NCBI GenBank assembly: GCA_022794255.1
Contig: JAAWEL010000036.1
Span: forward strand, 1 to 64,000
Length of the DNA stretch: 64,000 nucleotides
Origin: Lachnospiraceae bacterium
Lineage (GTDB): Bacteria > Bacillota > Clostridia > Lachnospirales > Lachnospiraceae
Direction: 5' to 3'
This document shows, piece after piece, positions 1 through 64,000 of the stretch; position 1 is the stretch's first letter; every line of letters begins with the position of its first letter. Position numbers and translations under genes: made by a program. Below the pieces are notes generated by a model. That model had not been told where the DNA came from. It did not search any database and was given only the letters and a program-made list of their open reading frames with translations.

Positions 1-1
1 C

Positions 2-138
2 CATTTACTTTCAGCCAAATGACGCAGAATGAATTTTCAGTCTGCAAAGCGGCGGAGGGAGGCGATGCGGTGGCATCGTTGACCGACAACAACGCAGCAG
101 ATGGAAATTCAGGCAAGTCATTTGGCGAAATGTAAATG
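2..138. repeat. Palindromic intergenic element with imperfect terminal inverted repeats and nested hairpins
   Basis: CATTTAC (2-8) pairs with GTAAATG (132-138); GCCAAATGAC (14-23) with GTCATTTGGC (117-126); GAATTT (31-36) with AAATTC (105-110); centre holds CGATGC-GGTG-GCATCG (63-78) and GTTG-ACCGA-CAAC (78-90). Confidence 0.7.
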
Positions 139-184
139 AGTCAGCACACTAGTTACAAACACGTTCCAGGGTGGAGCGATTTAC

Positions 185-1582
185 CTACAGCACATGCCCC
201 TGACTCTTCATCACCTGGATCACCTGATCCACGTATTTTTCGCACTGTTCCTCACTGGCAGCCTCCACCATCACCCGTACTAATGGCTCCGTGCCAGACT
301 GACGCAGCAAAATGCGCCCACTGTCTCCTAATTCTTCTGTAACCTTCTTTACCATTTCCTGAACCTTAGAATCATCCTGTGCCAACTGTTTGTCATGAAC
401 CCGGACATTTTTCAGTACCTGAGGGAATATCTCCACCTCTGATGCCAGCTTCCCCAAAGTCTCCTTCTTCTCAAGCATAACCTCCATCACCTTTAAGGAG
501 GTCAAAATTCCGTCACCAGTAGTGGCATGTTTGCTGAAAATAATATGTCCCGACTGCTCACCGCCCAGACAGTTTCCGTATTTTGCCATATTCTCATACA
601 CATACTTATCTCCCACTGCCGTCTTTTCGTAGGAAATCCCTTCCCGATCAAATGCCTTATAAAGGCCGAAATTGGACATGATTGTAGTCACAACCGTATT
701 GTTGACAAGAGCACCATTCTCCCGCATATACTTACCACAGATATACAAAATCTTATCACCGTCAACCACTTCTCCCTTTTCATTGACAGCAATACAGCGG
801 TCCGCATCTCCGTCATAAGCAAAACCAACATCACATCCGTGATCCTTCACAAACTGCTGCAAAACCTCGATATGAGTTGAACCACAATTGGTATTAATAT
901 TTAATCCATTCGGAGTATTATTAATCACATATGTCTCTGCCCCCAAAGCATCAAACACATTTTTTGCAATGGAGGATGCACTGCCATTAGCACAGTCCAG
1001 GGCCACCTTTTTGTTCTTAAAGGAGCGGGTGGCAATGGATATCAAATATCCAATATAGCGGTTTCTTCCTGCCGCATAGTCTACGGTCCGCCCTACTTTA
1101 TCCCGAAGCGCAAAGGGAATCTCCCCGGTCTCACCATCCAGATATTTCTCAATCTCCAGGATCACATCCTCTTCCAGCTTTTCCCCTTTTCCATTAATGA
1201 TTTTGATTCCATTATCATAGTAAGGGTTATGGCTGGCAGAAATCATGATTCCGCAGTCAAATTCTTCTGTGCGCACTACATACGACACACTGGGCGTGGT
1301 GGTCACATGGAGAAGATAGGCATCCGAACCGGAAGCAGTAAGTCCTGCCACCAGCGAATACTCAAACATATAGCTGCTTCTCCTGGTGTCCTTCCCAATA
1401 ACTATGCGGCACCGTCCCTCAGGATTCTGCGGTGTGATCTGACATCTTTTGCCATAATACCAGCCAAGAAACCGACCTACCTGGTAAGCATGCTCAACCG
1501 TCAGATTTACATTGGCTTCCCCGCGGAAACCATCTGTACCAAAATATTTTCCCATAATTGCTGTCTCCCTTTTATTAATCAT
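185..1582 (-). CDS. glmM: Phosphoglucosamine mutase; start more likely at MGKYFGTDGFRG
   Basis: GTDGFRGEAN N-terminus, phosphoserine loop MISASHNPYYDNGIK, metal loop DGDADRC, C-terminal RQSGTEPLVRVM. Confidence 0.95.
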   Translation of the reverse strand: MINKRETAIMGKYFGTDGFRGEANVNLTVEHAYQVGRFLGWYYGKRCQITPQNPEGRCRIVIGKDTRRSSYMFEYSLVAGLTASGSDAYLLHVTTTPSVSYVVRTEEFDCGIMISASHNPYYDNGIKIINGKGEKLEEDVILEIEKYLDGETGEIPFALRDKVGRTVDYAAGRNRYIGYLISIATRSFKNKKVALDCANGSASSIAKNVFDALGAETYVINNTPNGLNINTNCGSTHIEVLQQFVKDHGCDVGFAYDGDADRCIAVNEKGEVVDGDKILYICGKYMRENGALVNNTVVTTIMSNFGLYKAFDREGISYEKTAVGDKYVYENMAKYGNCLGGEQSGHIIFSKHATTGDGILTSLKVMEVMLEKKETLGKLASEVEIFPQVLKNVRVHDKQLAQDDSKVQEMVKKVTEELGDSGRILLRQSGTEPLVRVMVEAASEEQCEKYVDQVIQVMKSQGHVL

Positions 1583-1654
1583 GTAGCATCTACTATTTAA
1601 AATATTCTTCTGTTTTCATATCTGCAACTGATAACAGGAATATCTGCTCCCTGG

Positions 1655-2503
1655 TCATACATCAATGGCCTTCAAAAACCGCCCCAGGGCATCTTTCCAA
1701 TCAGGCAGCCGCTCAAATCCTTTCTCCGTCAACTTATCCCGGTTCATCCGACTGTTGGATGGGCGTGTTGCTTTCGCGGCAAACATTTCACTTGTAACCG
1801 GAGTCACCTTCACATTGTCCATGCCTGCCTGGCGGAATATCTCGCAGGCAAACTCATACCAGCTGCACTCCCCTTCATTGGTCGCATGATAACGGCCATA
1901 ATGCTCTGTCTGAATCATGTCAGTCAGGAGGCGCGCCAAATCATAGGTATAGGTAGGGGAACCAACCTGATCATCCACCACACTGACCGCCCCTCTCTCT
2001 TTTCCCAGCCGCAGCATTGTCTTGATAAAATTCTTCCCTGCCACGCCAAACACCCAGGCAATCCGAACGATAAAATACCTATCTAACAGCTCCTCAATCG
2101 CCAGTTCTCCCTCATATTTTGTCTGTCCATACACATTTAATGGAGCCCGCGCATCATCCGGCTCCCAGGGGCGAGTTCCCTTGCCGTCAAAAACATAATC
2201 CGTGCTGATATACATCAGCTTCACCCCTGCCTCCCGACATGCCTCCGCCACATTGCGTGTTCCCTCACCATTGATCCTCCGGCAAAGCTCTACCTGATCT
2301 TCCGCAGCATCTACTGCTGTGTATGCTGCACAGTGGATCACTGCATCTACATTAGCCTTAAAAATCACACGGCGGCATGTCTCAGCATCCGTGACATCCA
2401 TCTCCTCAACATCCACACCAAGACCCTCAAGACCCTGCCGCTTCAGTTCATTCATCAAATCTATGCCAAGTTGTCCTTTCGCCCCGGTCACTAAAACTCT
2501 CAT
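1655..2503 (-). CDS. rfbD: dTDP-4-dehydrorhamnose reductase
   Basis: VTGAKGQLG Rossmann start, STDYVFDG and YGQTKYEGE (YxxxK) motifs. Confidence 0.93.
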   Translation of the reverse strand: MRVLVTGAKGQLGIDLMNELKRQGLEGLGVDVEEMDVTDAETCRRVIFKANVDAVIHCAAYTAVDAAEDQVELCRRINGEGTRNVAEACREAGVKLMYISTDYVFDGKGTRPWEPDDARAPLNVYGQTKYEGELAIEELLDRYFIVRIAWVFGVAGKNFIKTMLRLGKERGAVSVVDDQVGSPTYTYDLARLLTDMIQTEHYGRYHATNEGECSWYEFACEIFRQAGMDNVKVTPVTSEMFAAKATRPSNSRMNRDKLTEKGFERLPDWKDALGRFLKAIDV

Positions 2504-2533
2504 AACTGCTGCTCCTGTTCTTCCATCAATATC

Positions 2534-3592
2534 CTACAGCCGGTTTCCGTACATCTTCTCAAAATAATTGCTATATTCGCCGCTGATAATATGCTCCCAC
2601 CACTCCCGGTTATCCAGATACCATTGAATAGTCTGTTCGATTCCTGTATCAAAATTATACACCGGCTTCCATCCCAGCTCCTTCTCAAGCTTTGCCGGGT
2701 CAATCGCATAGCGCATGTCATGTCCCGGACGGTCTGTCACATATTTGATGAGACTTTCCGGCTTTTTGAGAGCTCTTAAAATGGTTTTAACCACCTGAAG
2801 ATTCGTGCGCTCATTATGTCCCCCAATATTATATACACATCCATCTGCACCCTTTTGGATAATCAGGTCAATGGCTTGGCAGTGATCCTGCACATGGAGC
2901 CAATCCCTGACATTGGCTCCATTGCCATATACTGGTAATTCCCCGTCAGCAAGCGCCCGGCTGATCATCAGGGGAATCAATTTCTCCGGAAACTGATAAG
3001 GTCCATAATTGTTAGAGCATCGGGATACTGACACCGGGATCCCAAAGGTCCTGTGATATGCCATTACAAACAAATCCGCACTGGCCTTCGAGGAAGAATA
3101 CGGGCTGGAAGTATGCAGCGGCGTCTCTTCTGTAAAAAACAGATCCGGCCGGTCCAGAGGCAAATCCCCATAAACCTCATCTGTAGAAACCTGGTGAAAC
3201 CGTTTAATTCCAAATTCCTTACAGGCATCTAACAGAGTCGTAGTCCCCATCACATTCGTTCGCACAAAAATACCTGGATCCGTAATAGACCGGTCCACAT
3301 GACTTTCCGCCGCAAAATTTACAATTACATCTGGCTTCTCCTTCTCAAACAGTCCAAAAACAAATTCCCGGTCTGCAATGTCCCCTTTCACAAACTTGTA
3401 GTTGGGCCTGTCCTCCACTGGCTTTAAGGTCTCCAGATTCCCTGCATAGGTAAGAACATCCAGATTGATAATCATATCCTCCGGATATTTTTCCACCATA
3501 TAATGTACAAAATTCCCACCGATAAAACCAGCTCCGCCTGTCACAACATACTTCATAAATTTCATTTCCTTTCTTCCCAATAGTAGTGGCAT
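2534..3592 (-). CDS. rfbB: dTDP-glucose 4,6-dehydratase; start likely at an internal Met (MKFMKYVVTGG)
   Basis: VTGGAGFIGGNFV, STDEVYGDL, YSSSKASADL motifs. Confidence 0.95.
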   Translation of the reverse strand: MPLLLGRKEMKFMKYVVTGGAGFIGGNFVHYMVEKYPEDMIINLDVLTYAGNLETLKPVEDRPNYKFVKGDIADREFVFGLFEKEKPDVIVNFAAESHVDRSITDPGIFVRTNVMGTTTLLDACKEFGIKRFHQVSTDEVYGDLPLDRPDLFFTEETPLHTSSPYSSSKASADLFVMAYHRTFGIPVSVSRCSNNYGPYQFPEKLIPLMISRALADGELPVYGNGANVRDWLHVQDHCQAIDLIIQKGADGCVYNIGGHNERTNLQVVKTILRALKKPESLIKYVTDRPGHDMRYAIDPAKLEKELGWKPVYNFDTGIEQTIQWYLDNREWWEHIISGEYSNYFEKMYGNRL

Positions 3593-3601
3593 AATTCAAA
3601 A

Positions 3602-4495
3602 TTAAAGATTATGAATCCGGTCAATATATTTTCCATCCAGCACGTCCTTTAAGTATTGACCATATTGATTCTTTTTTAAAACTTCATAGGTCTCCAATAC
3701 CTGTTCTGTGCTAATCCACCCGTTCAGCCAGGCAATCTCCTCCAGACATGCAATCTTACGATGTTGATGGGACTCAATCGTTTTAACAAAATTTGTCGCC
3801 TCCACAAGGGATTCATGAGTCCCTGTATCCAGCCAGGTAAAGCCCTGCCCTAACAATGTGACATCCAATTCGCCATTTTCCAAATAAATTCTGTTTAGAT
3901 CTGTGATCTCTAACTCTCCCCTGGCAGAAGGACGAAGATTTTTTGCATATTCCACCACCCGGTTATCGTAAAAATACAAGCCGGTCACACAGTAATTGGA
4001 TTTCGGTTTTTGAGGCTTCTCCTCAATAGAAACTGCTTTTCCATTTTTATCAAACTCCACAATGCCAAAACGCTCCGGATCATCCACATAATATCCGAAT
4101 ATCGTTGCTCCCTTATCTCTGGAAGCCGCCGTGCGGAGACGCTTTTTCAGACCTTGACCGTGAAAAATGTTATCCCCCAAAACCATAGCCACTGGCTCTG
4201 TACCAATAAAATCCGCACCAATAATAAACGCCTGGGCTAAACCGTCCGGACTTGGCTGTATAGCATACTGCAGATTCACGCCAAATTGATGCCCGTCATT
4301 TAAAAGCGCCTCAAACCGAGGCGTATCCTCCGGTGTGGAGATAATCAGAATATCCCGAATACCGGCATTCATCAGTACAGACAATGGGTAATAAATCATT
4401 GGCTTGTCATAAATGGGCAACAATTGTTTTGAAGTAACCTTCGTCAAAGGATAAAGACGCGTGCCGGAACCACCGGCAAGAATAATTCCTTTCAT
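3602..4495 (-). CDS. rfbA: Glucose-1-phosphate thymidylyltransferase
   Basis: [39 protein letters not shown]. Confidence 0.96.
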
Positions 4496-4701
4496 TTGTT
4501 TTCTCCTGTTTTTTGGTCAGTTTTGTCCTGACATCCTTTTTTCTTACGGGCAACAAGCCAAATACCTGCTTTTTTTGCATCTGGCTGTACTTGTCTGTAC
4601 TATAACATACTACAAGCCATAATTCAATTAAGGTTTCTTAAAGTTATTATAGGATTTCCCTTTAAAGGAAAATCCATACAAAAATTACGACACAAAAAGA
4701 A

Positions 4702-4774
<73 letters not shown>

Positions 4775-4870
4775 ATTTCTGCTACTTTCCACATCTTACT
4801 CTATAACCCGGAATTTGTCAATACTGAATCCTTTTCTTTCGCTACTTTTGTAATAATTCTGCCATATGTT

Positions 4871-4929
4871 AATTTGTACGAAAATGTGCTTATACAAACC
4901 AGCTTGCAGTACACATTTTCGTACAAATT
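4871..4929. repeat. Perfect 18-bp inverted repeat with 23-nt loop
   Basis: AATTTGTACGAAAATGTG (4871-4888) and CACATTTTCGTACAAATT (4912-4929). Confidence 0.85.
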
Positions 4930-5097
4930 GCCGCATTGCTGAATCGTTACCTATCTTGCCGGCTTCTGCCGTTTTTCTTCTCTTCCTTCATTAGTTATTA
5001 AAATTTTATATTAAAGGTGTCATATTTTCCCTTGTTTCCCGTTATATATATGTAAGGGGAAACAGCTGGCAAAGCTGTTACTTTGGAGGTATTTTAA

Positions 5098-5532
5098 ATG
5101 AAAAATCTTTCTGTCTATTATTGTCCGGTTTGCGGAAGATATAGCTATTGCCTTCCTGCAGAAGTTCCCGTCTGTCCTGTATGCAATAAGCCCATGGCTT
5201 TCCTTATTAAGTATACTTCTTTTTGCCGTATGAACAGGGAAGAGCGGGACAAGCTTTTGATCCGCAAGATAATCGCCAATAATCCTTCCGTCACTGAACA
5301 TTTCCTGGCTTTTATGCGTTCTTCTGCCAATGGGGAAGCCGCTACTTTGATAGATTCTCATATACAGCAATTAAAATCTGAAAATAAAAAGTTAAATGAA
5401 ACAATCCAGTGGATGCACCAGACCATATGGGACCTTCTTGCCAAAAATAAAGAGCTGGAATCTCGTCTCAATAACTCCTTACAGAACTCTGTGCAGCCTT
5501 CAAACAATGATACCTCTGCCAAAATCAATTAA
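5098..5532 (+). CDS. Hypothetical protein: N-terminal double-CxxC zinc ribbon and C-terminal coiled coil
   Basis: ORF with GGAGG ribosome-binding site; YYCPVCG...VCPVCNKPM then a heptad-rich segment. Confidence 0.75.
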   Translation: MKNLSVYYCPVCGRYSYCLPAEVPVCPVCNKPMAFLIKYTSFCRMNREERDKLLIRKIIANNPSVTEHFLAFMRSSANGEAATLIDSHIQQLKSENKKLNETIQWMHQTIWDLLAKNKELESRLNNSLQNSVQPSNNDTSAKIN

Positions 5533-5720
5533 TTTTGGGAATTTTCTAATACGTACCGGCTGATTAACCGATTCAGGGTTACCTTCATTTGATTTACTGT
5601 GCTCAAAAGGACTTCCTTTTCCTTCTTCAATTCCTTGTTCTCTTCTTCTAATTGCTTTACCATTCTCAAACATCCTTCCCTTTCTTTCCCTGTTTCATTC
5701 CCTATCCTTGCTTCCATCAT
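5529..5720 (-). CDS. Small coiled-coil protein, hypothetical
   Basis: 63-aa ORF preceded by AAGGAG seven nt before ATG; KQLEEENKELKKEKEVLLSTVNQMK heptads. Confidence 0.6.
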   Translation of the reverse strand: MMEARIGNETGKEREGCLRMVKQLEEENKELKKEKEVLLSTVNQMKVTLNRLISRYVLENSQN

Positions 5721-6075
5721 TCCTCATCTCCTTTTCATTAATTTCTATGCTTCTGTATTCACTATAAAGCCTTTTTACCCTTTTGAAAAGCGAAATAAAT
5801 CGCATGATTCGACAATATTATTCCTTTTTCTCAAGCGACAAATCACCCTACAACATCTGTCGCCCCTGCTTTACCAGCCTTACTACCACTTGTAATCCGT
5901 CATATCAATTCCATTCGACAAAATCTGCATTTTTTTATGTTTTTTCTTTTGCCCGCAAAATGTTAATAACGTTTTTCTTACAATTCATATAAAATCCTTA
6001 CGATACCTCCAAACCTATTGCCATCCATATCCACCCTTGTTATAATAAAGCCAACAAAGAAAGCAGAGGTGAGCT

Positions 6076-6402
6076 ATGATGAAGCACAAGATAATTCTGG
6101 CCTTGGTTTCAAGCATTACCTGCCTTCTTCTTGGCATATTCCCGTCTTTTGCCGGCGAATGGAAAAAGTCCGAAGAAGATCAGTGGCAATACATTCAGGA
6201 CAACGGGATGCCTGCTGTTGGTTGGCTGGAGTTAGATGGCAAGCGCTACTATATGGATGAGAATGGCAACCGCAAATCAGAGTATTGGCAAAAGGACAGT
6301 GGTGCTTGGTATTATCTCGGTGAAGATGGCGTTTTAGTCACAGATCAATGGGTCGATAACTATTATGTCGGTGAGGATGGAAAGCTTGAAAAGAAGCGGT
6401 AA
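6076..6402 (+). CDS. Secreted small protein with choline/cell-wall-binding-type repeats
   Basis: Signal peptide followed by GWLELDGKRYYMDENGNRKS...GAWYYLGEDGVLVTDQWV repeats. Confidence 0.8.
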   Translation: MMKHKIILALVSSITCLLLGIFPSFAGEWKKSEEDQWQYIQDNGMPAVGWLELDGKRYYMDENGNRKSEYWQKDSGAWYYLGEDGVLVTDQWVDNYYVGEDGKLEKKR

Positions 6403-6422
6403 GAAAAGTTCTGAATACAAAT

Positions 6423-6470
6423 AAAGACAGAGATAGCTTCCTTTATGGGTTTGCTGTCTCTGTCTTTTGT
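6423..6470 (+). terminator. Rho-independent terminator
   Basis: AAAGACAGAGATAGC / GCTGTCTCTGTCTTT stem followed by a T-rich stretch. Confidence 0.75.
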
Positions 6471-6697
6471 TCTATCTGCAAAAATCATACGACAATCGTC
6501 ACATTTTGAATTTCCTGACGTTATTATACATATCTGAGCTTTACAGGCATTTCTTTTTTATGATTCTTATGTTCCGGATTTTGCTTTTTACGCTTTACCC
6601 CTGTTTCAGAACCAAATTCAATGTTTTCATTCAATTACATAATTTTGTTTAGGTCAGCTCAAAACATACAGATTCCATTTAGACAGGAGGACGAATT

Positions 6698-7081
6698 ATG
6701 ATTACAAAAATGGAAGAGGCTATGTATTTCACTGATTGCCATAAGAATCAATATCAGCTTTTCCCTGAAGATATCTTTTATGTGGAAGCCGATAATATTT
6801 ATTCGTGGATCATATGCAAGGGACAAACGATCCGCGTTCCTCACCCCATCATATTGATGCAGGAGCTCCTGCCAGCATATTTTATAAGAATTCACCGCAG
6901 CTTTCTTATCAATCAGTATTTTATTACTGCCATATATAGCCATACGGTTATAATGAGTAATGGTTTCCGTCTCCCCATTCCTAAGAAAAAGTACCAATGG
7001 CTCAAAAAACATCTGGAGACATTTGATTTGAACCACCCAACGGTTGCCTGTGAAGGTACCTCCACCAAACATCCTCTTTGA
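6698..7081 (+). CDS. Stand-alone LytTR DNA-binding domain regulator
   Basis: EDIFYVEADNIYSWIICKGQTIRVPHPI...FIRIHRSFLINQYFI typical of LytTR; AGGAGG upstream. Confidence 0.85.
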   Translation: MITKMEEAMYFTDCHKNQYQLFPEDIFYVEADNIYSWIICKGQTIRVPHPIILMQELLPAYFIRIHRSFLINQYFITAIYSHTVIMSNGFRLPIPKKKYQWLKKHLETFDLNHPTVACEGTSTKHPL

Positions 7082-8366
7082 GGCAAAATAGTGCCGCCAG
7101 CTTATCTGCTGCTTTGTGGGCAAGCTCTGTTTCTGCCCATTCCTTTCCCATTGCACAATTCTTTTTATCCTTTGATATATTGAAACGATTTTTGTACTGG
7201 CATTGATAATATTCCAGCTTATCTTTCAATAGCTGTATTACATGTTCACACTCCATTTCCCCGGCACAAGCGACCGAGCCCAGTGCCTCTGTCAGGGCAA
7301 ACCGCAGGCCAATAGCAGCCCTGTCCCGAAAATTATCCCGCATCATCAGAATAATCAAACGCTCCAGTTCATCTAACAGATCTATACTTTTAATTTCGGC
7401 AATTACCAATACTGGGTCTGGCTTACCCACAGCCTTTGGCACATGGCTCATCCGTTCCAGATACCGGCAGATACGCTTTGTTCCATCTTTATCCTGCATT
7501 TTTACAAGGCAAATATCCCGAAGCATTTCCTGACCTGTATAATATTCCGCATGATTTCTTAATATCCTTTTCAGTCGTTCGTCCCTGGTATCGGCAAATT
7601 GTGCGATTGTCCAGTAAAACAGTTTTCCATGCAATCCGGGAATAAACTTTTCGCACACCTCTTCCACATCCATAAACCGGCAACAATACTCAGCTGCTGC
7701 CTGCCGCACCCAGGACTTCCATTGACCATTCCTAGCCATTCTGATCATGATATCTTTACATTCTTGGATATCGTGATCAATACAGTAGCGAATATACCGC
7801 CACATTGCACCATTGGTGAGCTTTTCGTTTTTCATATTGTGGCTTTCTCCATCTGCTTCCAAATCCTCTGCATATGGTGTAATTTCCTCTATTGTTGACC
7901 GGATTGCATTAAAAACCATTTGATAAAACCCTGTGAGCGTTTTCTTCTCTTCTTCTGTGATCGGTCTTTTCATAGGATATATCCATGTACCATCCCGAAC
8001 CGTAGCTCCCTCTCCACAATCAGCCGCATATTCTCCAGCCCGCTCTGCTGCCATCATCCATAATGCGTTTTCATCCTCTTTCTGGTTTTCATTCCTTATC
8101 ACCCAGTCATACATTTCCTGCACAGAGGTCTGATACAGTAAATATCTGTGAAACCAAGGAGAATCTAAAACGTTCAAGGCTTTTGTATCCAATGTCTGCC
8201 AAAGGGAGTCTCGTTCTGCTTCCACATATTTTTTCAGGACTCTCTCAAATTTGTCGAACATCCGTCCATCACCAGGAATAAATATCCGACACACCTTATC
8301 TCTTCTTGTATCCTGATATGCAAAATAAATGACAGAAAGCAATATTTTTATTACCACATTTTCCAT
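7002..8366 (-). CDS. Hypothetical all-alpha protein (about 454 aa), translationally coupled to aat; the track ORF starts at 8459 but MENVVIKILL is the likely start
   Basis: ATG at 8366 overlaps the aat TAA stop (TAATG); long helical, Trp/Arg-rich sequence with no recognised motif. Confidence 0.75.
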   Translation of the reverse strand: MENVVIKILLSVIYFAYQDTRRDKVCRIFIPGDGRMFDKFERVLKKYVEAERDSLWQTLDTKALNVLDSPWFHRYLLYQTSVQEMYDWVIRNENQKEDENALWMMAAERAGEYAADCGEGATVRDGTWIYPMKRPITEEEKKTLTGFYQMVFNAIRSTIEEITPYAEDLEADGESHNMKNEKLTNGAMWRYIRYCIDHDIQECKDIMIRMARNGQWKSWVRQAAAEYCCRFMDVEEVCEKFIPGLHGKLFYWTIAQFADTRDERLKRILRNHAEYYTGQEMLRDICLVKMQDKDGTKRICRYLERMSHVPKAVGKPDPVLVIAEIKSIDLLDELERLIILMMRDNFRDRAAIGLRFALTEALGSVACAGEMECEHVIQLLKDKLEYYQCQYKNRFNISKDKKNCAMGKEWAETELAHKAADKLAALFCLKEDVWWRYLHRQPLGGSNQMSPDVF

Positions 8367-9016
8367 TAACTGGTGCCCTCCTTGAGAAGTGCCCAATAAC
8401 TTTCCCATTCTACATATTTTCCACCCATTCTTTCCAGATGCTCTGTGTAAAACTGACAATCAATAAAGCAGTAATCCTTTTCTCCCAGAATACCAGCAAG
8501 AGCAATTAATGCCAGCTTTGAACCATTTTCCTTTTCAGAAAACATACTTTCTCCAAAAAAACATTTTCCAATCGCCACCCCATAAAGCCCACCGGCCAAC
8601 TCTCCGTCTGTATAAGCCTCCACACTGACGGCAAACCCTGCCTTAAAAAGAGCAAAGTACGCCTTCTCCATCTCATCACCAATCCATGTACCTTCTTTCC
8701 TTTCCCGCTGCATCCGACAACGGTGCATATTGTCCTGAAAATCCCGGTTCATAGCAATCTGAATGGAATGTTTTTTTATGTATTTTTTCATGGAATGGGA
8801 AATATGGATTTCCTTCGGAAAAATCAGATATCTTTTTCGTGGGCACCACCAGAGAATCTCCTCTCCCGGATTAAACCAGGGGAAAATTCCATTGCTGTAG
8901 GCCAACAAAAGGCGTTGAACACTCAGATCCCCTCCAACTGCCAAAAGCCCGTCCTCCTCTGCCAGCTCCGGTTTAGGAAACCATATATCTTTTTCATCCA
9001 GTCGAAACACCGGCAT
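8366..9016 (-). CDS. aat: Leucyl/phenylalanyl-tRNA--protein transferase
   Basis: FPKPELAEEDGLLAVGGDLSVQRLLLAYSNGIFPWFNPGEEILWWCPRKRYLIFP; GESMFS; FIDCQFYTEHLERMGG. Confidence 0.95.
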   Translation of the reverse strand: MPVFRLDEKDIWFPKPELAEEDGLLAVGGDLSVQRLLLAYSNGIFPWFNPGEEILWWCPRKRYLIFPKEIHISHSMKKYIKKHSIQIAMNRDFQDNMHRCRMQRERKEGTWIGDEMEKAYFALFKAGFAVSVEAYTDGELAGGLYGVAIGKCFFGESMFSEKENGSKLALIALAGILGEKDYCFIDCQFYTEHLERMGGKYVEWESYWALLKEGTS

Positions 9017-9102
9017 AGACCATGCTCCTCTCGTTAATGTCTTAAATAAAAAAATAAAGCCCCGACCCCGCAGTTCGCAGCCTGCAAAATCAGAACTTTA
9101 AA

Positions 9103-9175
9103 TGCGCCCTCAGGGACTCGAACCCTGGACAAATAGATTAAGAGTCTACTGCTCTACCAACTGAGCTAAGGGCGC
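9103..9175 (-). tRNA. tRNA-Lys (CTT)
   Basis: Reverse complement GCGCCCTTAGCTCAGTTGGTAGAGCAGTAGACTCTTAATCTATTTGTCCAGGGTTCGAGTCCCTGAGGGCGCA; anticodon loop CTCTTAA. Confidence 0.97.
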
Positions 9176-9289
9176 TTTCTATGTCCGTGACACATCATCT
9201 CTGTGACACGAACATTATTCTATCGCAAGTAAAAAAAAATGTCAACCCCTTTTTTACAAAATTAGCAACTTTTCGTCTTTTAGGGTTTC

Positions 9290-9601
9290 CTATCCCCGAA
9301 TCATTTTCTCCAATACCTCCTGAGATTGAACTCCGATCACCCGGTTGACCGCCTCACCATTTTTAAACAGAATCAAGGTAGGAATATTCATAACACTGTA
9401 CTTCATGGCAATCTCTTCACAGTCATCCACATTGAGCTTACCAATAACCGCCTCTCCCTCCATCTCATCAGCCAGCTTTTCCACCAGGGGAGCCATCATC
9501 TTGCAGGGACCGCACCAATCGGCATAAAAATCCACCAGAACCGGTTTATCTGCCTTCAAAACCTCAGACTCAAAATTTTCCACAGTGAATTTCTTTTCCA
9601 T
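9290..9601 (-). CDS. trxA: Thioredoxin
   Basis: VLVDFYADWCGPCKMMAPLVEKLA (CGPC), MNIPTLILFKNGE. Confidence 0.97.
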   Translation of the reverse strand: MEKKFTVENFESEVLKADKPVLVDFYADWCGPCKMMAPLVEKLADEMEGEAVIGKLNVDDCEEIAMKYSVMNIPTLILFKNGEAVNRVIGVQSQEVLEKMIRG

Positions 9602-9648
9602 ATGCTTTCGCTCCTTTTCTATTATTTTTTATTATGGTTTGTCTCGCC

Positions 9649-9786
9649 TCACTTACTCTTTCCGCGATTCAAAACCTTTTGTACCTCTTTAAAGCTCTTG
9701 TGCCATTTTAATATCCGGCGGTTTAGATCCTCCTTGTCGCTAGTGGCACTGCGCATGCTTTTGACAAACCTGGTCTTCCAATCCAT
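9649..9786 (-). CDS. Candidate small protein (45 aa), not in the ORF track
   Basis: Manual translation: MDWKTRFVKSMRSATSDKEDLNRRILKWHKSFKEVQKVLNRGKSK; fills the trmB-trxA gap; weak ribosome-binding site. Confidence 0.35.
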   Translation of the reverse strand: MDWKTRFVKSMRSATSDKEDLNRRILKWHKSFKEVQKVLNRGKSK

Positions 9787-9828
9787 TTTATCACCGCTAA
9801 ATATCTCTTCCTCAACAGTATATGCAGA

Positions 9829-10482
9829 TTACCGGCTGGCTATCAGCTTACAGATCGGATTTCCCATGGAAGAAAATTTCATCTCATATTCCGTCATCAC
9901 ATTGTCATCTGCCTGGCTGCTGTGATGCAGATCTCTGGTAGACCAGTCAATTTTCCAACCTGCCTCCGGGATGGATTCCAATGAATAGGAAAACAACTCC
10001 TGATTGTCCGTCTTAAATTCCACTGTCCCGTTTTCTGTTAAAATCCGGTCGTAAATCTTCATAAATTCTGGAGAAGTAAGACGCCGCTTAGCATGACGGT
10101 CCTTGGGCCAGGGGTCAGAAAAATTCAGATAAATCCGGGCCACTTCCTGAGGAGCAAAAATCTCTGACAGGCTTTTTGCATCTACGCAAAGAAAATAGAG
10201 ATTAGACAATCTCAATTCCTCCTGTTTTTTTATGGCCTTTAATAAAACCGTAGGATACCGCTCGACCCCAAGATAATTGATCTGAGGATTGCGTCTGGCC
10301 AACTCCATAATAAATCGGCCTTTTCCCATGCCCACCTCAATCTGTATAGGATTGTCATTGCCAAACTTCTGGTGAAAATTCCCCTGGTATTTCTCCGGCT
10401 GTCCGATCACATGAGGACTGACAGCAATGGCATCCTCTGACCCCGGAATATGGCGCAGCCTCATTTTCATCCTCCTTTTCAC
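9829..10482 (-). CDS. trmB: tRNA (guanine-N7-)-methyltransferase
   Basis: IQIEVGMGKGRFI, YLGVERYPTVLLKA, YLNFSDPWPKDRHAKRRL. Confidence 0.95.
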   Translation of the reverse strand: MKRRMKMRLRHIPGSEDAIAVSPHVIGQPEKYQGNFHQKFGNDNPIQIEVGMGKGRFIMELARRNPQINYLGVERYPTVLLKAIKKQEELRLSNLYFLCVDAKSLSEIFAPQEVARIYLNFSDPWPKDRHAKRRLTSPEFMKIYDRILTENGTVEFKTDNQELFSYSLESIPEAGWKIDWSTRDLHHSSQADDNVMTEYEMKFSSMGNPICKLIASR

Positions 10483-10666
10483 TTCAAAATATGACTCATT
10501 TCTTTTTGTCCCCTTTTATTCTATCAAACCTTCCTCTGCTTTGCAAGTAGAGCTATTAATATATAAAGCCAGCAAACTTTCATTTTCCCCGTGCATAATT
10601 GGCAAATATGTAGTATAATATATAACATCATTTGACAAATACCGACAAAATGCGAGGAGGACAACC

Positions 10667-11551
10667 ATGGCAAGTGGCAGCACAAATAACAATTGGGAAA
10701 GGATACAGCTGGGCCTCAAAAATACAGAACGCCTGATTGGACAGAAAGACTACAACTCTGCCATGATAAAGGCTCGTCAGACTATAGAATTTATGGTGCG
10801 GATGCTGTCCGAAAGATCTGGATCCATGAGTGACAGAGATTTGAAGGAAATGATAGACATGCTATATCGCAGCCGGAGAATTACAAAAAACAGCTGTGAC
10901 CATTACCACAAGATCCGCATGATCGGCAACAAAGCTGCTCACGAAGGAGATAACTCTGCCTCCAATGCCACCTTGGCTCTCCAATTGCTTGCTCAGGAGT
11001 TTTCCTCCTTTTCCGAGGAGTACCAGGGACGAAGGCGGAGTTCTCCCCAGAGAGGTTCTTCTCAAAGAAATACCTCCCGCCGTTCTTCTCCGCAAAACCG
11101 CCGCAGAAGATCAGCCAAAAGGAGACGTAGGGCTGTCCCTGCTTATCTTTTCAGGCTTCTTATTCCTGTGGCTGGTATCCTTCTGATTATTTTGATCGTA
11201 TTTTTTGTTATCCGGCTGATAAAGCCCAAATCAGATGAGAAGGAGAGCACCACTTCTGCTGTTTCCACAGAAAGCATCCAGGCGCCGGTGGAAACCTCTT
11301 CTGTCCCAGAGACCACGCAGCCTCCGGAGACCAGCACAGAAGCGCCTCAGGTCGTCTATGTTACCACAGATGTTCTCAATGTCCGCTCTGCGCCAAACAC
11401 AGAAGGCACAAAGCTGGGCAAGCTTAATTCCGGTGTCACAGTTAATTATGTCCGGGCAGAAAATGACGAGTGGGCGGTGATTCTTTACGATGGCCAGGAA
11501 GCTTATGTAGCAAGTCAGTATCTGACCACCCAGACTTCCTCTGCTCAATAA
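10667..11551 (+). CDS. DUF4145 (HEPN-like) - basic linker - TM helix - extracellular SH3b protein
   Basis: N-terminal ARQTIEFMVRMLSE...IRMIGNKAAHEGDNSASNATLAL; TM YLFRLLIPVAGILLIILIVFFVIRL; C-terminal VYVTTDVLNVRSAPNTEGTKLGKLNSGVTV SH3b. Confidence 0.8.
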   Translation: MASGSTNNNWERIQLGLKNTERLIGQKDYNSAMIKARQTIEFMVRMLSERSGSMSDRDLKEMIDMLYRSRRITKNSCDHYHKIRMIGNKAAHEGDNSASNATLALQLLAQEFSSFSEEYQGRRRSSPQRGSSQRNTSRRSSPQNRRRRSAKRRRRAVPAYLFRLLIPVAGILLIILIVFFVIRLIKPKSDEKESTTSAVSTESIQAPVETSSVPETTQPPETSTEAPQVVYVTTDVLNVRSAPNTEGTKLGKLNSGVTVNYVRAENDEWAVILYDGQEAYVASQYLTTQTSSAQ

Positions 11552-11584
11552 AAGAGTTAAATATTAATTTCTTTCATAGTTAAT

Positions 11585-11635
11585 AAAGCGGAACCTGCTG
11601 AAACTATCCGATTTCTGGAGGGTTCCGCTTTTTTT
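11585..11635 (+). terminator. Rho-independent terminator
   Basis: AAAGCGGAACC ... GGTTCCGCTTTTTTT. Confidence 0.85.
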
Positions 11636-11811
11636 GTAGTTTCAAAACAGTAAAATCCGTCAAATTCTCCAAAAGATTGTATTTTTTTCCGCACAATCAC
11701 CAAAACGCCCTAAAATTTTTCCATTTTTTAACGATTTTTTACTATAGTATTTTCCAGTAAAAAGTGTATTATGATAAAGAACAAAAAGGTAAATAAAATA
11801 AGGAGGCAACC

Positions 11812-12123
11812 ATGAACACGGTAATCAAAAAGATCTCTGAGATCGAAGATGCGGCCTCCTCTGTCATGGAAAGTGCTAATATGTCAAAAAAGGCGTTCGC
11901 CGAAAAGATGGAGGAGCGGATCCGTGAATTTGATCAGGATCTGGAGGCCAGCACCAGTCAAGGGATTGAGGAGCTGAGAAAACGCCTAAAGCTTGAGACA
12001 GACCGCAGGCTGGAACAGCAGAAATCTGAGGCAGAGAAGTCTTTGCAGGAAATGGAATACAATTACAAACAGAACTATAATTGGTATATAGAAAAGCTAT
12101 TCCATCTGCTGACAGAGGAGTGA
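11812..12123 (+). CDS. V-type ATPase subunit G/H-like (coiled-coil stator)
   Basis: Charged coiled coil, first gene of the V-ATPase operon. Confidence 0.75.
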   Translation: MNTVIKKISEIEDAASSVMESANMSKKAFAEKMEERIREFDQDLEASTSQGIEELRKRLKLETDRRLEQQKSEAEKSLQEMEYNYKQNYNWYIEKLFHLLTEE

Positions 12124-12127
12124 GATT

Positions 12128-13171
12128 ATGGGACTTATAACATACAGCGGCATTGCCACAAAAATACGTGCCATGGAAAGCCGTCTGTTTACCCCACAGC
12201 AATTTCGGGAGATGGCTGTGTTGGAGGATGTGCGAAGTGCTGCGGATTATCTGAAGCAGCAGCCTGCCTACGCAGATATCTTTACCAGACTTAACGATAA
12301 CCAGCTGCACCGGGGTAATATTGAGTTTCTTTTAACCCGGTCTGAATACCAGGACTTTGCTCGGCTGTATCGGTTTTCTGGTCTTTCCCAGCGCCGATTT
12401 TTGGATCTCTACTTTATGCACTATGAAATCAACATAATCCGGCGTGTATTACACAATGTTATGAGCGGCAAACCAGAAGCCATTGATCTGTCTGATTTCC
12501 AGCAGTTTTTTGACAGACATTCTTCCATTGATCTGGTAAAGTTAGCTCAGGCTGAAAACCTGGGAGAATTTGCTGCAGAGCTAAAGGGTTCTTCTTATGA
12601 CATGCTGTTTTCTCAGTCAGATCCGGAAAGGCCCCTCAGCCTGACCGAATACGAAATACGGCTGGATCTTTTGTATTTCAATACAATGTGGAAGGTTAAG
12701 GATAAAATCCTGACAGGGCAGGAGCGCAAAATCATCCGGCATTGCTTTGGCAGCCGTCTGGATCTTTTGAATATCCAATGGATCTACCGCTCAAAAAAAT
12801 ATTACAGGCTTCCGGCATCAGACATTTATGCACTGCTAATTCCAGTAAAATATAAGCTGCGCACAGAGCAAATTCGCCGGATGGCTGAGGCTCCTTCCCT
12901 GGAAGAATTCTTTTCTCTTCTCTCCGCCACCCATTATGGAAAGCTTCCAGAAGCTCAATGGAGCGGACAGCCGGATGTGGAGGGTATGTACCAACAGATT
13001 CTTAATCGGATCTACAATAGCACCGGGCGCCGGTATCCTTATACCATTGCAGTGATCGATTCTTATTTATATGCCAAAGAGCGGGAAATACGCAGGATTA
13101 TTGCCACAATTGAGGGCATCCGTTATGGTCTGGACCCGGATGCAATCATTGACATGGCAAGTAAGCAGTAG
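12128..13171 (+). CDS. ntpC: V-type ATP synthase subunit C
   Basis: YSGIATKIRAMESRLFTPQQFREMAVL; ENLGEFA; position in operon. Confidence 0.88.
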   Translation: MGLITYSGIATKIRAMESRLFTPQQFREMAVLEDVRSAADYLKQQPAYADIFTRLNDNQLHRGNIEFLLTRSEYQDFARLYRFSGLSQRRFLDLYFMHYEINIIRRVLHNVMSGKPEAIDLSDFQQFFDRHSSIDLVKLAQAENLGEFAAELKGSSYDMLFSQSDPERPLSLTEYEIRLDLLYFNTMWKVKDKILTGQERKIIRHCFGSRLDLLNIQWIYRSKKYYRLPASDIYALLIPVKYKLRTEQIRRMAEAPSLEEFFSLLSATHYGKLPEAQWSGQPDVEGMYQQILNRIYNSTGRRYPYTIAVIDSYLYAKEREIRRIIATIEGIRYGLDPDAIIDMASKQ

Positions 13172-13183
13172 GAGGTGTAAGTT

Positions 13184-15142
13184 TTGGTAGAAAAAATGAA
13201 ATTCCTAAGCATTACCGGACATAAAGGGGACATTGACCGAGTCATTGACCAGTACCTCTCCCGATATGAGATTCATCTGGAAAATGCTTTGTCAGAATTA
13301 AAAACAGTTCCCAACCTAAAACCATTTACAGAAAACAATCCTTATAAGGAGGAGCTGCTAAAAGCCGAGGAGCTGATCCGAACCTACTTGGGTGGTCCTC
13401 AAGAGAAAAAACCAGTTTCTTCTCATTCGGAACAGGATCAAAAGCTTACTATAGAGAAGGCTGCCAGAACCGTTCAGGCAGTAAATGAAGAGCTTTCAGA
13501 GCTGGCTGCCGAAAAAGAACAGCTGGAAAAAGAACTAGAGGTACTTCGGATATCAGAAAAGCAGATAAACCCCTTTATTGATCTGAATTATGATGTGCGC
13601 TCTATTTTACAATTCAAATATGTGGGCTTTCGTTTTGGGCGTTTTCCTCATGAATATTATAAAAAATTCGTGGATTATGTGTACGATACCATTGATGTAG
13701 TCATGCACAAGTGCCAGGAGGACGAAAAATATGTCTGGGTGGTATATTTTGTCCCTAAAGTAATATCAGACAAAATGGATGCTATTCTGGCATCCCTCCA
13801 TTTTGAGCGGTTTTTCCTGGCAGACGAATACGAGGGAACTCCCACAGAAGCCTCTCAGGCCCTGAAAGAAAAAATTGATGCATTGCTGGCCAAAATTCAG
13901 GAAACGGATCAAAAACTTTCCCAGATCATTCAGGCCCAAAAAACAAGCCTCTTAAACGCATATCAAAAACTGGAGCGCTACTCTACCAATTTTGATGTGC
14001 GGAAGCTGGCCGCCTGTACCAGCCATGAAAGCCACACCTTCTATATTCTGTGTGGCTGGATGGGTGAAGCAGATGCTGCCGCTTTTCAAAAGGAGCTGGA
14101 AAATGATCCGGAAACCTTCTCTTTTATGGAAGATGACCACAACAATATTATGAGCAACCCCCCTACCCGGCTGAAAAACCCCGGCATTTTTAAACCTTTT
14201 GAAATGTTTATCCAAATGTATGGTTTACCGGCCTATGGGGAGATCGATCCCACAATCCTTATGGGTCTGACCTACTCCTTCTTGTTCGGATTTATGTTCG
14301 GAGATGCAGGTCAGGGAATATGTCTTATGGTGGGAGGCTTCCTTTTATACCAGGCAAAGAAGATGGACTTGGCGGCAATTATCTCTTGTTGTGGTTTCTT
14401 CTCCACCATATTCGGCTTTTTGTTTGGCAGCGTTTTTGGCTTTGAAAATGTTATAGAAGCAATCTGGCTCCATCCCAAGAACGCCATGACAAAGCTTCCC
14501 TTTATCGGGAACTTAAACACTGTCTTTGTAGTAGCCATTGCTCTGGGCATGGGGATTGTCCTGTTGACCATGATTCTAAATGTTATCAACAGCCTTCGGT
14601 CTCATGACCCGGAAAAAGCCTATTTCGATACCAACGGAATCGCTGGCATTGTGTTCTATGCTGCCCTGGCTGCCACCGTATTTTTGTACATGACCAATCA
14701 TCCTCTTCCTGCCGCTGCTGTACTGACAGTAATGTTTTTACTCCCACTGCTGGTGATTCTTTTCAAAGAACCGCTGGCCGCTCTGGTGGAAAAAAAGGCA
14801 GAGGTAATGCCAGAGCAAAAGGGTATGTTTTTTGTTCAGGGCTTTTTTGAGCTGTTTGAAGTCTTACTCAGCTACTTCTCTAACACCCTTTCCTTTGTCC
14901 GTGTAGGTGCTTTTGCTGTCAGCCACGCTGCCATGATGGAGGTGGTTTTAATGCTCGCCGGTGTTGAAGCCGGAAGTCCTAATTGGGTAGTTATCATTTT
15001 AGGCAACCTCTTTGTATGTGGCATGGAAGGACTGATTGTAGGTATCCAGGTTCTGCGTCTTGAATATTATGAGCTATTCAGCCGGTTTTACGGCGGTACC
15101 GGACGGGCGTTTAAGCCTTATGGGAAAACAGATATACAATGA
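13184..15142 (+). CDS. ntpI: V-type ATP synthase subunit I (TTG start)
   Basis: N-terminal cytoplasmic coiled coils; MFGDAGQGICL; LSYFSNTLSFVRVGAFAVSHAAMM. Confidence 0.95.
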   Translation: MVEKMKFLSITGHKGDIDRVIDQYLSRYEIHLENALSELKTVPNLKPFTENNPYKEELLKAEELIRTYLGGPQEKKPVSSHSEQDQKLTIEKAARTVQAVNEELSELAAEKEQLEKELEVLRISEKQINPFIDLNYDVRSILQFKYVGFRFGRFPHEYYKKFVDYVYDTIDVVMHKCQEDEKYVWVVYFVPKVISDKMDAILASLHFERFFLADEYEGTPTEASQALKEKIDALLAKIQETDQKLSQIIQAQKTSLLNAYQKLERYSTNFDVRKLAACTSHESHTFYILCGWMGEADAAAFQKELENDPETFSFMEDDHNNIMSNPPTRLKNPGIFKPFEMFIQMYGLPAYGEIDPTILMGLTYSFLFGFMFGDAGQGICLMVGGFLLYQAKKMDLAAIISCCGFFSTIFGFLFGSVFGFENVIEAIWLHPKNAMTKLPFIGNLNTVFVVAIALGMGIVLLTMILNVINSLRSHDPEKAYFDTNGIAGIVFYAALAATVFLYMTNHPLPAAAVLTVMFLLPLLVILFKEPLAALVEKKAEVMPEQKGMFFVQGFFELFEVLLSYFSNTLSFVRVGAFAVSHAAMMEVVLMLAGVEAGSPNWVVIILGNLFVCGMEGLIVGIQVLRLEYYELFSRFYGGTGRAFKPYGKTDIQ

Positions 15143-15206
15143 CCTTAACCACAAAAGTAAATTCATATTTTTTATATTAAACATTCATTGAAGGAGGATC
15201 TTTATC

Positions 15207-15644
15207 ATGACCTTATTAACAAAAATCACCTTAACCATTGCTTTGCTGATCAGTATTGCCGTTCCCTTTGGCGCCTTTGCTGCAGGGGAAAAAACCCGCG
15301 GCCGTTATAAAACCGCCCTGGGTGTCAATGCGTTTCTGTTTATGGGAACCCTGCTTGTGGCTGCCGGCCTTATGTTCACTGGAAATGCCTTTGCATCAGA
15401 GACAGCCTCTGCTTCTGCTTCTGCTGGAAGCGCTGTAGGATGGGGCTATCTGGCCGCTGCCCTCTCTACTGGAATGTCCTGTATCGGCGGTGGGATTGCC
15501 GTATCTGCAGCCGCTTCCGCTGCTCTGGGAGCTATCAGCGAGGACGGCTCCATTCTTGGTAAATCCCTCATCTTCGTTGGTCTTGCCGAAGGTGTGTGCC
15601 TTTATGGACTGATCATCTCCTTCATGATCCTCGGTAAGCTGTAA
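15207..15644 (+). CDS. ntpK: V-type ATP synthase subunit K (proteolipid, four TM)
   Basis: GMSCIGGGIAVSAAASAALGAI and GLAEGVCLYGLIISFMIL with the ion-binding Glu in the last TM. Confidence 0.93.
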   Translation: MTLLTKITLTIALLISIAVPFGAFAAGEKTRGRYKTALGVNAFLFMGTLLVAAGLMFTGNAFASETASASASAGSAVGWGYLAAALSTGMSCIGGGIAVSAAASAALGAISEDGSILGKSLIFVGLAEGVCLYGLIISFMILGKL

Positions 15645-15648
15645 TCTT

Positions 15649-15957
15649 ATGAAAATGTATCTGATCAGTGACAACGTTGACACCTGGACCGGCATGCGCC
15701 TTGCCGGGATCGAAGGTGCGGTTGTCCATGAAAAACAGGAGCTTCAGAGAGAGTTAGATAAAGTCCTGGCCGATAAGGAGATTGGTATTGTTCTTCTGAC
15801 AGAAAAATTCGGCAGGGAATTTCCCGGGTTGATCAATGATGCGAAGCTGAACCATCGGCTCCCTCTTTTTGTGGAAATTCCCGACCGCCACGGGACCGGC
15901 CGCAAGCCGGACTTTATCACCTCTTATGTAAATGAGGCCATTGGATTAAAACTATAG
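15649..15957 (+). CDS. V-type ATP synthase subunit F
   Basis: TWTGMRLAGIEGAVV, IGIVLLTEKF, LPLFVEIPD. Confidence 0.9.
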   Translation: MKMYLISDNVDTWTGMRLAGIEGAVVHEKQELQRELDKVLADKEIGIVLLTEKFGREFPGLINDAKLNHRLPLFVEIPDRHGTGRKPDFITSYVNEAIGLKL

Positions 15958-15980
15958 TTGTAAAGAAAGCAGGTGATTCT

Positions 15981-16565
15981 TTGACCACAGAGGAAAAATT
16001 AAAACATTTTCTGGATACCTGTATGGAGGATGTCCGTACCCGGAGCAGCCGGATGCTGGATGAGTATACTTCTGCTCTAGAACAATCCTTTGAGGATCAC
16101 AAGCGTGATGCCAAGCACCGGGCACAGCTTCAAATCCGCCAGGAGACAGAAAGAATTGAACGAGATATTAACCGGCAGGTTTCTGCCGGCCAGCTTGATA
16201 TCAGACGCGCCTTAGGACGCAGGCAGGAGGAGTTGAAGGAAGAACTGTTTGCCGGGCTGAAAGAACGGCTGAAAGATTATATTAAATCTCCGGAATATAC
16301 GCTGTTTTTAGAGAGACAGATCGAAAATGCCATAGCTCTCGCCGAAGGCCAATCTCTCTCCATCTATCTGGATCCTTCTGATGAGGCTAAAATCAACACT
16401 TTTGCTTCCCGTTACCCGGAGGTGGAATTTAAGATAAGCAGCTATTCCTTTTTAGGCGGAACCCGGGCTGTTATTCCTTCCCACAATATTCTGATTGACA
16501 ATTCTCTTGAGACCAGACTGGCTGAGGAAAAGGAACGCTTTCATTTTGAAAGGAGGGATAACTGA
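15981..16565 (+). CDS. V-type ATP synthase subunit E (TTG start)
   Basis: Helical N-terminus and GGTRAVIPSHNILIDNSLETRLAEEKE C-terminus; ends in overlap with the subunit A start. Confidence 0.88.
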   Translation: MTTEEKLKHFLDTCMEDVRTRSSRMLDEYTSALEQSFEDHKRDAKHRAQLQIRQETERIERDINRQVSAGQLDIRRALGRRQEELKEELFAGLKERLKDYIKSPEYTLFLERQIENAIALAEGQSLSIYLDPSDEAKINTFASRYPEVEFKISSYSFLGGTRAVIPSHNILIDNSLETRLAEEKERFHFERRDN

Positions 16566-18346
16566 TGGCCAATGTCCTTAACGCAAAAACCGGGATCATC
16601 TATGAGATTAACGGCCCCATTGTTCATTTGAAAGAGGATGCGGGATTTATGATGAATGAGATGGTCTATGTGGGAAAGGACCACTTAACCGGAGAGGTGA
16701 TCGGTCTGTCTTCTGACCGCACCACCATCCAGGTTTACGAGGAAACCACCGGTCTTAAGCCTGGCGATACCGTTACCGGAACAGGGGCTCCGGTCTGTGT
16801 AACCCTTGCGCCCGGAATCCTGACAAATATTTTTGACGGTATCGAACGACCTCTTAGCGAGATTGCCAAAACTGGCGGTGCCTACCTAAACCGAGGCGTC
16901 AATGTGGATGCACTGGATGTATCCAAAAAATGGCATACTCATATAACCGTCAAAAAAGGAGACTATGTATCAGGTGGTTCAATCTTTGCAGAAGTGCCGG
17001 AGACTCCTGCCATCATCCACAAAGTTATGATTCCTCCGGATAAAGCAGGTTGTGTGGCAGATGTAGTGCCGGATGGAGAATACACCATCTCCCAGCCGCT
17101 TCTGACCTTGCAGCTGCCGGACGGAAGCCAGGAAAAGCTCACCATGACGCAAAAGTGGCCTATCCGTCAGGCAAGGCCCACAGCCAGACGCTTCGCGGCA
17201 AGCCAGCCCCTTGTAACCGGCCAGCGAATCCTTGACACACTGTTTCCTCTGGCTAAAGGTGGCACTGCCGCCATTCCCGGTGGTTTTGGAACCGGCAAAA
17301 CCATGACTCAGCATCAGATCGCCAAGTGGTCTGACGCCAATATTATTATTTACATCGGCTGCGGTGAGCGGGGCAATGAAATGACACAGGTTTTGGAAGA
17401 ATTCAGCCAGCTGACTGACCCGAAAACCGGCAGGCCCTTAATGGACCGGACCACATTGATTGCCAACACCTCCAACATGCCTGTGGCTGCCCGGGAGGCC
17501 AGTCTTTATTCCGGCCTGACCCTGGCTGAATATTACCGGGATATGGGATACCATGTGGCCATTATGGCTGATTCCACGTCACGCTGGGCTGAGGCGCTGA
17601 GAGAGCTTTCCGGACGTCTGGAGGAGATGCCTGCTGAAGAAGGTTTCCCCGCTTATCTAGCTTCCAAACTTTCTGCCTTCTATGAGCGGGCCGGAATGAT
17701 GGAAAATTTAAACGGGACGGATGGTAGCGTCACCATCATTGGTGCCGTATCCCCCCAGGGCGGTGATTTTTCTGAGCCTGTGACGCAAAATACAAGACGT
17801 TTTGTTCGCTGTTTCTGGGGCCTGGATAAAAGCCTGGCCTATGCCAGGCATTTTCCAGCCATCTCCTGGCTTACCAGCTATTCTGAATATTTAACCGATC
17901 TGGAAACCTGGTATTCGGAACATGTTGACCGGGATTTTGTAGATTACCGCAATCAAATTGTATTCTTGCTATCACAGGAAAGCAGTTTGATGGAAATCGT
18001 AAAGCTGATCGGCAGCGATGTGCTGCCAGATGATCAGAAATTGATTTTGGAAATTGCCAGAGTCATCCGGACCGGATTTTTACAGCAAAATGCTTTCCAC
18101 AAGGACGATACCTGTGTTCCCATGGAAAAGCAGTTTAAGATGATGGATGTTATTTTGTATCTTTATCAGAAATCTCGGTCTCTCATCTCCATGGGTATGC
18201 CTATGTCTGTCCTGAAGGAAGACCCGATTTTCGACAAGGTTGTCGCTATAAAATATGATGTACCCAATGACAGACCAGAGCTGTTGGATGACTACAAAAA
18301 GCAGATTGACCGTTTCTATGATGATGTAATAGAACGGAACGCATAG
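16565..18346 (+). CDS. ntpA: V-type ATP synthase subunit A, catalytic
   Basis: Walker [68 protein letters not shown]. Confidence 0.98.
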
Positions 18347-18360
18347 AGGAGGGATCAGAA

Positions 18361-19767
18361 ATGGCAATTGAATATTTAGGTCTCAGTGCGATTCAGGGTC
18401 CCATGGTTGTGCTGGAGGGTGTCCGTGGCGGTGCCTATGATGAAATTGTGGAAATGACAACTGAAACCGGCAAAAAAAAATTGGGACGTATTATCCAGAT
18501 CAGTGGGGACCGGGCCATCATCCAGGTGTTTGAGGGAACGGAGGGGCTGACCTTAAAGGGAGTACACACCCGTTTGACCGGTCATCCCATGGAGCTGGGC
18601 GTATCAGAAGAAATGTTGGGCCGCGCCTTTAATGGCATTGGTATTCCTATTGACGGTCTTGGGGAAATTTTGCCGGAAAAAATGCTGGATGTCAATGGCC
18701 AGCCCTTAAATCCGGTAGCCCGTGAATATCCGAGAAATTATATCCGTACCGGAATCTCTGCCATTGACGGGCTGATGACGCTGATCCGCGGTCAGAAGCT
18801 GCCTATTTTCTCTGGCAGCGGCCTTCCCCACGATCAGCTTGCAGCTCAGATTGTGCAGCAGGCATCTCTGGGCGACAACTCAGATGAGGAGTTTGCCATT
18901 GTGTTTGCTGCTATGGGCGTCAAACATGATGTGGCAGAATTTTTTCGCAGAACCTTCGAGGAGAGCGGCGTCTCCTCCCATGTGGCAATGTTCATCAACC
19001 TTGCCAATGACCCGGTAGTAGAGCGTTTGATTACCCCTAAAGCGGCTCTGACCCTGGCTGAATACCTGGCATTTGAAAAGAATATGCATATCCTGGTAAT
19101 CCTGACCGATATGACCTCCTTTGCTGAGGCCATGCGGGAGGTTTCCTCCTCCAAGGGAGAAATCCCTTCCCGGAAGGGCTTTCCAGGCTACCTGTACAGC
19201 GAACTGGCCGCCTTGTATGAGCGCGCCGGAATTGTCCGTGGTGCAAACGGCTCAGTGACCCAGATTCCGATTCTCACCATGCCGGGAGATGACATCACCC
19301 ACCCCATTCCCGATCTGACTGGCTATATCACAGAGGGACAGATTGTGTTAGATCGAAGTCTTCACGGCCAGTCCATCTATCCGCCTATCAATGTACTGCC
19401 CAGCTTGTCCCGGCTTATGAAGGATGGTATTGGCGAAGGATACACCAGAGCCGATCATCAGTCTGTGGCCAACCAGCTTTTCTCCTGTTATGCCAAAGTA
19501 GGAGATGCCCGGGCCTTAGCCTCTGTAATCGGAGAAGATGAGTTGTCGGCACTGGACAAAAAATATCTGGAATTCGGAAGGGAATTTGAGAAAAGATTTG
19601 TGGGGCAAGACCCCCATGACAATCGGAATATTATTGAGACACTCAAGATCGGCTGGGAGCTTTTGGGCCTTTTGCCAAGAGCAGAGCTGGACCGTATTGA
19701 CACAAAGCTTTTGGATCAGTATTATAAGCCAGCTGAAACAAGCACCTCGCAGCAGGCTTCCAGATAA
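18361..19767 (+). CDS. ntpB: V-type ATP synthase subunit B
   Basis: [72 protein letters not shown]. Confidence 0.98.
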
Positions 19768-19779
19768 GGAGGATTTTCC

Positions 19780-20397
19780 ATGAATCCCAATACCTTTCCA
19801 ACTAAGGGGAATCTGATTCTAGCTAAAAACTCCCTGGCGCTTGCCACCCAGGGCTATGGGTTAATGGACAAAAAAAGGAATATCCTTCTGCGGGAGCTGA
19901 TGGGGCTCATTGATCAAGCTAAAAGCATCCAGTCAGAGATTGATGCCACCTACACAGAGGCCTATGCGGCTCTCCAGCAAGCAAATATTGAGCTAGGGAT
20001 TCACTGCGTGGAGGAGATGGCTCTGTCTGTACCAGTGGAGGATTCCATCCGCATCAAAACCCGCAGCATTATGGGCACGGAAATTCCCCTAGTTCAGTAT
20101 GAATCAAAGCCCATGGAGCTTTCCTACACCTACTACAACACCCGGGAATCTCTTGATAAAGCCCGCCTGCACTTTGAGCGGGTCAAAGAGCTGACTATCC
20201 GGCTGTCTATGGTGGAAAACTCTGCCTACCGGCTGGCATCCAGCATCCGCAAGACTCAAAAGCGGGCCAATGCCCTGAAAAATATTACCATTCCTACCTA
20301 TCAGGCATTGGTTGCTGATATCACCAATGCCCTGGAGGAAAAAGATCGAGAAGAATTTACTCGTCTTAAGGTGATCAAAAAATCAAAGAGGGGATAG
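19780..20397 (+). CDS. ntpD: V-type ATP synthase subunit D
   Basis: PTKGNLILAKNSLALATQGYGLMDKKRNILLREL; QKRANALKNITIP. Confidence 0.96.
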   Translation: MNPNTFPTKGNLILAKNSLALATQGYGLMDKKRNILLRELMGLIDQAKSIQSEIDATYTEAYAALQQANIELGIHCVEEMALSVPVEDSIRIKTRSIMGTEIPLVQYESKPMELSYTYYNTRESLDKARLHFERVKELTIRLSMVENSAYRLASSIRKTQKRANALKNITIPTYQALVADITNALEEKDREEFTRLKVIKKSKRG

Positions 20398-20913
20398 GGG
20401 CGGAAGAAGTTTGCAGGCCAGCCACCCGGAAAACAGCCCGATCAGGATTCCCCCCAAAACATCGCTGGGATAATGTACCCCCACATAAAGCCGGGAAAAT
20501 GCCAGCAGGCCGGCAAGCACCAGCATACTGCCGCCAAATCGCCGCGGCAGCTGCTTCCAGCCGGCAAAGGCTGCAGCAAAAGACGCACAGGCATGTCCAG
20601 ACGGGAAGGAATAGTCTGTTTGCTTTCCGATCAATAGTACCAGGCCATCCATTACTTCATAGGGCCGGATCCTTGCAAATGCAGGTTTGCATATTATATT
20701 GGTAATCAATGCACCAATAAGTAATGCTAAAAGCATAGCGGCTCCGGCTCTTTTTGTTTTACAAAAGCACAAAAGCCCCAATGAAAGAGCAATCCAGAAC
20801 CATCCTGCATCTCCCAAAAAGGTGACCGCTTTCCAGAAAGGGGTCATCCATTCTTGTCTCAGTGACTGAATCCACATCAGGATCCCGCTGTCTAATAACC
20901 ATAGCCATTCCAT
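20383..20913 (-). CDS. PAP2-family phosphatase, membrane
   Basis: KPAFARIRPYE, YSFPSGHACASFA, SRLYVGVHYPSDVLGG. Confidence 0.93.
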   Translation of the reverse strand: MEWLWLLDSGILMWIQSLRQEWMTPFWKAVTFLGDAGWFWIALSLGLLCFCKTKRAGAAMLLALLIGALITNIICKPAFARIRPYEVMDGLVLLIGKQTDYSFPSGHACASFAAAFAGWKQLPRRFGGSMLVLAGLLAFSRLYVGVHYPSDVLGGILIGLFSGWLACKLLPPLSPL

Positions 20914-20952
20914 ATGTACTCTCCTTTCGCTGCCTTGCCAATCACAATCGGT

Positions 20953-21597
20953 CTACATTGCCCTTGGCAGATTCCATCGGTATTTGCGCGCCAGGATGCG
21001 GATTATCACCACCAGAAGCGCACTCATCACCATAGACAAATCATTGCCGATAATCTCTAACAATCCCACATAGCAGACAGCTCCGGCAATCGATGCACAG
21101 GCATATACATGTTTTTTCAGGACAGCCGGTGTCTCCCCAGCCATCATGTCCCGCAGGATTCCTCCTCCCACTCCGGTTATAGTGCCTAAAAATATCATTA
21201 GAAATCGGTATTCTCCCAAACCAGCTTCTATGGCTGTATCAATACCCACTACTGTAAAAGCTCCCAGTCCAATAGCATCTAAAAGGTTCATCACTCTCTC
21301 ATAGATCTCAGATTCCAAAATTTCCATTGTAATCCGGCAGAATCTTACAATAAAAAACAATACCAAAACCGATAAAAAAGCCACCCACACATAAATTGGT
21401 TTTACAAACAAAGTGGGCGGATGAATTCCAATGATCAAATCCCTCAGCATTCCGCCTCCCACTGCTGTAGTCACTCCCAGAACAACGATTCCCAAAAGAT
21501 CTAAATGCTTCCTTATAGCCACCATTCCGCCGGAACAGGCAAAGGCAGCTGTCCCTATCAGCTCTATGGCCAAAAACACCGTAATATTACTAAGCAT
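20953..21597 (-). CDS. TRIC-like cation channel family (UPF0126/YadS-YicG)
   Basis: FACSGGMVAIRKHLDLLGIVVLGVTTAVGGGMLRDLIIG and the second GTITGVGGGILRDMMAGETP repeat. Confidence 0.93.
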   Translation of the reverse strand: MLSNITVFLAIELIGTAAFACSGGMVAIRKHLDLLGIVVLGVTTAVGGGMLRDLIIGIHPPTLFVKPIYVWVAFLSVLVLFFIVRFCRITMEILESEIYERVMNLLDAIGLGAFTVVGIDTAIEAGLGEYRFLMIFLGTITGVGGGILRDMMAGETPAVLKKHVYACASIAGAVCYVGLLEIIGNDLSMVMSALLVVIIRILARKYRWNLPRAM

Positions 21598-21799
21598 AGC
21601 AGTGTATCCTGCCTCTCTTTTTAGAGGTCTCTCCTTTCAGTAAAGTTGATGGTATACCACACATCCGTGTAATTCATTTCATTATAGCACACTTTTAATA
21701 AGCCTGTTAAGCCATGTATCGTTTTTTCCTGATCCTCTGGACAATTAATCCATAAAGATTTACAATAAAAAGTATACTCAGGAAAGGAAATTTAGCAAT

Positions 21800-22504
21800 A
21801 TGAAAATTTTTCATTTATTTCTCGGTACGCTCTGCTCCTTTGCATTGATGATCACTCTGCTAATCACCTCTGTTGAGGCAGTCACCTACTGGACACCTGG
21901 TTATTATGAGAAAGAATATTCCAAATATAAGGTACTGGAATCCGTATCTATGGAAATGGAGGACCTTTTGGATGTAACCTGGGAAATGATGGCCTATCTG
22001 CGGGGCAACCGGGAAGATTTACATGTTCCCACCACTGTAGCCGGCCAGCCAAGGGAATTTTTTAATGAAAGAGAAATTGCTCACATGGAAGACGTCCGGG
22101 GCCTCTTTCTGGCAGCCATTGCTATCCGGCGCTGTTGTGTCATGGTGATGGCTGTGACAATCCTCCTTCTTGTAACAATCAAAGCCGATTTATGGCAAGT
22201 GCTTCCCCGAACAATTTGCGGGGGAACTATATTATTCTTCGCAATACTAGCGGCTCTGGCGGCCCTGATATCCACAAACTTTACAAAATATTTTGTCATT
22301 TTCCACCAGATATTCTTCAATAATGACCTTTGGCTTTTAGATCCCCGGACCGATTTGCTGATTAACATTGTACCAGAACCATTTTTCATAGACACAGCAG
22401 CAAGAATCGCTATAACCTTCGGCATCAGTGTTCTCGTTGTCTTTGCTGCCTGTGTCACAGGAATTTTCATTAGCCACTCCAAAAAAATCCGAAAAAATTT
22501 GTAA
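21800..22504 (+). CDS. TIGR01906-type integral membrane protein
   Basis: TM-rich; FFNEREIAHMEDVRGLF motif typical of the family. Confidence 0.8.
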   Translation: MKIFHLFLGTLCSFALMITLLITSVEAVTYWTPGYYEKEYSKYKVLESVSMEMEDLLDVTWEMMAYLRGNREDLHVPTTVAGQPREFFNEREIAHMEDVRGLFLAAIAIRRCCVMVMAVTILLLVTIKADLWQVLPRTICGGTILFFAILAALAALISTNFTKYFVIFHQIFFNNDLWLLDPRTDLLINIVPEPFFIDTAARIAITFGISVLVVFAACVTGIFISHSKKIRKNL

Positions 22505-22570
22505 CAAAATTGTAATATTTTTTCTTTACTTGTACCGGAATTTGGATTATACTAAAAGACAAGCTACATT

Positions 22571-24232
22571 TTGGAGAGCATGCCTATGAAAACATTTAGA
22601 AAAGTATTTTCCTTTTTTCTGTGCCTGTCTTTAATGACTGGTATATTTCCCTGGTCTGCCCAGGGGGCTTCTGCCTGGCCGGATGGACCATCCATCTCGG
22701 CAGAGGGTGGTATTTTAATCGATGGTGATTCTGGTGCAATTCTGTACGGGAAAAATATTCATGAGCAATATTTTCCTGCCAGTATTACCAAGATTTTAAC
22801 TGCATTAATTATTATTGAAAATTGCCAGATGGATGAGATCGTTACCTTTTCTCATAACGCAGTATACAATGTGGAAGTCAACAGTAGTAATGCCAATATG
22901 GAGGAGGGAGACCGGATGACTGTCCGGGATTGCCTTTACGCCATGATGCTTCGTTCTGCCAATGAGGCCGCTAATGCCCTTGCTGAGCATGCCGCCAATT
23001 CAACTGAAGCCTTTTCTGCTATTATGAATGCCAAGGCTGCTTCTCTTGGCTGTACGGATTCTCATTTCAGCAACCCCAGTGGTCTTAATGACCCAGATCA
23101 TTACACCTCTGCTCATGATATGGCATTGATCGCCAAAGCGGCGTTTGAGAACGAGACTTTTTCTCAGATCGTCTCTACCCTTTACTATGATCTTCCACCT
23201 ACTAAAAGGAACAAAGAAGGGTTGCGCATCTATCCAGGCCATCAGATGATAAAGAAAAACAGTCCCAATTACTATGCAGGTGTCATAGGTGGCAAGACTG
23301 GCTATACCTCCTTAGCTGGCAATACTCTGGTAACCTGTGCTAAAAGAAATGATTTAAAGCTTATTACCGTGGTGCTCAATGGCCATCAGACCCATTATAC
23401 AGACACCCGTGCTATGTTAAACTTTGGTTTTAGGAATTTTCACTCTGTGGATATCGCTGCAGTAGATGATACCTACACATCGGTGGATAATGATATGACT
23501 ATTGCCGGCCTTCCCATAACGGATCTGTCAGTAATCTATGTCCAGGAAAATCGCCGGATTACCCTTCCTTCCCATGCGGAATTTTCCGATACCACCTCTT
23601 CCATCTCATACGAGCTCCCTCCGGAAGCTCCGGAGCATGCTGCTGCCTATATAAGCTATGAGTATAACGGACATGCCATTGGCTCTACTTATCTGCTTGT
23701 AAACCGGCTGACTTTGGCACCTGTCCCTTCAAAAGATGTTCTTTCTGTGCAGACAGAGGCCTTTTTATCTGAACTGCCTCCAGAAGCAGAACCGGCAATA
23801 CAAGACTTTTCAGCAGATATTTCCGCTGGGCAGGAGAAAAATGAGATTTTTGAAGATATGAACGCTGATAACAGCAGAGTTTCTTCCGAAAATCCTCAGG
23901 CACTTAACGAAATTGCTCCTGCCTCCTCCGAAATTGCTGGCAATGACAGCCGCAATATTCCTCCCACAGCAATACCCGGCAGCAGCGCCATGCCTTCTGA
24001 GGAAACTTCCAGCAAAGGCATCCCCTTTTTTATGCGGGTTATTCTCGGGACTATTTTAGTCTGCATGGGTGCATTTATCACAATATATCTTCTAAAAATG
24101 CGGAGAAAAAAGATATCAGAAGAACGAATGCTCCGTTTCCAGCGGCGCCAACAAAGACTCTTAGATATCGGCATGTCCAATGATGAATTTAATCTGCTCC
24201 TAAAACAAAAACGGATGAGACGAAAAAAATAG
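22571..24232 (+). CDS. dacA: D-alanyl-D-alanine carboxypeptidase with C-terminal TM anchor
   Basis: SITK (SxxK), SANEAAN (SxN), GGKTGYT (KTG); signal peptide. Confidence 0.93.
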   Translation: MESMPMKTFRKVFSFFLCLSLMTGIFPWSAQGASAWPDGPSISAEGGILIDGDSGAILYGKNIHEQYFPASITKILTALIIIENCQMDEIVTFSHNAVYNVEVNSSNANMEEGDRMTVRDCLYAMMLRSANEAANALAEHAANSTEAFSAIMNAKAASLGCTDSHFSNPSGLNDPDHYTSAHDMALIAKAAFENETFSQIVSTLYYDLPPTKRNKEGLRIYPGHQMIKKNSPNYYAGVIGGKTGYTSLAGNTLVTCAKRNDLKLITVVLNGHQTHYTDTRAMLNFGFRNFHSVDIAAVDDTYTSVDNDMTIAGLPITDLSVIYVQENRRITLPSHAEFSDTTSSISYELPPEAPEHAAAYISYEYNGHAIGSTYLLVNRLTLAPVPSKDVLSVQTEAFLSELPPEAEPAIQDFSADISAGQEKNEIFEDMNADNSRVSSENPQALNEIAPASSEIAGNDSRNIPPTAIPGSSAMPSEETSSKGIPFFMRVILGTILVCMGAFITIYLLKMRRKKISEERMLRFQRRQQRLLDIGMSNDEFNLLLKQKRMRRKK

Positions 24233-24262
24233 CCAGGCGGTAAAGCCGCTTAGCTATTTTTT
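24224..24262. terminator. Bidirectional terminator between dac and exonuclease genes
   Basis: AAAAAATAGC cag GCGG-TAAA-GCCGC tta GCTATTTTTTT; both convergent stop codons lie inside it. Confidence 0.85.
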
Positions 24263-25248
24263 TGTTCCCGTTTTAAACGTTTTCTTTTCTCCCGGCTGCG
24301 CTGAGCCCGTTTTTTGCGAAGCTCTTCCTTGCGGTGGACGATCTTCTGTGCCCCTGTCTCATCTGTCAGTTTCAGTGTTTTAACCACATAAACCTGCAAA
24401 TCATCAATCCGCTTCATGCGGACCTTACCTTTAAGATATCCATGCTCTGGACAAACTGCCAATCCATAATAAATTTTTTGATTCGGGGTAAACCAGCGAA
24501 TCTTTTTGCGCAACATACGTCCGCACTTATAGCATTTCATCTCCGCCACAGACCGTTCCTTCATTGCCTCCTCTTTAGAAGGAAATACTCGCGAAACATA
24601 TTTTGAATAATCAGGAAATATAATTCGAATCTCCTCTTCCTTATTATCCGGAATCCGATAATAGTCAATAGACCGGTAAGGCAAAAGCTGTTCCTCTCCC
24701 AATTCTTCGATCATCTGTCTTAACACCTTACTTGTGTAATAGGCATCATCCAATGCTCGGTGAAAAGAGCGCTCTTCCAAAAGCCCCAGCTCTTCTACTG
24801 CTGCATCCAAAGATGGCTTCACCCCATCTTTATAAAATAATGTATACAATTTTTGGACATCATAATAAAACAGCGGCTTAGGAAAAGGATTCTCCACCCC
24901 AAAATATTTCATGTTCCGCTGCAGCTCCGTAAGATCCATCGATCCCCAAGTACAATAGATACAATCCTGGCCGCACCAGTCTATAAAGCTTCTTGCCGCA
25001 TCAGTGAACTTCTCCCCATGATGCCGCAACTCTCCCATATCCATATGAGTCACCTCAGAGATCGCATAATGCATCTGAGTATATACCTGAGGGCGAATCA
25101 GGCGGTGAAACTCATCGGATATAGAATAATCTTTTTCTAATTTAACCGCCCCAATCTCTATAATCTCAAAAGGAAATTCTTCTATGGAATCTGCCTTTCC
25201 GTGGGCGCTCTGATTCCATTCCAAGTCAAATATAATGTAATTCTTCAT
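24250..25248 (-). CDS. 3'-5' exonuclease, DEDDh family (KapD-like)
   Basis: YIIFDLEWNQ, FEIIEIGAVKL, HRALDDAYYTSKVLR; C-terminal CYKCG. Confidence 0.9.
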   Translation of the reverse strand: MKNYIIFDLEWNQSAHGKADSIEEFPFEIIEIGAVKLEKDYSISDEFHRLIRPQVYTQMHYAISEVTHMDMGELRHHGEKFTDAARSFIDWCGQDCIYCTWGSMDLTELQRNMKYFGVENPFPKPLFYYDVQKLYTLFYKDGVKPSLDAAVEELGLLEERSFHRALDDAYYTSKVLRQMIEELGEEQLLPYRSIDYYRIPDNKEEEIRIIFPDYSKYVSRVFPSKEEAMKERSVAEMKCYKCGRMLRKKIRWFTPNQKIYYGLAVCPEHGYLKGKVRMKRIDDLQVYVVKTLKLTDETGAQKIVHRKEELRKKRAQRSREKRKRLKREQKNS

Positions 25249-25308
25249 AATAAGAAATTATAACATAAAGCTTGCTTTTTGAAAACAGGAAGATGCATGG
25301 TTAAATCG

Positions 25309-26496
25309 TTACTTTGTTGCAAAGAAATTTTCCAGGGATAATCTGCTTCCTGATACGGTCCCCTGAACCATCTCCGCTTTACCACCTCCTTTTCCCAAAA
25401 AGGCCTTATGAAACTCTTTTAAAAACTCCCTCATATTCACGTTTTGGCTTCCCAGAATATACTGGTACCCTTTCTCATCATTTCCTATAAAGATTCCACA
25501 GATGCCCGGAAATTCATGCATCCCCGTGTCCACAAAGCGGCGGGCAGCATTTTTGTCTATCTCCTCCTCAAACAAAAGGATATTTTCCGCTTCTGCATTG
25601 TCAGAACCTGACCCCGGCTGCCGACCAGTAAGCTCCTTTCGCTTCAGTTCCAGGTACCGGGTCTCCATGCGGAATAACTTATCCTTTTCCTGCTGCACCT
25701 CCTTCTGCAAGCGTTTTACCGCTTCTGCCACCTCATAAGGCTTTGCAGAAAGCTGATGAGAGATGTCCAAAATATTTTCTTCTTTTATATAATAATCAGC
25801 CAGAGCCCGGAAACCGCAGACCATGGTCACCCGGGTTCCTCCCTTATATTTCGTCCCGTCCACCAGACGAATTATACCAATCTCTCCTGTTAAAACCACA
25901 TGAGGTGCACAACAGGCACAGACATCATATCCGGGAACCGTTACAATACGCACCTGCCCGGCCAGCTCCTTCTTGCTGCGGTAATCCAGCTTCTCAAGCT
26001 CCGCCTTCGATGGATAGTCAACCTGAACCGGAATGTTTGCCACAACCGCTTCATTAGCCTCCTGTTCAATCATCCGAAGCTGCTCCCTTGTAAGGCTCCC
26101 ATTAAAATCCATTGTCACTAGCTCTTTGCCCAGGTGAAAGCCTACATTATTGTATCCAAAATGTCTACTCACAAGCCCGGACACAATGTGCTCACCTGTG
26201 TGCTGCTGCATTTTAGAAAAACGTTCCGAATAATCAATCTGTCCGGAAATCATAGCGCCCTCTTTTAACGGCTCTTTAATGTAGTGTGTTATCACATCTT
26301 CCTTTTCCTGTACATCCTCCACAGTGATTCCTTCCAGAACTCCCGCGTCTGCATATTGCCCTCCACCTTCCGGAAAAAATACGGTCCGGTCTAACACCAC
26401 CCCATAGCTTCCCTGCTTTTCATCCCACTCACAGGAAATCACCTGTGCTGTAAATTCTTTTAAATGACTATCCTGATAATATAATTTTTCTGTCAT
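25309..26496 (-). CDS. alaX: Alanyl-tRNA editing protein, AlaX-L type (with DHHA1 region)
   Basis: FFPEGGGQYADAG, QQHTGEHIVSG (HxxxH), CACCAPHVVLTGEIG, GGGKAEMVQG. Confidence 0.93.
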   Translation of the reverse strand: MTEKLYYQDSHLKEFTAQVISCEWDEKQGSYGVVLDRTVFFPEGGGQYADAGVLEGITVEDVQEKEDVITHYIKEPLKEGAMISGQIDYSERFSKMQQHTGEHIVSGLVSRHFGYNNVGFHLGKELVTMDFNGSLTREQLRMIEQEANEAVVANIPVQVDYPSKAELEKLDYRSKKELAGQVRIVTVPGYDVCACCAPHVVLTGEIGIIRLVDGTKYKGGTRVTMVCGFRALADYYIKEENILDISHQLSAKPYEVAEAVKRLQKEVQQEKDKLFRMETRYLELKRKELTGRQPGSGSDNAEAENILLFEEEIDKNAARRFVDTGMHEFPGICGIFIGNDEKGYQYILGSQNVNMREFLKEFHKAFLGKGGGKAEMVQGTVSGSRLSLENFFATK

Positions 26497-26540
26497 AGTC
26501 TGTATCCTCCTTTATGGGATTATTATATCTGCTGATGTAA

Positions 26541-26589
26541 ATAAAAACAGCCCTATACAGATTTTTTATGTATCTCTGCATAGGGCTGT
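26541..26589 (-). terminator. Terminator downstream of the TRAP operon
   Basis: ACAGCCCTAT ... ATAGGGCTGT stem, T-run on the minus strand. Confidence 0.75.
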
Positions 26590-26636
26590 CCCAATCGCTG
26601 TAAAATTCTCTATTGCCAGGATTACTTCCCGCCCTG

Positions 26637-27926
26637 TTACAGACTGTATCCCAGGGCCAATGGAAGCCATGTTGTCAGAGGCGCCCACAGGCTAATCGCC
26701 AACAGTACGATAATATTGCAGATCAGATAGGGAAGCGCTCCCCTGAATATAGCAATAATTGGCATGCGGTTAATCTTATTACAAGCATTGAGACACATTC
26801 CCACTGGAGGAGTAACCAGCCCGATTGCCAGTCCTGTGATCATCATGGCTCCAAACTGGAGGGCTGAAAAGCCGTAGCTCTGCATGACCGGAAGCATAAT
26901 CGGAGTAAGCAAAAGAATTGCTGGACTTACATCAATAAATGTACCAATCATCAGGATCATTACACAGAATACCAAAGCAATTCCCCAGGCAGGCATATTC
27001 AGGGCAATAAAGAAATTGGCCACAATTTGCGGAACCTTCTGCATGGTCAGCACCCAAGTAAAAATGGTGGTAAAACCAATGATCAGCATAATAGAAGAAG
27101 AGGAAATCAGGGTCTTTTTCAATGCCTCAACCACTGCTTTCCAGGTCAGCTCCTTATAGATAAAAAATCCCACCAAAATGGAGTACAGCACAGCCACACC
27201 AGCACTTTCTGATGCAGTACATACACCAAAAGACACACAAACAATGATAAACACTGGCATCAATAAGGCCGGAATACCAGACAAGATCGCTGATGCAAAT
27301 TCTTTAAATACAAAAGGAGTCTTGGCCGGATGCCAGCCCTTTTTATGACTGATTGCAAACACCACCACCAGCTGCGTCAACCCAATCAGGATTCCCGGTA
27401 CCGCACCAGCCATAAAAAGGGCTCCAACCGATGCGCCAGATATCATGGAATACACAATCATTGGTGTGGATGGAGGAATAATCATACCCATGGTGGAGGA
27501 TGCCACCGTAATACCGGCAGATGCATCCGGCGGATAGCCCAGTTCCTCCATTGCAGGAATCAAAATGCTTCCCAGGGCGGATGTATCTGCCACCGAAGAA
27601 CCAGAAATCCCGCCAAAAATCATGGATGCTACAATATTTACCTCACCAAGTCCACCGTGAAACGGCTTTAACAGCTGCAGACAGAAATTGATGATCCGTT
27701 TTGTAATACCACCTGTATTCATCAACTCACCAGCCAGCATAAAAAGCGGCATGGCGATCATCAGCTCACTGTAAGCGCCATTCCATACCCGCTGGGGCAC
27801 CATGGACAAAAAAGTGGGGGCATTGGTAACAATATATGTGACACAGGAGGCACCGATTGCAAAAGCCAGAGGTACTCCGAGAACTGCAAAGAAGATCAGC
27901 AGCACCAAAAGAATAATCATTGCCAT
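26637..27926 (-). CDS. dctM: TRAP transporter large permease
   Basis: VPLAFAIGAS, NTGGITKRIINF, MIFGGISGSSVADTSALGSILIPAM, ITVASSTMGMIIPPSTPMIVY. Confidence 0.97.
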   Translation of the reverse strand: MAMIILLVLLIFFAVLGVPLAFAIGASCVTYIVTNAPTFLSMVPQRVWNGAYSELMIAMPLFMLAGELMNTGGITKRIINFCLQLLKPFHGGLGEVNIVASMIFGGISGSSVADTSALGSILIPAMEELGYPPDASAGITVASSTMGMIIPPSTPMIVYSMISGASVGALFMAGAVPGILIGLTQLVVVFAISHKKGWHPAKTPFVFKEFASAILSGIPALLMPVFIIVCVSFGVCTASESAGVAVLYSILVGFFIYKELTWKAVVEALKKTLISSSSIMLIIGFTTIFTWVLTMQKVPQIVANFFIALNMPAWGIALVFCVMILMIGTFIDVSPAILLLTPIMLPVMQSYGFSALQFGAMMITGLAIGLVTPPVGMCLNACNKINRMPIIAIFRGALPYLICNIIVLLAISLWAPLTTWLPLALGYSL

Positions 27927-27952
27927 AACAGATACTCAGCTCCTTTCTCTTC

Positions 27953-28480
27953 TTATGGGTTTTCCTTGGTCAGCGCCTTATTCTTCGGCGCAAAATAGGA
28001 AATGTCAGCAGTTATAAATTCAATAATCTTAATCACAATGCAGACAGCACAGATTGCTCCTGCCATAGGCATAATCCCATACATATACTTCATAGGGATC
28101 TCCATTCCCTGGCTGATCTGCTTTCCCGCTACTCCCACATAGCTGATACCCTGTTTGGTAAATACCAGATCCACTACCAATACAATCAGATAGTTTACCA
28201 CGCTCAGCCACCGCTTGATTGCCGGAGGCACCCGGTCATAAAGAATGTCAATGATCACATGCTCATTTTTCAGCACATTAATTCCCATGCCCCAAAAGGT
28301 AGTAAAAGCAAACAAAGTCACATTAAACTCAGATAGCTCTTTCCAGCTATGGGAAAAGAAGTACCGTGCAATAACAGAAAAAATCACCAGCACCGCCAAC
28401 AACCCCATGGCCACTACGCCTATTCCAAAATAAACCTGAAATACCTTATCGCCGATCTTTTTCCACTTTTTGATGACAAT
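27953..28480 (-). CDS. dctQ: TRAP transporter small permease; track start at GTG 28414, probable N-terminal extension to about 28480
   Basis: VIARYFFSHSWKELSEFNVTLFAFTTFWGMG; between dctM and dctP; in-frame upstream IVIKKWKKIGDKVFQVYFGIGV. Confidence 0.88.
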   Translation of the reverse strand: MVIKKWKKIGDKVFQVYFGIGVVAMGLLAVLVIFSVIARYFFSHSWKELSEFNVTLFAFTTFWGMGINVLKNEHVIIDILYDRVPPAIKRWLSVVNYLIVLVVDLVFTKQGISYVGVAGKQISQGMEIPMKYMYGIMPMAGAICAVCIVIKIIEFITADISYFAPKNKALTKENP

Positions 28481-28500
28481 CAGCCCCTTTCCTGTACCCT

Positions 28501-28590
28501 CCGCTTTGTTAAAGCGGGGCTATGTAATACCCTATCAAAAAGGCTCCCGGAATACATCGGTACTTCCGGTACCATGACTTCCAGGAGCCT
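28501..28590 (-). promoter_or_regulatory. Intercistronic hairpins between dctP and dctQ (possible attenuator or mRNA-stabilising structure)
   Basis: CCGCTTT-GTT-AAAGCGG (28501-28517); AGGCTCC ... GGAGCCT (28541-28590) with inner GGTAC-TTCCG-GTACC and U-rich 3' flank on the minus strand. Confidence 0.65.
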
Positions 28591-28611
28591 AAGGATCAAT
28601 TCCTTTTTCCC

Positions 28612-29736
28612 TTACTTAGCATTTGCTACGATATCCTGCATCTCCTTCAGCTCATCCGCTGTCATGATGCCCTCTTCTACACACTGGTCATACACAACCT
28701 GTACTGCATCCTGGAACGCCTTCAGCTCTTCCTCGCTGGGCTCATAAACCTCGCAGCCAGCATCAATTACCACCTGCTTTGCTGCTGCCTGGTTCTCATC
28801 GATCAGCTGATCATTGTAGGTTCCCATCTCAGTGGCACATTCAGAAATAATATCCTGGTACTCCTGAGGGAGGCTGTTCCACCATGCAGCGTTTACGTAA
28901 AATGGATCCGGATGGAACTGGTAATTTACCTCTGTAAAGTACTGCTGTACCTCATAGAACTTCATACCCTCTACGTTCACCCATGGATTCTCCTGTCCAT
29001 CTGCAACACCAGTCTTTAAGCCCATATACAAATCAGAATAAGGAATCGTGGTGGTAGTAGCTCCCAGGGCTACGAATGTCTTGTCAATTGTGTTCATACC
29101 ATTGGTACGCATCTTTAAGCCTTGCAGATCCTCTGGCTTTGTGATGGCATGTTTGCTGTTGGAGAACTGTCTCCAGCCGCCTGCATCACACAGATTGATG
29201 ATCACAGTACCTGTCTCTGCTTCTGCCTCTGCACAGACCTTCTTTGCTAAATCGCTTTGCAGCAATGCTGTAACCTGCGCACGATTCTGGGCCAGAAATG
29301 GCAATGTAAACATCAGAAGACGGGGGCTGAAATCAAACTGGCCACCTCTCATCCCCTGTACCGTACCAGCAACTACCTGCTCCAGCATCTCCTTCTCTGT
29401 TCCAAGCTGTCCATTGCCGAACACTTCAACGGTCACATGGCCATTGGTCTTAGCCGCAACATCCTCCGCAAACTTCTCCATAGAAACATAGCGGGGATTC
29501 CCTTCTGGCTGTGCATGTCCTACCATCATGGTAAAATCGCCAAGAGCTGCGAAAGTATCCTCACCAGCTGCTGCCGCCTCAGTCTCACCGCCCTCAGCTG
29601 CCGCAGTAGTATCAGCTGCCGGAGCTGCCGTGGTAGCCTCGGCCTGAGTTGCTGCTGGCTGACTGCCGCCGCCACATGCTGCCAAACTGGATGCCGCTAA
29701 AGCCAGTGTTAAAAACATTGCAATTTTCTTTTTCAT
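28612..29736 (-). CDS. dctP: TRAP transporter substrate-binding lipoprotein, DctP family
   Basis: Lipobox SSLAACGGG; EQVVAGTVQGMRGGQFDFSP; LKMRTNGMNTIDKTFVALGATTTTIPYSDLYMGLKTGVADGQENPW. Confidence 0.96.
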   Translation of the reverse strand: MKKKIAMFLTLALAASSLAACGGGSQPAATQAEATTAAPAADTTAAAEGGETEAAAAGEDTFAALGDFTMMVGHAQPEGNPRYVSMEKFAEDVAAKTNGHVTVEVFGNGQLGTEKEMLEQVVAGTVQGMRGGQFDFSPRLLMFTLPFLAQNRAQVTALLQSDLAKKVCAEAEAETGTVIINLCDAGGWRQFSNSKHAITKPEDLQGLKMRTNGMNTIDKTFVALGATTTTIPYSDLYMGLKTGVADGQENPWVNVEGMKFYEVQQYFTEVNYQFHPDPFYVNAAWWNSLPQEYQDIISECATEMGTYNDQLIDENQAAAKQVVIDAGCEVYEPSEEELKAFQDAVQVVYDQCVEEGIMTADELKEMQDIVANAK

Positions 29737-29825
29737 AAATCCTGATCCTCCTTAAAATAATAAAAATACGCCTCTTACTTATGTACTTATGACACAAGAC
29801 AGCTTAGCATGAACACCGAGCCAAC

Positions 29826-29835
29826 TTGTATACAA
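29826..29835. promoter_or_regulatory. Putative GntR-family operator (site 1)
   Basis: Perfect palindrome TTGTATACAA in the dctP-gntR intergenic region. Confidence 0.6.
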
Positions 29836-30060
29836 CCATGGTATGATATTACCACAATTTCCCTCTGAAAGCAACTGTTTTTTCCATATTCTCTTATAAT
29901 TCTTTCCTCTTTTTAATTCCAATACATTTATTTTTTCATCTATTTTTCACAATTTAATTCTCTATTTTTATATTAAATATCATTTTTTCTTTCTTTTCTC
30001 TTCTTTTCATCTAATTTTTTAGCAATCACTCACAAAATTGCTGCATTCTTTTCCAGACCC

Positions 30061-30071
30061 CTGTATACAAG
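30061..30071. promoter_or_regulatory. Putative GntR-family operator (site 2)
   Basis: CTGTATACAAG, sharing TGTATACA with site 1. Confidence 0.55.
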
Positions 30072-30211
30072 TTTTCTCTTTTTCTCTTCTCTATCTATTT
30101 GACAGTTTGTTTTTTTCCTCCTATAATAAAAGCGTAGACTTGCTATACACACAGAGTGGGCCATATCTCTTCTTCTGCCCGTCTCTGTGATGACAGGCAA
30201 GGAGAATGGGG

Positions 30212-30925
30212 GTGTCACTCTTGGAGACCAGTCTGACTAATGAAGAAATATATTCTGTTCTAGAAAATGAAATTGCCCAATTGAATATCCTTCCAGGAGA
30301 AGTCTTAAGCGAAAATACTCTGTGTCGGCGATTCCACATTTCCCGCACTCCCGCCCGCAGTGTACTACAACGTCTTCAGCAAAATGGCTTTGTGCAGATT
30401 GTTCCTCACAAGGGAACCATTGTCACTTCCATTAACCTAAAACCTGCGAATCAATGGATTTTTCAGCGCCTTGCTGTGGAATGTATGGTTCTCCGTGACT
30501 TCATCAGTATCTGCACCCCCACAGACATTGCCCGAATCCACTATTCTCACGAATTGCTATTAAAGATTACAGACCGTTTGCTTCTTGATCCAGAGCATTT
30601 TAATATCAATGAATTTCTCCATATGGATCTGGCGATGCACAGAATCTGGTTTCAGGCAACGGATAAGCTTTTTTTGTGGGAAAACTTAACCCGCCCCCAG
30701 GCCGATTATTCTCGTTTCATTCGTCTGGATGTTATGAGAGGGCGCAATGTCCCAGATGTTCTAAAAGAGCATAAGGAACTGATCGATATCATTGAAGCAA
30801 AGAATCTTCCTGCCATTGAGCCATTACTAAGGCGCCACCTCTATGGTGGAGTAAGGCGTATGGGCAGCAAGTTGTTTTCAGATGAGTACCAGCGTTATTT
30901 TACATCGGAAAATTGTAATGATTAG
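30212..30925 (+). CDS. GntR/FCD-family transcriptional regulator; track ATG at 30206, GTG at 30212 better spaced from AAGGAG
   Basis: N-terminal winged HTH LPGEVLSENTLCRRFHISRTPARSVLQRLQQNGFVQIVPHKGTIV; FCD helical domain. Confidence 0.93.
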   Translation: MSLLETSLTNEEIYSVLENEIAQLNILPGEVLSENTLCRRFHISRTPARSVLQRLQQNGFVQIVPHKGTIVTSINLKPANQWIFQRLAVECMVLRDFISICTPTDIARIHYSHELLLKITDRLLLDPEHFNINEFLHMDLAMHRIWFQATDKLFLWENLTRPQADYSRFIRLDVMRGRNVPDVLKEHKELIDIIEAKNLPAIEPLLRRHLYGGVRRMGSKLFSDEYQRYFTSENCND

Positions 30926-30990
30926 ATACGGTTATGATTTCGTATCCGTAAGATATAATGTCAGTGAATCTTTTTTAGGCTTTATACAAT

Positions 30991-31034
30991 AGGCTTATGA
31001 GCAGGAATCCTTATCTTCTACTCATAAGCCTTTA
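30991..31034 (+). terminator. Terminator after gntR
   Basis: AGGCTTATGAG ... CTCATAAGCCTTT stem-loop. Confidence 0.65.
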
Positions 31035-31247
31035 AACCCTTATCAATGACTTTATTTCAAATCATATGGTTGGGATTCTATGATATAGCACATATATAGT
31101 GGAAAAACTATTGACAGATTAAAAAGAAAGATTTACGTATAAATAGTGGTTTGAAACCTTTTGTTATTTATTTCTTTAGTTACATATATCGTTTGTTGGC
31201 GATTTAATTCAATCTGACATATAGCTCATAAACGCAGCTGAAAGTTG

Positions 31248-31754
31248 TTATCTAACCTCAAATCCTGATGTTGTTACAGTCTTAAATTCTTGTAAAGAGC
31301 CATACATTTCAAAAACCGAATAATTTCCTTTCAGTCGATATGTGCCTGGTTCTAATCCGCGAAGGTTATAACTAACTATTGTCATTGACAAATCATCATC
31401 AGGATAATCTTCTTTTGACCACTCTACCTTTTTGCGATGAACTTCAGTCCAACCACTACCCTCAGATTTTTGCAATATTACTGTTGTTATAATTTTTTTC
31501 ATTTCTTCATGGCACTGCAAACGTGAGTAGATTCCTAGTGTACGATATCCTTGATCTGAGAGTTCTAATGTTACTGTCGATATTAATTGTCCTCTTGGAG
31601 ACACCTCTATCCCGACAGCTTCCTCATTACTGTATTCTTTTGCTGATATATCCTCTGACAAGTTTCTCACCTGTGCATAAGCTGGCATGATTGACATAAT
31701 TACCATTAATATAGATAAACAAATGACTGAAACTTTTTGAAGGTATCTTTTCAT
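31248..31754 (-). CDS. Secreted hypothetical protein; ORF opens at 31790, ATG at 31754 with AAGGAGGAG preferred
   Basis: Signal peptide MKRYLQKVSVICLSILMVIMSIMPAYA; beta-rich remainder. Confidence 0.75.
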   Translation of the reverse strand: MKRYLQKVSVICLSILMVIMSIMPAYAQVRNLSEDISAKEYSNEEAVGIEVSPRGQLISTVTLELSDQGYRTLGIYSRLQCHEEMKKIITTVILQKSEGSGWTEVHRKKVEWSKEDYPDDDLSMTIVSYNLRGLEPGTYRLKGNYSVFEMYGSLQEFKTVTTSGFEVR

Positions 31755-31779
31755 TTTCTCCTCCTTTATCCTCTTGTTA

Positions 31780-32628
31780 CTATTTATCAATATATAAATC
31801 CTTCACTATTTCAATAAATTCCGTCTTTTCCATCACTCCTGAAAAATAATAAAATGCCTCTTCCCCTTCTATACATGCACTATATTCAATATCACCATTC
31901 TCTAATTTATTTTCTTCTATTTGAATTTCTTTATTTATCCAATTGTTATAGAGTTTTAAGTAACCATTCCTGTCTGAATCAATCATTGACAATGTTCTTC
32001 TCTCCATTGACTTATCTTCATTTAAAAAAAGTCTTTTTTGTTTATAAATAAATTTAAGGACCGCATGCGTTCCATCTGCTTCTATCCCAGAAAACACCAT
32101 TCCATCTGGCATATATCCCAGCATCATTACTGGTATTCCTAAGTCCTGAGCAATTTGATCATATGCCTTATCCAATTCATCCTTTTTAAACTCTATGGGG
32201 GTATTATACCGAATCAAAGCACTTCCACCACTTTTCCCTGGATACTGGACATAGCGGTACTCACTCTTTGCTACTGAACTTATCCCCCCTATTAAAGCCA
32301 CCCCCAATACAGCCGCTGCCACCACTCCGGCTTTAAAGCTTTTACTCTTATACCTTCTCGTCTTTCCCAGATCACGTCCCTTCTCATACTCCTCCGTTGT
32401 TATCGGCCTTATCCCCTTTGCGTCCAAACGTGCCAGCAAAATATCTGCCTCCAGCTTTGATTTCCGATCCAGCTTGTCCATCTCTTCAGAAGTCATATTC
32501 TGTTTTTCATACTCTAGCTCCTGCTCAGCATCAACCGCCATTTTCAACAAGCTGGCATCATCCATACCAATTGTCTCCTGAAGCCAGGATTCTATGTGAC
32601 TTAATTTCTCGTCATATAAACTTTTCAC
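31780..32628 (-). CDS. DUF4367-type membrane protein, possible anti-sigma/sensor
   Basis: Cytoplasmic helical N-terminus, one TM (FKAGVVAAAVLGVALIGGISSV), extracytoplasmic domain with GYMPDGMVFSGIEADG and C-terminal YYFSGVMEKTEFIEIVKDL. Confidence 0.75.
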   Translation of the reverse strand: MKSLYDEKLSHIESWLQETIGMDDASLLKMAVDAEQELEYEKQNMTSEEMDKLDRKSKLEADILLARLDAKGIRPITTEEYEKGRDLGKTRRYKSKSFKAGVVAAAVLGVALIGGISSVAKSEYRYVQYPGKSGGSALIRYNTPIEFKKDELDKAYDQIAQDLGIPVMMLGYMPDGMVFSGIEADGTHAVLKFIYKQKRLFLNEDKSMERRTLSMIDSDRNGYLKLYNNWINKEIQIEENKLENGDIEYSACIEGEEAFYYFSGVMEKTEFIEIVKDLYIDK

Positions 32629-32692
32629 AAGATTGCCTTTCTGTTTTCACAGTTTTTCCAGTTTTACCACCTACTTCTGATCAAATTCAGGG

Positions 32693-32722
32693 TTGACTTT
32701 TTGACGGTTATGGTTACTATAA
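32693..32722 (+). promoter_or_regulatory. Sigma-A type promoter for murG
   Basis: TTGACT - 18 nt - TATAAT upstream of the murG start at 32792. Confidence 0.55.
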
Positions 32723-32791
32723 TATATAGATCAAATCGTAACAGCAGTAGGTTCTTGACTGTTATAGTAAATCCAAAACGGAGGCACTTTT

Positions 32792-33859
32792 ATGAAAAAA
32801 ATCGTGCTGACCGGCGGCGGGACCGCCGGACACGTCACTCCCAACCTGGCACTTCTGCCATCCCTAAAAGAACGAGGCTATGAGATCCGTTATATCGGCT
32901 CCTACAATGGCATTGAACGAAAGCTGATCGAAAATGCTAAAATTCATTATGACGGCATTTCCTCCGGCAAACTGCGCCGATACTTTGACCTCAAAAATTT
33001 CTCAGACCCGTTTCGCGTTCTGAAGGGCTATGGAGAAGCATTGCGTCTAATCAAAGAATTCCATCCGGATGTGGTTTTCTCTAAAGGTGGTTTTGTAGCA
33101 GTTCCTGTTGTTCTGGCTGCCAGACACTACAAAATCCCCACCATCATCCACGAATCAGATATGACCCCTGGCCTTGCAAACAAGATCTGCATTCCTTCTG
33201 CTGCCAGGGTATGCTGCAATTTCCCGGAAACTCTGTCCTATCTTCCCAAGGAAAAAGCGGTTTTGACAGGCTCTCCCATCCGAAAAGAACTGTTAGAGGG
33301 AGACCGACTTACCGGGCTTAATTATTCCGGGCTTTCTTCCGATCAACCGGTTATCCTTGTTATCGGCGGAAGCCTTGGATCCGTCATTGTCAACAATGCG
33401 GTCCGTAAGCTACTTCCCCAGCTGTTAGAACAATTTCAGATCATACATATCTGCGGTAAAGGCAATCTGGACGAGAGCCTGAACGGGCAGCGCGGATATG
33501 TGCAGTACGAATATGTGGATGCTCCTCTGCGACATTTCTTTGCAGTTGCCGATCTGATTCTGTCCCGGGCAGGCGCTAATTCTATCTGCGAAATCCTAGC
33601 CTTAAGGAAGCCCAATATTCTGGTTCCTCTCTCTGCTGCTGCCAGTCGTGGTGACCAGATCCTTAACGCCCGTTCTTTTGAAAAACAAGGCTTTTCCCGG
33701 GTTTTAGAGGAAGAACAGATGACGGATGAAAACCTTTTCAATGTGATTCAGGATACATTCCGCCGCCGTCATCAGTATATCTCTGCCATGGAACAAAGCA
33801 ATTTAAGCGATGCCGTATCCACGGTTATGGATCTGATCTCCTCCTATGCTGAGGCATGA
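32792..33859 (+). CDS. murG: UDP-N-acetylglucosamine--N-acetylmuramyl-(pentapeptide) transferase, stand-alone copy
   Basis: LTGGGTAGHVTPNLAL; VFSKGGFVAVPVVLAA; HESDMTPGLANK; SRAGANSICEILALRKPNILVPL. Confidence 0.96.
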   Translation: MKKIVLTGGGTAGHVTPNLALLPSLKERGYEIRYIGSYNGIERKLIENAKIHYDGISSGKLRRYFDLKNFSDPFRVLKGYGEALRLIKEFHPDVVFSKGGFVAVPVVLAARHYKIPTIIHESDMTPGLANKICIPSAARVCCNFPETLSYLPKEKAVLTGSPIRKELLEGDRLTGLNYSGLSSDQPVILVIGGSLGSVIVNNAVRKLLPQLLEQFQIIHICGKGNLDESLNGQRGYVQYEYVDAPLRHFFAVADLILSRAGANSICEILALRKPNILVPLSAAASRGDQILNARSFEKQGFSRVLEEEQMTDENLFNVIQDTFRRRHQYISAMEQSNLSDAVSTVMDLISSYAEA

Positions 33860-33908
33860 CTGAAACATTGGGGCTTATCCAAACTTGTACTATGTGGTTT
33901 AAATAAAA

Positions 33909-34520
33909 TCAGGTTCCCTCTGGAATCCCCTGCGTTTTTCTCATATTTACCATTGGAGAAGTCTTGTTCCTTCCTGTAGGACGATACTTCTCCGGTGCCT
34001 CCGGGCAAAGGCATTTTCTTAAATGATTTCTTCCTCTTGCCAATCTTGCCCTACAAGTATCTGCTCGGACTCCTAAAATCTTACTGACTTCTGTCATTGG
34101 CCTACCTTCAATAACATGCAGCACAAATACGATCAACCATTCTTTTTTCATACTTTTTAATGCTTCCATCACAGCCTCATATTCCTGCCGCTCCAGCAAA
34201 ATACTCAGACTGTCACGACCAAAGCTTTTCTCATTTATCAATGAAGCGTCCTGAATAATTGCCGGATCATAATAAGTAACCGGATGCGATCCCTGACTTC
34301 GATAATAATCGATACATCGATTCTTCATTATTTTCATGAGAGTAGCTCTGACCTTATATTCCGGCCAATCTACTGGATAGTGACTAAAATACGCGGTAAA
34401 TGTCTCTTGCACCAAATCGTCAATCTCATCTGTCGGAATACCTTTATTCTTCGCAATAAGACGAATCAGTGACACATGAGCCGTATAAACGGCGCGAAAT
34501 TGATCTTCTTTTGACTTCAT
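33909..34520 (-). CDS. ECF-type RNA polymerase sigma factor
   Basis: DEIDDLVQETFTAYF (region 2), LMKIMKNRCIDYYR, VIEGRPMTEVSKILGVRADTCRARLARGRNHLRK (region 4). Confidence 0.88.
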   Translation of the reverse strand: MKSKEDQFRAVYTAHVSLIRLIAKNKGIPTDEIDDLVQETFTAYFSHYPVDWPEYKVRATLMKIMKNRCIDYYRSQGSHPVTYYDPAIIQDASLINEKSFGRDSLSILLERQEYEAVMEALKSMKKEWLIVFVLHVIEGRPMTEVSKILGVRADTCRARLARGRNHLRKCLCPEAPEKYRPTGRNKTSPMVNMRKTQGIPEGT

Positions 34521-34554
34521 TCTCTATGCGTTCTCCTATTCCCATATTCCAACC

Positions 34555-34971
34555 CTACAATCCCTTTTTTATCATTTCTGCAATTTTCTCCAGTTCCTTT
34601 GGCTCTTCTTCTCCCGGAGTCCAACTTACCATAACCGGGCCACCCTCATATCGCGGAATTACATGTACATGAAGATGAAATACCGTTTGCCCGGCACTAG
34701 CCCCATTATTCTGCACCACATTAAAACCATTGGCTCCTAGTTTCTCTTTCATTGCCATGCCGATCTTTCCTGCTAATGGAAGAATTTTTGCCATTGTTGC
34801 AGGATCTGCTTCACAAAGATCCTTAAAATGTTCTTTAGGAAGAATCAATGCATGTCCCCTCGATGCCGGCCCCAAATCAAGAATCACCCGAAAAATCTCA
34901 TCCTCATAAACAGTTGCTGATGGAATTTCACCATTAGCAATCTTACAAAAAATGCAATTTCCATCCCTCAT
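34555..34971 (-). CDS. HIT-family hydrolase
   Basis: CIFCKIANGEIPS; HALILPKEHF; QTVFHLHVHVIPRY. Confidence 0.96.
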   Translation of the reverse strand: MRDGNCIFCKIANGEIPSATVYEDEIFRVILDLGPASRGHALILPKEHFKDLCEADPATMAKILPLAGKIGMAMKEKLGANGFNVVQNNGASAGQTVFHLHVHVIPRYEGGPVMVSWTPGEEEPKELEKIAEMIKKGL

Positions 34972-34989
34972 AACCGTAACCTCCTTCTA

Positions 34990-35676
34990 TTATATTTCCC
35001 AAAAGTTTTGCTTTGGTGTTGGTTTGCGGTATAAAACTGCTGCCAGAACAATCCCTGTTATCAGTCCCGCCACATGAGCCACACTATCCACACCTTCACT
35101 GGTAAATCCAAAATAAAGGGAAAATATAATCATTATTATCAATTGTTTGGTGCTCAGATCCTCTAATCGTCCCCGATTAATTGTCACAATATAAAAGAGT
35201 CCCCCGATCACCCCAAAAATTGCTCCGGATGCTCCGGCTCCAACAGCCTGTACAGAACTTTGCAGCTCCGCAAACATGGACACCACATTTGCCCCTATCC
35301 CGCACAGAAGATAAAAAATCAGATATTTTATGCTTCCCAATGCCCGCTCCATATTATCTCCTAATATAAATAAGAGCAACATATTATTTGTAATATGGTG
35401 AATTCCAAAATGCATAAATATAGATGTCAGCAAACGATAAAATTCTTTTTCTTCTATAACAAGTGCTGGAAACATTGCCCCATGCTGCAGCATAAACAAG
35501 GTGTCCTCGCTGGAGCCTACTGTTTCCAAATACAAAAAATACAAAATATTCAGAGCTATCAATGTACTATTAACCCATGCCTTTTTCCTGTCACTCCATT
35601 TCACTCCATCATCTCCAATTTCCGATGATAATCTTATAATATCGATTTTTGTCAAACTTTTCCGATATTTTATCAC
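34990..35676 (-). CDS. Rhomboid-family intramembrane serine protease
   Basis: LTSIFMHFGIHHITNNMLLLFILGDNME; GAGASGAIFGVIGG; VDSVAHVAGLITG. Confidence 0.94.
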   Translation of the reverse strand: MIKYRKSLTKIDIIRLSSEIGDDGVKWSDRKKAWVNSTLIALNILYFLYLETVGSSEDTLFMLQHGAMFPALVIEEKEFYRLLTSIFMHFGIHHITNNMLLLFILGDNMERALGSIKYLIFYLLCGIGANVVSMFAELQSSVQAVGAGASGAIFGVIGGLFYIVTINRGRLEDLSTKQLIIMIIFSLYFGFTSEGVDSVAHVAGLITGIVLAAVLYRKPTPKQNFWEI

Positions 35677-35793
35677 TATATTCTCAACAAATAAGACATT
35701 ATATCATCCCACTGATTCCACACTTCATCATTTATACTCATAATACCTGGAATATGTTTAAAAGTCAACAATGCCAAAGTTATTCCTCTCTCC

Positions 35794-37071
35794 TCATTCA
35801 AAGCGGTAGCGATAACACGCTATACAGATCTCATCTCCTGTGTTAAGCTTTGCTTCCTCATTATTTTCCAGCAAGCGCCCGCAAAGCTTCGTGCCATTCG
35901 TTGAATTCAGATCCTTTATCCGGTAAGTATCCCCATCCTGATCAATTCGCAGATGCAGCCGGCTAACCGTATCCCGCTCCAACTGAAAATCTACCAGACT
36001 TTCCTGTTTTCCTATTACAAACGGATAATATAATATAGGAATGTCTTGTTCTTTTGGATTCAGCGCTCTTAATATTCTTTGACGTTTGTTATCAGAAAAA
36101 TCAGCCAGCAGTTGAGTTCCCGGTCCTGCAGATGGTGTGTCCTTCTTCTGTTCATCATCCATGTCAATGATCTCCCTCTGCCACAGCTTTCCCCCCTTTC
36201 CAAAATCTCTTTCCTCCTCTTCGCTGTCCTGGAACATCATCTCCCAGGGTGGCCGTATTGGCAGATCTTTCTCCTTGCTATTTCTCAAAAAATATCCTCC
36301 GCTCCAATCCTTCCATTTTTGTTTCCATGAAGCTCTCTTCCCTGGTGTTTTTTCCTGCTCTTTTGTACTTAAATAGCTTTCTTCTCTCTGTCGTTTGTCT
36401 GGATTCTTTCTTTGATTTCCAGAAATATTTAACCGCTTTTTTCCTGTTTCTTCATATTGTTTATAAACATCTGGCTCATCAGATATCTCTTGCCCTGATA
36501 TATCATCCTTTTTCTTCTCTTTATCATTTGTCTTTCCCTGCTGTAAAAGACGCCCCAAATCCTCCATCCCATAATTTTCTTTTCTAGTCTCCTGATATAG
36601 GCCATAGGCCAATACCACACTTTCCTTATCTTGATGATCAACGCTTCCCAGCAAATACTCTAATAATTTACTGAAATCTTCTGGAAAATTTCTCTCTATG
36701 CCCGGAACAAAACATAACCAAACACGGAATGTATCCGGATCCACATATAAATACTGAGGCTCCAGCAAAATTCTCTCCTCCATCAGAAGATATCGTTCCG
36801 CCCGTTCCAGTACTCCAAAGATCCCAATAACCAGCCTTCGTATTTCCTCTGCCTGAATATTTCGGTTTTCCAATATTCTGGACAATGGTTGTCGTGACGT
36901 AATCTCATAATAGAATCTCACTCCGCTATCCATTTGCCGGAGCTGGAACCGCAAAACGCCCTCAATCGAATTCCTTGACATCATCTGGCTTTCATACCCC
37001 TGCCATGTCAATTCCTCTGGATCTATAATCAGATAATTATGTTTAAACTCCCTCCGATAACTAATTTTCAT
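35794..37071 (-). CDS. DUF6382-like/FHA domain protein of the Tad cluster
   Basis: C-terminal FHA: FVIGKQESLVDFQLERDTVSRLHLRIDQDGDTYRIKDLNSTNGTKLCGRLLENNEEAKLNTGDEI. Confidence 0.85.
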   Translation of the reverse strand: MKISYRREFKHNYLIIDPEELTWQGYESQMMSRNSIEGVLRFQLRQMDSGVRFYYEITSRQPLSRILENRNIQAEEIRRLVIGIFGVLERAERYLLMEERILLEPQYLYVDPDTFRVWLCFVPGIERNFPEDFSKLLEYLLGSVDHQDKESVVLAYGLYQETRKENYGMEDLGRLLQQGKTNDKEKKKDDISGQEISDEPDVYKQYEETGKKRLNISGNQRKNPDKRQREESYLSTKEQEKTPGKRASWKQKWKDWSGGYFLRNSKEKDLPIRPPWEMMFQDSEEEERDFGKGGKLWQREIIDMDDEQKKDTPSAGPGTQLLADFSDNKRQRILRALNPKEQDIPILYYPFVIGKQESLVDFQLERDTVSRLHLRIDQDGDTYRIKDLNSTNGTKLCGRLLENNEEAKLNTGDEICIACYRYRFE

Positions 37072-37092
37072 TTTTCTGCCATACCTTCCCCT

Positions 37093-37452
37093 TTATTCTG
37101 CCAAGCTCCACATTCTCAGAGAATTTTCCGGTCTGAATATCGGCACTGTAAGCTCTAATCCCCAACGGATTCCCTGAGACCGTCTTATAATTTCCTGCTC
37201 ATCCTTATTTTCGATCTGGTGACGCGCTCTCTCTACCTCCTCATGCAAAACAAATTTTCCCACAGTCTCTCCTCGGACATGGAAGGCCTGATTTAACAGA
37301 ATCATTATAACAAAGAAAATAATTGCCATCACACCTGCCGCCTCAACCGTATAGCTGGCGATCACTTCTTTCTTTAGACCATTTTTCAATACCCCGAAAA
37401 AAATATGTACTGCGTGAAAACAGCGATAAAACATCCTTTTTATATGAAACAC
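37093..37452 (-). CDS. TadE-like minor pseudopilin
   Basis: KKEVIASYTVEAAGVMAIIFFVIMILLNQAF prepilin-like hydrophobic segment. Confidence 0.65.
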   Translation of the reverse strand: MFHIKRMFYRCFHAVHIFFGVLKNGLKKEVIASYTVEAAGVMAIIFFVIMILLNQAFHVRGETVGKFVLHEEVERARHQIENKDEQEIIRRSQGIRWGLELTVPIFRPENSLRMWSLAE

Positions 37453-37461
37453 ACTCCTTCC

Positions 37462-37920
37462 TCATATTCCGGTTCCTTGTGCTATTGTCAGTAAAATCCC
37501 AGGGATCGCTGCAAATGGTAAAAAAGGCACGGTTATTTTTCCAATATTCGTTCCTTTATGAATCCAGTTCCATGTAAACAGGGCCAATCCATATATTCCA
37601 CACAATATAATTCCCATACACAGCATAAAAAAATTTTCCCAAAAGCTCATCATTAAGCCACTTACCACAAAAAAATATCCATCTCCCATTCCAATGCTGC
37701 CCTCGCATATCCTTCCAAAAAGCAAGAGCGCGACTCCCAGACAGACACTTTGCACATGGCTTTTCCACATAAAATCACTTCCAAGAACAATCCACAGATA
37801 TCCATTAATGCCCAATGCCAATATACCAAACAACGCAAAAACCCATACTTTTACTTTCTTGCAATGCAGATCCTGCATTGCAGACACCAACAAAAATGCC
37901 AGAAATAACCCTTTTCTCAT
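37462..37920 (-). CDS. A24 prepilin peptidase-like protein (second copy)
   Basis: AMQDLHCKKV and SIGMGDGYFF aspartate motifs; multi-TM. Confidence 0.75.
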   Translation of the reverse strand: MRKGLFLAFLLVSAMQDLHCKKVKVWVFALFGILALGINGYLWIVLGSDFMWKSHVQSVCLGVALLLFGRICEGSIGMGDGYFFVVSGLMMSFWENFFMLCMGIILCGIYGLALFTWNWIHKGTNIGKITVPFLPFAAIPGILLTIAQGTGI

Positions 37921-37978
37921 TTTCTTCCTATCTTCTCTCTCGTCTTTACAGCCATTCGCATAAAGACCAATTGATTAC

Positions 37979-38896
37979 TCATCTTCCGCAGTAAGAACAC
38001 GCACCCAGATGTTCCACCTCTGACAGTTTTACTGCCCGTGCAAATGCCACAATTGCCCTGCAGCTTTTCCCGGAATGATAGCTACTACCACTCGGCATAA
38101 TAAATACCACTCTCCCGGCATTTTTCCCGCAGACTGAACAGGGATAATATTTTCCTCCGCTATCATTGCGCATGTTTCCCACCTGTTCCTTAGACACAGA
38201 AGTTAATTGGTTTGCCAGATAGTGACATTCTCTGCTTCTGTGATAGCGAGTACTGTTTTTTCCCACATAGACAACCGGATCCTCCTCTTTTTGGCCTCCT
38301 TCTCCTTTGCTGTAGTCTTTTCCTTCCCTTCCAACCCACGCCCTTCGTCTGCACCGGGCCGTCCTCTCTAATGCAGGTATTCCAAGCACCGGAAATGGCA
38401 GATGGATCTCATAGTCTAAAACCAGGTCAATGCTTTCCCCATCCTCTAAAACTTGAGAACGAGCCATGGTAATATGTCTTACTGCATTTGTATCCACATA
38501 CTCCCCGATCCTGGCCTGTGCATATCCCTGTGCTGCACCAGATATCAGGTGCCGACAAAACTCTTTCGCAAAGTCTCCTGCCCCTGGTATCGCAAATATC
38601 TTTCCTTTATCCTGCGCATCTTTCACATACGCATATTGGCTGAAATCCTCCCCCATCATTTCCAGTGCTGCCTGCATCCGCCGCTCCGTGTTCATAACCT
38701 TCATAGGAAGAATCAGGCAAACCGAAGCAAAAATAAATAAAGTGAGACACATCACAGCCTCCAAAGTCAGGGAAGCCGGGACAGACAGGAATGTCTTTTT
38801 GCCATGACAAGCCTTTCCTGTATGTATTTTGAATTCATTTAGGATTCGTACCTGGAGAGTCACGATTTTTTTATTTTTTGTCCTGGAAAAAGACAT
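37979..38896 (-). CDS. TadE-like protein with tandem C-terminal Cys/His (Ada-like zinc) motifs
   Basis: SLTLEAVMCLTLFIFASVCLILP; C-terminal YHRSRECHYLA...YYPCSVCGKNAG and YHSGKSCRAIV...LGACSYCGR. Confidence 0.75.
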   Translation of the reverse strand: MSFSRTKNKKIVTLQVRILNEFKIHTGKACHGKKTFLSVPASLTLEAVMCLTLFIFASVCLILPMKVMNTERRMQAALEMMGEDFSQYAYVKDAQDKGKIFAIPGAGDFAKEFCRHLISGAAQGYAQARIGEYVDTNAVRHITMARSQVLEDGESIDLVLDYEIHLPFPVLGIPALERTARCRRRAWVGREGKDYSKGEGGQKEEDPVVYVGKNSTRYHRSRECHYLANQLTSVSKEQVGNMRNDSGGKYYPCSVCGKNAGRVVFIMPSGSSYHSGKSCRAIVAFARAVKLSEVEHLGACSYCGR

Positions 38897-38917
38897 TCCT
38901 GTCTGCCCCCTTCTTCA

Positions 38918-40864
38918 TTAATAGCTGCGCTCGATTGCCACTTCCATAGGGTAACAATGGTCTTTCCTTCCAGCAATTCTCTCCACAAATCCCAAAGAAA
39001 AAAACACATGCTTCCCCACCAAACTTCCCTGAATCTTTGCCTGGTAAATTCCGCGGCGCATCCGGAAACTGCTCTGCCTCCGGCAAATATTCATCTGAAT
39101 CATATCCATCATACGGTATTCCTGACACACAATCTCATCCATAAACAACAATATCTTTAACCAGGAAAGATAACCCAGTCCATCTTCCCCACCACCTGTT
39201 TCGCTCCTTCCTTCTCGCCCCATAGCCAGTAACTGTTCCAAATCTAAGGTCCAGTGTTCGGATTTTTTAAAAATCACCACTTGTTTTCCCGCCAACAAGC
39301 CCCGAATATCCATCAAAGACTCGCCCAAAGCCCACACAGACATCACAAAAAAGGCTGTAAGAAAAACCAACGGAGAAAATCCGGTCACTCCAGTGATTGC
39401 CATTGCCAGCTTTTGAGCCTCCTGCCGTTTTTGTCCATCTCCCATAATGTGAAGCAGGTTTAAGCCTTCCCGAATGGCAAGAAGCCGTTTTACTGCACAG
39501 ACAAGATTTTCCTCATCAGCACTTTTCCCTCCGATCAGATATTCTATCTCATAAGATAAACCACCTGTGCCTTTTACTCCCACATTCTGATTGTATTCCT
39601 CTTCTATGAGGAAATACCGAAAAAATTTTCCACAATATTCATTAATAAGTAAATGATCCAACAAAGTGCCTTCCTCTGTTCTTCCTGTACAAATCTCACT
39701 ACCAGAGGGAAGCTCTGTATTCTCTAAAATTCCCTCCGAAACAGCTTTCCCGTCTGGCAGCACCAGATCTAAAAGTCCGGAATTATACAAACTTTCCACT
39801 TGCTTTAGCCAGTTTTCTGTTTTTTTGTCCTTGACCCCATGGGAAAAAGACAAGAGGCGAATGGAAAGCTGTTGAAAATGATATTTTACTGGTGACCATA
39901 GGGCATCTAAATCCGGCCCATCATCTTCATCATCATCGCTTTCCCACTCTCTGATAATTCTTTCGACCTCCAGCGCTTCTTCTATCACGGATTCTACCAG
40001 GGCTATCTGGGCATATGACTGCTCCTCTAAGGCTTCTATCTCTCTACGGCGTTTTCCATCCTGATCTACATAGGCCTCAAACTGATATATCTCCGTCTCC
40101 AGCTGTCTTTCTGCCAGACTGCTGCAATCCTCTTTCTTCTCCTCAAAAAATGATCTGCTTTGTCCCAGTTTTTGGGCCAGAACATCTGCCTGTTTTGAAT
40201 AGGTTTTTACCAGTCCAGGCATCCGTTTAAACTCCCGGATCAGCTCTGTAGCTGTACGGCAAAATCCGGATCCATCATATCTGTGAAGCTGTAAAAGCGC
40301 TTCCTGTTTCTTGTCCATCTGCGTTCTTTGACTTTCACTGATATTTTCCAGAGCTTTTTCCAGCTTTAATGCATCCTTTGCATGTCCCCGGTAAACCTCT
40401 GCCACATCCTTGACTGCCTCTGCCTGCTGCCCATCCTCCTTAAGCTTATCCACTGTGTCTGCATCAAAATCCATGTCCCATACTCCATATTTCATATAAT
40501 CCAAAATCTCTTTTTCCAGATAAGCTCCTCCATCATCTGTAGCTCCCAGCCATTCCTCCACTTTTACCTTTTGAATCTCCATGGGATACCAACCTTCCTT
40601 TTCCAGATAAGGTTTTATAAAACCGGAAAAATCAGCTTCCAGCTCCTCTTCTCTCTCATATTCCACAAACAGCAAGCGATAGGAATCCCAGAGCTGACGG
40701 TGATACTGGCTGAATACAGAATCCATTGCTGAAGCCGCACTTGTCTGCAGATACCATCGTGCTCCCGCTGTACGGGCCGATTCCAAAAGTCCGCAAAGAA
40801 GCGCAAATATGCACATCATTACCATGCTGATAAAGATCGTTACCTGTCCTTTTAGTACTTTCAC
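38918..40864 (-). CDS. Large TadG/DUF5702-like pilus-associated protein
   Basis: N-terminal GQVTIFISMVMMCIFALLCGLLESARTAGARWYLQTSAASAMDSVFSQYHRQLWDSYRLLF; cluster context. Confidence 0.75.
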   Translation of the reverse strand: MKVLKGQVTIFISMVMMCIFALLCGLLESARTAGARWYLQTSAASAMDSVFSQYHRQLWDSYRLLFVEYEREEELEADFSGFIKPYLEKEGWYPMEIQKVKVEEWLGATDDGGAYLEKEILDYMKYGVWDMDFDADTVDKLKEDGQQAEAVKDVAEVYRGHAKDALKLEKALENISESQRTQMDKKQEALLQLHRYDGSGFCRTATELIREFKRMPGLVKTYSKQADVLAQKLGQSRSFFEEKKEDCSSLAERQLETEIYQFEAYVDQDGKRRREIEALEEQSYAQIALVESVIEEALEVERIIREWESDDDEDDGPDLDALWSPVKYHFQQLSIRLLSFSHGVKDKKTENWLKQVESLYNSGLLDLVLPDGKAVSEGILENTELPSGSEICTGRTEEGTLLDHLLINEYCGKFFRYFLIEEEYNQNVGVKGTGGLSYEIEYLIGGKSADEENLVCAVKRLLAIREGLNLLHIMGDGQKRQEAQKLAMAITGVTGFSPLVFLTAFFVMSVWALGESLMDIRGLLAGKQVVIFKKSEHWTLDLEQLLAMGREGRSETGGGEDGLGYLSWLKILLFMDEIVCQEYRMMDMIQMNICRRQSSFRMRRGIYQAKIQGSLVGKHVFFSLGFVERIAGRKDHCYPMEVAIERSY

Positions 40865-40929
40865 ATCTACGCCTCCTTTACGCCTCTTTCCATAATCGTC
40901 ACAGTTCCTTAAGCATTTGCAGGCAATGC

Positions 40930-41118
40930 TTAATATACTTCCTTGGATTGACTGTTAATCTCTTTAAAGATATCTTCCAGCAACTTATTGATTTGTCCTT
41001 TAAAAATAATAACCAGCCCAATCAACACCACCAGAATCAACACTACTTCAATAACACCAACCCCATCCTCTTCTCTCAAAAATTCCAGTATCTCCTCGTT
41101 TAAGCTTCTCTTTTTCAC
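40930..41118 (-). CDS. Flp1-family type IVb pilin
   Basis: EDGVGVIEVVLILVVLIGLVIIFKGQINKLLEDIF. Confidence 0.88.
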   Translation of the reverse strand: MKKRSLNEEILEFLREEDGVGVIEVVLILVVLIGLVIIFKGQINKLLEDIFKEINSQSKEVY

Positions 41119-41143
41119 TTTTACAATTCTCCTTTCCTTTTTT

Positions 41144-42361
41144 CTATCCCATTGTCATCATTGCTGGTACCATGATCATCACCATCACAATGCCCAACAT
41201 CAAAAACAATGGCAGCAAAAGCTTTGTCCCTGCCTCCTCGCCTAAGCGGCGAGCCAGGTTTTTCCGTTGTTCCAGGGCATCTGCCATCTCTGTCTGCAAG
41301 ATCGCCCTCATATTTTTTGTTCCTGACTTCCGGTTCTGTTCCAGCAATCCACTTAATTTCAAATATGGTTGCAATCTGCATCTTCTGCCAAATTCTCGGT
41401 AAGCCTCTCCCTCGGACATGCCCCCCTGCATCTGATAATAGGTTCTGCTCATCTCCTCATAAGCAGCCCGTTTTTGCTGCTTTTTTTGTTTCCTCCCTGT
41501 CTCATAATCCCACACCATTTTCTCCCAGGCATTGCGGACTGTCAGACCTGCACCAGTCAAAACCATAAGCTTAGACAAAACGTCCGAATAATCCAATAAA
41601 AGCTCCCTCTCCCGTTTCTGGTTTTCCTGCCTTATCTGGCTTTGCTGCCTTGCTGTCAGCAAAACTGCCAGAAGGATTCCCAACAAAATAACCGGCTCAT
41701 ACCCAGAATTTTCCTCGGTCCAATAGCTTAGCTTCCTTCCCTGAAAGCTTTCCGGCAGACTTATCCAAGGTTCTTCTTTTTGTTCCTCATCTCTCTGCCG
41801 CAGTACCATGAGAAACTCTGCAATTCTTCTTTCCTCCTCATTTTGTATTGGAGGAAGCACTCTCACCGGAAATTCATAACTTTGCTTAAAAGCTCCGGCC
41901 GAAAGTTCCACAGACAAAATAACAAACAGCTCCTTTTCAGCCTCCTTCAAAAGCTTTCCGGATGGAGCCAGTATCTCTGAATCAGAGGAATACCACCGCA
42001 ACCGCACCCCTCCATCTATCTGAGATGGCAGTGACAAATCACTTCTGACCTCCATCAATGATGGATTCTCTCCCAAAATCTGCTCTCCCATCTGTTCCAT
42101 GATTTTCTCAAAAACTTCTTCCGCCTCCTTAGCCGTATAAATTTGTGGTTTTACCGGAACAGTCACTGCTACTGGCTCATCCCCCAGCCCACCCACCCAC
42201 ACCTGATATTCTCTCTCCTCACCTCCATGGCTTTCTCTGTTAATACGCATATCCGGCGATATAATACTCTGCCCAGTGTCTGTCAGCCTGAGTGTCCCAT
42301 AAAGTACAATGCTTCCAATAACACAAACCAGAGGAATAAACCATTGTTTTTTGCCTTTCAT
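41144..42361 (-). CDS. tadC: TadC-like type II/IV secretion inner-membrane protein
   Basis: YSDVLSKLMVLTGAGLTVRNAWEKMVWDY; C-terminal LEQRKNLARRLGEEAGTKLLLPLFLMLGIVMVMIMVPAMM. Confidence 0.85.
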   Translation of the reverse strand: MKGKKQWFIPLVCVIGSIVLYGTLRLTDTGQSIISPDMRINRESHGGEEREYQVWVGGLGDEPVAVTVPVKPQIYTAKEAEEVFEKIMEQMGEQILGENPSLMEVRSDLSLPSQIDGGVRLRWYSSDSEILAPSGKLLKEAEKELFVILSVELSAGAFKQSYEFPVRVLPPIQNEEERRIAEFLMVLRQRDEEQKEEPWISLPESFQGRKLSYWTEENSGYEPVILLGILLAVLLTARQQSQIRQENQKRERELLLDYSDVLSKLMVLTGAGLTVRNAWEKMVWDYETGRKQKKQQKRAAYEEMSRTYYQMQGGMSEGEAYREFGRRCRLQPYLKLSGLLEQNRKSGTKNMRAILQTEMADALEQRKNLARRLGEEAGTKLLLPLFLMLGIVMVMIMVPAMMTMG

Positions 42362-42367
42362 TCTGTC

Positions 42368-43237
42368 CTACACCTCTATCTCCAATATCTTTTTTGCCGT
42401 CACATAAGAAATCAGATACATCACCAAGCATATGCTCATCAATATCCGCCCCATACCGGTACCATACATCTGTCCGAAAAAACCTGGAGATGAGCTTTCC
42501 ACATAAAAGACTATAAAAAACGGAATCATGTTCATAATCTTCTGTTCAAACTGTCGGGATGCTGTCATGGTAAGAATCTCTTCCCTTACCTGCATCTTAT
42601 CCCGGATTATCTCTGCCGTGTGCCTCATAATACTTCCCAGATCCCCGCTGCTGCGTTTTGCCACAGAAAACACCTCGGCAAAGCTTTGCACATCCTCCAG
42701 TCCGCTTCTCCTGGCAAAATCCTCTAAGACCTTTTCCACAGGGCGATTGGTCCGAATCTGCTGTACCATAAATGCATATTCCTGAACAATCATTCCATCT
42801 CTTCCATATAGCATAGACAGCTCCTCCACGCTTACCGACAATGCATTTTCTATAGAAAATCCTGCACTGAGAGAAGCTGCAATAATCATCATGCTCTCTT
42901 TGAACTGGACCGCTAGCTCCTTTTTCCTCTGCCGGATCCTCTTGCGTCTCTCTGTCGCAGCCCCTACAAGCGCCAGAGGGCTTATCCACAAAAACACCTT
43001 TATACTCCGGTAAAAGGTAAAGGATATCAGCATACATACCCCGGCCCCCTTTCCTATTCCCAGAGCAAATTCCCACAGCTTCAGCCTGTAGCAGTCATAC
43101 CGGATAGCCGGCTGCCTTAAGTTTTCCCACTGCCTGAAGGGAACCGATTCTTTTAAGCTGCCCCCGGACTGTTTTCCCGCCTCCTGGCTCTTCCTCAAAC
43201 CGGAAGAGCGGGTTAAGCCGTATCTCTCCCTCCTCAT
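42368..43237 (-). CDS. tadB: TadB-like secretion protein; ORF opens at 43324, ATG (MRRERYGL) at 43237
   Basis: FKESMMIIAASLSAGFSIENALSVSVEEL...DVQSFAEVFSVAKRSSGDLGSIMRHTAEIIRDK. Confidence 0.85.
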   Translation of the reverse strand: MRRERYGLTRSSGLRKSQEAGKQSGGSLKESVPFRQWENLRQPAIRYDCYRLKLWEFALGIGKGAGVCMLISFTFYRSIKVFLWISPLALVGAATERRKRIRQRKKELAVQFKESMMIIAASLSAGFSIENALSVSVEELSMLYGRDGMIVQEYAFMVQQIRTNRPVEKVLEDFARRSGLEDVQSFAEVFSVAKRSSGDLGSIMRHTAEIIRDKMQVREEILTMTASRQFEQKIMNMIPFFIVFYVESSSPGFFGQMYGTGMGRILMSICLVMYLISYVTAKKILEIEV

Positions 43238-44312
43238 AATTTCCCACCTCCACAATCTCCAACACCCGCCTGCTTCTGTCCCGCAGCCTTCCCAAATGTA
43301 CCAGAATATCAATGGCAGAGGCAATCTGACTACGCACTGCGGGAAGAGGCAGATCTGCCCCCATCAGTGCCATAGTCTCCAGCCTGGATAACATATCCTT
43401 AGGGCTGTTCCCATGACCCGTGGAAAGACTCCCCGCATGCCCGGTGTTTAATGCCTGCAGCATATCAAGACACTCCTTTCCCCGCACTTCCCCCACCACA
43501 ATCCTGTCAGGCCTCATCCTCAAGGATGCACGAATCAAATCACTGATCTCAATTGCTCCTTCCCCCTCTCCATTGGCATTGCGAGTCTCCATCCGTACCA
43601 GATTAGGAATCTGACGAATCTGCAGCTCCGCCGAATCCTCTATTGTTATGATCCGTTCTGTCTCAGGAATAAAACCAGACATGGCATTTAAAAATGTGGT
43701 TTTCCCAGAACCGGTCCCACCGCTGATAAACAGGTTATACCCAGATCTAACCAGTTTTTCTAAAAACTCTGCCACCTCCTTGGTCAGAGAATTGAGTGTT
43801 ATCAACCTCTCTGCTGTGATTGGTTCAGGAAATTTTCGTATTGTGACTACCGGACCGTCCAAAGCTATAGGAGGAAGCACCACATGGACCCGGGCACCAT
43901 TTTCCAGCCGGGCATCTGCAATCGGATGAGACACATTGACTGACCGGTTAATACGGCTCACTATCTGCTGAATCATATCCTCCAACTGCTCTTCCCGCTC
44001 AAATCCGTGGTTCCACTGGCTGATAGTCCCCTTCTTTTCCACAAATATATGATCTTTGCCATTTACCATAATCTCTGTCACATCCGGGTCATCCACCAAC
44101 TCCTGGAGAATATCCAAACGCCGGAATGCATCATAAAGCCGGGTTCTGAACTCTAACCGCTTCTTTAGAGGAAGGTAGTTATCTTTTGCTGCTTCCTGAA
44201 TCACCCTGTTAATACATTGGTTCAGCTCTTCCTCCTCAATCCGGTTCCAGCTCTGCAGCTCTGCCCGTATCTGCTCCTTTAGCTGTTCCAAAATACTGCT
44301 TTCCTCCCTCAT
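43095..44312 (-). CDS. tadA: TadA/CpaF secretion ATPase
   Basis: FISGGTGSGKTTFLNAMSGFIPETERIITIEDSAELQI; MRPDRIVVGEVRGKECLDMLQALNTGHAGSLSTGHGNS. Confidence 0.97.
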   Translation of the reverse strand: MREESSILEQLKEQIRAELQSWNRIEEEELNQCINRVIQEAAKDNYLPLKKRLEFRTRLYDAFRRLDILQELVDDPDVTEIMVNGKDHIFVEKKGTISQWNHGFEREEQLEDMIQQIVSRINRSVNVSHPIADARLENGARVHVVLPPIALDGPVVTIRKFPEPITAERLITLNSLTKEVAEFLEKLVRSGYNLFISGGTGSGKTTFLNAMSGFIPETERIITIEDSAELQIRQIPNLVRMETRNANGEGEGAIEISDLIRASLRMRPDRIVVGEVRGKECLDMLQALNTGHAGSLSTGHGNSPKDMLSRLETMALMGADLPLPAVRSQIASAIDILVHLGRLRDRSRRVLEIVEVGNYEEGEIRLNPLFRFEEEPGGGKTVRGQLKRIGSLQAVGKLKAAGYPV

Positions 44313-45316
44313 CTTTTACCTCCCTCCTGCCCTTTCAACAGATTTCTGATAAAATCCCCCATTTCTCCCCATAGCAGTTGTTCAAGATAAGTCTCTGTCT
44401 GCCATACCGCACCAGGACGGGGAAGCTTTAAAATACGTACTCTCTCCCACAGATACGGCCGTCCTGACCTTATCAAATATTCTTTCCATTCTTCCATCTT
44501 AGCAGTTGAAACACAGTCCTCCTTTGCAGGGGTATAAATCACATTACACAATTCCAGAAGTGGTTCCATCCCTCTTCCCAAATGGCCTATATCCACCACA
44601 ATCACATCATAGACTCCTTCCGCCGCAATCTGGCCAATGAGACCGGCCAACTCACCTCCTTGTATCTCTGCCAAATCCTCCCCATAAGCTACTGGTGGAA
44701 TGTAGTCAAGACCTCCCCAGTTATGGACCACCGCGCCTAGCCCCATGCGGGTATACGTTCCTTGCCGATATTCATAGATCAAATCAGAAAGACTTGTTTC
44801 ATGGATGATCCCCATCAGCCTTGATAATCCGGAATATTCCTCAAGGCTCAAAAATAATGTCCGTGATTCTCTTGCAAAAATCTGTCCCAGCGTGAGAGAA
44901 AAACCAGTCTTGCCACATCGATTTACAGGAGAATAGACTCCCATCACCACACTTTTTATTCCAACTGCCACCGGGGGAATTTTCTCCGGCTGTACCTGAT
45001 AGCATGCCATCACCTCCCGCAGCACCGCATCAGATGCCTGATATTTGTAGATGACCGGCAAATCCTCTCCCGAAATCTCCCGGCTCTCACTAAGCCTTAT
45101 GATTTGAGCGACCTTTATCTGAGAAAGGTGACCTTTATCAACCTCATCTCCTATCAGCAGCAACTCCAATGGCTGTTCCTTTGCGAAAGCCTCCATCCGT
45201 GTAATGCTGTTAAAAGCTACCACTGTAAAGGGAATCTGCTCCCTCTGATTGGCAAAGTCCGCAAAGCGGTCTGCATAAAATGGATCCACATCGTAGACCC
45301 CCATAATCCGTTTCAT
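44309..45316 (-). CDS. TadZ/CpaE-like P-loop ATPase; ORF opens at 45424, MKRIMGVYDVD preferred
   Basis: Deviant Walker A YSPVNRCGKTGFSLTLGQIFA; IIVVDIGHLGRGMEPLLE-type Walker B; operon position. Confidence 0.82.
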   Translation of the reverse strand: MKRIMGVYDVDPFYADRFADFANQREQIPFTVVAFNSITRMEAFAKEQPLELLLIGDEVDKGHLSQIKVAQIIRLSESREISGEDLPVIYKYQASDAVLREVMACYQVQPEKIPPVAVGIKSVVMGVYSPVNRCGKTGFSLTLGQIFARESRTLFLSLEEYSGLSRLMGIIHETSLSDLIYEYRQGTYTRMGLGAVVHNWGGLDYIPPVAYGEDLAEIQGGELAGLIGQIAAEGVYDVIVVDIGHLGRGMEPLLELCNVIYTPAKEDCVSTAKMEEWKEYLIRSGRPYLWERVRILKLPRPGAVWQTETYLEQLLWGEMGDFIRNLLKGQEGGKR

Positions 45317-45360
45317 AAATCTCCTCTCTGTCACCACACAATCTAGCCCCTCAAAAATGG

Positions 45361-45873
45361 CTATATCTTCATGGCAGCGGCCCCAGAAATAATCAAATAT
45401 AAATAAGTTCCTGCAGCCATGCATGGTGCCATCGGTATGGTATTTTGAAATTCCTTTACTCTATCTTTGCAATATTTCTTTGTTCTCCCTGTCCGAAACA
45501 TCTGCATGAAATATACAGAAAGATAAATAAGACGTGTTTTTAGACCTTTACCGTGTCCAAGACAGCACAGCGACCAGAATGCTCCGATCAACATTCCTGT
45601 AAAAATTGCTTCCAATCCCCCATCCATGCCCAAATATCCGGCAATCACAGCCATCAGCTTTCCGTCACCAGCGCCCATCATCCCCATTCGAAATAATAGA
45701 AATGCAAAAATCATCACAACCAGCGCTGCCTGCAAAAACACTTCGCCCCGACACCAGATTCCAGCCACCGATCCGGCTATAAGCCACCAGTTCCATATCT
45801 TTCCCTCTGACACATCTGTCCAGGCAGCTCCTGCCAAAATCAGGCACAATAATCCTGTCTCTATCCCTTTCAC
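45361..45873 (-). CDS. A24 prepilin peptidase (TadV/CpaA-like), first copy
   Basis: AAWTDVSEGKIWNWW and GMMGAGDGKLMAVI. Confidence 0.9.
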   Translation of the reverse strand: MKGIETGLLCLILAGAAWTDVSEGKIWNWWLIAGSVAGIWCRGEVFLQAALVVMIFAFLLFRMGMMGAGDGKLMAVIAGYLGMDGGLEAIFTGMLIGAFWSLCCLGHGKGLKTRLIYLSVYFMQMFRTGRTKKYCKDRVKEFQNTIPMAPCMAAGTYLYLIISGAAAMKI

Positions 45874-46008
45874 CTCCTTTTTTACAAAACACTCCTATCC
45901 TACTACTCTCATCAAAACCATCAAAAATGAAAACCTGCTGAATCAGCTTCAGATGCCCTAACCATCCTGGACAAAACTTGTAAGGGCAATCGGCAAAAAC
46001 AGAATCCT

Positions 46009-46027
46009 GGTACTCGGAATGAGTACC
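46009..46027 (-). promoter_or_regulatory. Hairpin/palindrome at predicted start of tad transcript
   Basis: GGTACTC-GGAAT-GAGTACC just downstream of the tad -10. Confidence 0.6.
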
Positions 46028-46037
46028 GATTTTCTTT

Positions 46038-46066
46038 ATTATGCATATTTGTCTAGGATTTGTCAA
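46038..46066 (-). promoter_or_regulatory. Sigma-A promoter of the Tad operon
   Basis: Minus strand TTGACA - 17 nt - CATAAT. Confidence 0.75.
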
Positions 46067-46159
46067 TACCCTTTTCTAATGTATACAATAAACTTATATT
46101 TTTTCTGCTTCTTTTATATGTTTTTCCCAAAAGATTTCCTTGCTCTTGCTTATTTTTAG

Positions 46160-46188
46160 TTGACGTTCTTATTGTTTAGTGGTAGAAT
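46160..46188 (+). promoter_or_regulatory. Sigma-A promoter of the arsR-like gene
   Basis: TTGACG - 17 nt - TAGAAT, about 40 nt before the start. Confidence 0.75.
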
Positions 46189-46224
46189 GTATTCAGTTTA
46201 AATTTTTAAACCAAGGAGGGGCTT

Positions 46225-46575
46225 ATGGCAGAATGCAAAAAACCGGCCAATGGCAGGCATCTGGAAGCCTATTTCCACGAGTGTATGCCTCTTTTTATTG
46301 CACTGGGCGATGAGATGCGTTTGAACATTATTGAGGTTTTGAGCCACGCTGCCCGAAGCGGCAACAGGAACGGGCTGAATGTCAATGAGATTACACGCCA
46401 GGTCAGCCTTTCCCGACCTGCCATCTCCCACCACTTAAAGATCCTCAAGGATTCCGGCCTTGTGCAGGTCAGAGAATCCGGCACCTCCAACTATTATCGG
46501 CTGACGCTGCGTGAATCCACCCAACGTCTGATGGCACTGGGCTATATGGTGGAGGAGGTTCTTGACCCGGAATAA
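46225..46575 (+). CDS. ArsR-family winged-helix regulator
   Basis: LGDEMRLNIIEVL...LNVNEITRQVSLSRPAISHHLKILKDSGLVQVRESGTSNYYRL. Confidence 0.92.
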   Translation: MAECKKPANGRHLEAYFHECMPLFIALGDEMRLNIIEVLSHAARSGNRNGLNVNEITRQVSLSRPAISHHLKILKDSGLVQVRESGTSNYYRLTLRESTQRLMALGYMVEEVLDPE

Positions 46576-46705
46576 TGCCATTATCATGACATTTTTTCAC
46601 AATCTCTGCATAACTTTCCATTTTCAGAAAATACTTATACTATGTTTCAGGAGCAATGTCCGCTACATTGATCCCAAATATATGGAAGAGCAAGGAGATG
46701 GAAAT

Positions 46706-46930
46706 ATGAAAGCAGGACTTTCTTTTAAGCGGCAATACACGATACCGCCGGAAAACCAGGAACTGATCGATGAAATTGATCGAACAAAGAATAAGATCGA
46801 ATCCGCCCGGAACCATTTTGAACAAGTGGTAGACCCCACGCTGATTGATTGTTATATCTATGAGCTGAAGGCAGCGCAGCTTCGGTATCAGTTTCTTCTC
46901 AGGCGCTTCAAGCTGTTAGAAGAGCTCTGA
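46706..46930 (+). CDS. DUF2508 (YaaL-like) protein; ORF opens at 46562 but AAGGAG precedes ATG at 46706
   Basis: ELIDEIDRTKNKIESARNHFEQVVDPTLIDCYIYELKAAQLRYQFLLRRFK. Confidence 0.85.
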   Translation: MKAGLSFKRQYTIPPENQELIDEIDRTKNKIESARNHFEQVVDPTLIDCYIYELKAAQLRYQFLLRRFKLLEEL

Positions 46931-47047
46931 ATCACTATTGTTGAAAAACGGATGGATAACTCCATCATCCCCATCCAGGACGGCAGACTTTTCATTACAT
47001 TACCAGGCAACGAGGGGGTTGTCCTGAAAATCAGGGAGGATAAATAA
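46931..47047 (+). pseudogene. Possible relic of a GH13 alpha-amylase C-terminus (39-codon open stretch)
   Basis: Manual translation ITIVEKRMDNSIIPIQDGRLFITLPGNEGVVLKIREDK*, resembling the last beta-strands of GH13 enzymes. Confidence 0.4.
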
Positions 47048-47048
47048 T

Positions 47049-48968
47049 ATGGCTGGCAAAGAAACCAAAAAACGGGTCGGCACTGGTATCATCAGCGAGA
47101 TGGACCGGTATCTCTTCGGCAACGGAACCCACTATGAAATCTACGAAAAACTTGGCGCCCATCCTGTAACCTACAGGGGAAAAAAGGGATTCTATTTTGC
47201 GGTCTGGGCGCCCCACGCTGCTCAGGTCAGTGTAGTGGGGGATTTTAACCGCTGGGACCCTAAAGCAAATCCTATGAAGGTGTTGGATACTTCTGGCATT
47301 TATGAATGCTTTGTCCCGTCTTTAGAATGTGGTGAACTATACAAATTTGCCCTCACCACTCAGGAAGGCAAGGTTCTCTACAAAGCTGACCCATATGCGT
47401 TTCACGCAGAATTTCGTCCTGGAACCGCATCTATCACCAGTGATATTACCGGCTTTAAGTGGGGCGATGAAACCTGGATAAAAAAAAGGGAGACGCGGGT
47501 TCACGAGGAATCTCCCATGAGTATTTACGAAGTACATCTAGGCTCATGGAAGAAAAAAGACCGCCCGGAAAAAGAAGGCTATTATACCTACAGGGAAGCA
47601 GCTCATGAGCTTGCCGAATACGTAAAGGAAATGGGCTATACCCATGTGGAATTGATGGGTATTGCCGAACACCCCTTTGACGGCTCCTGGGGATATCAGG
47701 TGACCGGCTATTATGCCCCCACCTCCCGTTATGGAGGCCCTGATGATTTCATGTATTTCATCAATTATCTACATAAGAAGGGAATTGGTGTGATCTTAGA
47801 CTGGGTGCCGGCTCATTTTCCAAAGGATGCTCACGGGTTGGCTGACTTTGACGGTAAGCCTCTCTACGAGTATGCGGATTCCCGCAAAGGGGAGCATCCT
47901 GACTGGGGCACCAAAGTATTTGACTACGAAAAACATGAGGTTGCCAACTTCCTGATTGCCAATGCTCTTTTCTGGATCAAGGAGTTCCATGTGGATGGTC
48001 TGCGGGTGGATGCGGTTGCCTCCATGCTGTATCTGGACTATGGGCGCAAGGACGGCCAGTGGGTTGCCAACAAATATGGCGACAACAAGAATCTGGAGGC
48101 AATTGAGTTCTTCCGCCATCTAAACAGCATTGTCAAGACCCGTGGGCAGGGGGCCATGGTTATTGCTGAGGAATCTACCGCCTGGCCATCCGTCACCCGG
48201 GATGCAAAGGAAAATGGACTGGGCTTCACCTTCAAATGGAACATGGGCTGGATGCATGATTTTCTGGAATACATGAAGCTGGATCCCTATTTCCGCAAGT
48301 ATAATCACAACAAGATGACTTTTGGGCTGACCTATTTTACCAGCGAGAATTTTATCTTGGTTCTCTCCCACGATGAGGTTGTCCATTTAAAGTGTTCTAT
48401 GATCAACAAAATGCCCGGATATCAGACAGACAAATTTGCCAATCTGAAGGTAGGCTACACCTTTATGTTCGGCCATCCAGGCAAAAAGCTTCTTTTTATG
48501 GGGCAGGATTTTGGCCAGCTCCACGAGTGGGATGAGAAGGTAAGCTTAGACTGGTATCTGACTCAGGAGGAGGAACACAAAAATCTCCAGGCTTATGTCC
48601 GGGACCTTCTCCATATTTATCAGAAATATCCGGCTATGTATGAGGCAGATGAAGATTGGGACGGCTTCCAGTGGATCAATGCCAATGATGGGGACCGCAG
48701 TATTTTCAGCTTTATGCGCCGGGCCAAGGATCATAAGAAAAATCTGCTGTTTGTCTGTAACTTTACTCCAGTGGAACGCCCCGAGTACCGGCTAGGCGTA
48801 CCTAAAAAAGGCAATTACACGTTACTTTTGGACAATAAGCACGGCATGTACCAACCTTCAGAAAAACCGCTGGTGCTGCGTGCTGTCAAGCAGGAATGTG
48901 ATGGCCAGCCTTACTCGGTCAGCCTTCCCCTTTCTGCCTACGGAACTGCTATCCTTCGCTTCACTTAA
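47049..48968 (+). CDS. glgB: 1,4-alpha-glucan branching enzyme
   Basis: GFYFAVWAPHAAQVSVVGDFNRWD; YTHVELMGIAEHPFDGSWGYQVTGYYAPTSRYG; DGLRVDAVASMLYLDY; FILVLSHDEVVH. Confidence 0.97.
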   Translation: MAGKETKKRVGTGIISEMDRYLFGNGTHYEIYEKLGAHPVTYRGKKGFYFAVWAPHAAQVSVVGDFNRWDPKANPMKVLDTSGIYECFVPSLECGELYKFALTTQEGKVLYKADPYAFHAEFRPGTASITSDITGFKWGDETWIKKRETRVHEESPMSIYEVHLGSWKKKDRPEKEGYYTYREAAHELAEYVKEMGYTHVELMGIAEHPFDGSWGYQVTGYYAPTSRYGGPDDFMYFINYLHKKGIGVILDWVPAHFPKDAHGLADFDGKPLYEYADSRKGEHPDWGTKVFDYEKHEVANFLIANALFWIKEFHVDGLRVDAVASMLYLDYGRKDGQWVANKYGDNKNLEAIEFFRHLNSIVKTRGQGAMVIAEESTAWPSVTRDAKENGLGFTFKWNMGWMHDFLEYMKLDPYFRKYNHNKMTFGLTYFTSENFILVLSHDEVVHLKCSMINKMPGYQTDKFANLKVGYTFMFGHPGKKLLFMGQDFGQLHEWDEKVSLDWYLTQEEEHKNLQAYVRDLLHIYQKYPAMYEADEDWDGFQWINANDGDRSIFSFMRRAKDHKKNLLFVCNFTPVERPEYRLGVPKKGNYTLLLDNKHGMYQPSEKPLVLRAVKQECDGQPYSVSLPLSAYGTAILRFT

Positions 48969-49116
48969 GCCAATCTGAAAAACATACCAATTGCAGGCTC
49001 AGATTTTGTTAAAAATTTATCAAAAAAAAGAGTGACATTCCAGCAGGTTTGTAGTAAAATAAAAATTGATCGGCCATTGGTTTTAATCAGCGACAATAAA
49101 GGAAGGAGAGTTACGT

Positions 49117-49869
49117 ATGGCAAGAGAGTTAGTATCCAAAAATGCGACCAAAAGTGTCTATCGTGATGGTGACAAGGCCATTAAATCTTTCTGCAAGGGG
49201 TTCCCGAAAGCAGAGGTTTTAAATGAGGCCCTGATCAGTGCAAGGATTGAAGAGATCGGTGGAATCAACATTCCCACCACTCTGGCTGTTTCCGTAGACG
49301 AAGATGGATGCTGGTCCATTACCAAAGACTTCATTGACGGCAAAACCCTCAAACAGCTGATGGATGAGAATCCTGACAAGCTGGATGAGTACATGGAGCA
49401 GATGGTTGACTTACAGTTGACAATTCATTCCAAGGTCTGCCCCTTACTGAACAAGTTAAAAGACAAGATGATCCGGCAGATTTCTGATGCAGAAGGATTA
49501 AACTCCGTCAACCGCTACGATCTCCTGACAAGACTGGACGGTATGCCCAAACATGTAAAGCTGTGTCATGGAGATTTCCAGCCTGACAACATCATTGTAA
49601 AAGATGACGGAACTTTGTTCGTTCTGGACTGGGTTCATGCGACTCAGGGCAATGCCAGCGCTGATGCTGCCCGTACTTATCTTCTTCTGTGTCTGGAGGA
49701 TCAGGCCAGAGCAGACAAGTACATGGAGCTGTTCTGCGAAAAGACAGACACAGACCGGCGTTATGTGCAGCAGTGGTTGCCTTTAGTAGCTGCCGCTCAG
49801 CTTACGAAACACCGCCCGGAGGAAGCCGAGCTTCTTCACAAATGGGTTGATATTTGCGATTATCAATAA
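49117..49869 (+). CDS. APH-family phosphotransferase/kinase-like protein
   Basis: HVKLCHGDFQPDNIIVKDDGTLFVLDWVHATQGNASADAARTYLL (Brenner motif). Confidence 0.9.
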   Translation: MARELVSKNATKSVYRDGDKAIKSFCKGFPKAEVLNEALISARIEEIGGINIPTTLAVSVDEDGCWSITKDFIDGKTLKQLMDENPDKLDEYMEQMVDLQLTIHSKVCPLLNKLKDKMIRQISDAEGLNSVNRYDLLTRLDGMPKHVKLCHGDFQPDNIIVKDDGTLFVLDWVHATQGNASADAARTYLLLCLEDQARADKYMELFCEKTDTDRRYVQQWLPLVAAAQLTKHRPEEAELLHKWVDICDYQ

Positions 49870-49883
49870 GCCGATTTTTTTAC

Positions 49884-49919
49884 AAAAAGGGTCTTGTCGA
49901 TTGCGGCAAGACCTTTTTT
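49884..49919 (+). terminator. Rho-independent terminator
   Basis: AAAAAGGGTCTTG ... CAAGACCTTTTTT. Confidence 0.85.
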
Positions 49920-50014
49920 GGTGTATACTGTTTCCATAGACTTACCAAAATGACCGTTTAAGTCTGTCTGAAACAATTATGATGTTTTACATAAGCAGAA
50001 AAAGGAGTGAGGCT

Positions 50015-50710
50015 ATGCAGACAATTTTAGTATGTGATGATGACAAAGAAATCGTAGATGCAATTGATATATACCTGACTGGTGAGGGGTATCAAGTGAT
50101 CAAGGCCTATGATGGTTACGAGGCCCTGGAAATCATGGAACAGCAGCCGGTAGATCTGTTGATCGTGGATGTAATGATGCCTGGTTTAGACGGGATCCGT
50201 ACCACCTTAAAGATTCGTGAGACCAGCAGCATCCCCATCATCATCCTCTCTGCCAAATCAGAAGATACAGACAAAATCCTGGGGTTGAATATTGGGGCAG
50301 ATGATTATCTGTCCAAGCCCTTTAGTCCCCTAGAGCTGGTGGCCCGGGTCAAATCTCAGCTTCGCCGCTATACTCAGCTGGGCAATATCAGCCAGCAGGC
50401 TGGCGAGCAGGTCTATAAATGTGGCGGATTGTCTATCAATGATGACACCAAGGAAGTGTGGGTTGACGATTCCCCCATTAAGCTGACCCCTATTGAATAC
50501 AATATTCTGCTTCTTCTGGTTAAAAATGCAGGAAAAGTTTTTTCCATTGATGAAATCTACGAACAGATCTGGAATGAGGAAGCCATTGGCGCAGACAATA
50601 CCGTGGCTGTCCACATTCGCCACATCCGTGAGAAGATCGAGATCAACCCCAGAGAGCCCCGGTATTTGAAGGTTGTGTGGGGTGTAGGCTACAAAATTGA
50701 GAAACAGTAG
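50015..50710 (+). CDS. OmpR/PhoB-type response regulator; ORF opens at 49979
   Basis: MQTILVCDDDKEIVDAIDIYL, LLIVDVMMPGLDGI, LSAKSEDTDKILGLNIGADDYLSKPFSPLELVAR; C-terminal wHTH. Confidence 0.96.
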   Translation: MQTILVCDDDKEIVDAIDIYLTGEGYQVIKAYDGYEALEIMEQQPVDLLIVDVMMPGLDGIRTTLKIRETSSIPIIILSAKSEDTDKILGLNIGADDYLSKPFSPLELVARVKSQLRRYTQLGNISQQAGEQVYKCGGLSINDDTKEVWVDDSPIKLTPIEYNILLLLVKNAGKVFSIDEIYEQIWNEEAIGADNTVAVHIRHIREKIEINPREPRYLKVVWGVGYKIEKQ

Positions 50711-50719
50711 GAATTTGCC

Positions 50720-53020
50720 ATGAAGTTAAAGAAATATTCCTTACAGCTCAAAAAAAATATTGTGGTTTTTCTTCATTTGATTTTCCTGGCTCTGGCTATC
50801 AGTGGAATAAGCATTATGTATTTGAACACAGAGCCTGGTTCCGGCTTGTCCTGGCTTCAGAATCGCTCTTATGAAGATTCTCCTCAGTTTATGACCCAGT
50901 TTCAAAAGGATCTGGACAGTATTTTCAAGTATATCTCCTACCGGGATGTTTTTGAGGAGGAAGGTGCTTTGGATCTGTCCAGCCAGATGTTCTCCGTCAC
51001 AAGGGGGGACGGACCGGAGATTATCTATACTCTGGAGGAGGTTCTCCGCTATGCACGGAGCCAGGGCTTTTATTTAAACAACAATTTTGATGTGGTCAGC
51101 GATCCCCTGGTCTACAACAATGCCTCCTCTGCCAGAGATTACCGGATCAACTGGCGGGCCTATATGACAGACCAGCAGATTACGGAACCAGGTGATGCCT
51201 ACACTTCTCTTTTGGAATTGTCCCGAGAAGTTCTGACCTGCCTGGGATACTACTACAAGGTTCACTACCGGATGATTGATAACCCATCAAACCTGTATTT
51301 CCGTATCCAGTATTATGGTGGACCGGATGAAGTCTATCTATATACCAACAGCCCCGGCTCTTCCTTAGAACAACTAAAGTCCATAGGTCCTTTCTGCTAT
51401 CTGGATGACGAATCTGCTATTGTGGAAACCACGCTTCCGGAGCTTCCGGCCAATATGGCCTTTTCCATGGAAAGGAATAATTTCTATGATGCAGAGCACT
51501 ATTATGTATTGGCAGCAGTGGATAGGAGCTATTCTGCGAATGATATCTACGCGGAAAATGCACGGCTCTATCAGCATTTGCATCAACAGGTTTTAGAGGG
51601 GATTCTGGCCATGATCCTGGGGATCCTTGGATGTGTAATCACCCTATTTTATTTGGTTCTTGTGTCTGGATATGAGGATAATGACCATACTGTTTGTGTT
51701 CTTTCCGGAATAGATGAGATTTATACGGAATGCTTTATTGTCCTGGCAGGTGTTTTCACCTTGTTTGCCATATTCTTGGGTGAAAAATTCGGTCACCGGA
51801 TTCTTCATCTCCTGGTAGCGATAGATTCCTGGGATTACGCAGAGCGAATGATGTCCATGGTTATCATCTATGGATGCATGGTGATTGCCCTGTTCAGCCT
51901 TCTCCGCCGTTACCGGTGCCGCCAGCTTTGGACGAACAGCCTGGTATATCATATATGGCAGACGATTGACCAGTATTTTATATACCGTTCTTTTAGCTAC
52001 CGCCTGATCTGTCTCTTTCTGGCTTTTGTATTGATGCAGATGTGCGGCACTGGCCTGATTTTATTTTCGATTTTTCACTGGTCGTCTCCCTATGCCAAAG
52101 TGGCTATGCTGACTTTACTGCCTGCTTTGCTCACGATTGATTATCAAACCTTCTACCGGATGTTTTTGTCCTCTCGCCAGGAGGATAAAATCGCGGAAGC
52201 CATTGAAAAGATTGCTGGTGGGGATACCTCCTACCAGATGGAGCTGGAAGGCTTATCTGGAAAAGAACTGGAAATCGCCCGAATGATTAACCGTATCGGT
52301 ACTGGCTTAGAACACGCTCTTCAGGAGAAGGTCAAAAGTGAGCGTTTAAAAGCAGATCTCATCACTAATGTGTCCCATGATTTAAAGACCCCTCTGACCT
52401 CCATCATCAACTATGTGGATCTGATCAAACGGCAGCACATCCAGAATGAAACAGTGGCAGAGTATTTGAATATCCTGGAACAAAAATCTCAGCGCCTCAA
52501 AACGCTGACAGAGGATCTTCTGGAAGCATCCAAAGCAAGCTCTGGTACTCTCAAGCTGGATATGACAAAATTGGACTTAGTGGAAATGATCTGGCAGACG
52601 AATGGTGAGTTTGAAGAAAAATATACTGAGAGAAGTTTGGAGCTGGTTCCCCGGCTTCCTAACCACAGCGTGATTATCCAAGCAGACGGGCGGCATCTGT
52701 GGAGAGTTCTGGAAAATTTATACAACAATGCCTATAAGTATGCCATGGAGCACAGCCGTGTATTTGCTGAGATCAGCTGTGAGGATGGCTACGCATATTT
52801 CACTATTAAAAATGTTTCTGAGCATCCCCTCAATGTCAGCTCTGAGGATCTGACCGAACGATTTGTCCGGGGAGATGTATCCCGAACTACTGAGGGCAGC
52901 GGGCTGGGATTATCTATTGCCCAAAGCCTTACAAAGCTGCAGGGCGGGACTTTTGATATTCTAGTGGATGGAGACCTTTATAAAGCACGAATAGGCTTTG
53001 CCATTGTAAATGAGGATTAA
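50720..53020 (+). CDS. Membrane sensor histidine kinase
   Basis: ADLITNVSHDLKTPLTSIINYVDLI; LENLYNNAYKYAME; GSGLGLSIAQSLTKLQGG; multiple TMs and HAMP-like segment. Confidence 0.95.
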   Translation: MKLKKYSLQLKKNIVVFLHLIFLALAISGISIMYLNTEPGSGLSWLQNRSYEDSPQFMTQFQKDLDSIFKYISYRDVFEEEGALDLSSQMFSVTRGDGPEIIYTLEEVLRYARSQGFYLNNNFDVVSDPLVYNNASSARDYRINWRAYMTDQQITEPGDAYTSLLELSREVLTCLGYYYKVHYRMIDNPSNLYFRIQYYGGPDEVYLYTNSPGSSLEQLKSIGPFCYLDDESAIVETTLPELPANMAFSMERNNFYDAEHYYVLAAVDRSYSANDIYAENARLYQHLHQQVLEGILAMILGILGCVITLFYLVLVSGYEDNDHTVCVLSGIDEIYTECFIVLAGVFTLFAIFLGEKFGHRILHLLVAIDSWDYAERMMSMVIIYGCMVIALFSLLRRYRCRQLWTNSLVYHIWQTIDQYFIYRSFSYRLICLFLAFVLMQMCGTGLILFSIFHWSSPYAKVAMLTLLPALLTIDYQTFYRMFLSSRQEDKIAEAIEKIAGGDTSYQMELEGLSGKELEIARMINRIGTGLEHALQEKVKSERLKADLITNVSHDLKTPLTSIINYVDLIKRQHIQNETVAEYLNILEQKSQRLKTLTEDLLEASKASSGTLKLDMTKLDLVEMIWQTNGEFEEKYTERSLELVPRLPNHSVIIQADGRHLWRVLENLYNNAYKYAMEHSRVFAEISCEDGYAYFTIKNVSEHPLNVSSEDLTERFVRGDVSRTTEGSGLGLSIAQSLTKLQGGTFDILVDGDLYKARIGFAIVNED

Positions 53021-53048
53021 AAAACAGGAGCTGGCGACTCCTGTTTTT
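53021..53048. terminator. Bidirectional terminator
   Basis: AAAACAGGAG-CTGGCGA-CTCCTGTTTT. Confidence 0.85.
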
Positions 53049-53065
53049 ACTATCTGTTTTTATGT

Positions 53066-54724
53066 TTATCCGAAGATACGCCAGCCACAGATAAAATTCC
53101 TTTGCCACCAGGAACTAAGGGAACGATGCACCACTCTTCCATTACTGGAGGATGCGTCTACCACCGTCCCTCCCTCAGCCACAATCCCCACATGGCCACT
53201 GACTACAATAATGTCGCCTGCCCGAAGATTGGAATAACTGGTAATCTTGGTATACCGCCCCACGCTCCGCCATCCGGAGGAGGTGATGTAACTTTGCCGG
53301 ACCCCAACCTGATTTAAACACCAATATACAAAGCCTGAGCAGTCAAAGGAGCCAGGGCCTTTTGCTCCCCACACATAGGGAGAACCCAGTTTGGATTTTG
53401 CTACAGAGATCAGAGAGCTTGCACTTCCACTGGCGCTGCCGGTACTTGGAACGCTGCTTCCTCCGGAAGAAGTGCTACCACCGCCTCCAGATGTCTGTGT
53501 ACGGCTGCTGGAGGAACTGCTGGTTGTCTGCCTGGGCGCATTGGCAGGCGCCTTTTTTGCACTTCCACTGGTCAGCATTGTCATGGTCTGAGCGCCTACT
53601 GCTCCGTCCACAGACAAATTATTGGTTCTCTGGAACAGCTTCACCGCATTTTCCGTCACCTCTCCATAATATCCGGTCACATTGGCGGCATTGATATATC
53701 CCAGCTTGCTCAGCATGTTTTGAACCTTGGATATGGTATCACCGCTATCCCCGATCCGCAGTCCGTTGGGTACTGCCATATCACTGTTAAGCGCCATACG
53801 GGTGGATGGCCCTAAGTATCCGTCTACCACCTGGTCATTCCTGGACTGAAACTGTTTTACCGCCATGACTGTATCATTTCCATAATTTCCATCTGGCTCT
53901 GATGTCATATAGCCCAAAAGCTTCAGCCGTTTTTGGGCGGCTAACACTACCTCACTGGTCTCTCCAAAGGAGAGCATATTAGGTTTTACCTCCTCGCTGT
54001 AGAGTAGGTTCATGGTTTTTCTTCCTACCTTGCCATCCTGATCCAGCTCATTGACCTCCTGCATCTTTTTCACAGCGATTTCTGTGCTGTCGCCAAAATG
54101 GCCTGTCACCAGATCTGCCGTTGCCAGATAGCCCAGCTCATAAAGGCGCTGCTGGATCCGGCTGATATCATCCCCGTCATCATCTTTCTGAGCAGCATAA
54201 TATTTAGCATCCGGCGAAAGAATCGCCTTTAAGGTATTTGGCCCTACCACCCCGTCCTGGGCCAGCTTATTCTGCCTTTGATAAACCTTTACTGCATTTA
54301 TAGTCACATCCCCATACAGGTCTGTAGGCTCATCTGTGTCCATAAACCCCAGCATCATCAGCCTCTCCTGAAGCTGTGTCACAATCGGATGTCTCATTCC
54401 GTGACGCAGATAATCTGGAATAGGGTCTGTAAACTCTGCTTCAACCCCCTCCACCGAGGGGAGGATCGGGCCATCTGGCGTCAGAGCCATAACTGTCTCG
54501 TCTGCCTGTGTGGGAGTAAGGGTTTCATCCTCCAACACTAACTGCGGAATCGTAGCCTTGGTCTCCTCCACCTGCTTTTGGTCACAGCTGGCTAGGACAA
54601 TCGCCAGGCCTATGGTAATAGCCATTACTCCTGCACGCCTTCCATACCACCTGTTATTGGGTGCTGAAATCCTTTTTTCAGCAATTCCTTGTCTCTTGTC
54701 AAACTCTGTCAAAATTCCACCCAT
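53066..54724 (-). CDS. Cell-wall hydrolase: multiple PG_binding_1 domains, Ser-rich linker, NlpC/P60 domain
   Basis: Repeats such as VTQLQERLMMLGFMDTDEPTDLYGDVTINAVKVYQRQNKLAQDGVVGPNTL; GSFDCSGFVYWCLNQVG, AGDIIVVSGHVGIVAEGG. Confidence 0.95.
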   Translation of the reverse strand: MGGILTEFDKRQGIAEKRISAPNNRWYGRRAGVMAITIGLAIVLASCDQKQVEETKATIPQLVLEDETLTPTQADETVMALTPDGPILPSVEGVEAEFTDPIPDYLRHGMRHPIVTQLQERLMMLGFMDTDEPTDLYGDVTINAVKVYQRQNKLAQDGVVGPNTLKAILSPDAKYYAAQKDDDGDDISRIQQRLYELGYLATADLVTGHFGDSTEIAVKKMQEVNELDQDGKVGRKTMNLLYSEEVKPNMLSFGETSEVVLAAQKRLKLLGYMTSEPDGNYGNDTVMAVKQFQSRNDQVVDGYLGPSTRMALNSDMAVPNGLRIGDSGDTISKVQNMLSKLGYINAANVTGYYGEVTENAVKLFQRTNNLSVDGAVGAQTMTMLTSGSAKKAPANAPRQTTSSSSSSRTQTSGGGGSTSSGGSSVPSTGSASGSASSLISVAKSKLGSPYVWGAKGPGSFDCSGFVYWCLNQVGVRQSYITSSGWRSVGRYTKITSYSNLRAGDIIVVSGHVGIVAEGGTVVDASSSNGRVVHRSLSSWWQRNFICGWRIFG

Positions 54725-54909
54725 CCTTTCTTGCTGTCACTTCTGTCGAATACTGTCTATTCTAGCACATCTTCCTGTCAGATTACAACAGTAAAAATCC
54801 CCAGTGGAAAATACATTTTTTTCTCCGTTGTGTCATAAATTTCCATTCACCATCATACAATAATAATAAAGTTATAAAATCGTTACCGTAGACATAAGGA
54901 GAGGAAAAA

Positions 54910-55587
54910 ATGGACAAGACACGTTATTCCATATCGGAAGCCGGCAAGCTGGTGGGCGTGGAATCTCATGTTCTTCGCTATTGGGAGGACGAGCTTCAGC
55001 TTGATATACCACGAAATGGAAAAAGCCATCGCTACTACACGGAATTACATATCCGCTTGTTTCAGAAGATAAAGGAATTAAAGGAAAAAGGATACCAGCT
55101 AAAAGCCATTGAACAGGTATTAAAAAAAATGATCGATGGCAGTGAAGAAATCAATGCAGATCAGGTATTGGAACAAAATGCGGTAAATATTCTAAGAGAG
55201 GGAAGTGCAGAGGACGAGATGGAAGGTGTGGCTAATTTAAAGACAGTGCAAAAACAGGAAAATACACCCGCTGCTGTTAATCAGGAAAAAATGGAACAGT
55301 TTCAGCAAATTATGAACCAGATTATCGGGCGGGCAGTGGGACAAGCAATTCAGGAAAACAATGAGATCCTAAGCGATGAAATCAGCCGTCAGGTCAATGA
55401 TAAGATGATACAGGAACTGGAATATATGATGCGGGTCAATGATGAGCGGGCGGAGGAACGTTTTAAGGCCTTGGATGAGACACTTCGCGCTTATCAAAAG
55501 GAAAGTAAAGGAAAGGCAGAGGCTGCTGCCACCAAACTGCCCTTTTTCAAGAGAAAGAAATTTGGAAGGAGTGGAAAAAAATTATAA
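54910..55587 (+). CDS. MerR-like helix-turn-helix protein with C-terminal coiled coil
   Basis: YSISEAGKLVGVESHVLRYWEDELQLDIPRNGKSHRYYTELHIRLFQKIKELKEKGYQLKAIEQVL. Confidence 0.9.
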   Translation: MDKTRYSISEAGKLVGVESHVLRYWEDELQLDIPRNGKSHRYYTELHIRLFQKIKELKEKGYQLKAIEQVLKKMIDGSEEINADQVLEQNAVNILREGSAEDEMEGVANLKTVQKQENTPAAVNQEKMEQFQQIMNQIIGRAVGQAIQENNEILSDEISRQVNDKMIQELEYMMRVNDERAEERFKALDETLRAYQKESKGKAEAAATKLPFFKRKKFGRSGKKL

Positions 55588-55611
55588 TTCCAGTTTCAGC
55601 CAAATGGCAGT

Positions 55612-55650
55612 AAAAACGGCGGATCCTTAAAGGATCCCCTCCGTTTTTGC
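55612..55650. terminator. Bidirectional terminator
   Basis: AAAAACGG c GGATCC-TTAAA-GGATCC cct CCGTTTTT. Confidence 0.85.
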
Positions 55651-55665
55651 TGTTATGCTCTTTTT

Positions 55666-56997
55666 CTATCTTGCCAGATTAACAAATTTTGTATATTCAG
55701 GCTGCCACAAAAGATTGATCGTCCCAATCGGACCATTTCTCTGTTTGGCAATGATGACCTCCGCAATATTTGGTGTCTCTGTGTCTTTATTATAATAATC
55801 ATCCCTGTACAAGAACATAACTACATCCGCATCCTGCTCAATCGCCCCTGATTCTCTCAGATCAGAGAGCATTGGGCGGTGATCCTGTCTGGTCTCACAG
55901 GCCCGGCTCAGCTGAGACAGGGCGATCACCGGAGCATTCATCTCCCTGGCTAAAGCCTTTAGAGAACGGGATATTTCGGAGATCTCCTGCTGCCGGTTAT
56001 CGCTGGCACGGCCACTTCCGGACATCAGCTGAAGGTAGTCAATGATAACCATACTCAGGCCATATTCCAGCTTCATTTTTCTGCACTTGGAGCGAAGCTC
56101 TGTAATGGAAATACCTGGTGTGTCATCAATCATCAACTTGGAATTTCCGATAATGCCGATTCCCTCTACTACTGCATCCCAGTCAGCGTCTGTCAGATTA
56201 CCAGTCCGCAGCTTTTGAGAATCCACATTGGATTCCATGGCAAGCATACGGTTTACCAGCTGCTCTTTGGACATCTCAAGGCTGAAAATCATACAGGGCT
56301 GCCCCCTCCGCACTGCCACATGATCCACTAAATTTAACACAAAAGCCGTCTTTCCCATAGATGGGCGGGCCGCTATCAGCACCAGATCCGAGGGCTGCAT
56401 ACCGGAAGTCTTGTAGTCCAAATCTATAAATCCTGTGGGAATACCAGTCACAGAACCTGGATTTCTGGATGCAATCTCAATTTTCTCCAGCACATTTAAG
56501 GCTACCTGTCGGATGGGAACCAACTCTGAGGAGTCCCGGCTTTGAAGCAGATTAAACACGGACTTTTCCGTATCTGCCAGAATCTGCTCCAGCGGCGCCT
56601 TCCCGGCATAGCAGGTATTGGCAATCTCCTCTGTCACCCGGATCAACCGCCTGAGCACAGCTTTCTCCCGCACAATATTGGCATAAGATTTGGCATTTGT
56701 GGAGGTGAAAACCATAGTCATAAGATCCCTGACAAAATCCAGGCTGCTGACCTCTGGTGGCACATCCTTTTCTTTCAGCCGGTTCTGCAAGGTTACCAAA
56801 TCAACTGGCCTTCCCTCATTGAACAGCTCTACCATAGCCTCAAACATAACTCCATGGGCCTTCTGATAAAAATCCTCCATTGACAAGACCTCTGAGGCAG
56901 CAATAATCGCATCCTTGTCCATCAGCATGGAACCAATCAGCGATTGCTCCGCCTCAATGCTGTGGGGAAGTACTCTTTTCATTAAAGCTTCATCCAT
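55666..56997 (-). CDS. dnaB: Replicative DNA helicase
   Basis: PHSIEAEQSLIGSMLMD; LIAARPSMGKTAFVLNL; IIDYLQLM; SQLSRACETRQDHRPMLSDLRESGAIEQDADVVMFLYRDDYY. Confidence 0.98.
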   Translation of the reverse strand: MDEALMKRVLPHSIEAEQSLIGSMLMDKDAIIAASEVLSMEDFYQKAHGVMFEAMVELFNEGRPVDLVTLQNRLKEKDVPPEVSSLDFVRDLMTMVFTSTNAKSYANIVREKAVLRRLIRVTEEIANTCYAGKAPLEQILADTEKSVFNLLQSRDSSELVPIRQVALNVLEKIEIASRNPGSVTGIPTGFIDLDYKTSGMQPSDLVLIAARPSMGKTAFVLNLVDHVAVRRGQPCMIFSLEMSKEQLVNRMLAMESNVDSQKLRTGNLTDADWDAVVEGIGIIGNSKLMIDDTPGISITELRSKCRKMKLEYGLSMVIIDYLQLMSGSGRASDNRQQEISEISRSLKALAREMNAPVIALSQLSRACETRQDHRPMLSDLRESGAIEQDADVVMFLYRDDYYNKDTETPNIAEVIIAKQRNGPIGTINLLWQPEYTKFVNLAR

Positions 56998-57084
56998 GTT
57001 CCTTCCTGTTCCTTTCTTTTGCCTGAGAAATCTGCGGTCTGGCTATCTTTCTGCTTTGCCTGTCCGCTGCCTCTGTAACAGAAA

Positions 57085-57101
57085 GCCCCGCTATGCGGGG
57101 C
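57085..57101. terminator. GC-rich hairpin downstream of rplI
   Basis: GCCCCGC-TAT-GCGGGGC in the rplI-dnaB gap with T-rich flanks. Confidence 0.65.
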
Positions 57102-57107
57102 CCCTTT

Positions 57108-57554
57108 TTAAGCTTCTACAATCTTTACTGCCAATTTTGCCGTTACATCTCTGTGCAGCTTTATAGGAACCTGATGTGTTCCAAAGGTTTTTAATGGCTC
57201 CGGAAGAACCATTTTTTTCTTATCAATCTCCAGCTGAAGCTGATCCGCAGCTGCTGCACTGATCTCTTTGCTGGAAATCGAGCCAAAGGCTTTTCCGTTC
57301 TCTCCCGCCTTCATGGACAGTGTAACACAAAGCTGCCCGATCTTCTCTGCCAGCTCTTTAGCGGCAGCCAGCTGCTCTGATGCAATCTTCTCCTCATTGG
57401 CCTTTTGCAGCTTCAAGTCATTGAGATTTTTGGCAGTAGCCTCCACTCCCAGCTTTTTAGGCAGAATAAAATTGCGGGCGTAGCCATCATTTACCTTAAC
57501 AATCTGACCCTTTTTCCCCAGAGATTTAACATCCTCCAACAGTACGATTTCCAT
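57108..57554 (-). CDS. rplI: 50S ribosomal protein L9
   Basis: [40 protein letters not shown]. Confidence 0.98.
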
Positions 57555-59593
57555 TATGATATATCTCCTTTCAATAACATATTATCTATAACCTCTTTCA
57601 CCCGGCCTTTGGCCTCTTCTATGGTAGCGCCCTCCAGCTGCGCCCCGGCAATCGTCCGGTGACCACCGCCTCCTAACTGCTCCATCATCACCTGAACATT
57701 GACCTCATCAATGGAGCGGGCACTGACATAAATCTTCTCATGGTACATGGTCAGCACAATGGATGCCTTGATACCCTTGATATCCAAAAGCTCATTGGCA
57801 GCCTGAGCTCCCACAATTGTAGGGCTTTGAAGGCCTTCTGCCGGACAAATACCAATAGAAAAAGCATCCCGATAGACCTCTGCCGAGGTAATCGCTGAAG
57901 CTCTGGCCTTGTACTCAGCCATATCATCCCGAAACAACTTACGCACCCGGGTTACATCTGCTCCGTTGCGCCTTAAATATGCCGCAGCTTCAAACGTCCG
58001 CACACCAGTCTGATTGGTGAAATTCAATGTGTCAATAACTATACCAGCATACATAGCATCTGCCTCTGCTGACTTAATCTTGATGTCATCCGCAATGTAC
58101 TGTAATACCTCTGCTACCATCTCACAGGCAGAGGATGCATAAGGCTCCACATAGGAAAGTACTGCATTCGTAATCACTTCGCTACTCTGCCGGTGATGAT
58201 CCAGTACCACAATGGTCTTTACCATATGGAGAAGCTCTGGTGCATCCGTTATGCTGGGACGATTTACATCCACCACCACCAGCATGGTATTATTATCTAC
58301 CAGTTCAGCTGCCTGAACACCATTTAGAAATAAATCCTCTGGATATTCCGGATTATTAAGGAAACGATCCATCATAGGCTGAACCGATGTGGTCACCTCA
58401 TTGATCACAATATGGGATTTTTTGTTTAGTGAGGTGGCAATCCGATAGATTCCGATGGCTGAACCAAAGGAATCAATATCTCCCAGCTTATGTCCCATGA
58501 TCAACAGCCGATCTTTTGTTTCTATCAGTTCCCGCAATGCATGGGCCTTGACACGGGCTTTGACGCGGGTTGCCTTTTCTAACTGCTGGGATTTACCACC
58601 ATAGTACTGGATCTTGCCGCCATCCTTAACCACAGCCTGGTCTCCGCCCCGGCCTAAAGCCATATCGATGGCGATGCGGGCATACTCGTAGTTCTGGCTG
58701 TAGCTTTCTCCGTCCATTCCGATGCCAATGCTTAAGGTTACCGCCATCTCATTGCCAATGTTTACTGCCTTTACATCTTCCAGAATGCCGAACCGCTCTT
58801 CTTGTATCTGCTCCATGTGTTTCTGTTTGATCATGAAGAAATACTTGTCTTTTTCGATCTTTTTTACAACCCCGTCCATTACACCGATGTATTTGTTGAT
58901 TTTTCGATCAATAAGGGCTGTCAGAAGAGAGCGGCGAACCTCTTCCACACTTTCCAAAGCTTCTTCATAATTGTCCAGATAAATCAGGCCGGCCACCATT
59001 TTTTCATCTGTGATCTCCTGTCGGTATTGAAGAATCTCCGTCTCATCAAACAAATAAACTGCCAGCATTTTCTGGTTATCTGAAACAATTGCATTCTCGT
59101 CCTCATTGTCTCCAGCCACATAGACCGGACGGATATCGATGCGGAATTTACGGCTTTGGTATGTGGTGTGAATCTGGGCCGCTTCCTCTGCAGACAAATC
59201 TGCTTTTGTGACCTCCGGAAAAATGGTGAGAAGATTCCTCCATGTGGCTTTCTTTTCTGCTAAAATTTCCTGAAAGGCATCATTGAGCCATAAAAGGCGA
59301 CCTTCCTCATCTGCCAGACCGTAGGGAACAGCCATCTCTGACAAAAGCTGTTTTTGAATCCAGGCATACTCGGCGGAAAATTCCACCAGACCTTTTAAGA
59401 CATATCTTCTGCGGTACAGGTATATCCAGGAAGCGATTGCAATATAACATAAGGTGAACGGAAATAATACCAGACCACCGGCCTTGCTTACGGCTGTTAC
59501 TCCTATGTTTCCAAAAATCAGAAACAGGGAGAGAAGAAGCGGCCAGGTGAGATATTGCCTTAATTGGCCTCTTACTTTTACTGTTTCTTTCAT
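57554..59593 (-). CDS. gdpP: c-di-AMP phosphodiesterase, DHH family; ORF opens at 59653, [11 protein letters not shown] preferred
   Basis: TM pair, PAS-like and degenerate GGDEF regions, then DHH/DHHA1: [58 protein letters not shown]. Confidence 0.95.
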
Positions 59594-59826
59594 TATATCT
59601 GTCTCCTTGTGGGTGGAGCGCCTGTTTCCTGGCACAACCACCTGAATATTCATTCTCAGTGCTCATGTATAATAGATTATAGCAGGAAATCTGCTTTGTA
59701 ACAACCATTAGTTTTGTGGTACAGGTCTCTTATGGCATTAGCCATTGTTTTTTCCTTCAACTTATTATACAATATTAATTCATGACACATCGTTTCATAC
59801 ATACCAGATTTGGAGGCAGCTATATT

Positions 59827-60984
59827 ATGATTAAAAAGGAAATATCTGAAATCAAACGACTGTTTACCCCTTCAGCCTGTTCCATAACCAGAATCTGCGG
59901 CTGTTATGTAGATGGGGAGAAAAATAAAAAAACGGAATTAAAGGAGGCTTTTCTATCTCTGCCTGAGGAGGACATGTTTAAGTATTTTGAAATACTCCGA
60001 AAGGCTCTATCCGGGACTCTGGGGAAAAACCTGGTGAATCTTGATTTTCCACTGGATACGGAAATGGAAGGAGGCACTCAGGAATTTCTGCTTCAGCTTC
60101 GCAACAGCCGGCTTCTGGATGATGCACTGCTGGAAACCTTTTATGACCGGATTATTGAAGCCTATGAGTATGTCGGAAATTACCTGATTTTACTTATTCA
60201 TGATGCCTATGATATTCCCGGCAAAACCTCAGATGGCCTGAATATGGAAGATGCCTCGGATGAAGTATACAGCTATATTCTTTGTTGTATCTGTCCGGTG
60301 GATTTATCAAAGCCAGGCCTCAGTTATAACGAGTTGGAAAATATCTTCCAGAACCGGACCCGGGACTGGGTGGTAGGGATGCCGGAACTGGGCTTTCTTT
60401 TTCCTGCTTTCAATGATCGCTCCTCAGACATTCACAGCACCTTGTACTATTCAAAAAATGTCAATAACCTTCACGACTCCTTTATCGAACAGCTTCTGGG
60501 ATGTCCCCTTCCTCTGACGGCAGATTTTCAAAAGGAAACCTTCCAGGCTATCATTGAGGAAACTTTGGGGGATGCCTGCGATTATGAAACAGTAAAAACC
60601 ATTCATGAGAATTTAAATGAGATGCTGGAGGAATATAAGGATGCGCCAGAGCCGCTGACGCTGGACAAGTATCAGGTTAAAAACCTTCTGGAAAACAGTG
60701 GGGTAGAGGAAGAACAGCTACAGGATTTTGACAGGAATTTTGATGAGGCGGCAGGAGAAAAGGCTTCTATCTTCGCGGGAAATATTGCCAATTCCCGGGC
60801 TTTCGAGGTCAAGACCCCGGATGTTATCATCAAGGTCAATCCGGAGCGGATGGATCTGGTTGAAAACCGCCTGATTGATGGTCGTCCCTGTCTGGTGATT
60901 GCCATTGACGGCGGAGTGGAGGTCAATGGAATCGAGGTAAAGAATACAATTGGCGCAGCACCAGATCTCCCTCTGATTTCTTAA
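59827..60984 (+). CDS. DUF4317 family protein; ORF opens at 59782
   Basis: MIKKEISEIKRLFTPSACSITRICGCYVDGEKNKKTELKEAFLSLPEEDMFKYFEILRKALSGTLGKNLVNLDF. Confidence 0.88.
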   Translation: MIKKEISEIKRLFTPSACSITRICGCYVDGEKNKKTELKEAFLSLPEEDMFKYFEILRKALSGTLGKNLVNLDFPLDTEMEGGTQEFLLQLRNSRLLDDALLETFYDRIIEAYEYVGNYLILLIHDAYDIPGKTSDGLNMEDASDEVYSYILCCICPVDLSKPGLSYNELENIFQNRTRDWVVGMPELGFLFPAFNDRSSDIHSTLYYSKNVNNLHDSFIEQLLGCPLPLTADFQKETFQAIIEETLGDACDYETVKTIHENLNEMLEEYKDAPEPLTLDKYQVKNLLENSGVEEEQLQDFDRNFDEAAGEKASIFAGNIANSRAFEVKTPDVIIKVNPERMDLVENRLIDGRPCLVIAIDGGVEVNGIEVKNTIGAAPDLPLIS

Positions 60985-61142
60985 TCCCGCCAAGGAAACC
61001 ATGGCAAGATATGTATTCCTCTATCATTCTATTTTTCACAAAAATTATGTAACCATTTAGACTTGATTTTATGACGATCCTGCTTTAAAATAAACCTTAA
61101 TAGGATTTAGGAAATTCTGACAGCAAATAAGGAGGCCGCCGT

Positions 61143-61514
61143 ATGCGCAAACGTATTTTAGTAGTGGATGATGATGCAATGAATTTGAAGAGGACGCAGA
61201 TGATCCTGGAGAAATTTTATAATGTTCTTCTGGCAGAGTCAGGAAGAGAAGCTCTTGATAAAATTAAATATGAGAAAATCGATTTGATTCTTCTTGATAT
61301 AGCTATGCCGATCATGGATGGACTGGAAACGTTTAAACGCATGAAAGACTCCTCTGTGAATATTCCTGTTATTTTTTTGACAGCCTCTGGATATGAGGAT
61401 GACGTGCGGACTGCCATTAGCCTGGGTGCTGCCAATTACTTAAAAAAGCCGTTTTTCCCAAAAGAGCTGCTTAAAAGAGTTGCACTAGGATTGGAGGAGC
61501 AAGAAGAACAATGA
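61143..61514 (+). CDS. Single-domain response regulator
   Basis: RILVVDDDAMNLKRTQMILEKFYNV; LILLDIAMPIMDGLETF; FLTASGYEDDVRTAISLGAANYLKKPFFPKELLKR. Confidence 0.95.
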   Translation: MRKRILVVDDDAMNLKRTQMILEKFYNVLLAESGREALDKIKYEKIDLILLDIAMPIMDGLETFKRMKDSSVNIPVIFLTASGYEDDVRTAISLGAANYLKKPFFPKELLKRVALGLEEQEEQ

Positions 61515-64000
61515 GAACAAGAGGTCAGACAAGTATACATCTGCTTCTGGCCAGTATTGTCACTATGTTTGGTGTAATGCTGATTGTGATCATAATAGCC
61601 TTGTCGTGGGAACCCTGGATGGTTCCGGTGATTTTAATCGGCAATACCCTTGTATGGTGCCTTCACATAGGAAGGGCTGGTTCAGATACATTCTATGAAA
61701 ATTTGTGTTTTGGACTGCTGATGGTTGGTTTTTTCTTTTTTGGAGTACATAAAATTACACTTTTTGATATCCCCGCTGTGGCTTGTATGATTATTCTTGT
61801 TTTTTCCATGTTTCACAAAAAGCGGCTGTTATATATGACAGCCGCCTTGTATGTGTTGGAATTGATGTATCATCTTTTTATTCTGCATACCATTACCTTT
61901 GACATGGGGACACAGAATATTGTACGCCTGGGCCTTGGCGCCACTGTAGTGGCAGGGGCAATGGCAATTGCAATATACCGGATAAAAAGAAGATTGGAAG
62001 CAAAGAGAAAATTTGACAGTACAGTTAAAGAGCTGGAAACTGCAGGCCGGCAGAATGCCGAATTTTTGTCCAATGTGTCTCATGAGCTCAGAACTCCGAT
62101 TAATATGGTCCTTGGAATCAGTGAGGTAATATTGGAAAAGGGCATTTCCCCTGAAATCCGGGCAGATATGCATTCTATACAGTTAGCCGGCAAACGTCTG
62201 TCCAATCTGATCAGTAATATGCTGGACTACACAGAAATTGTGGAGGGGACACTGACTCCGGCAAAGGAGCCTTACAGAATCACTTCTGTGCTTAATGATA
62301 TCATCACCATGACTGCCATGCAAAGCAGCAAACAGCAGTTGGAGATGGTATTTGATCTGGATCCAAAGATGCCGTCTGTTCTGATTGGAGATATGGAAAA
62401 AATCTCCCATGTTCTTAAAATTCTTCTGGAAAATTCCATTAAGTTTACAGAAGAAGGCGGTATTGACGTTTGCATTGAGTTTCGTCCGGAAAGCTATGGA
62501 ATCAATTTGATCATAGATATTTGCGATACGGGAATCGGTATGACAGCTTCTCAAATCACTCAGATGTGTGACGATTTTTATCAGGCAGATTCCGGAAGCA
62601 ACCGTTTCGCAGGCGGACTTGGACTTGGGCTCCCCATTGCCCGGGGTCTGCTTCATGCCATGGGCGGGTTTATGCACTTTAGCAGCAGTGAGCAGCAGGG
62701 TCTGAAGGTTCAGATCACAATTCCACAGGGAGTAGCTGACTATACACCATCCATGATACTTTCCCATCCGGAAAGTCTTTGTATCGCATGTTATTTCCGG
62801 CCGGAAAAATACAGCAGCGATGAAGTCAGAAGATATTATGACAAAATGATCTTTCATATGGTAAAGGGACTTGGCATTGAAGGATATCAGGCTCATAATT
62901 TTGACGGGCTGCTAAAGATTCATAACAGCCATACTCTGACCCATGTATTTATCACGCAAAGCGAATATGAAGAGAATATTCCCTACTATGAAGAGCTTGC
63001 TGATACGTTGCAGGTAGTTGTAATTGCAGAACGTGAATTTTTGCTGAACAAAAACAGCAGACTTTTGGTGATTCACAAACCGTTCTCTGCTCTTTCTGTC
63101 GTAAATCTGCTCAATGGCGAGGTAAATGCGAATGGCTTTGAAGAAGCACAGGCCGCAGGGCGCAAGCCTTTTTCCTGTGAAGGGGTCCGGGTTCTGGCTG
63201 TCGATGATGAAGAGATGAATCTTGTAGTGGCCAAAGGTGTTTTGGGCAGTTATGGAATACAGGTGGATACCTGCCTAAGCGGGCGAGAAGCGGTGGAGCG
63301 TTGTGCTAACACTTCTTATGATATTGTTTTCCTGGATCATATGATGCCAGGTTTTGACGGTGTGGAAACCCTAAAACAAATTCGTGAGATCAAAAACGGC
63401 ATTTATCAGGAACTGCCAATTATCGCTTTGACCGCAAATACGATCAGCGGTGCAAGAGAAATGTTTAGAAATGAAGGCTTCACAGAATTTATACCAAAAC
63501 CGATTGAACGTGCTGTTCTTGAGCGCGTGCTGCGCAAAGTACTGCCAGGGCACCAGGTTCAATATGACGAAGCACCTGTGAGCTGTGAGGATCTTCCAAA
63601 AAGGGCGGCTTCCCCTTCCATCCCTTCTTCTCTGAATGGTGCAAAGAAGCAAAAAAAGAAGAAAAAGAAGAAATTCCAGAAAGAGAATATTCCTAAGGAT
63701 GTTTTACCCGAAACAAGTGTTCCGGATAAGAATTATCAGGAACAGGAAAACATACAAGAGACAAAAATTCCCGAGAGCTCTTCTTCACAGGAAAGCTTGC
63801 CGGAGACAGAAATTTCTGAGAGTATTTCTCCACAGGAAAGCTTACCAAAAGCAGAAATCTCTGAGGGCTTTTTGCCAGAAGAACCCGTTTTAGAGGCAGA
63901 AAGTTCCAAGAGCTATTCATCAACTGACAGCTATACAGATCAAGAAGAGGAGGACACCGATGATTCTCCCATTCCATATCCTTACCTTGTCCGTATTGGT
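61511..64000 (+). CDS. Hybrid sensor histidine kinase (TM region, HisKA, HATPase, receiver domain), truncated by the right edge
   Basis: Manual translation MRTRGQTSIHLLLASIVTMFGVMLIV...NAEFLSNVSHELRTPINMVLGISEV...DICDTGIGMT...GGLGLGLPIARGLLHAMGG...VRVLAVDDEEMNLVVAKGVL...DIVFLDHMMPGFDG; no stop before the window end, so absent from the ORF track. Confidence 0.93.
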   Translation, partial: MRTRGQTSIHLLLASIVTMFGVMLIVIIIALSWEPWMVPVILIGNTLVWCLHIGRAGSDTFYENLCFGLLMVGFFFFGVHKITLFDIPAVACMIILVFSMFHKKRLLYMTAALYVLELMYHLFILHTITFDMGTQNIVRLGLGATVVAGAMAIAIYRIKRRLEAKRKFDSTVKELETAGRQNAEFLSNVSHELRTPINMVLGISEVILEKGISPEIRADMHSIQLAGKRLSNLISNMLDYTEIVEGTLTPAKEPYRITSVLNDIITMTAMQSSKQQLEMVFDLDPKMPSVLIGDMEKISHVLKILLENSIKFTEEGGIDVCIEFRPESYGINLIIDICDTGIGMTASQITQMCDDFYQADSGSNRFAGGLGLGLPIARGLLHAMGGFMHFSSSEQQGLKVQITIPQGVADYTPSMILSHPESLCIACYFRPEKYSSDEVRRYYDKMIFHMVKGLGIEGYQAHNFDGLLKIHNSHTLTHVFITQSEYEENIPYYEELADTLQVVVIAEREFLLNKNSRLLVIHKPFSALSVVNLLNGEVNANGFEEAQAAGRKPFSCEGVRVLAVDDEEMNLVVAKGVLGSYGIQVDTCLSGREAVERCANTSYDIVFLDHMMPGFDGVETLKQIREIKNGIYQELPIIALTANTISGAREMFRNEGFTEFIPKPIERAVLERVLRKVLPGHQVQYDEAPVSCEDLPKRAASPSIPSSLNGAKKQKKKKKKKFQKENIPKDVLPETSVPDKNYQEQENIQETKIPESSSSQESLPETEISESISPQESLPKAEISEGFLPEEPVLEAESSKSYSSTDSYTDQEEEDTDDSPIPYPYLVRIG
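63758..63892 (+). repeat. Three degenerate 45-nt (15-codon) tandem repeats inside the hybrid kinase gene
   Basis: ETKIPESSSSQESLP / ETEISESISPQESLP / KAEISEGFLPEEPVL, with a further decayed copy starting EAESSKSYSST. Confidence 0.7.

Follow-up and report, generated by a model that had tools for sequence, protein, structure and literature searches.

The window analysed here is a stretch of 64,000 nucleotides from a Lachnospiraceae bacterium (GenBank assembly GCA_022794255.1, contig JAAWEL010000036.1), and all coordinates without a locus name refer to it. Its reverse strand encodes, at 37979–38896, a TadE-like minor prepilin of 305 aa with tandem C-terminal Cys/His modules, recognised from its sequence, its homologues and a structural model. 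The flanking genes, all on the same strand, form a complete monoderm Tad locus. On one side lie genes for a DUF5702 protein, TadG-like by position and an obligate neighbour of the prepilin (38918–40864; Pfam E = 2.4e-76), a candidate Flp major pilin of 62 aa, proposed from its position and its sequence GVIEVVLILVVLIGLVII (40930–41118), a TadC-like platform protein with a weak T2SSF match (41144–42361), a TadB-like platform protein (42368–43324; T2SSF, E = 1.3e-7), a TadA/CpaF ATPase (43095–44312; T2SSE, E = 2.6e-53; TIGR03819, E = 2.1e-87), a protein that matches no family and is putatively CpaE/TadZ-like by position (44309–45424), and a TadV-like prepilin peptidase of the A24 type (45361–45873; E = 5.8e-9). 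On the other side are a second A24-peptidase-like membrane protein (37462–37920; E = 1.8e-4, below the Pfam cut-off) and, judging from its sequence (ASYTVEAAG...), a probable second small TadE/F-like prepilin of 119 aa (37093–37452). A protein with DUF6382 and FHA domain matches closes the locus (35794–37071). At its N-terminus, the TadC-like protein has a stretch similar to the atrophied bacterial Ig domain (aBig_2, E = 3e-5, slightly short of the cut-off), which is unusual for a Tad platform protein. Elsewhere, the same genome carries another type IV pilus cluster, which encodes a PilT-type ATPase (TIGR01420, E = 1.5e-125) and a T2SSF protein (L149:7520–12740 on G000:C54). The ComGA search of this genome yielded no PilB-sized extension ATPase, and several relatives also had only the 360-aa type.

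The prepilin starts with a basic cytoplasmic leader (residues 1–41, 38774–38896) that ends at a predicted prepilin peptidase site, A41/SLTLEAV, with T and E preceding a hydrophobic helix; T44 and E46 are at least 90% conserved among 62 homologues. Helix alpha-1, hydrophobic and then amphipathic (residues 42–96, 38609–38773; helix 45–96 in the AlphaFold2 model), would serve as membrane anchor and filament core, and is followed by a modelled pilin head, a small beta domain with strands between residues 139 and 185 (38342–38482). The remaining interval, 37979–38275, corresponds to residues 208–305 and the stop codon. It comprises module 1 (residues 208–261, 38114–38275; putative ligands H219, C224, C253 and C256), into which an RNxxGGKY loop is inserted (residues 243–250, 38147–38170), and module 2 (residues 262–305, 37982–38113; putative ligands H274, C279, C300 and C303). 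The preliminary description of this DNA spoke of a TadE-like pseudopilin with two Cys/His motifs at a predicted extracellular C-terminus, and the analysis supports both parts of this description. The two quoted pairs, YHRSREC...YYPCSVCG (residues 218–257) and YHSGKSC...LGACSYCG (residues 273–304), are present in the 305-aa ORF. Moreover, the order of basic N-terminus, prepilin motif, helix and globular part predicts that the prepilin is processed and that the modules lie outside the membrane. Both modules have the form H-x4-C...C-x2-C, the H-x4-C spacing being equal in the two copies, and shuffling the last 105 residues 200,000 times never produced the double pattern. The window protein does not match the Pfam TadE model (PF07811), which recognises 23 of the 62 homologues at E ≤ 0.1 (best E = 2.4e-7). 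The protein is best read as a TadE-like minor pilin, encoded inside a Tad/Flp pilus locus.

Loss of the Cys and His residues in orthologues would have spoken against the preliminary description, which also asked about their conservation in the Tad clusters of relatives; it turned out to be near-absolute. In the alignment of the 62 homologues, which range down to ∼20% identity, every row has H219, C224, C256, H274, C279, C300 and C303, and C253 is Cys in 61. As these homologues had been gathered by similarity, they are a biased sample for this purpose. For an unbiased test, 20 further genera were picked without reference to the prepilin, and the gene that follows DUF5702 was read in each: all 20 encode a TadE-type protein with both modules, the only loss being that of the aromatic residue before the second His in one of them. 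A homologue is present in 64 of 99 related genomes; named relatives with the protein are isolates 1XD21-70, 1XD21-29 and D16-56.

At the family level, 60 Lachnospiraceae genomes, each from a different genus, were searched for DUF5702 alone, and it was found in 58. The tandem adjoins DUF5702 in a 21st new genome (G120) as well, and in each of the remaining 36 genomes, among them the one studied here, the gene immediately after DUF5702 in the same orientation encodes the homologue (36/36). Both modules are present in all 57 family genomes with the canonical DUF5702 locus. Five family genomes (G016, G495, G501, G046 and G109) have neither the tandem modules nor DUF5702, and in G030, also without the tandem, the sole DUF5702 protein is a large paralogue. 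The tandem also occurs in further families of the wider order, and all ten such genomes tested likewise carry DUF5702. Since the pair stands beside the same partner gene in every locus-bearing family genome examined, it probably belongs to the regular working equipment of the Lachnospiraceae Tad pilus.

The AlphaFold2 model, built from the 62-row alignment, has a mean pLDDT of 84, with about 86 in the modules, and places a disordered basic leader, the helix, the small beta domain and two compact modules in succession. Each modelled module has a pair of short strands, then a Cys turn, a further strand, and a short helix that runs into C-x2-C. The loop R243-N-x-x-G-G-K-Y250 has no counterpart in module 2 or in the single modules of other proteins; where present, it is near-invariant (R/K in 96%, N in 53/54, G in 54/56, Y in 55/57). 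In a tree of modules, with support of about 0.8 over about 45 columns, 59 of the 62 copies of module 1 fall into one clade and 53 of the 62 copies of module 2 into another, indicating that the duplication is old. This suggests that the roles of the two modules have been divided since, and the two copies probably cannot replace each other. No Pfam or NCBIfam model matches the modules, and sequence searches of the PDB, whether started from the entire protein, the complete alignment or a module profile, gave no credible relative. Foldseek with both models against the PDB returned no match at E ≤ 0.001, and Ada was not among the matches listed, the domain being small and the search weak. The domain pair is thus real, strongly conserved and apparently unnamed. 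A reading of C-x2-C as a c-type haem site was rejected, as the position after it is usually G and shows no conserved His.

Single C-terminal modules were found on other proteins when 250 genomes of the phylum were searched. The preliminary description had associated single motifs with the termini of nucleases and competence-type proteins, and they do occur on SNases, ComEC/Rec2-like metallo-beta-lactamases and Endonuclease_NS proteins, as well as on copper-amine-oxidase-N, M78-like and small membrane proteins. In the SNase, ComEC/Rec2-like, Endonuclease_NS and copper-amine-oxidase-N carriers (L094–L116, L134), as in the pilin, the module always stands at or near the C-terminus of an exported-looking protein. 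These carriers differ in having a single copy, no RNxxGGKY insertion and no pilin part. TadE-like proteins with one module also exist (L097, L117). In G120, a single module ends a metallo-beta-lactamase protein (L158:1501–2592) and a choline-binding-repeat surface protein (L159:1498–2085). The genome studied here encodes no further protein with modules, and a link to its own ComEC was rejected for this reason.

The Ada-like character claimed for the motifs is borne out by profile comparison, which connects the tandem to single modules (A2 versus A5, E = 1.3e-17), single modules to Ada-type tails (A5 versus A4, E = 2.8e-14), and the tandem to the Ada-type tails directly (A2 versus A4, E = 2.3e-6). 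The modules share with Ada_Zn_binding (PF02805) the order and spacing of the metal ligands, [CH]-x3/4-C...C-x2-C, and the Gly/Tyr-x-PC-x2-C end. By contrast, the first Cys, the methyl acceptor of Ada, is replaced by His in all module copies, H-x4-C has an extra residue, and the modules are tandem, are predicted to lie on an outer surface, and are not carried by a DNA repair protein. Nor does PF02805 match them: the window protein is below the Pfam gathering cut-off, and nothing in its genome is above it. At L101:1–1638, two secreted SNases are encoded side by side, one with a short YH...C...C-x2-C module and the other with Ada_Zn_binding, above the Pfam cut-off, in the same place. This is natural evidence suggesting that the short module and Ada_Zn_binding are related or interchangeable. 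Metal binding by Ada is established, and since the H/C-x3/4-C...C-x2-C ligands are kept throughout this ladder of profiles, we infer that the modules bind zinc.

One genome of family f13 (G072) has DUF5702 and lacks the tandem. Its syntenic TadE homologue beside DUF5702 (P0002; L164:2705–3784 on G072:C33) has a CDI-nuclease-like C-terminus in place of the modules (CDI_toxin_EC869_like, E = 3.9e-8, above the Pfam cut-off; PDB 4zqu, E = 4.7e-4). The alignment covers the last 90 residues only, leaving the N-terminal third of the toxin domain unaligned. S-x-K, which we take to be the active-site motif of this family, appears to be lost, as S-A-K of CdiA-CT aligns with S-I-V in P0002, and no small immunity-type ORF adjoins the gene in L164. 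These three observations disfavour a toxin, and the domain may instead be a co-opted nuclease fold. The replacement, albeit a single case, fits an exchangeable outer domain and adaptable tips of Tad minor pilins.

Taken together, we favour, with moderate confidence, a TadE-type minor pilin of a Tad/Flp pilus whose outer end consists of two old, non-equivalent Ada-like modules, stabilised by zinc and belonging to a tip complex. The prepilin would insert in the membrane and be cut by the locus's own A24 peptidase. From the ligand pattern, each module probably coordinates a single zinc ion with its His and its three Cys, which would make these small modules rigid. By analogy with Kil tips, the pilin, the DUF5702 protein and the other TadE/F-like pilin may form an initiating complex located at the tip, where the module pair would probably act as an exchangeable outer domain. 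The RNxxGGKY loop of module 1 could provide a specific contact surface, either for an outside ligand or for a partner in the complex. Among outside ligands, nucleic acid tentatively comes first, given the proteins that carry the module elsewhere and the replacement domain in f13, with contacts to DUF5702 during assembly not far behind in likelihood.

The model for such a tip is the Kil Tip complexes of Myxococcus, where TadE/F/G tips with variable outer domains were described and proposed for Tad pili generally (PMC12075869). They resemble the present case in having variable outer domains and a Tad locus that encodes a prepilin-processed minor pilin next to a TadG-like protein; here, however, the TadE-type subunit bears paired Ada-like Cys/His modules. 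That work extends tips to other Gram-negatives, and its text mentions neither Firmicutes nor zinc (PMC12075869). Two published points count against placing the TadE modules at the tip. The far end of Kil tips is formed by the TadG-like pilin, not TadE (PMC12075869), and in Micrococcus luteus TadE/F were undetected in sheared pili, which favoured a basal role (PMC4322843). The M. luteus Flp/Tad pilus is, like the present one, a Gram-positive Tad pilus requiring TadE/F-like minor pilins; it serves transformation, and it differs in that such modules were not reported for it (PMC4322843).

It is possible, and we propose it with due caution, that the paired modules are a receptor binding extracellular DNA, with the Tad pilus used for DNA uptake, ComEC being the transporter, or for DNA-based attachment in biofilms. 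The nearest relatives of the domain are found on secreted nucleases, ComEC-like hydrolases and Ada, and the f13 replacement domain likewise has a nuclease fold. M. luteus uses Flp/Tad pili for transformation (PMC4322843), and in Liberibacter such pili are reported to be essential for DNA uptake (PMC8513845). Fourteen of the 60 family genomes have no ComGA/PilB/PilT-type ATPase at E ≤ 1e-20, and the complete, single-contig genome G058 has a Tad locus and no such ATPase at the same threshold. The genome studied here, on the other hand, has the separate type IV pilus cluster in L149, and its need for a further DNA-uptake pilus is not obvious. The tandem region is mildly basic (+6 in the window protein, family median +3), but its charge ranges widely, from −11 to +12. 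ComEC is present in 60/60 family genomes, including those without a Tad locus, so that its co-occurrence is uninformative. Finally, modules of the same kind are carried by proteins without a known role involving DNA (copper-amine-oxidase-N, M78-like and choline-binding-repeat proteins), which makes the inference of DNA no more than suggestive.

Alternatively, the modules may be purely internal parts that pack against DUF5702 or the other minor pilin during assembly and have no outside ligand, which we consider a reasonable but doubtful alternative. The strict synteny with DUF5702 and the conservation of a loop outside the ligand set, RNxxGGKY, point in this direction, and TadE/F have been proposed to sit at the pilus base (PMC4322843). 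However, the f13 genome combines DUF5702 with a module-free TadE, and the presence of single modules on unrelated secreted proteins is better explained by a portable binding domain. A disulfide-stabilised or redox domain in place of zinc is improbable: there are six outer cysteines, and predicted Tad tips of Myxococcus contain disulfides (PMC12075869), but three Cys and an invariant His per module make an odd number for disulfides, H/C-x3/4-C...C-x2-C fits the Ada metal site, and a gut anaerobe is an unfavourable setting. Metal capture or sensing by the pilus is very unlikely, and less likely than structural zinc, despite eight essentially invariant potential ligands, as zinc in two such CHCC sites is normally structural, a filament would offer sites for only a few ions, and no metal-transport genes were recognised among those of the Tad locus.

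The Lachnospiraceae form one of the major bacterial families of the gut, and the Tad locus, judged by the distribution of DUF5702, is almost universal among them; literature searches on DUF5702 and on Lachnospiraceae Tad pili found nothing specific. A near-invariant, unnamed outer domain of a minor pilin offers a direct handle on what the pilus contacts, be it DNA, the host surface or other cells, and its conserved residues are a clean set to mutate. In the boldest version, which we think rather unlikely, the Lachnospiraceae Tad apparatus would be a nucleic-acid-capturing pilus with paired Ada-like zinc modules at the tip, derived from secreted nucleases, a CDI-type nuclease domain filling the same slot in a sister family, and the Tad tips of monoderm gut bacteria would be a site at which nucleic-acid-handling domains are exchanged. 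Exchangeable Tad tips, if confirmed here, would extend to monoderm bacteria. The DUF5702 domain itself also occurs outside the canonical Tad locus, in large paralogues of 830–1300 aa (G030:C67, G031:C15, G053:C19 and others).
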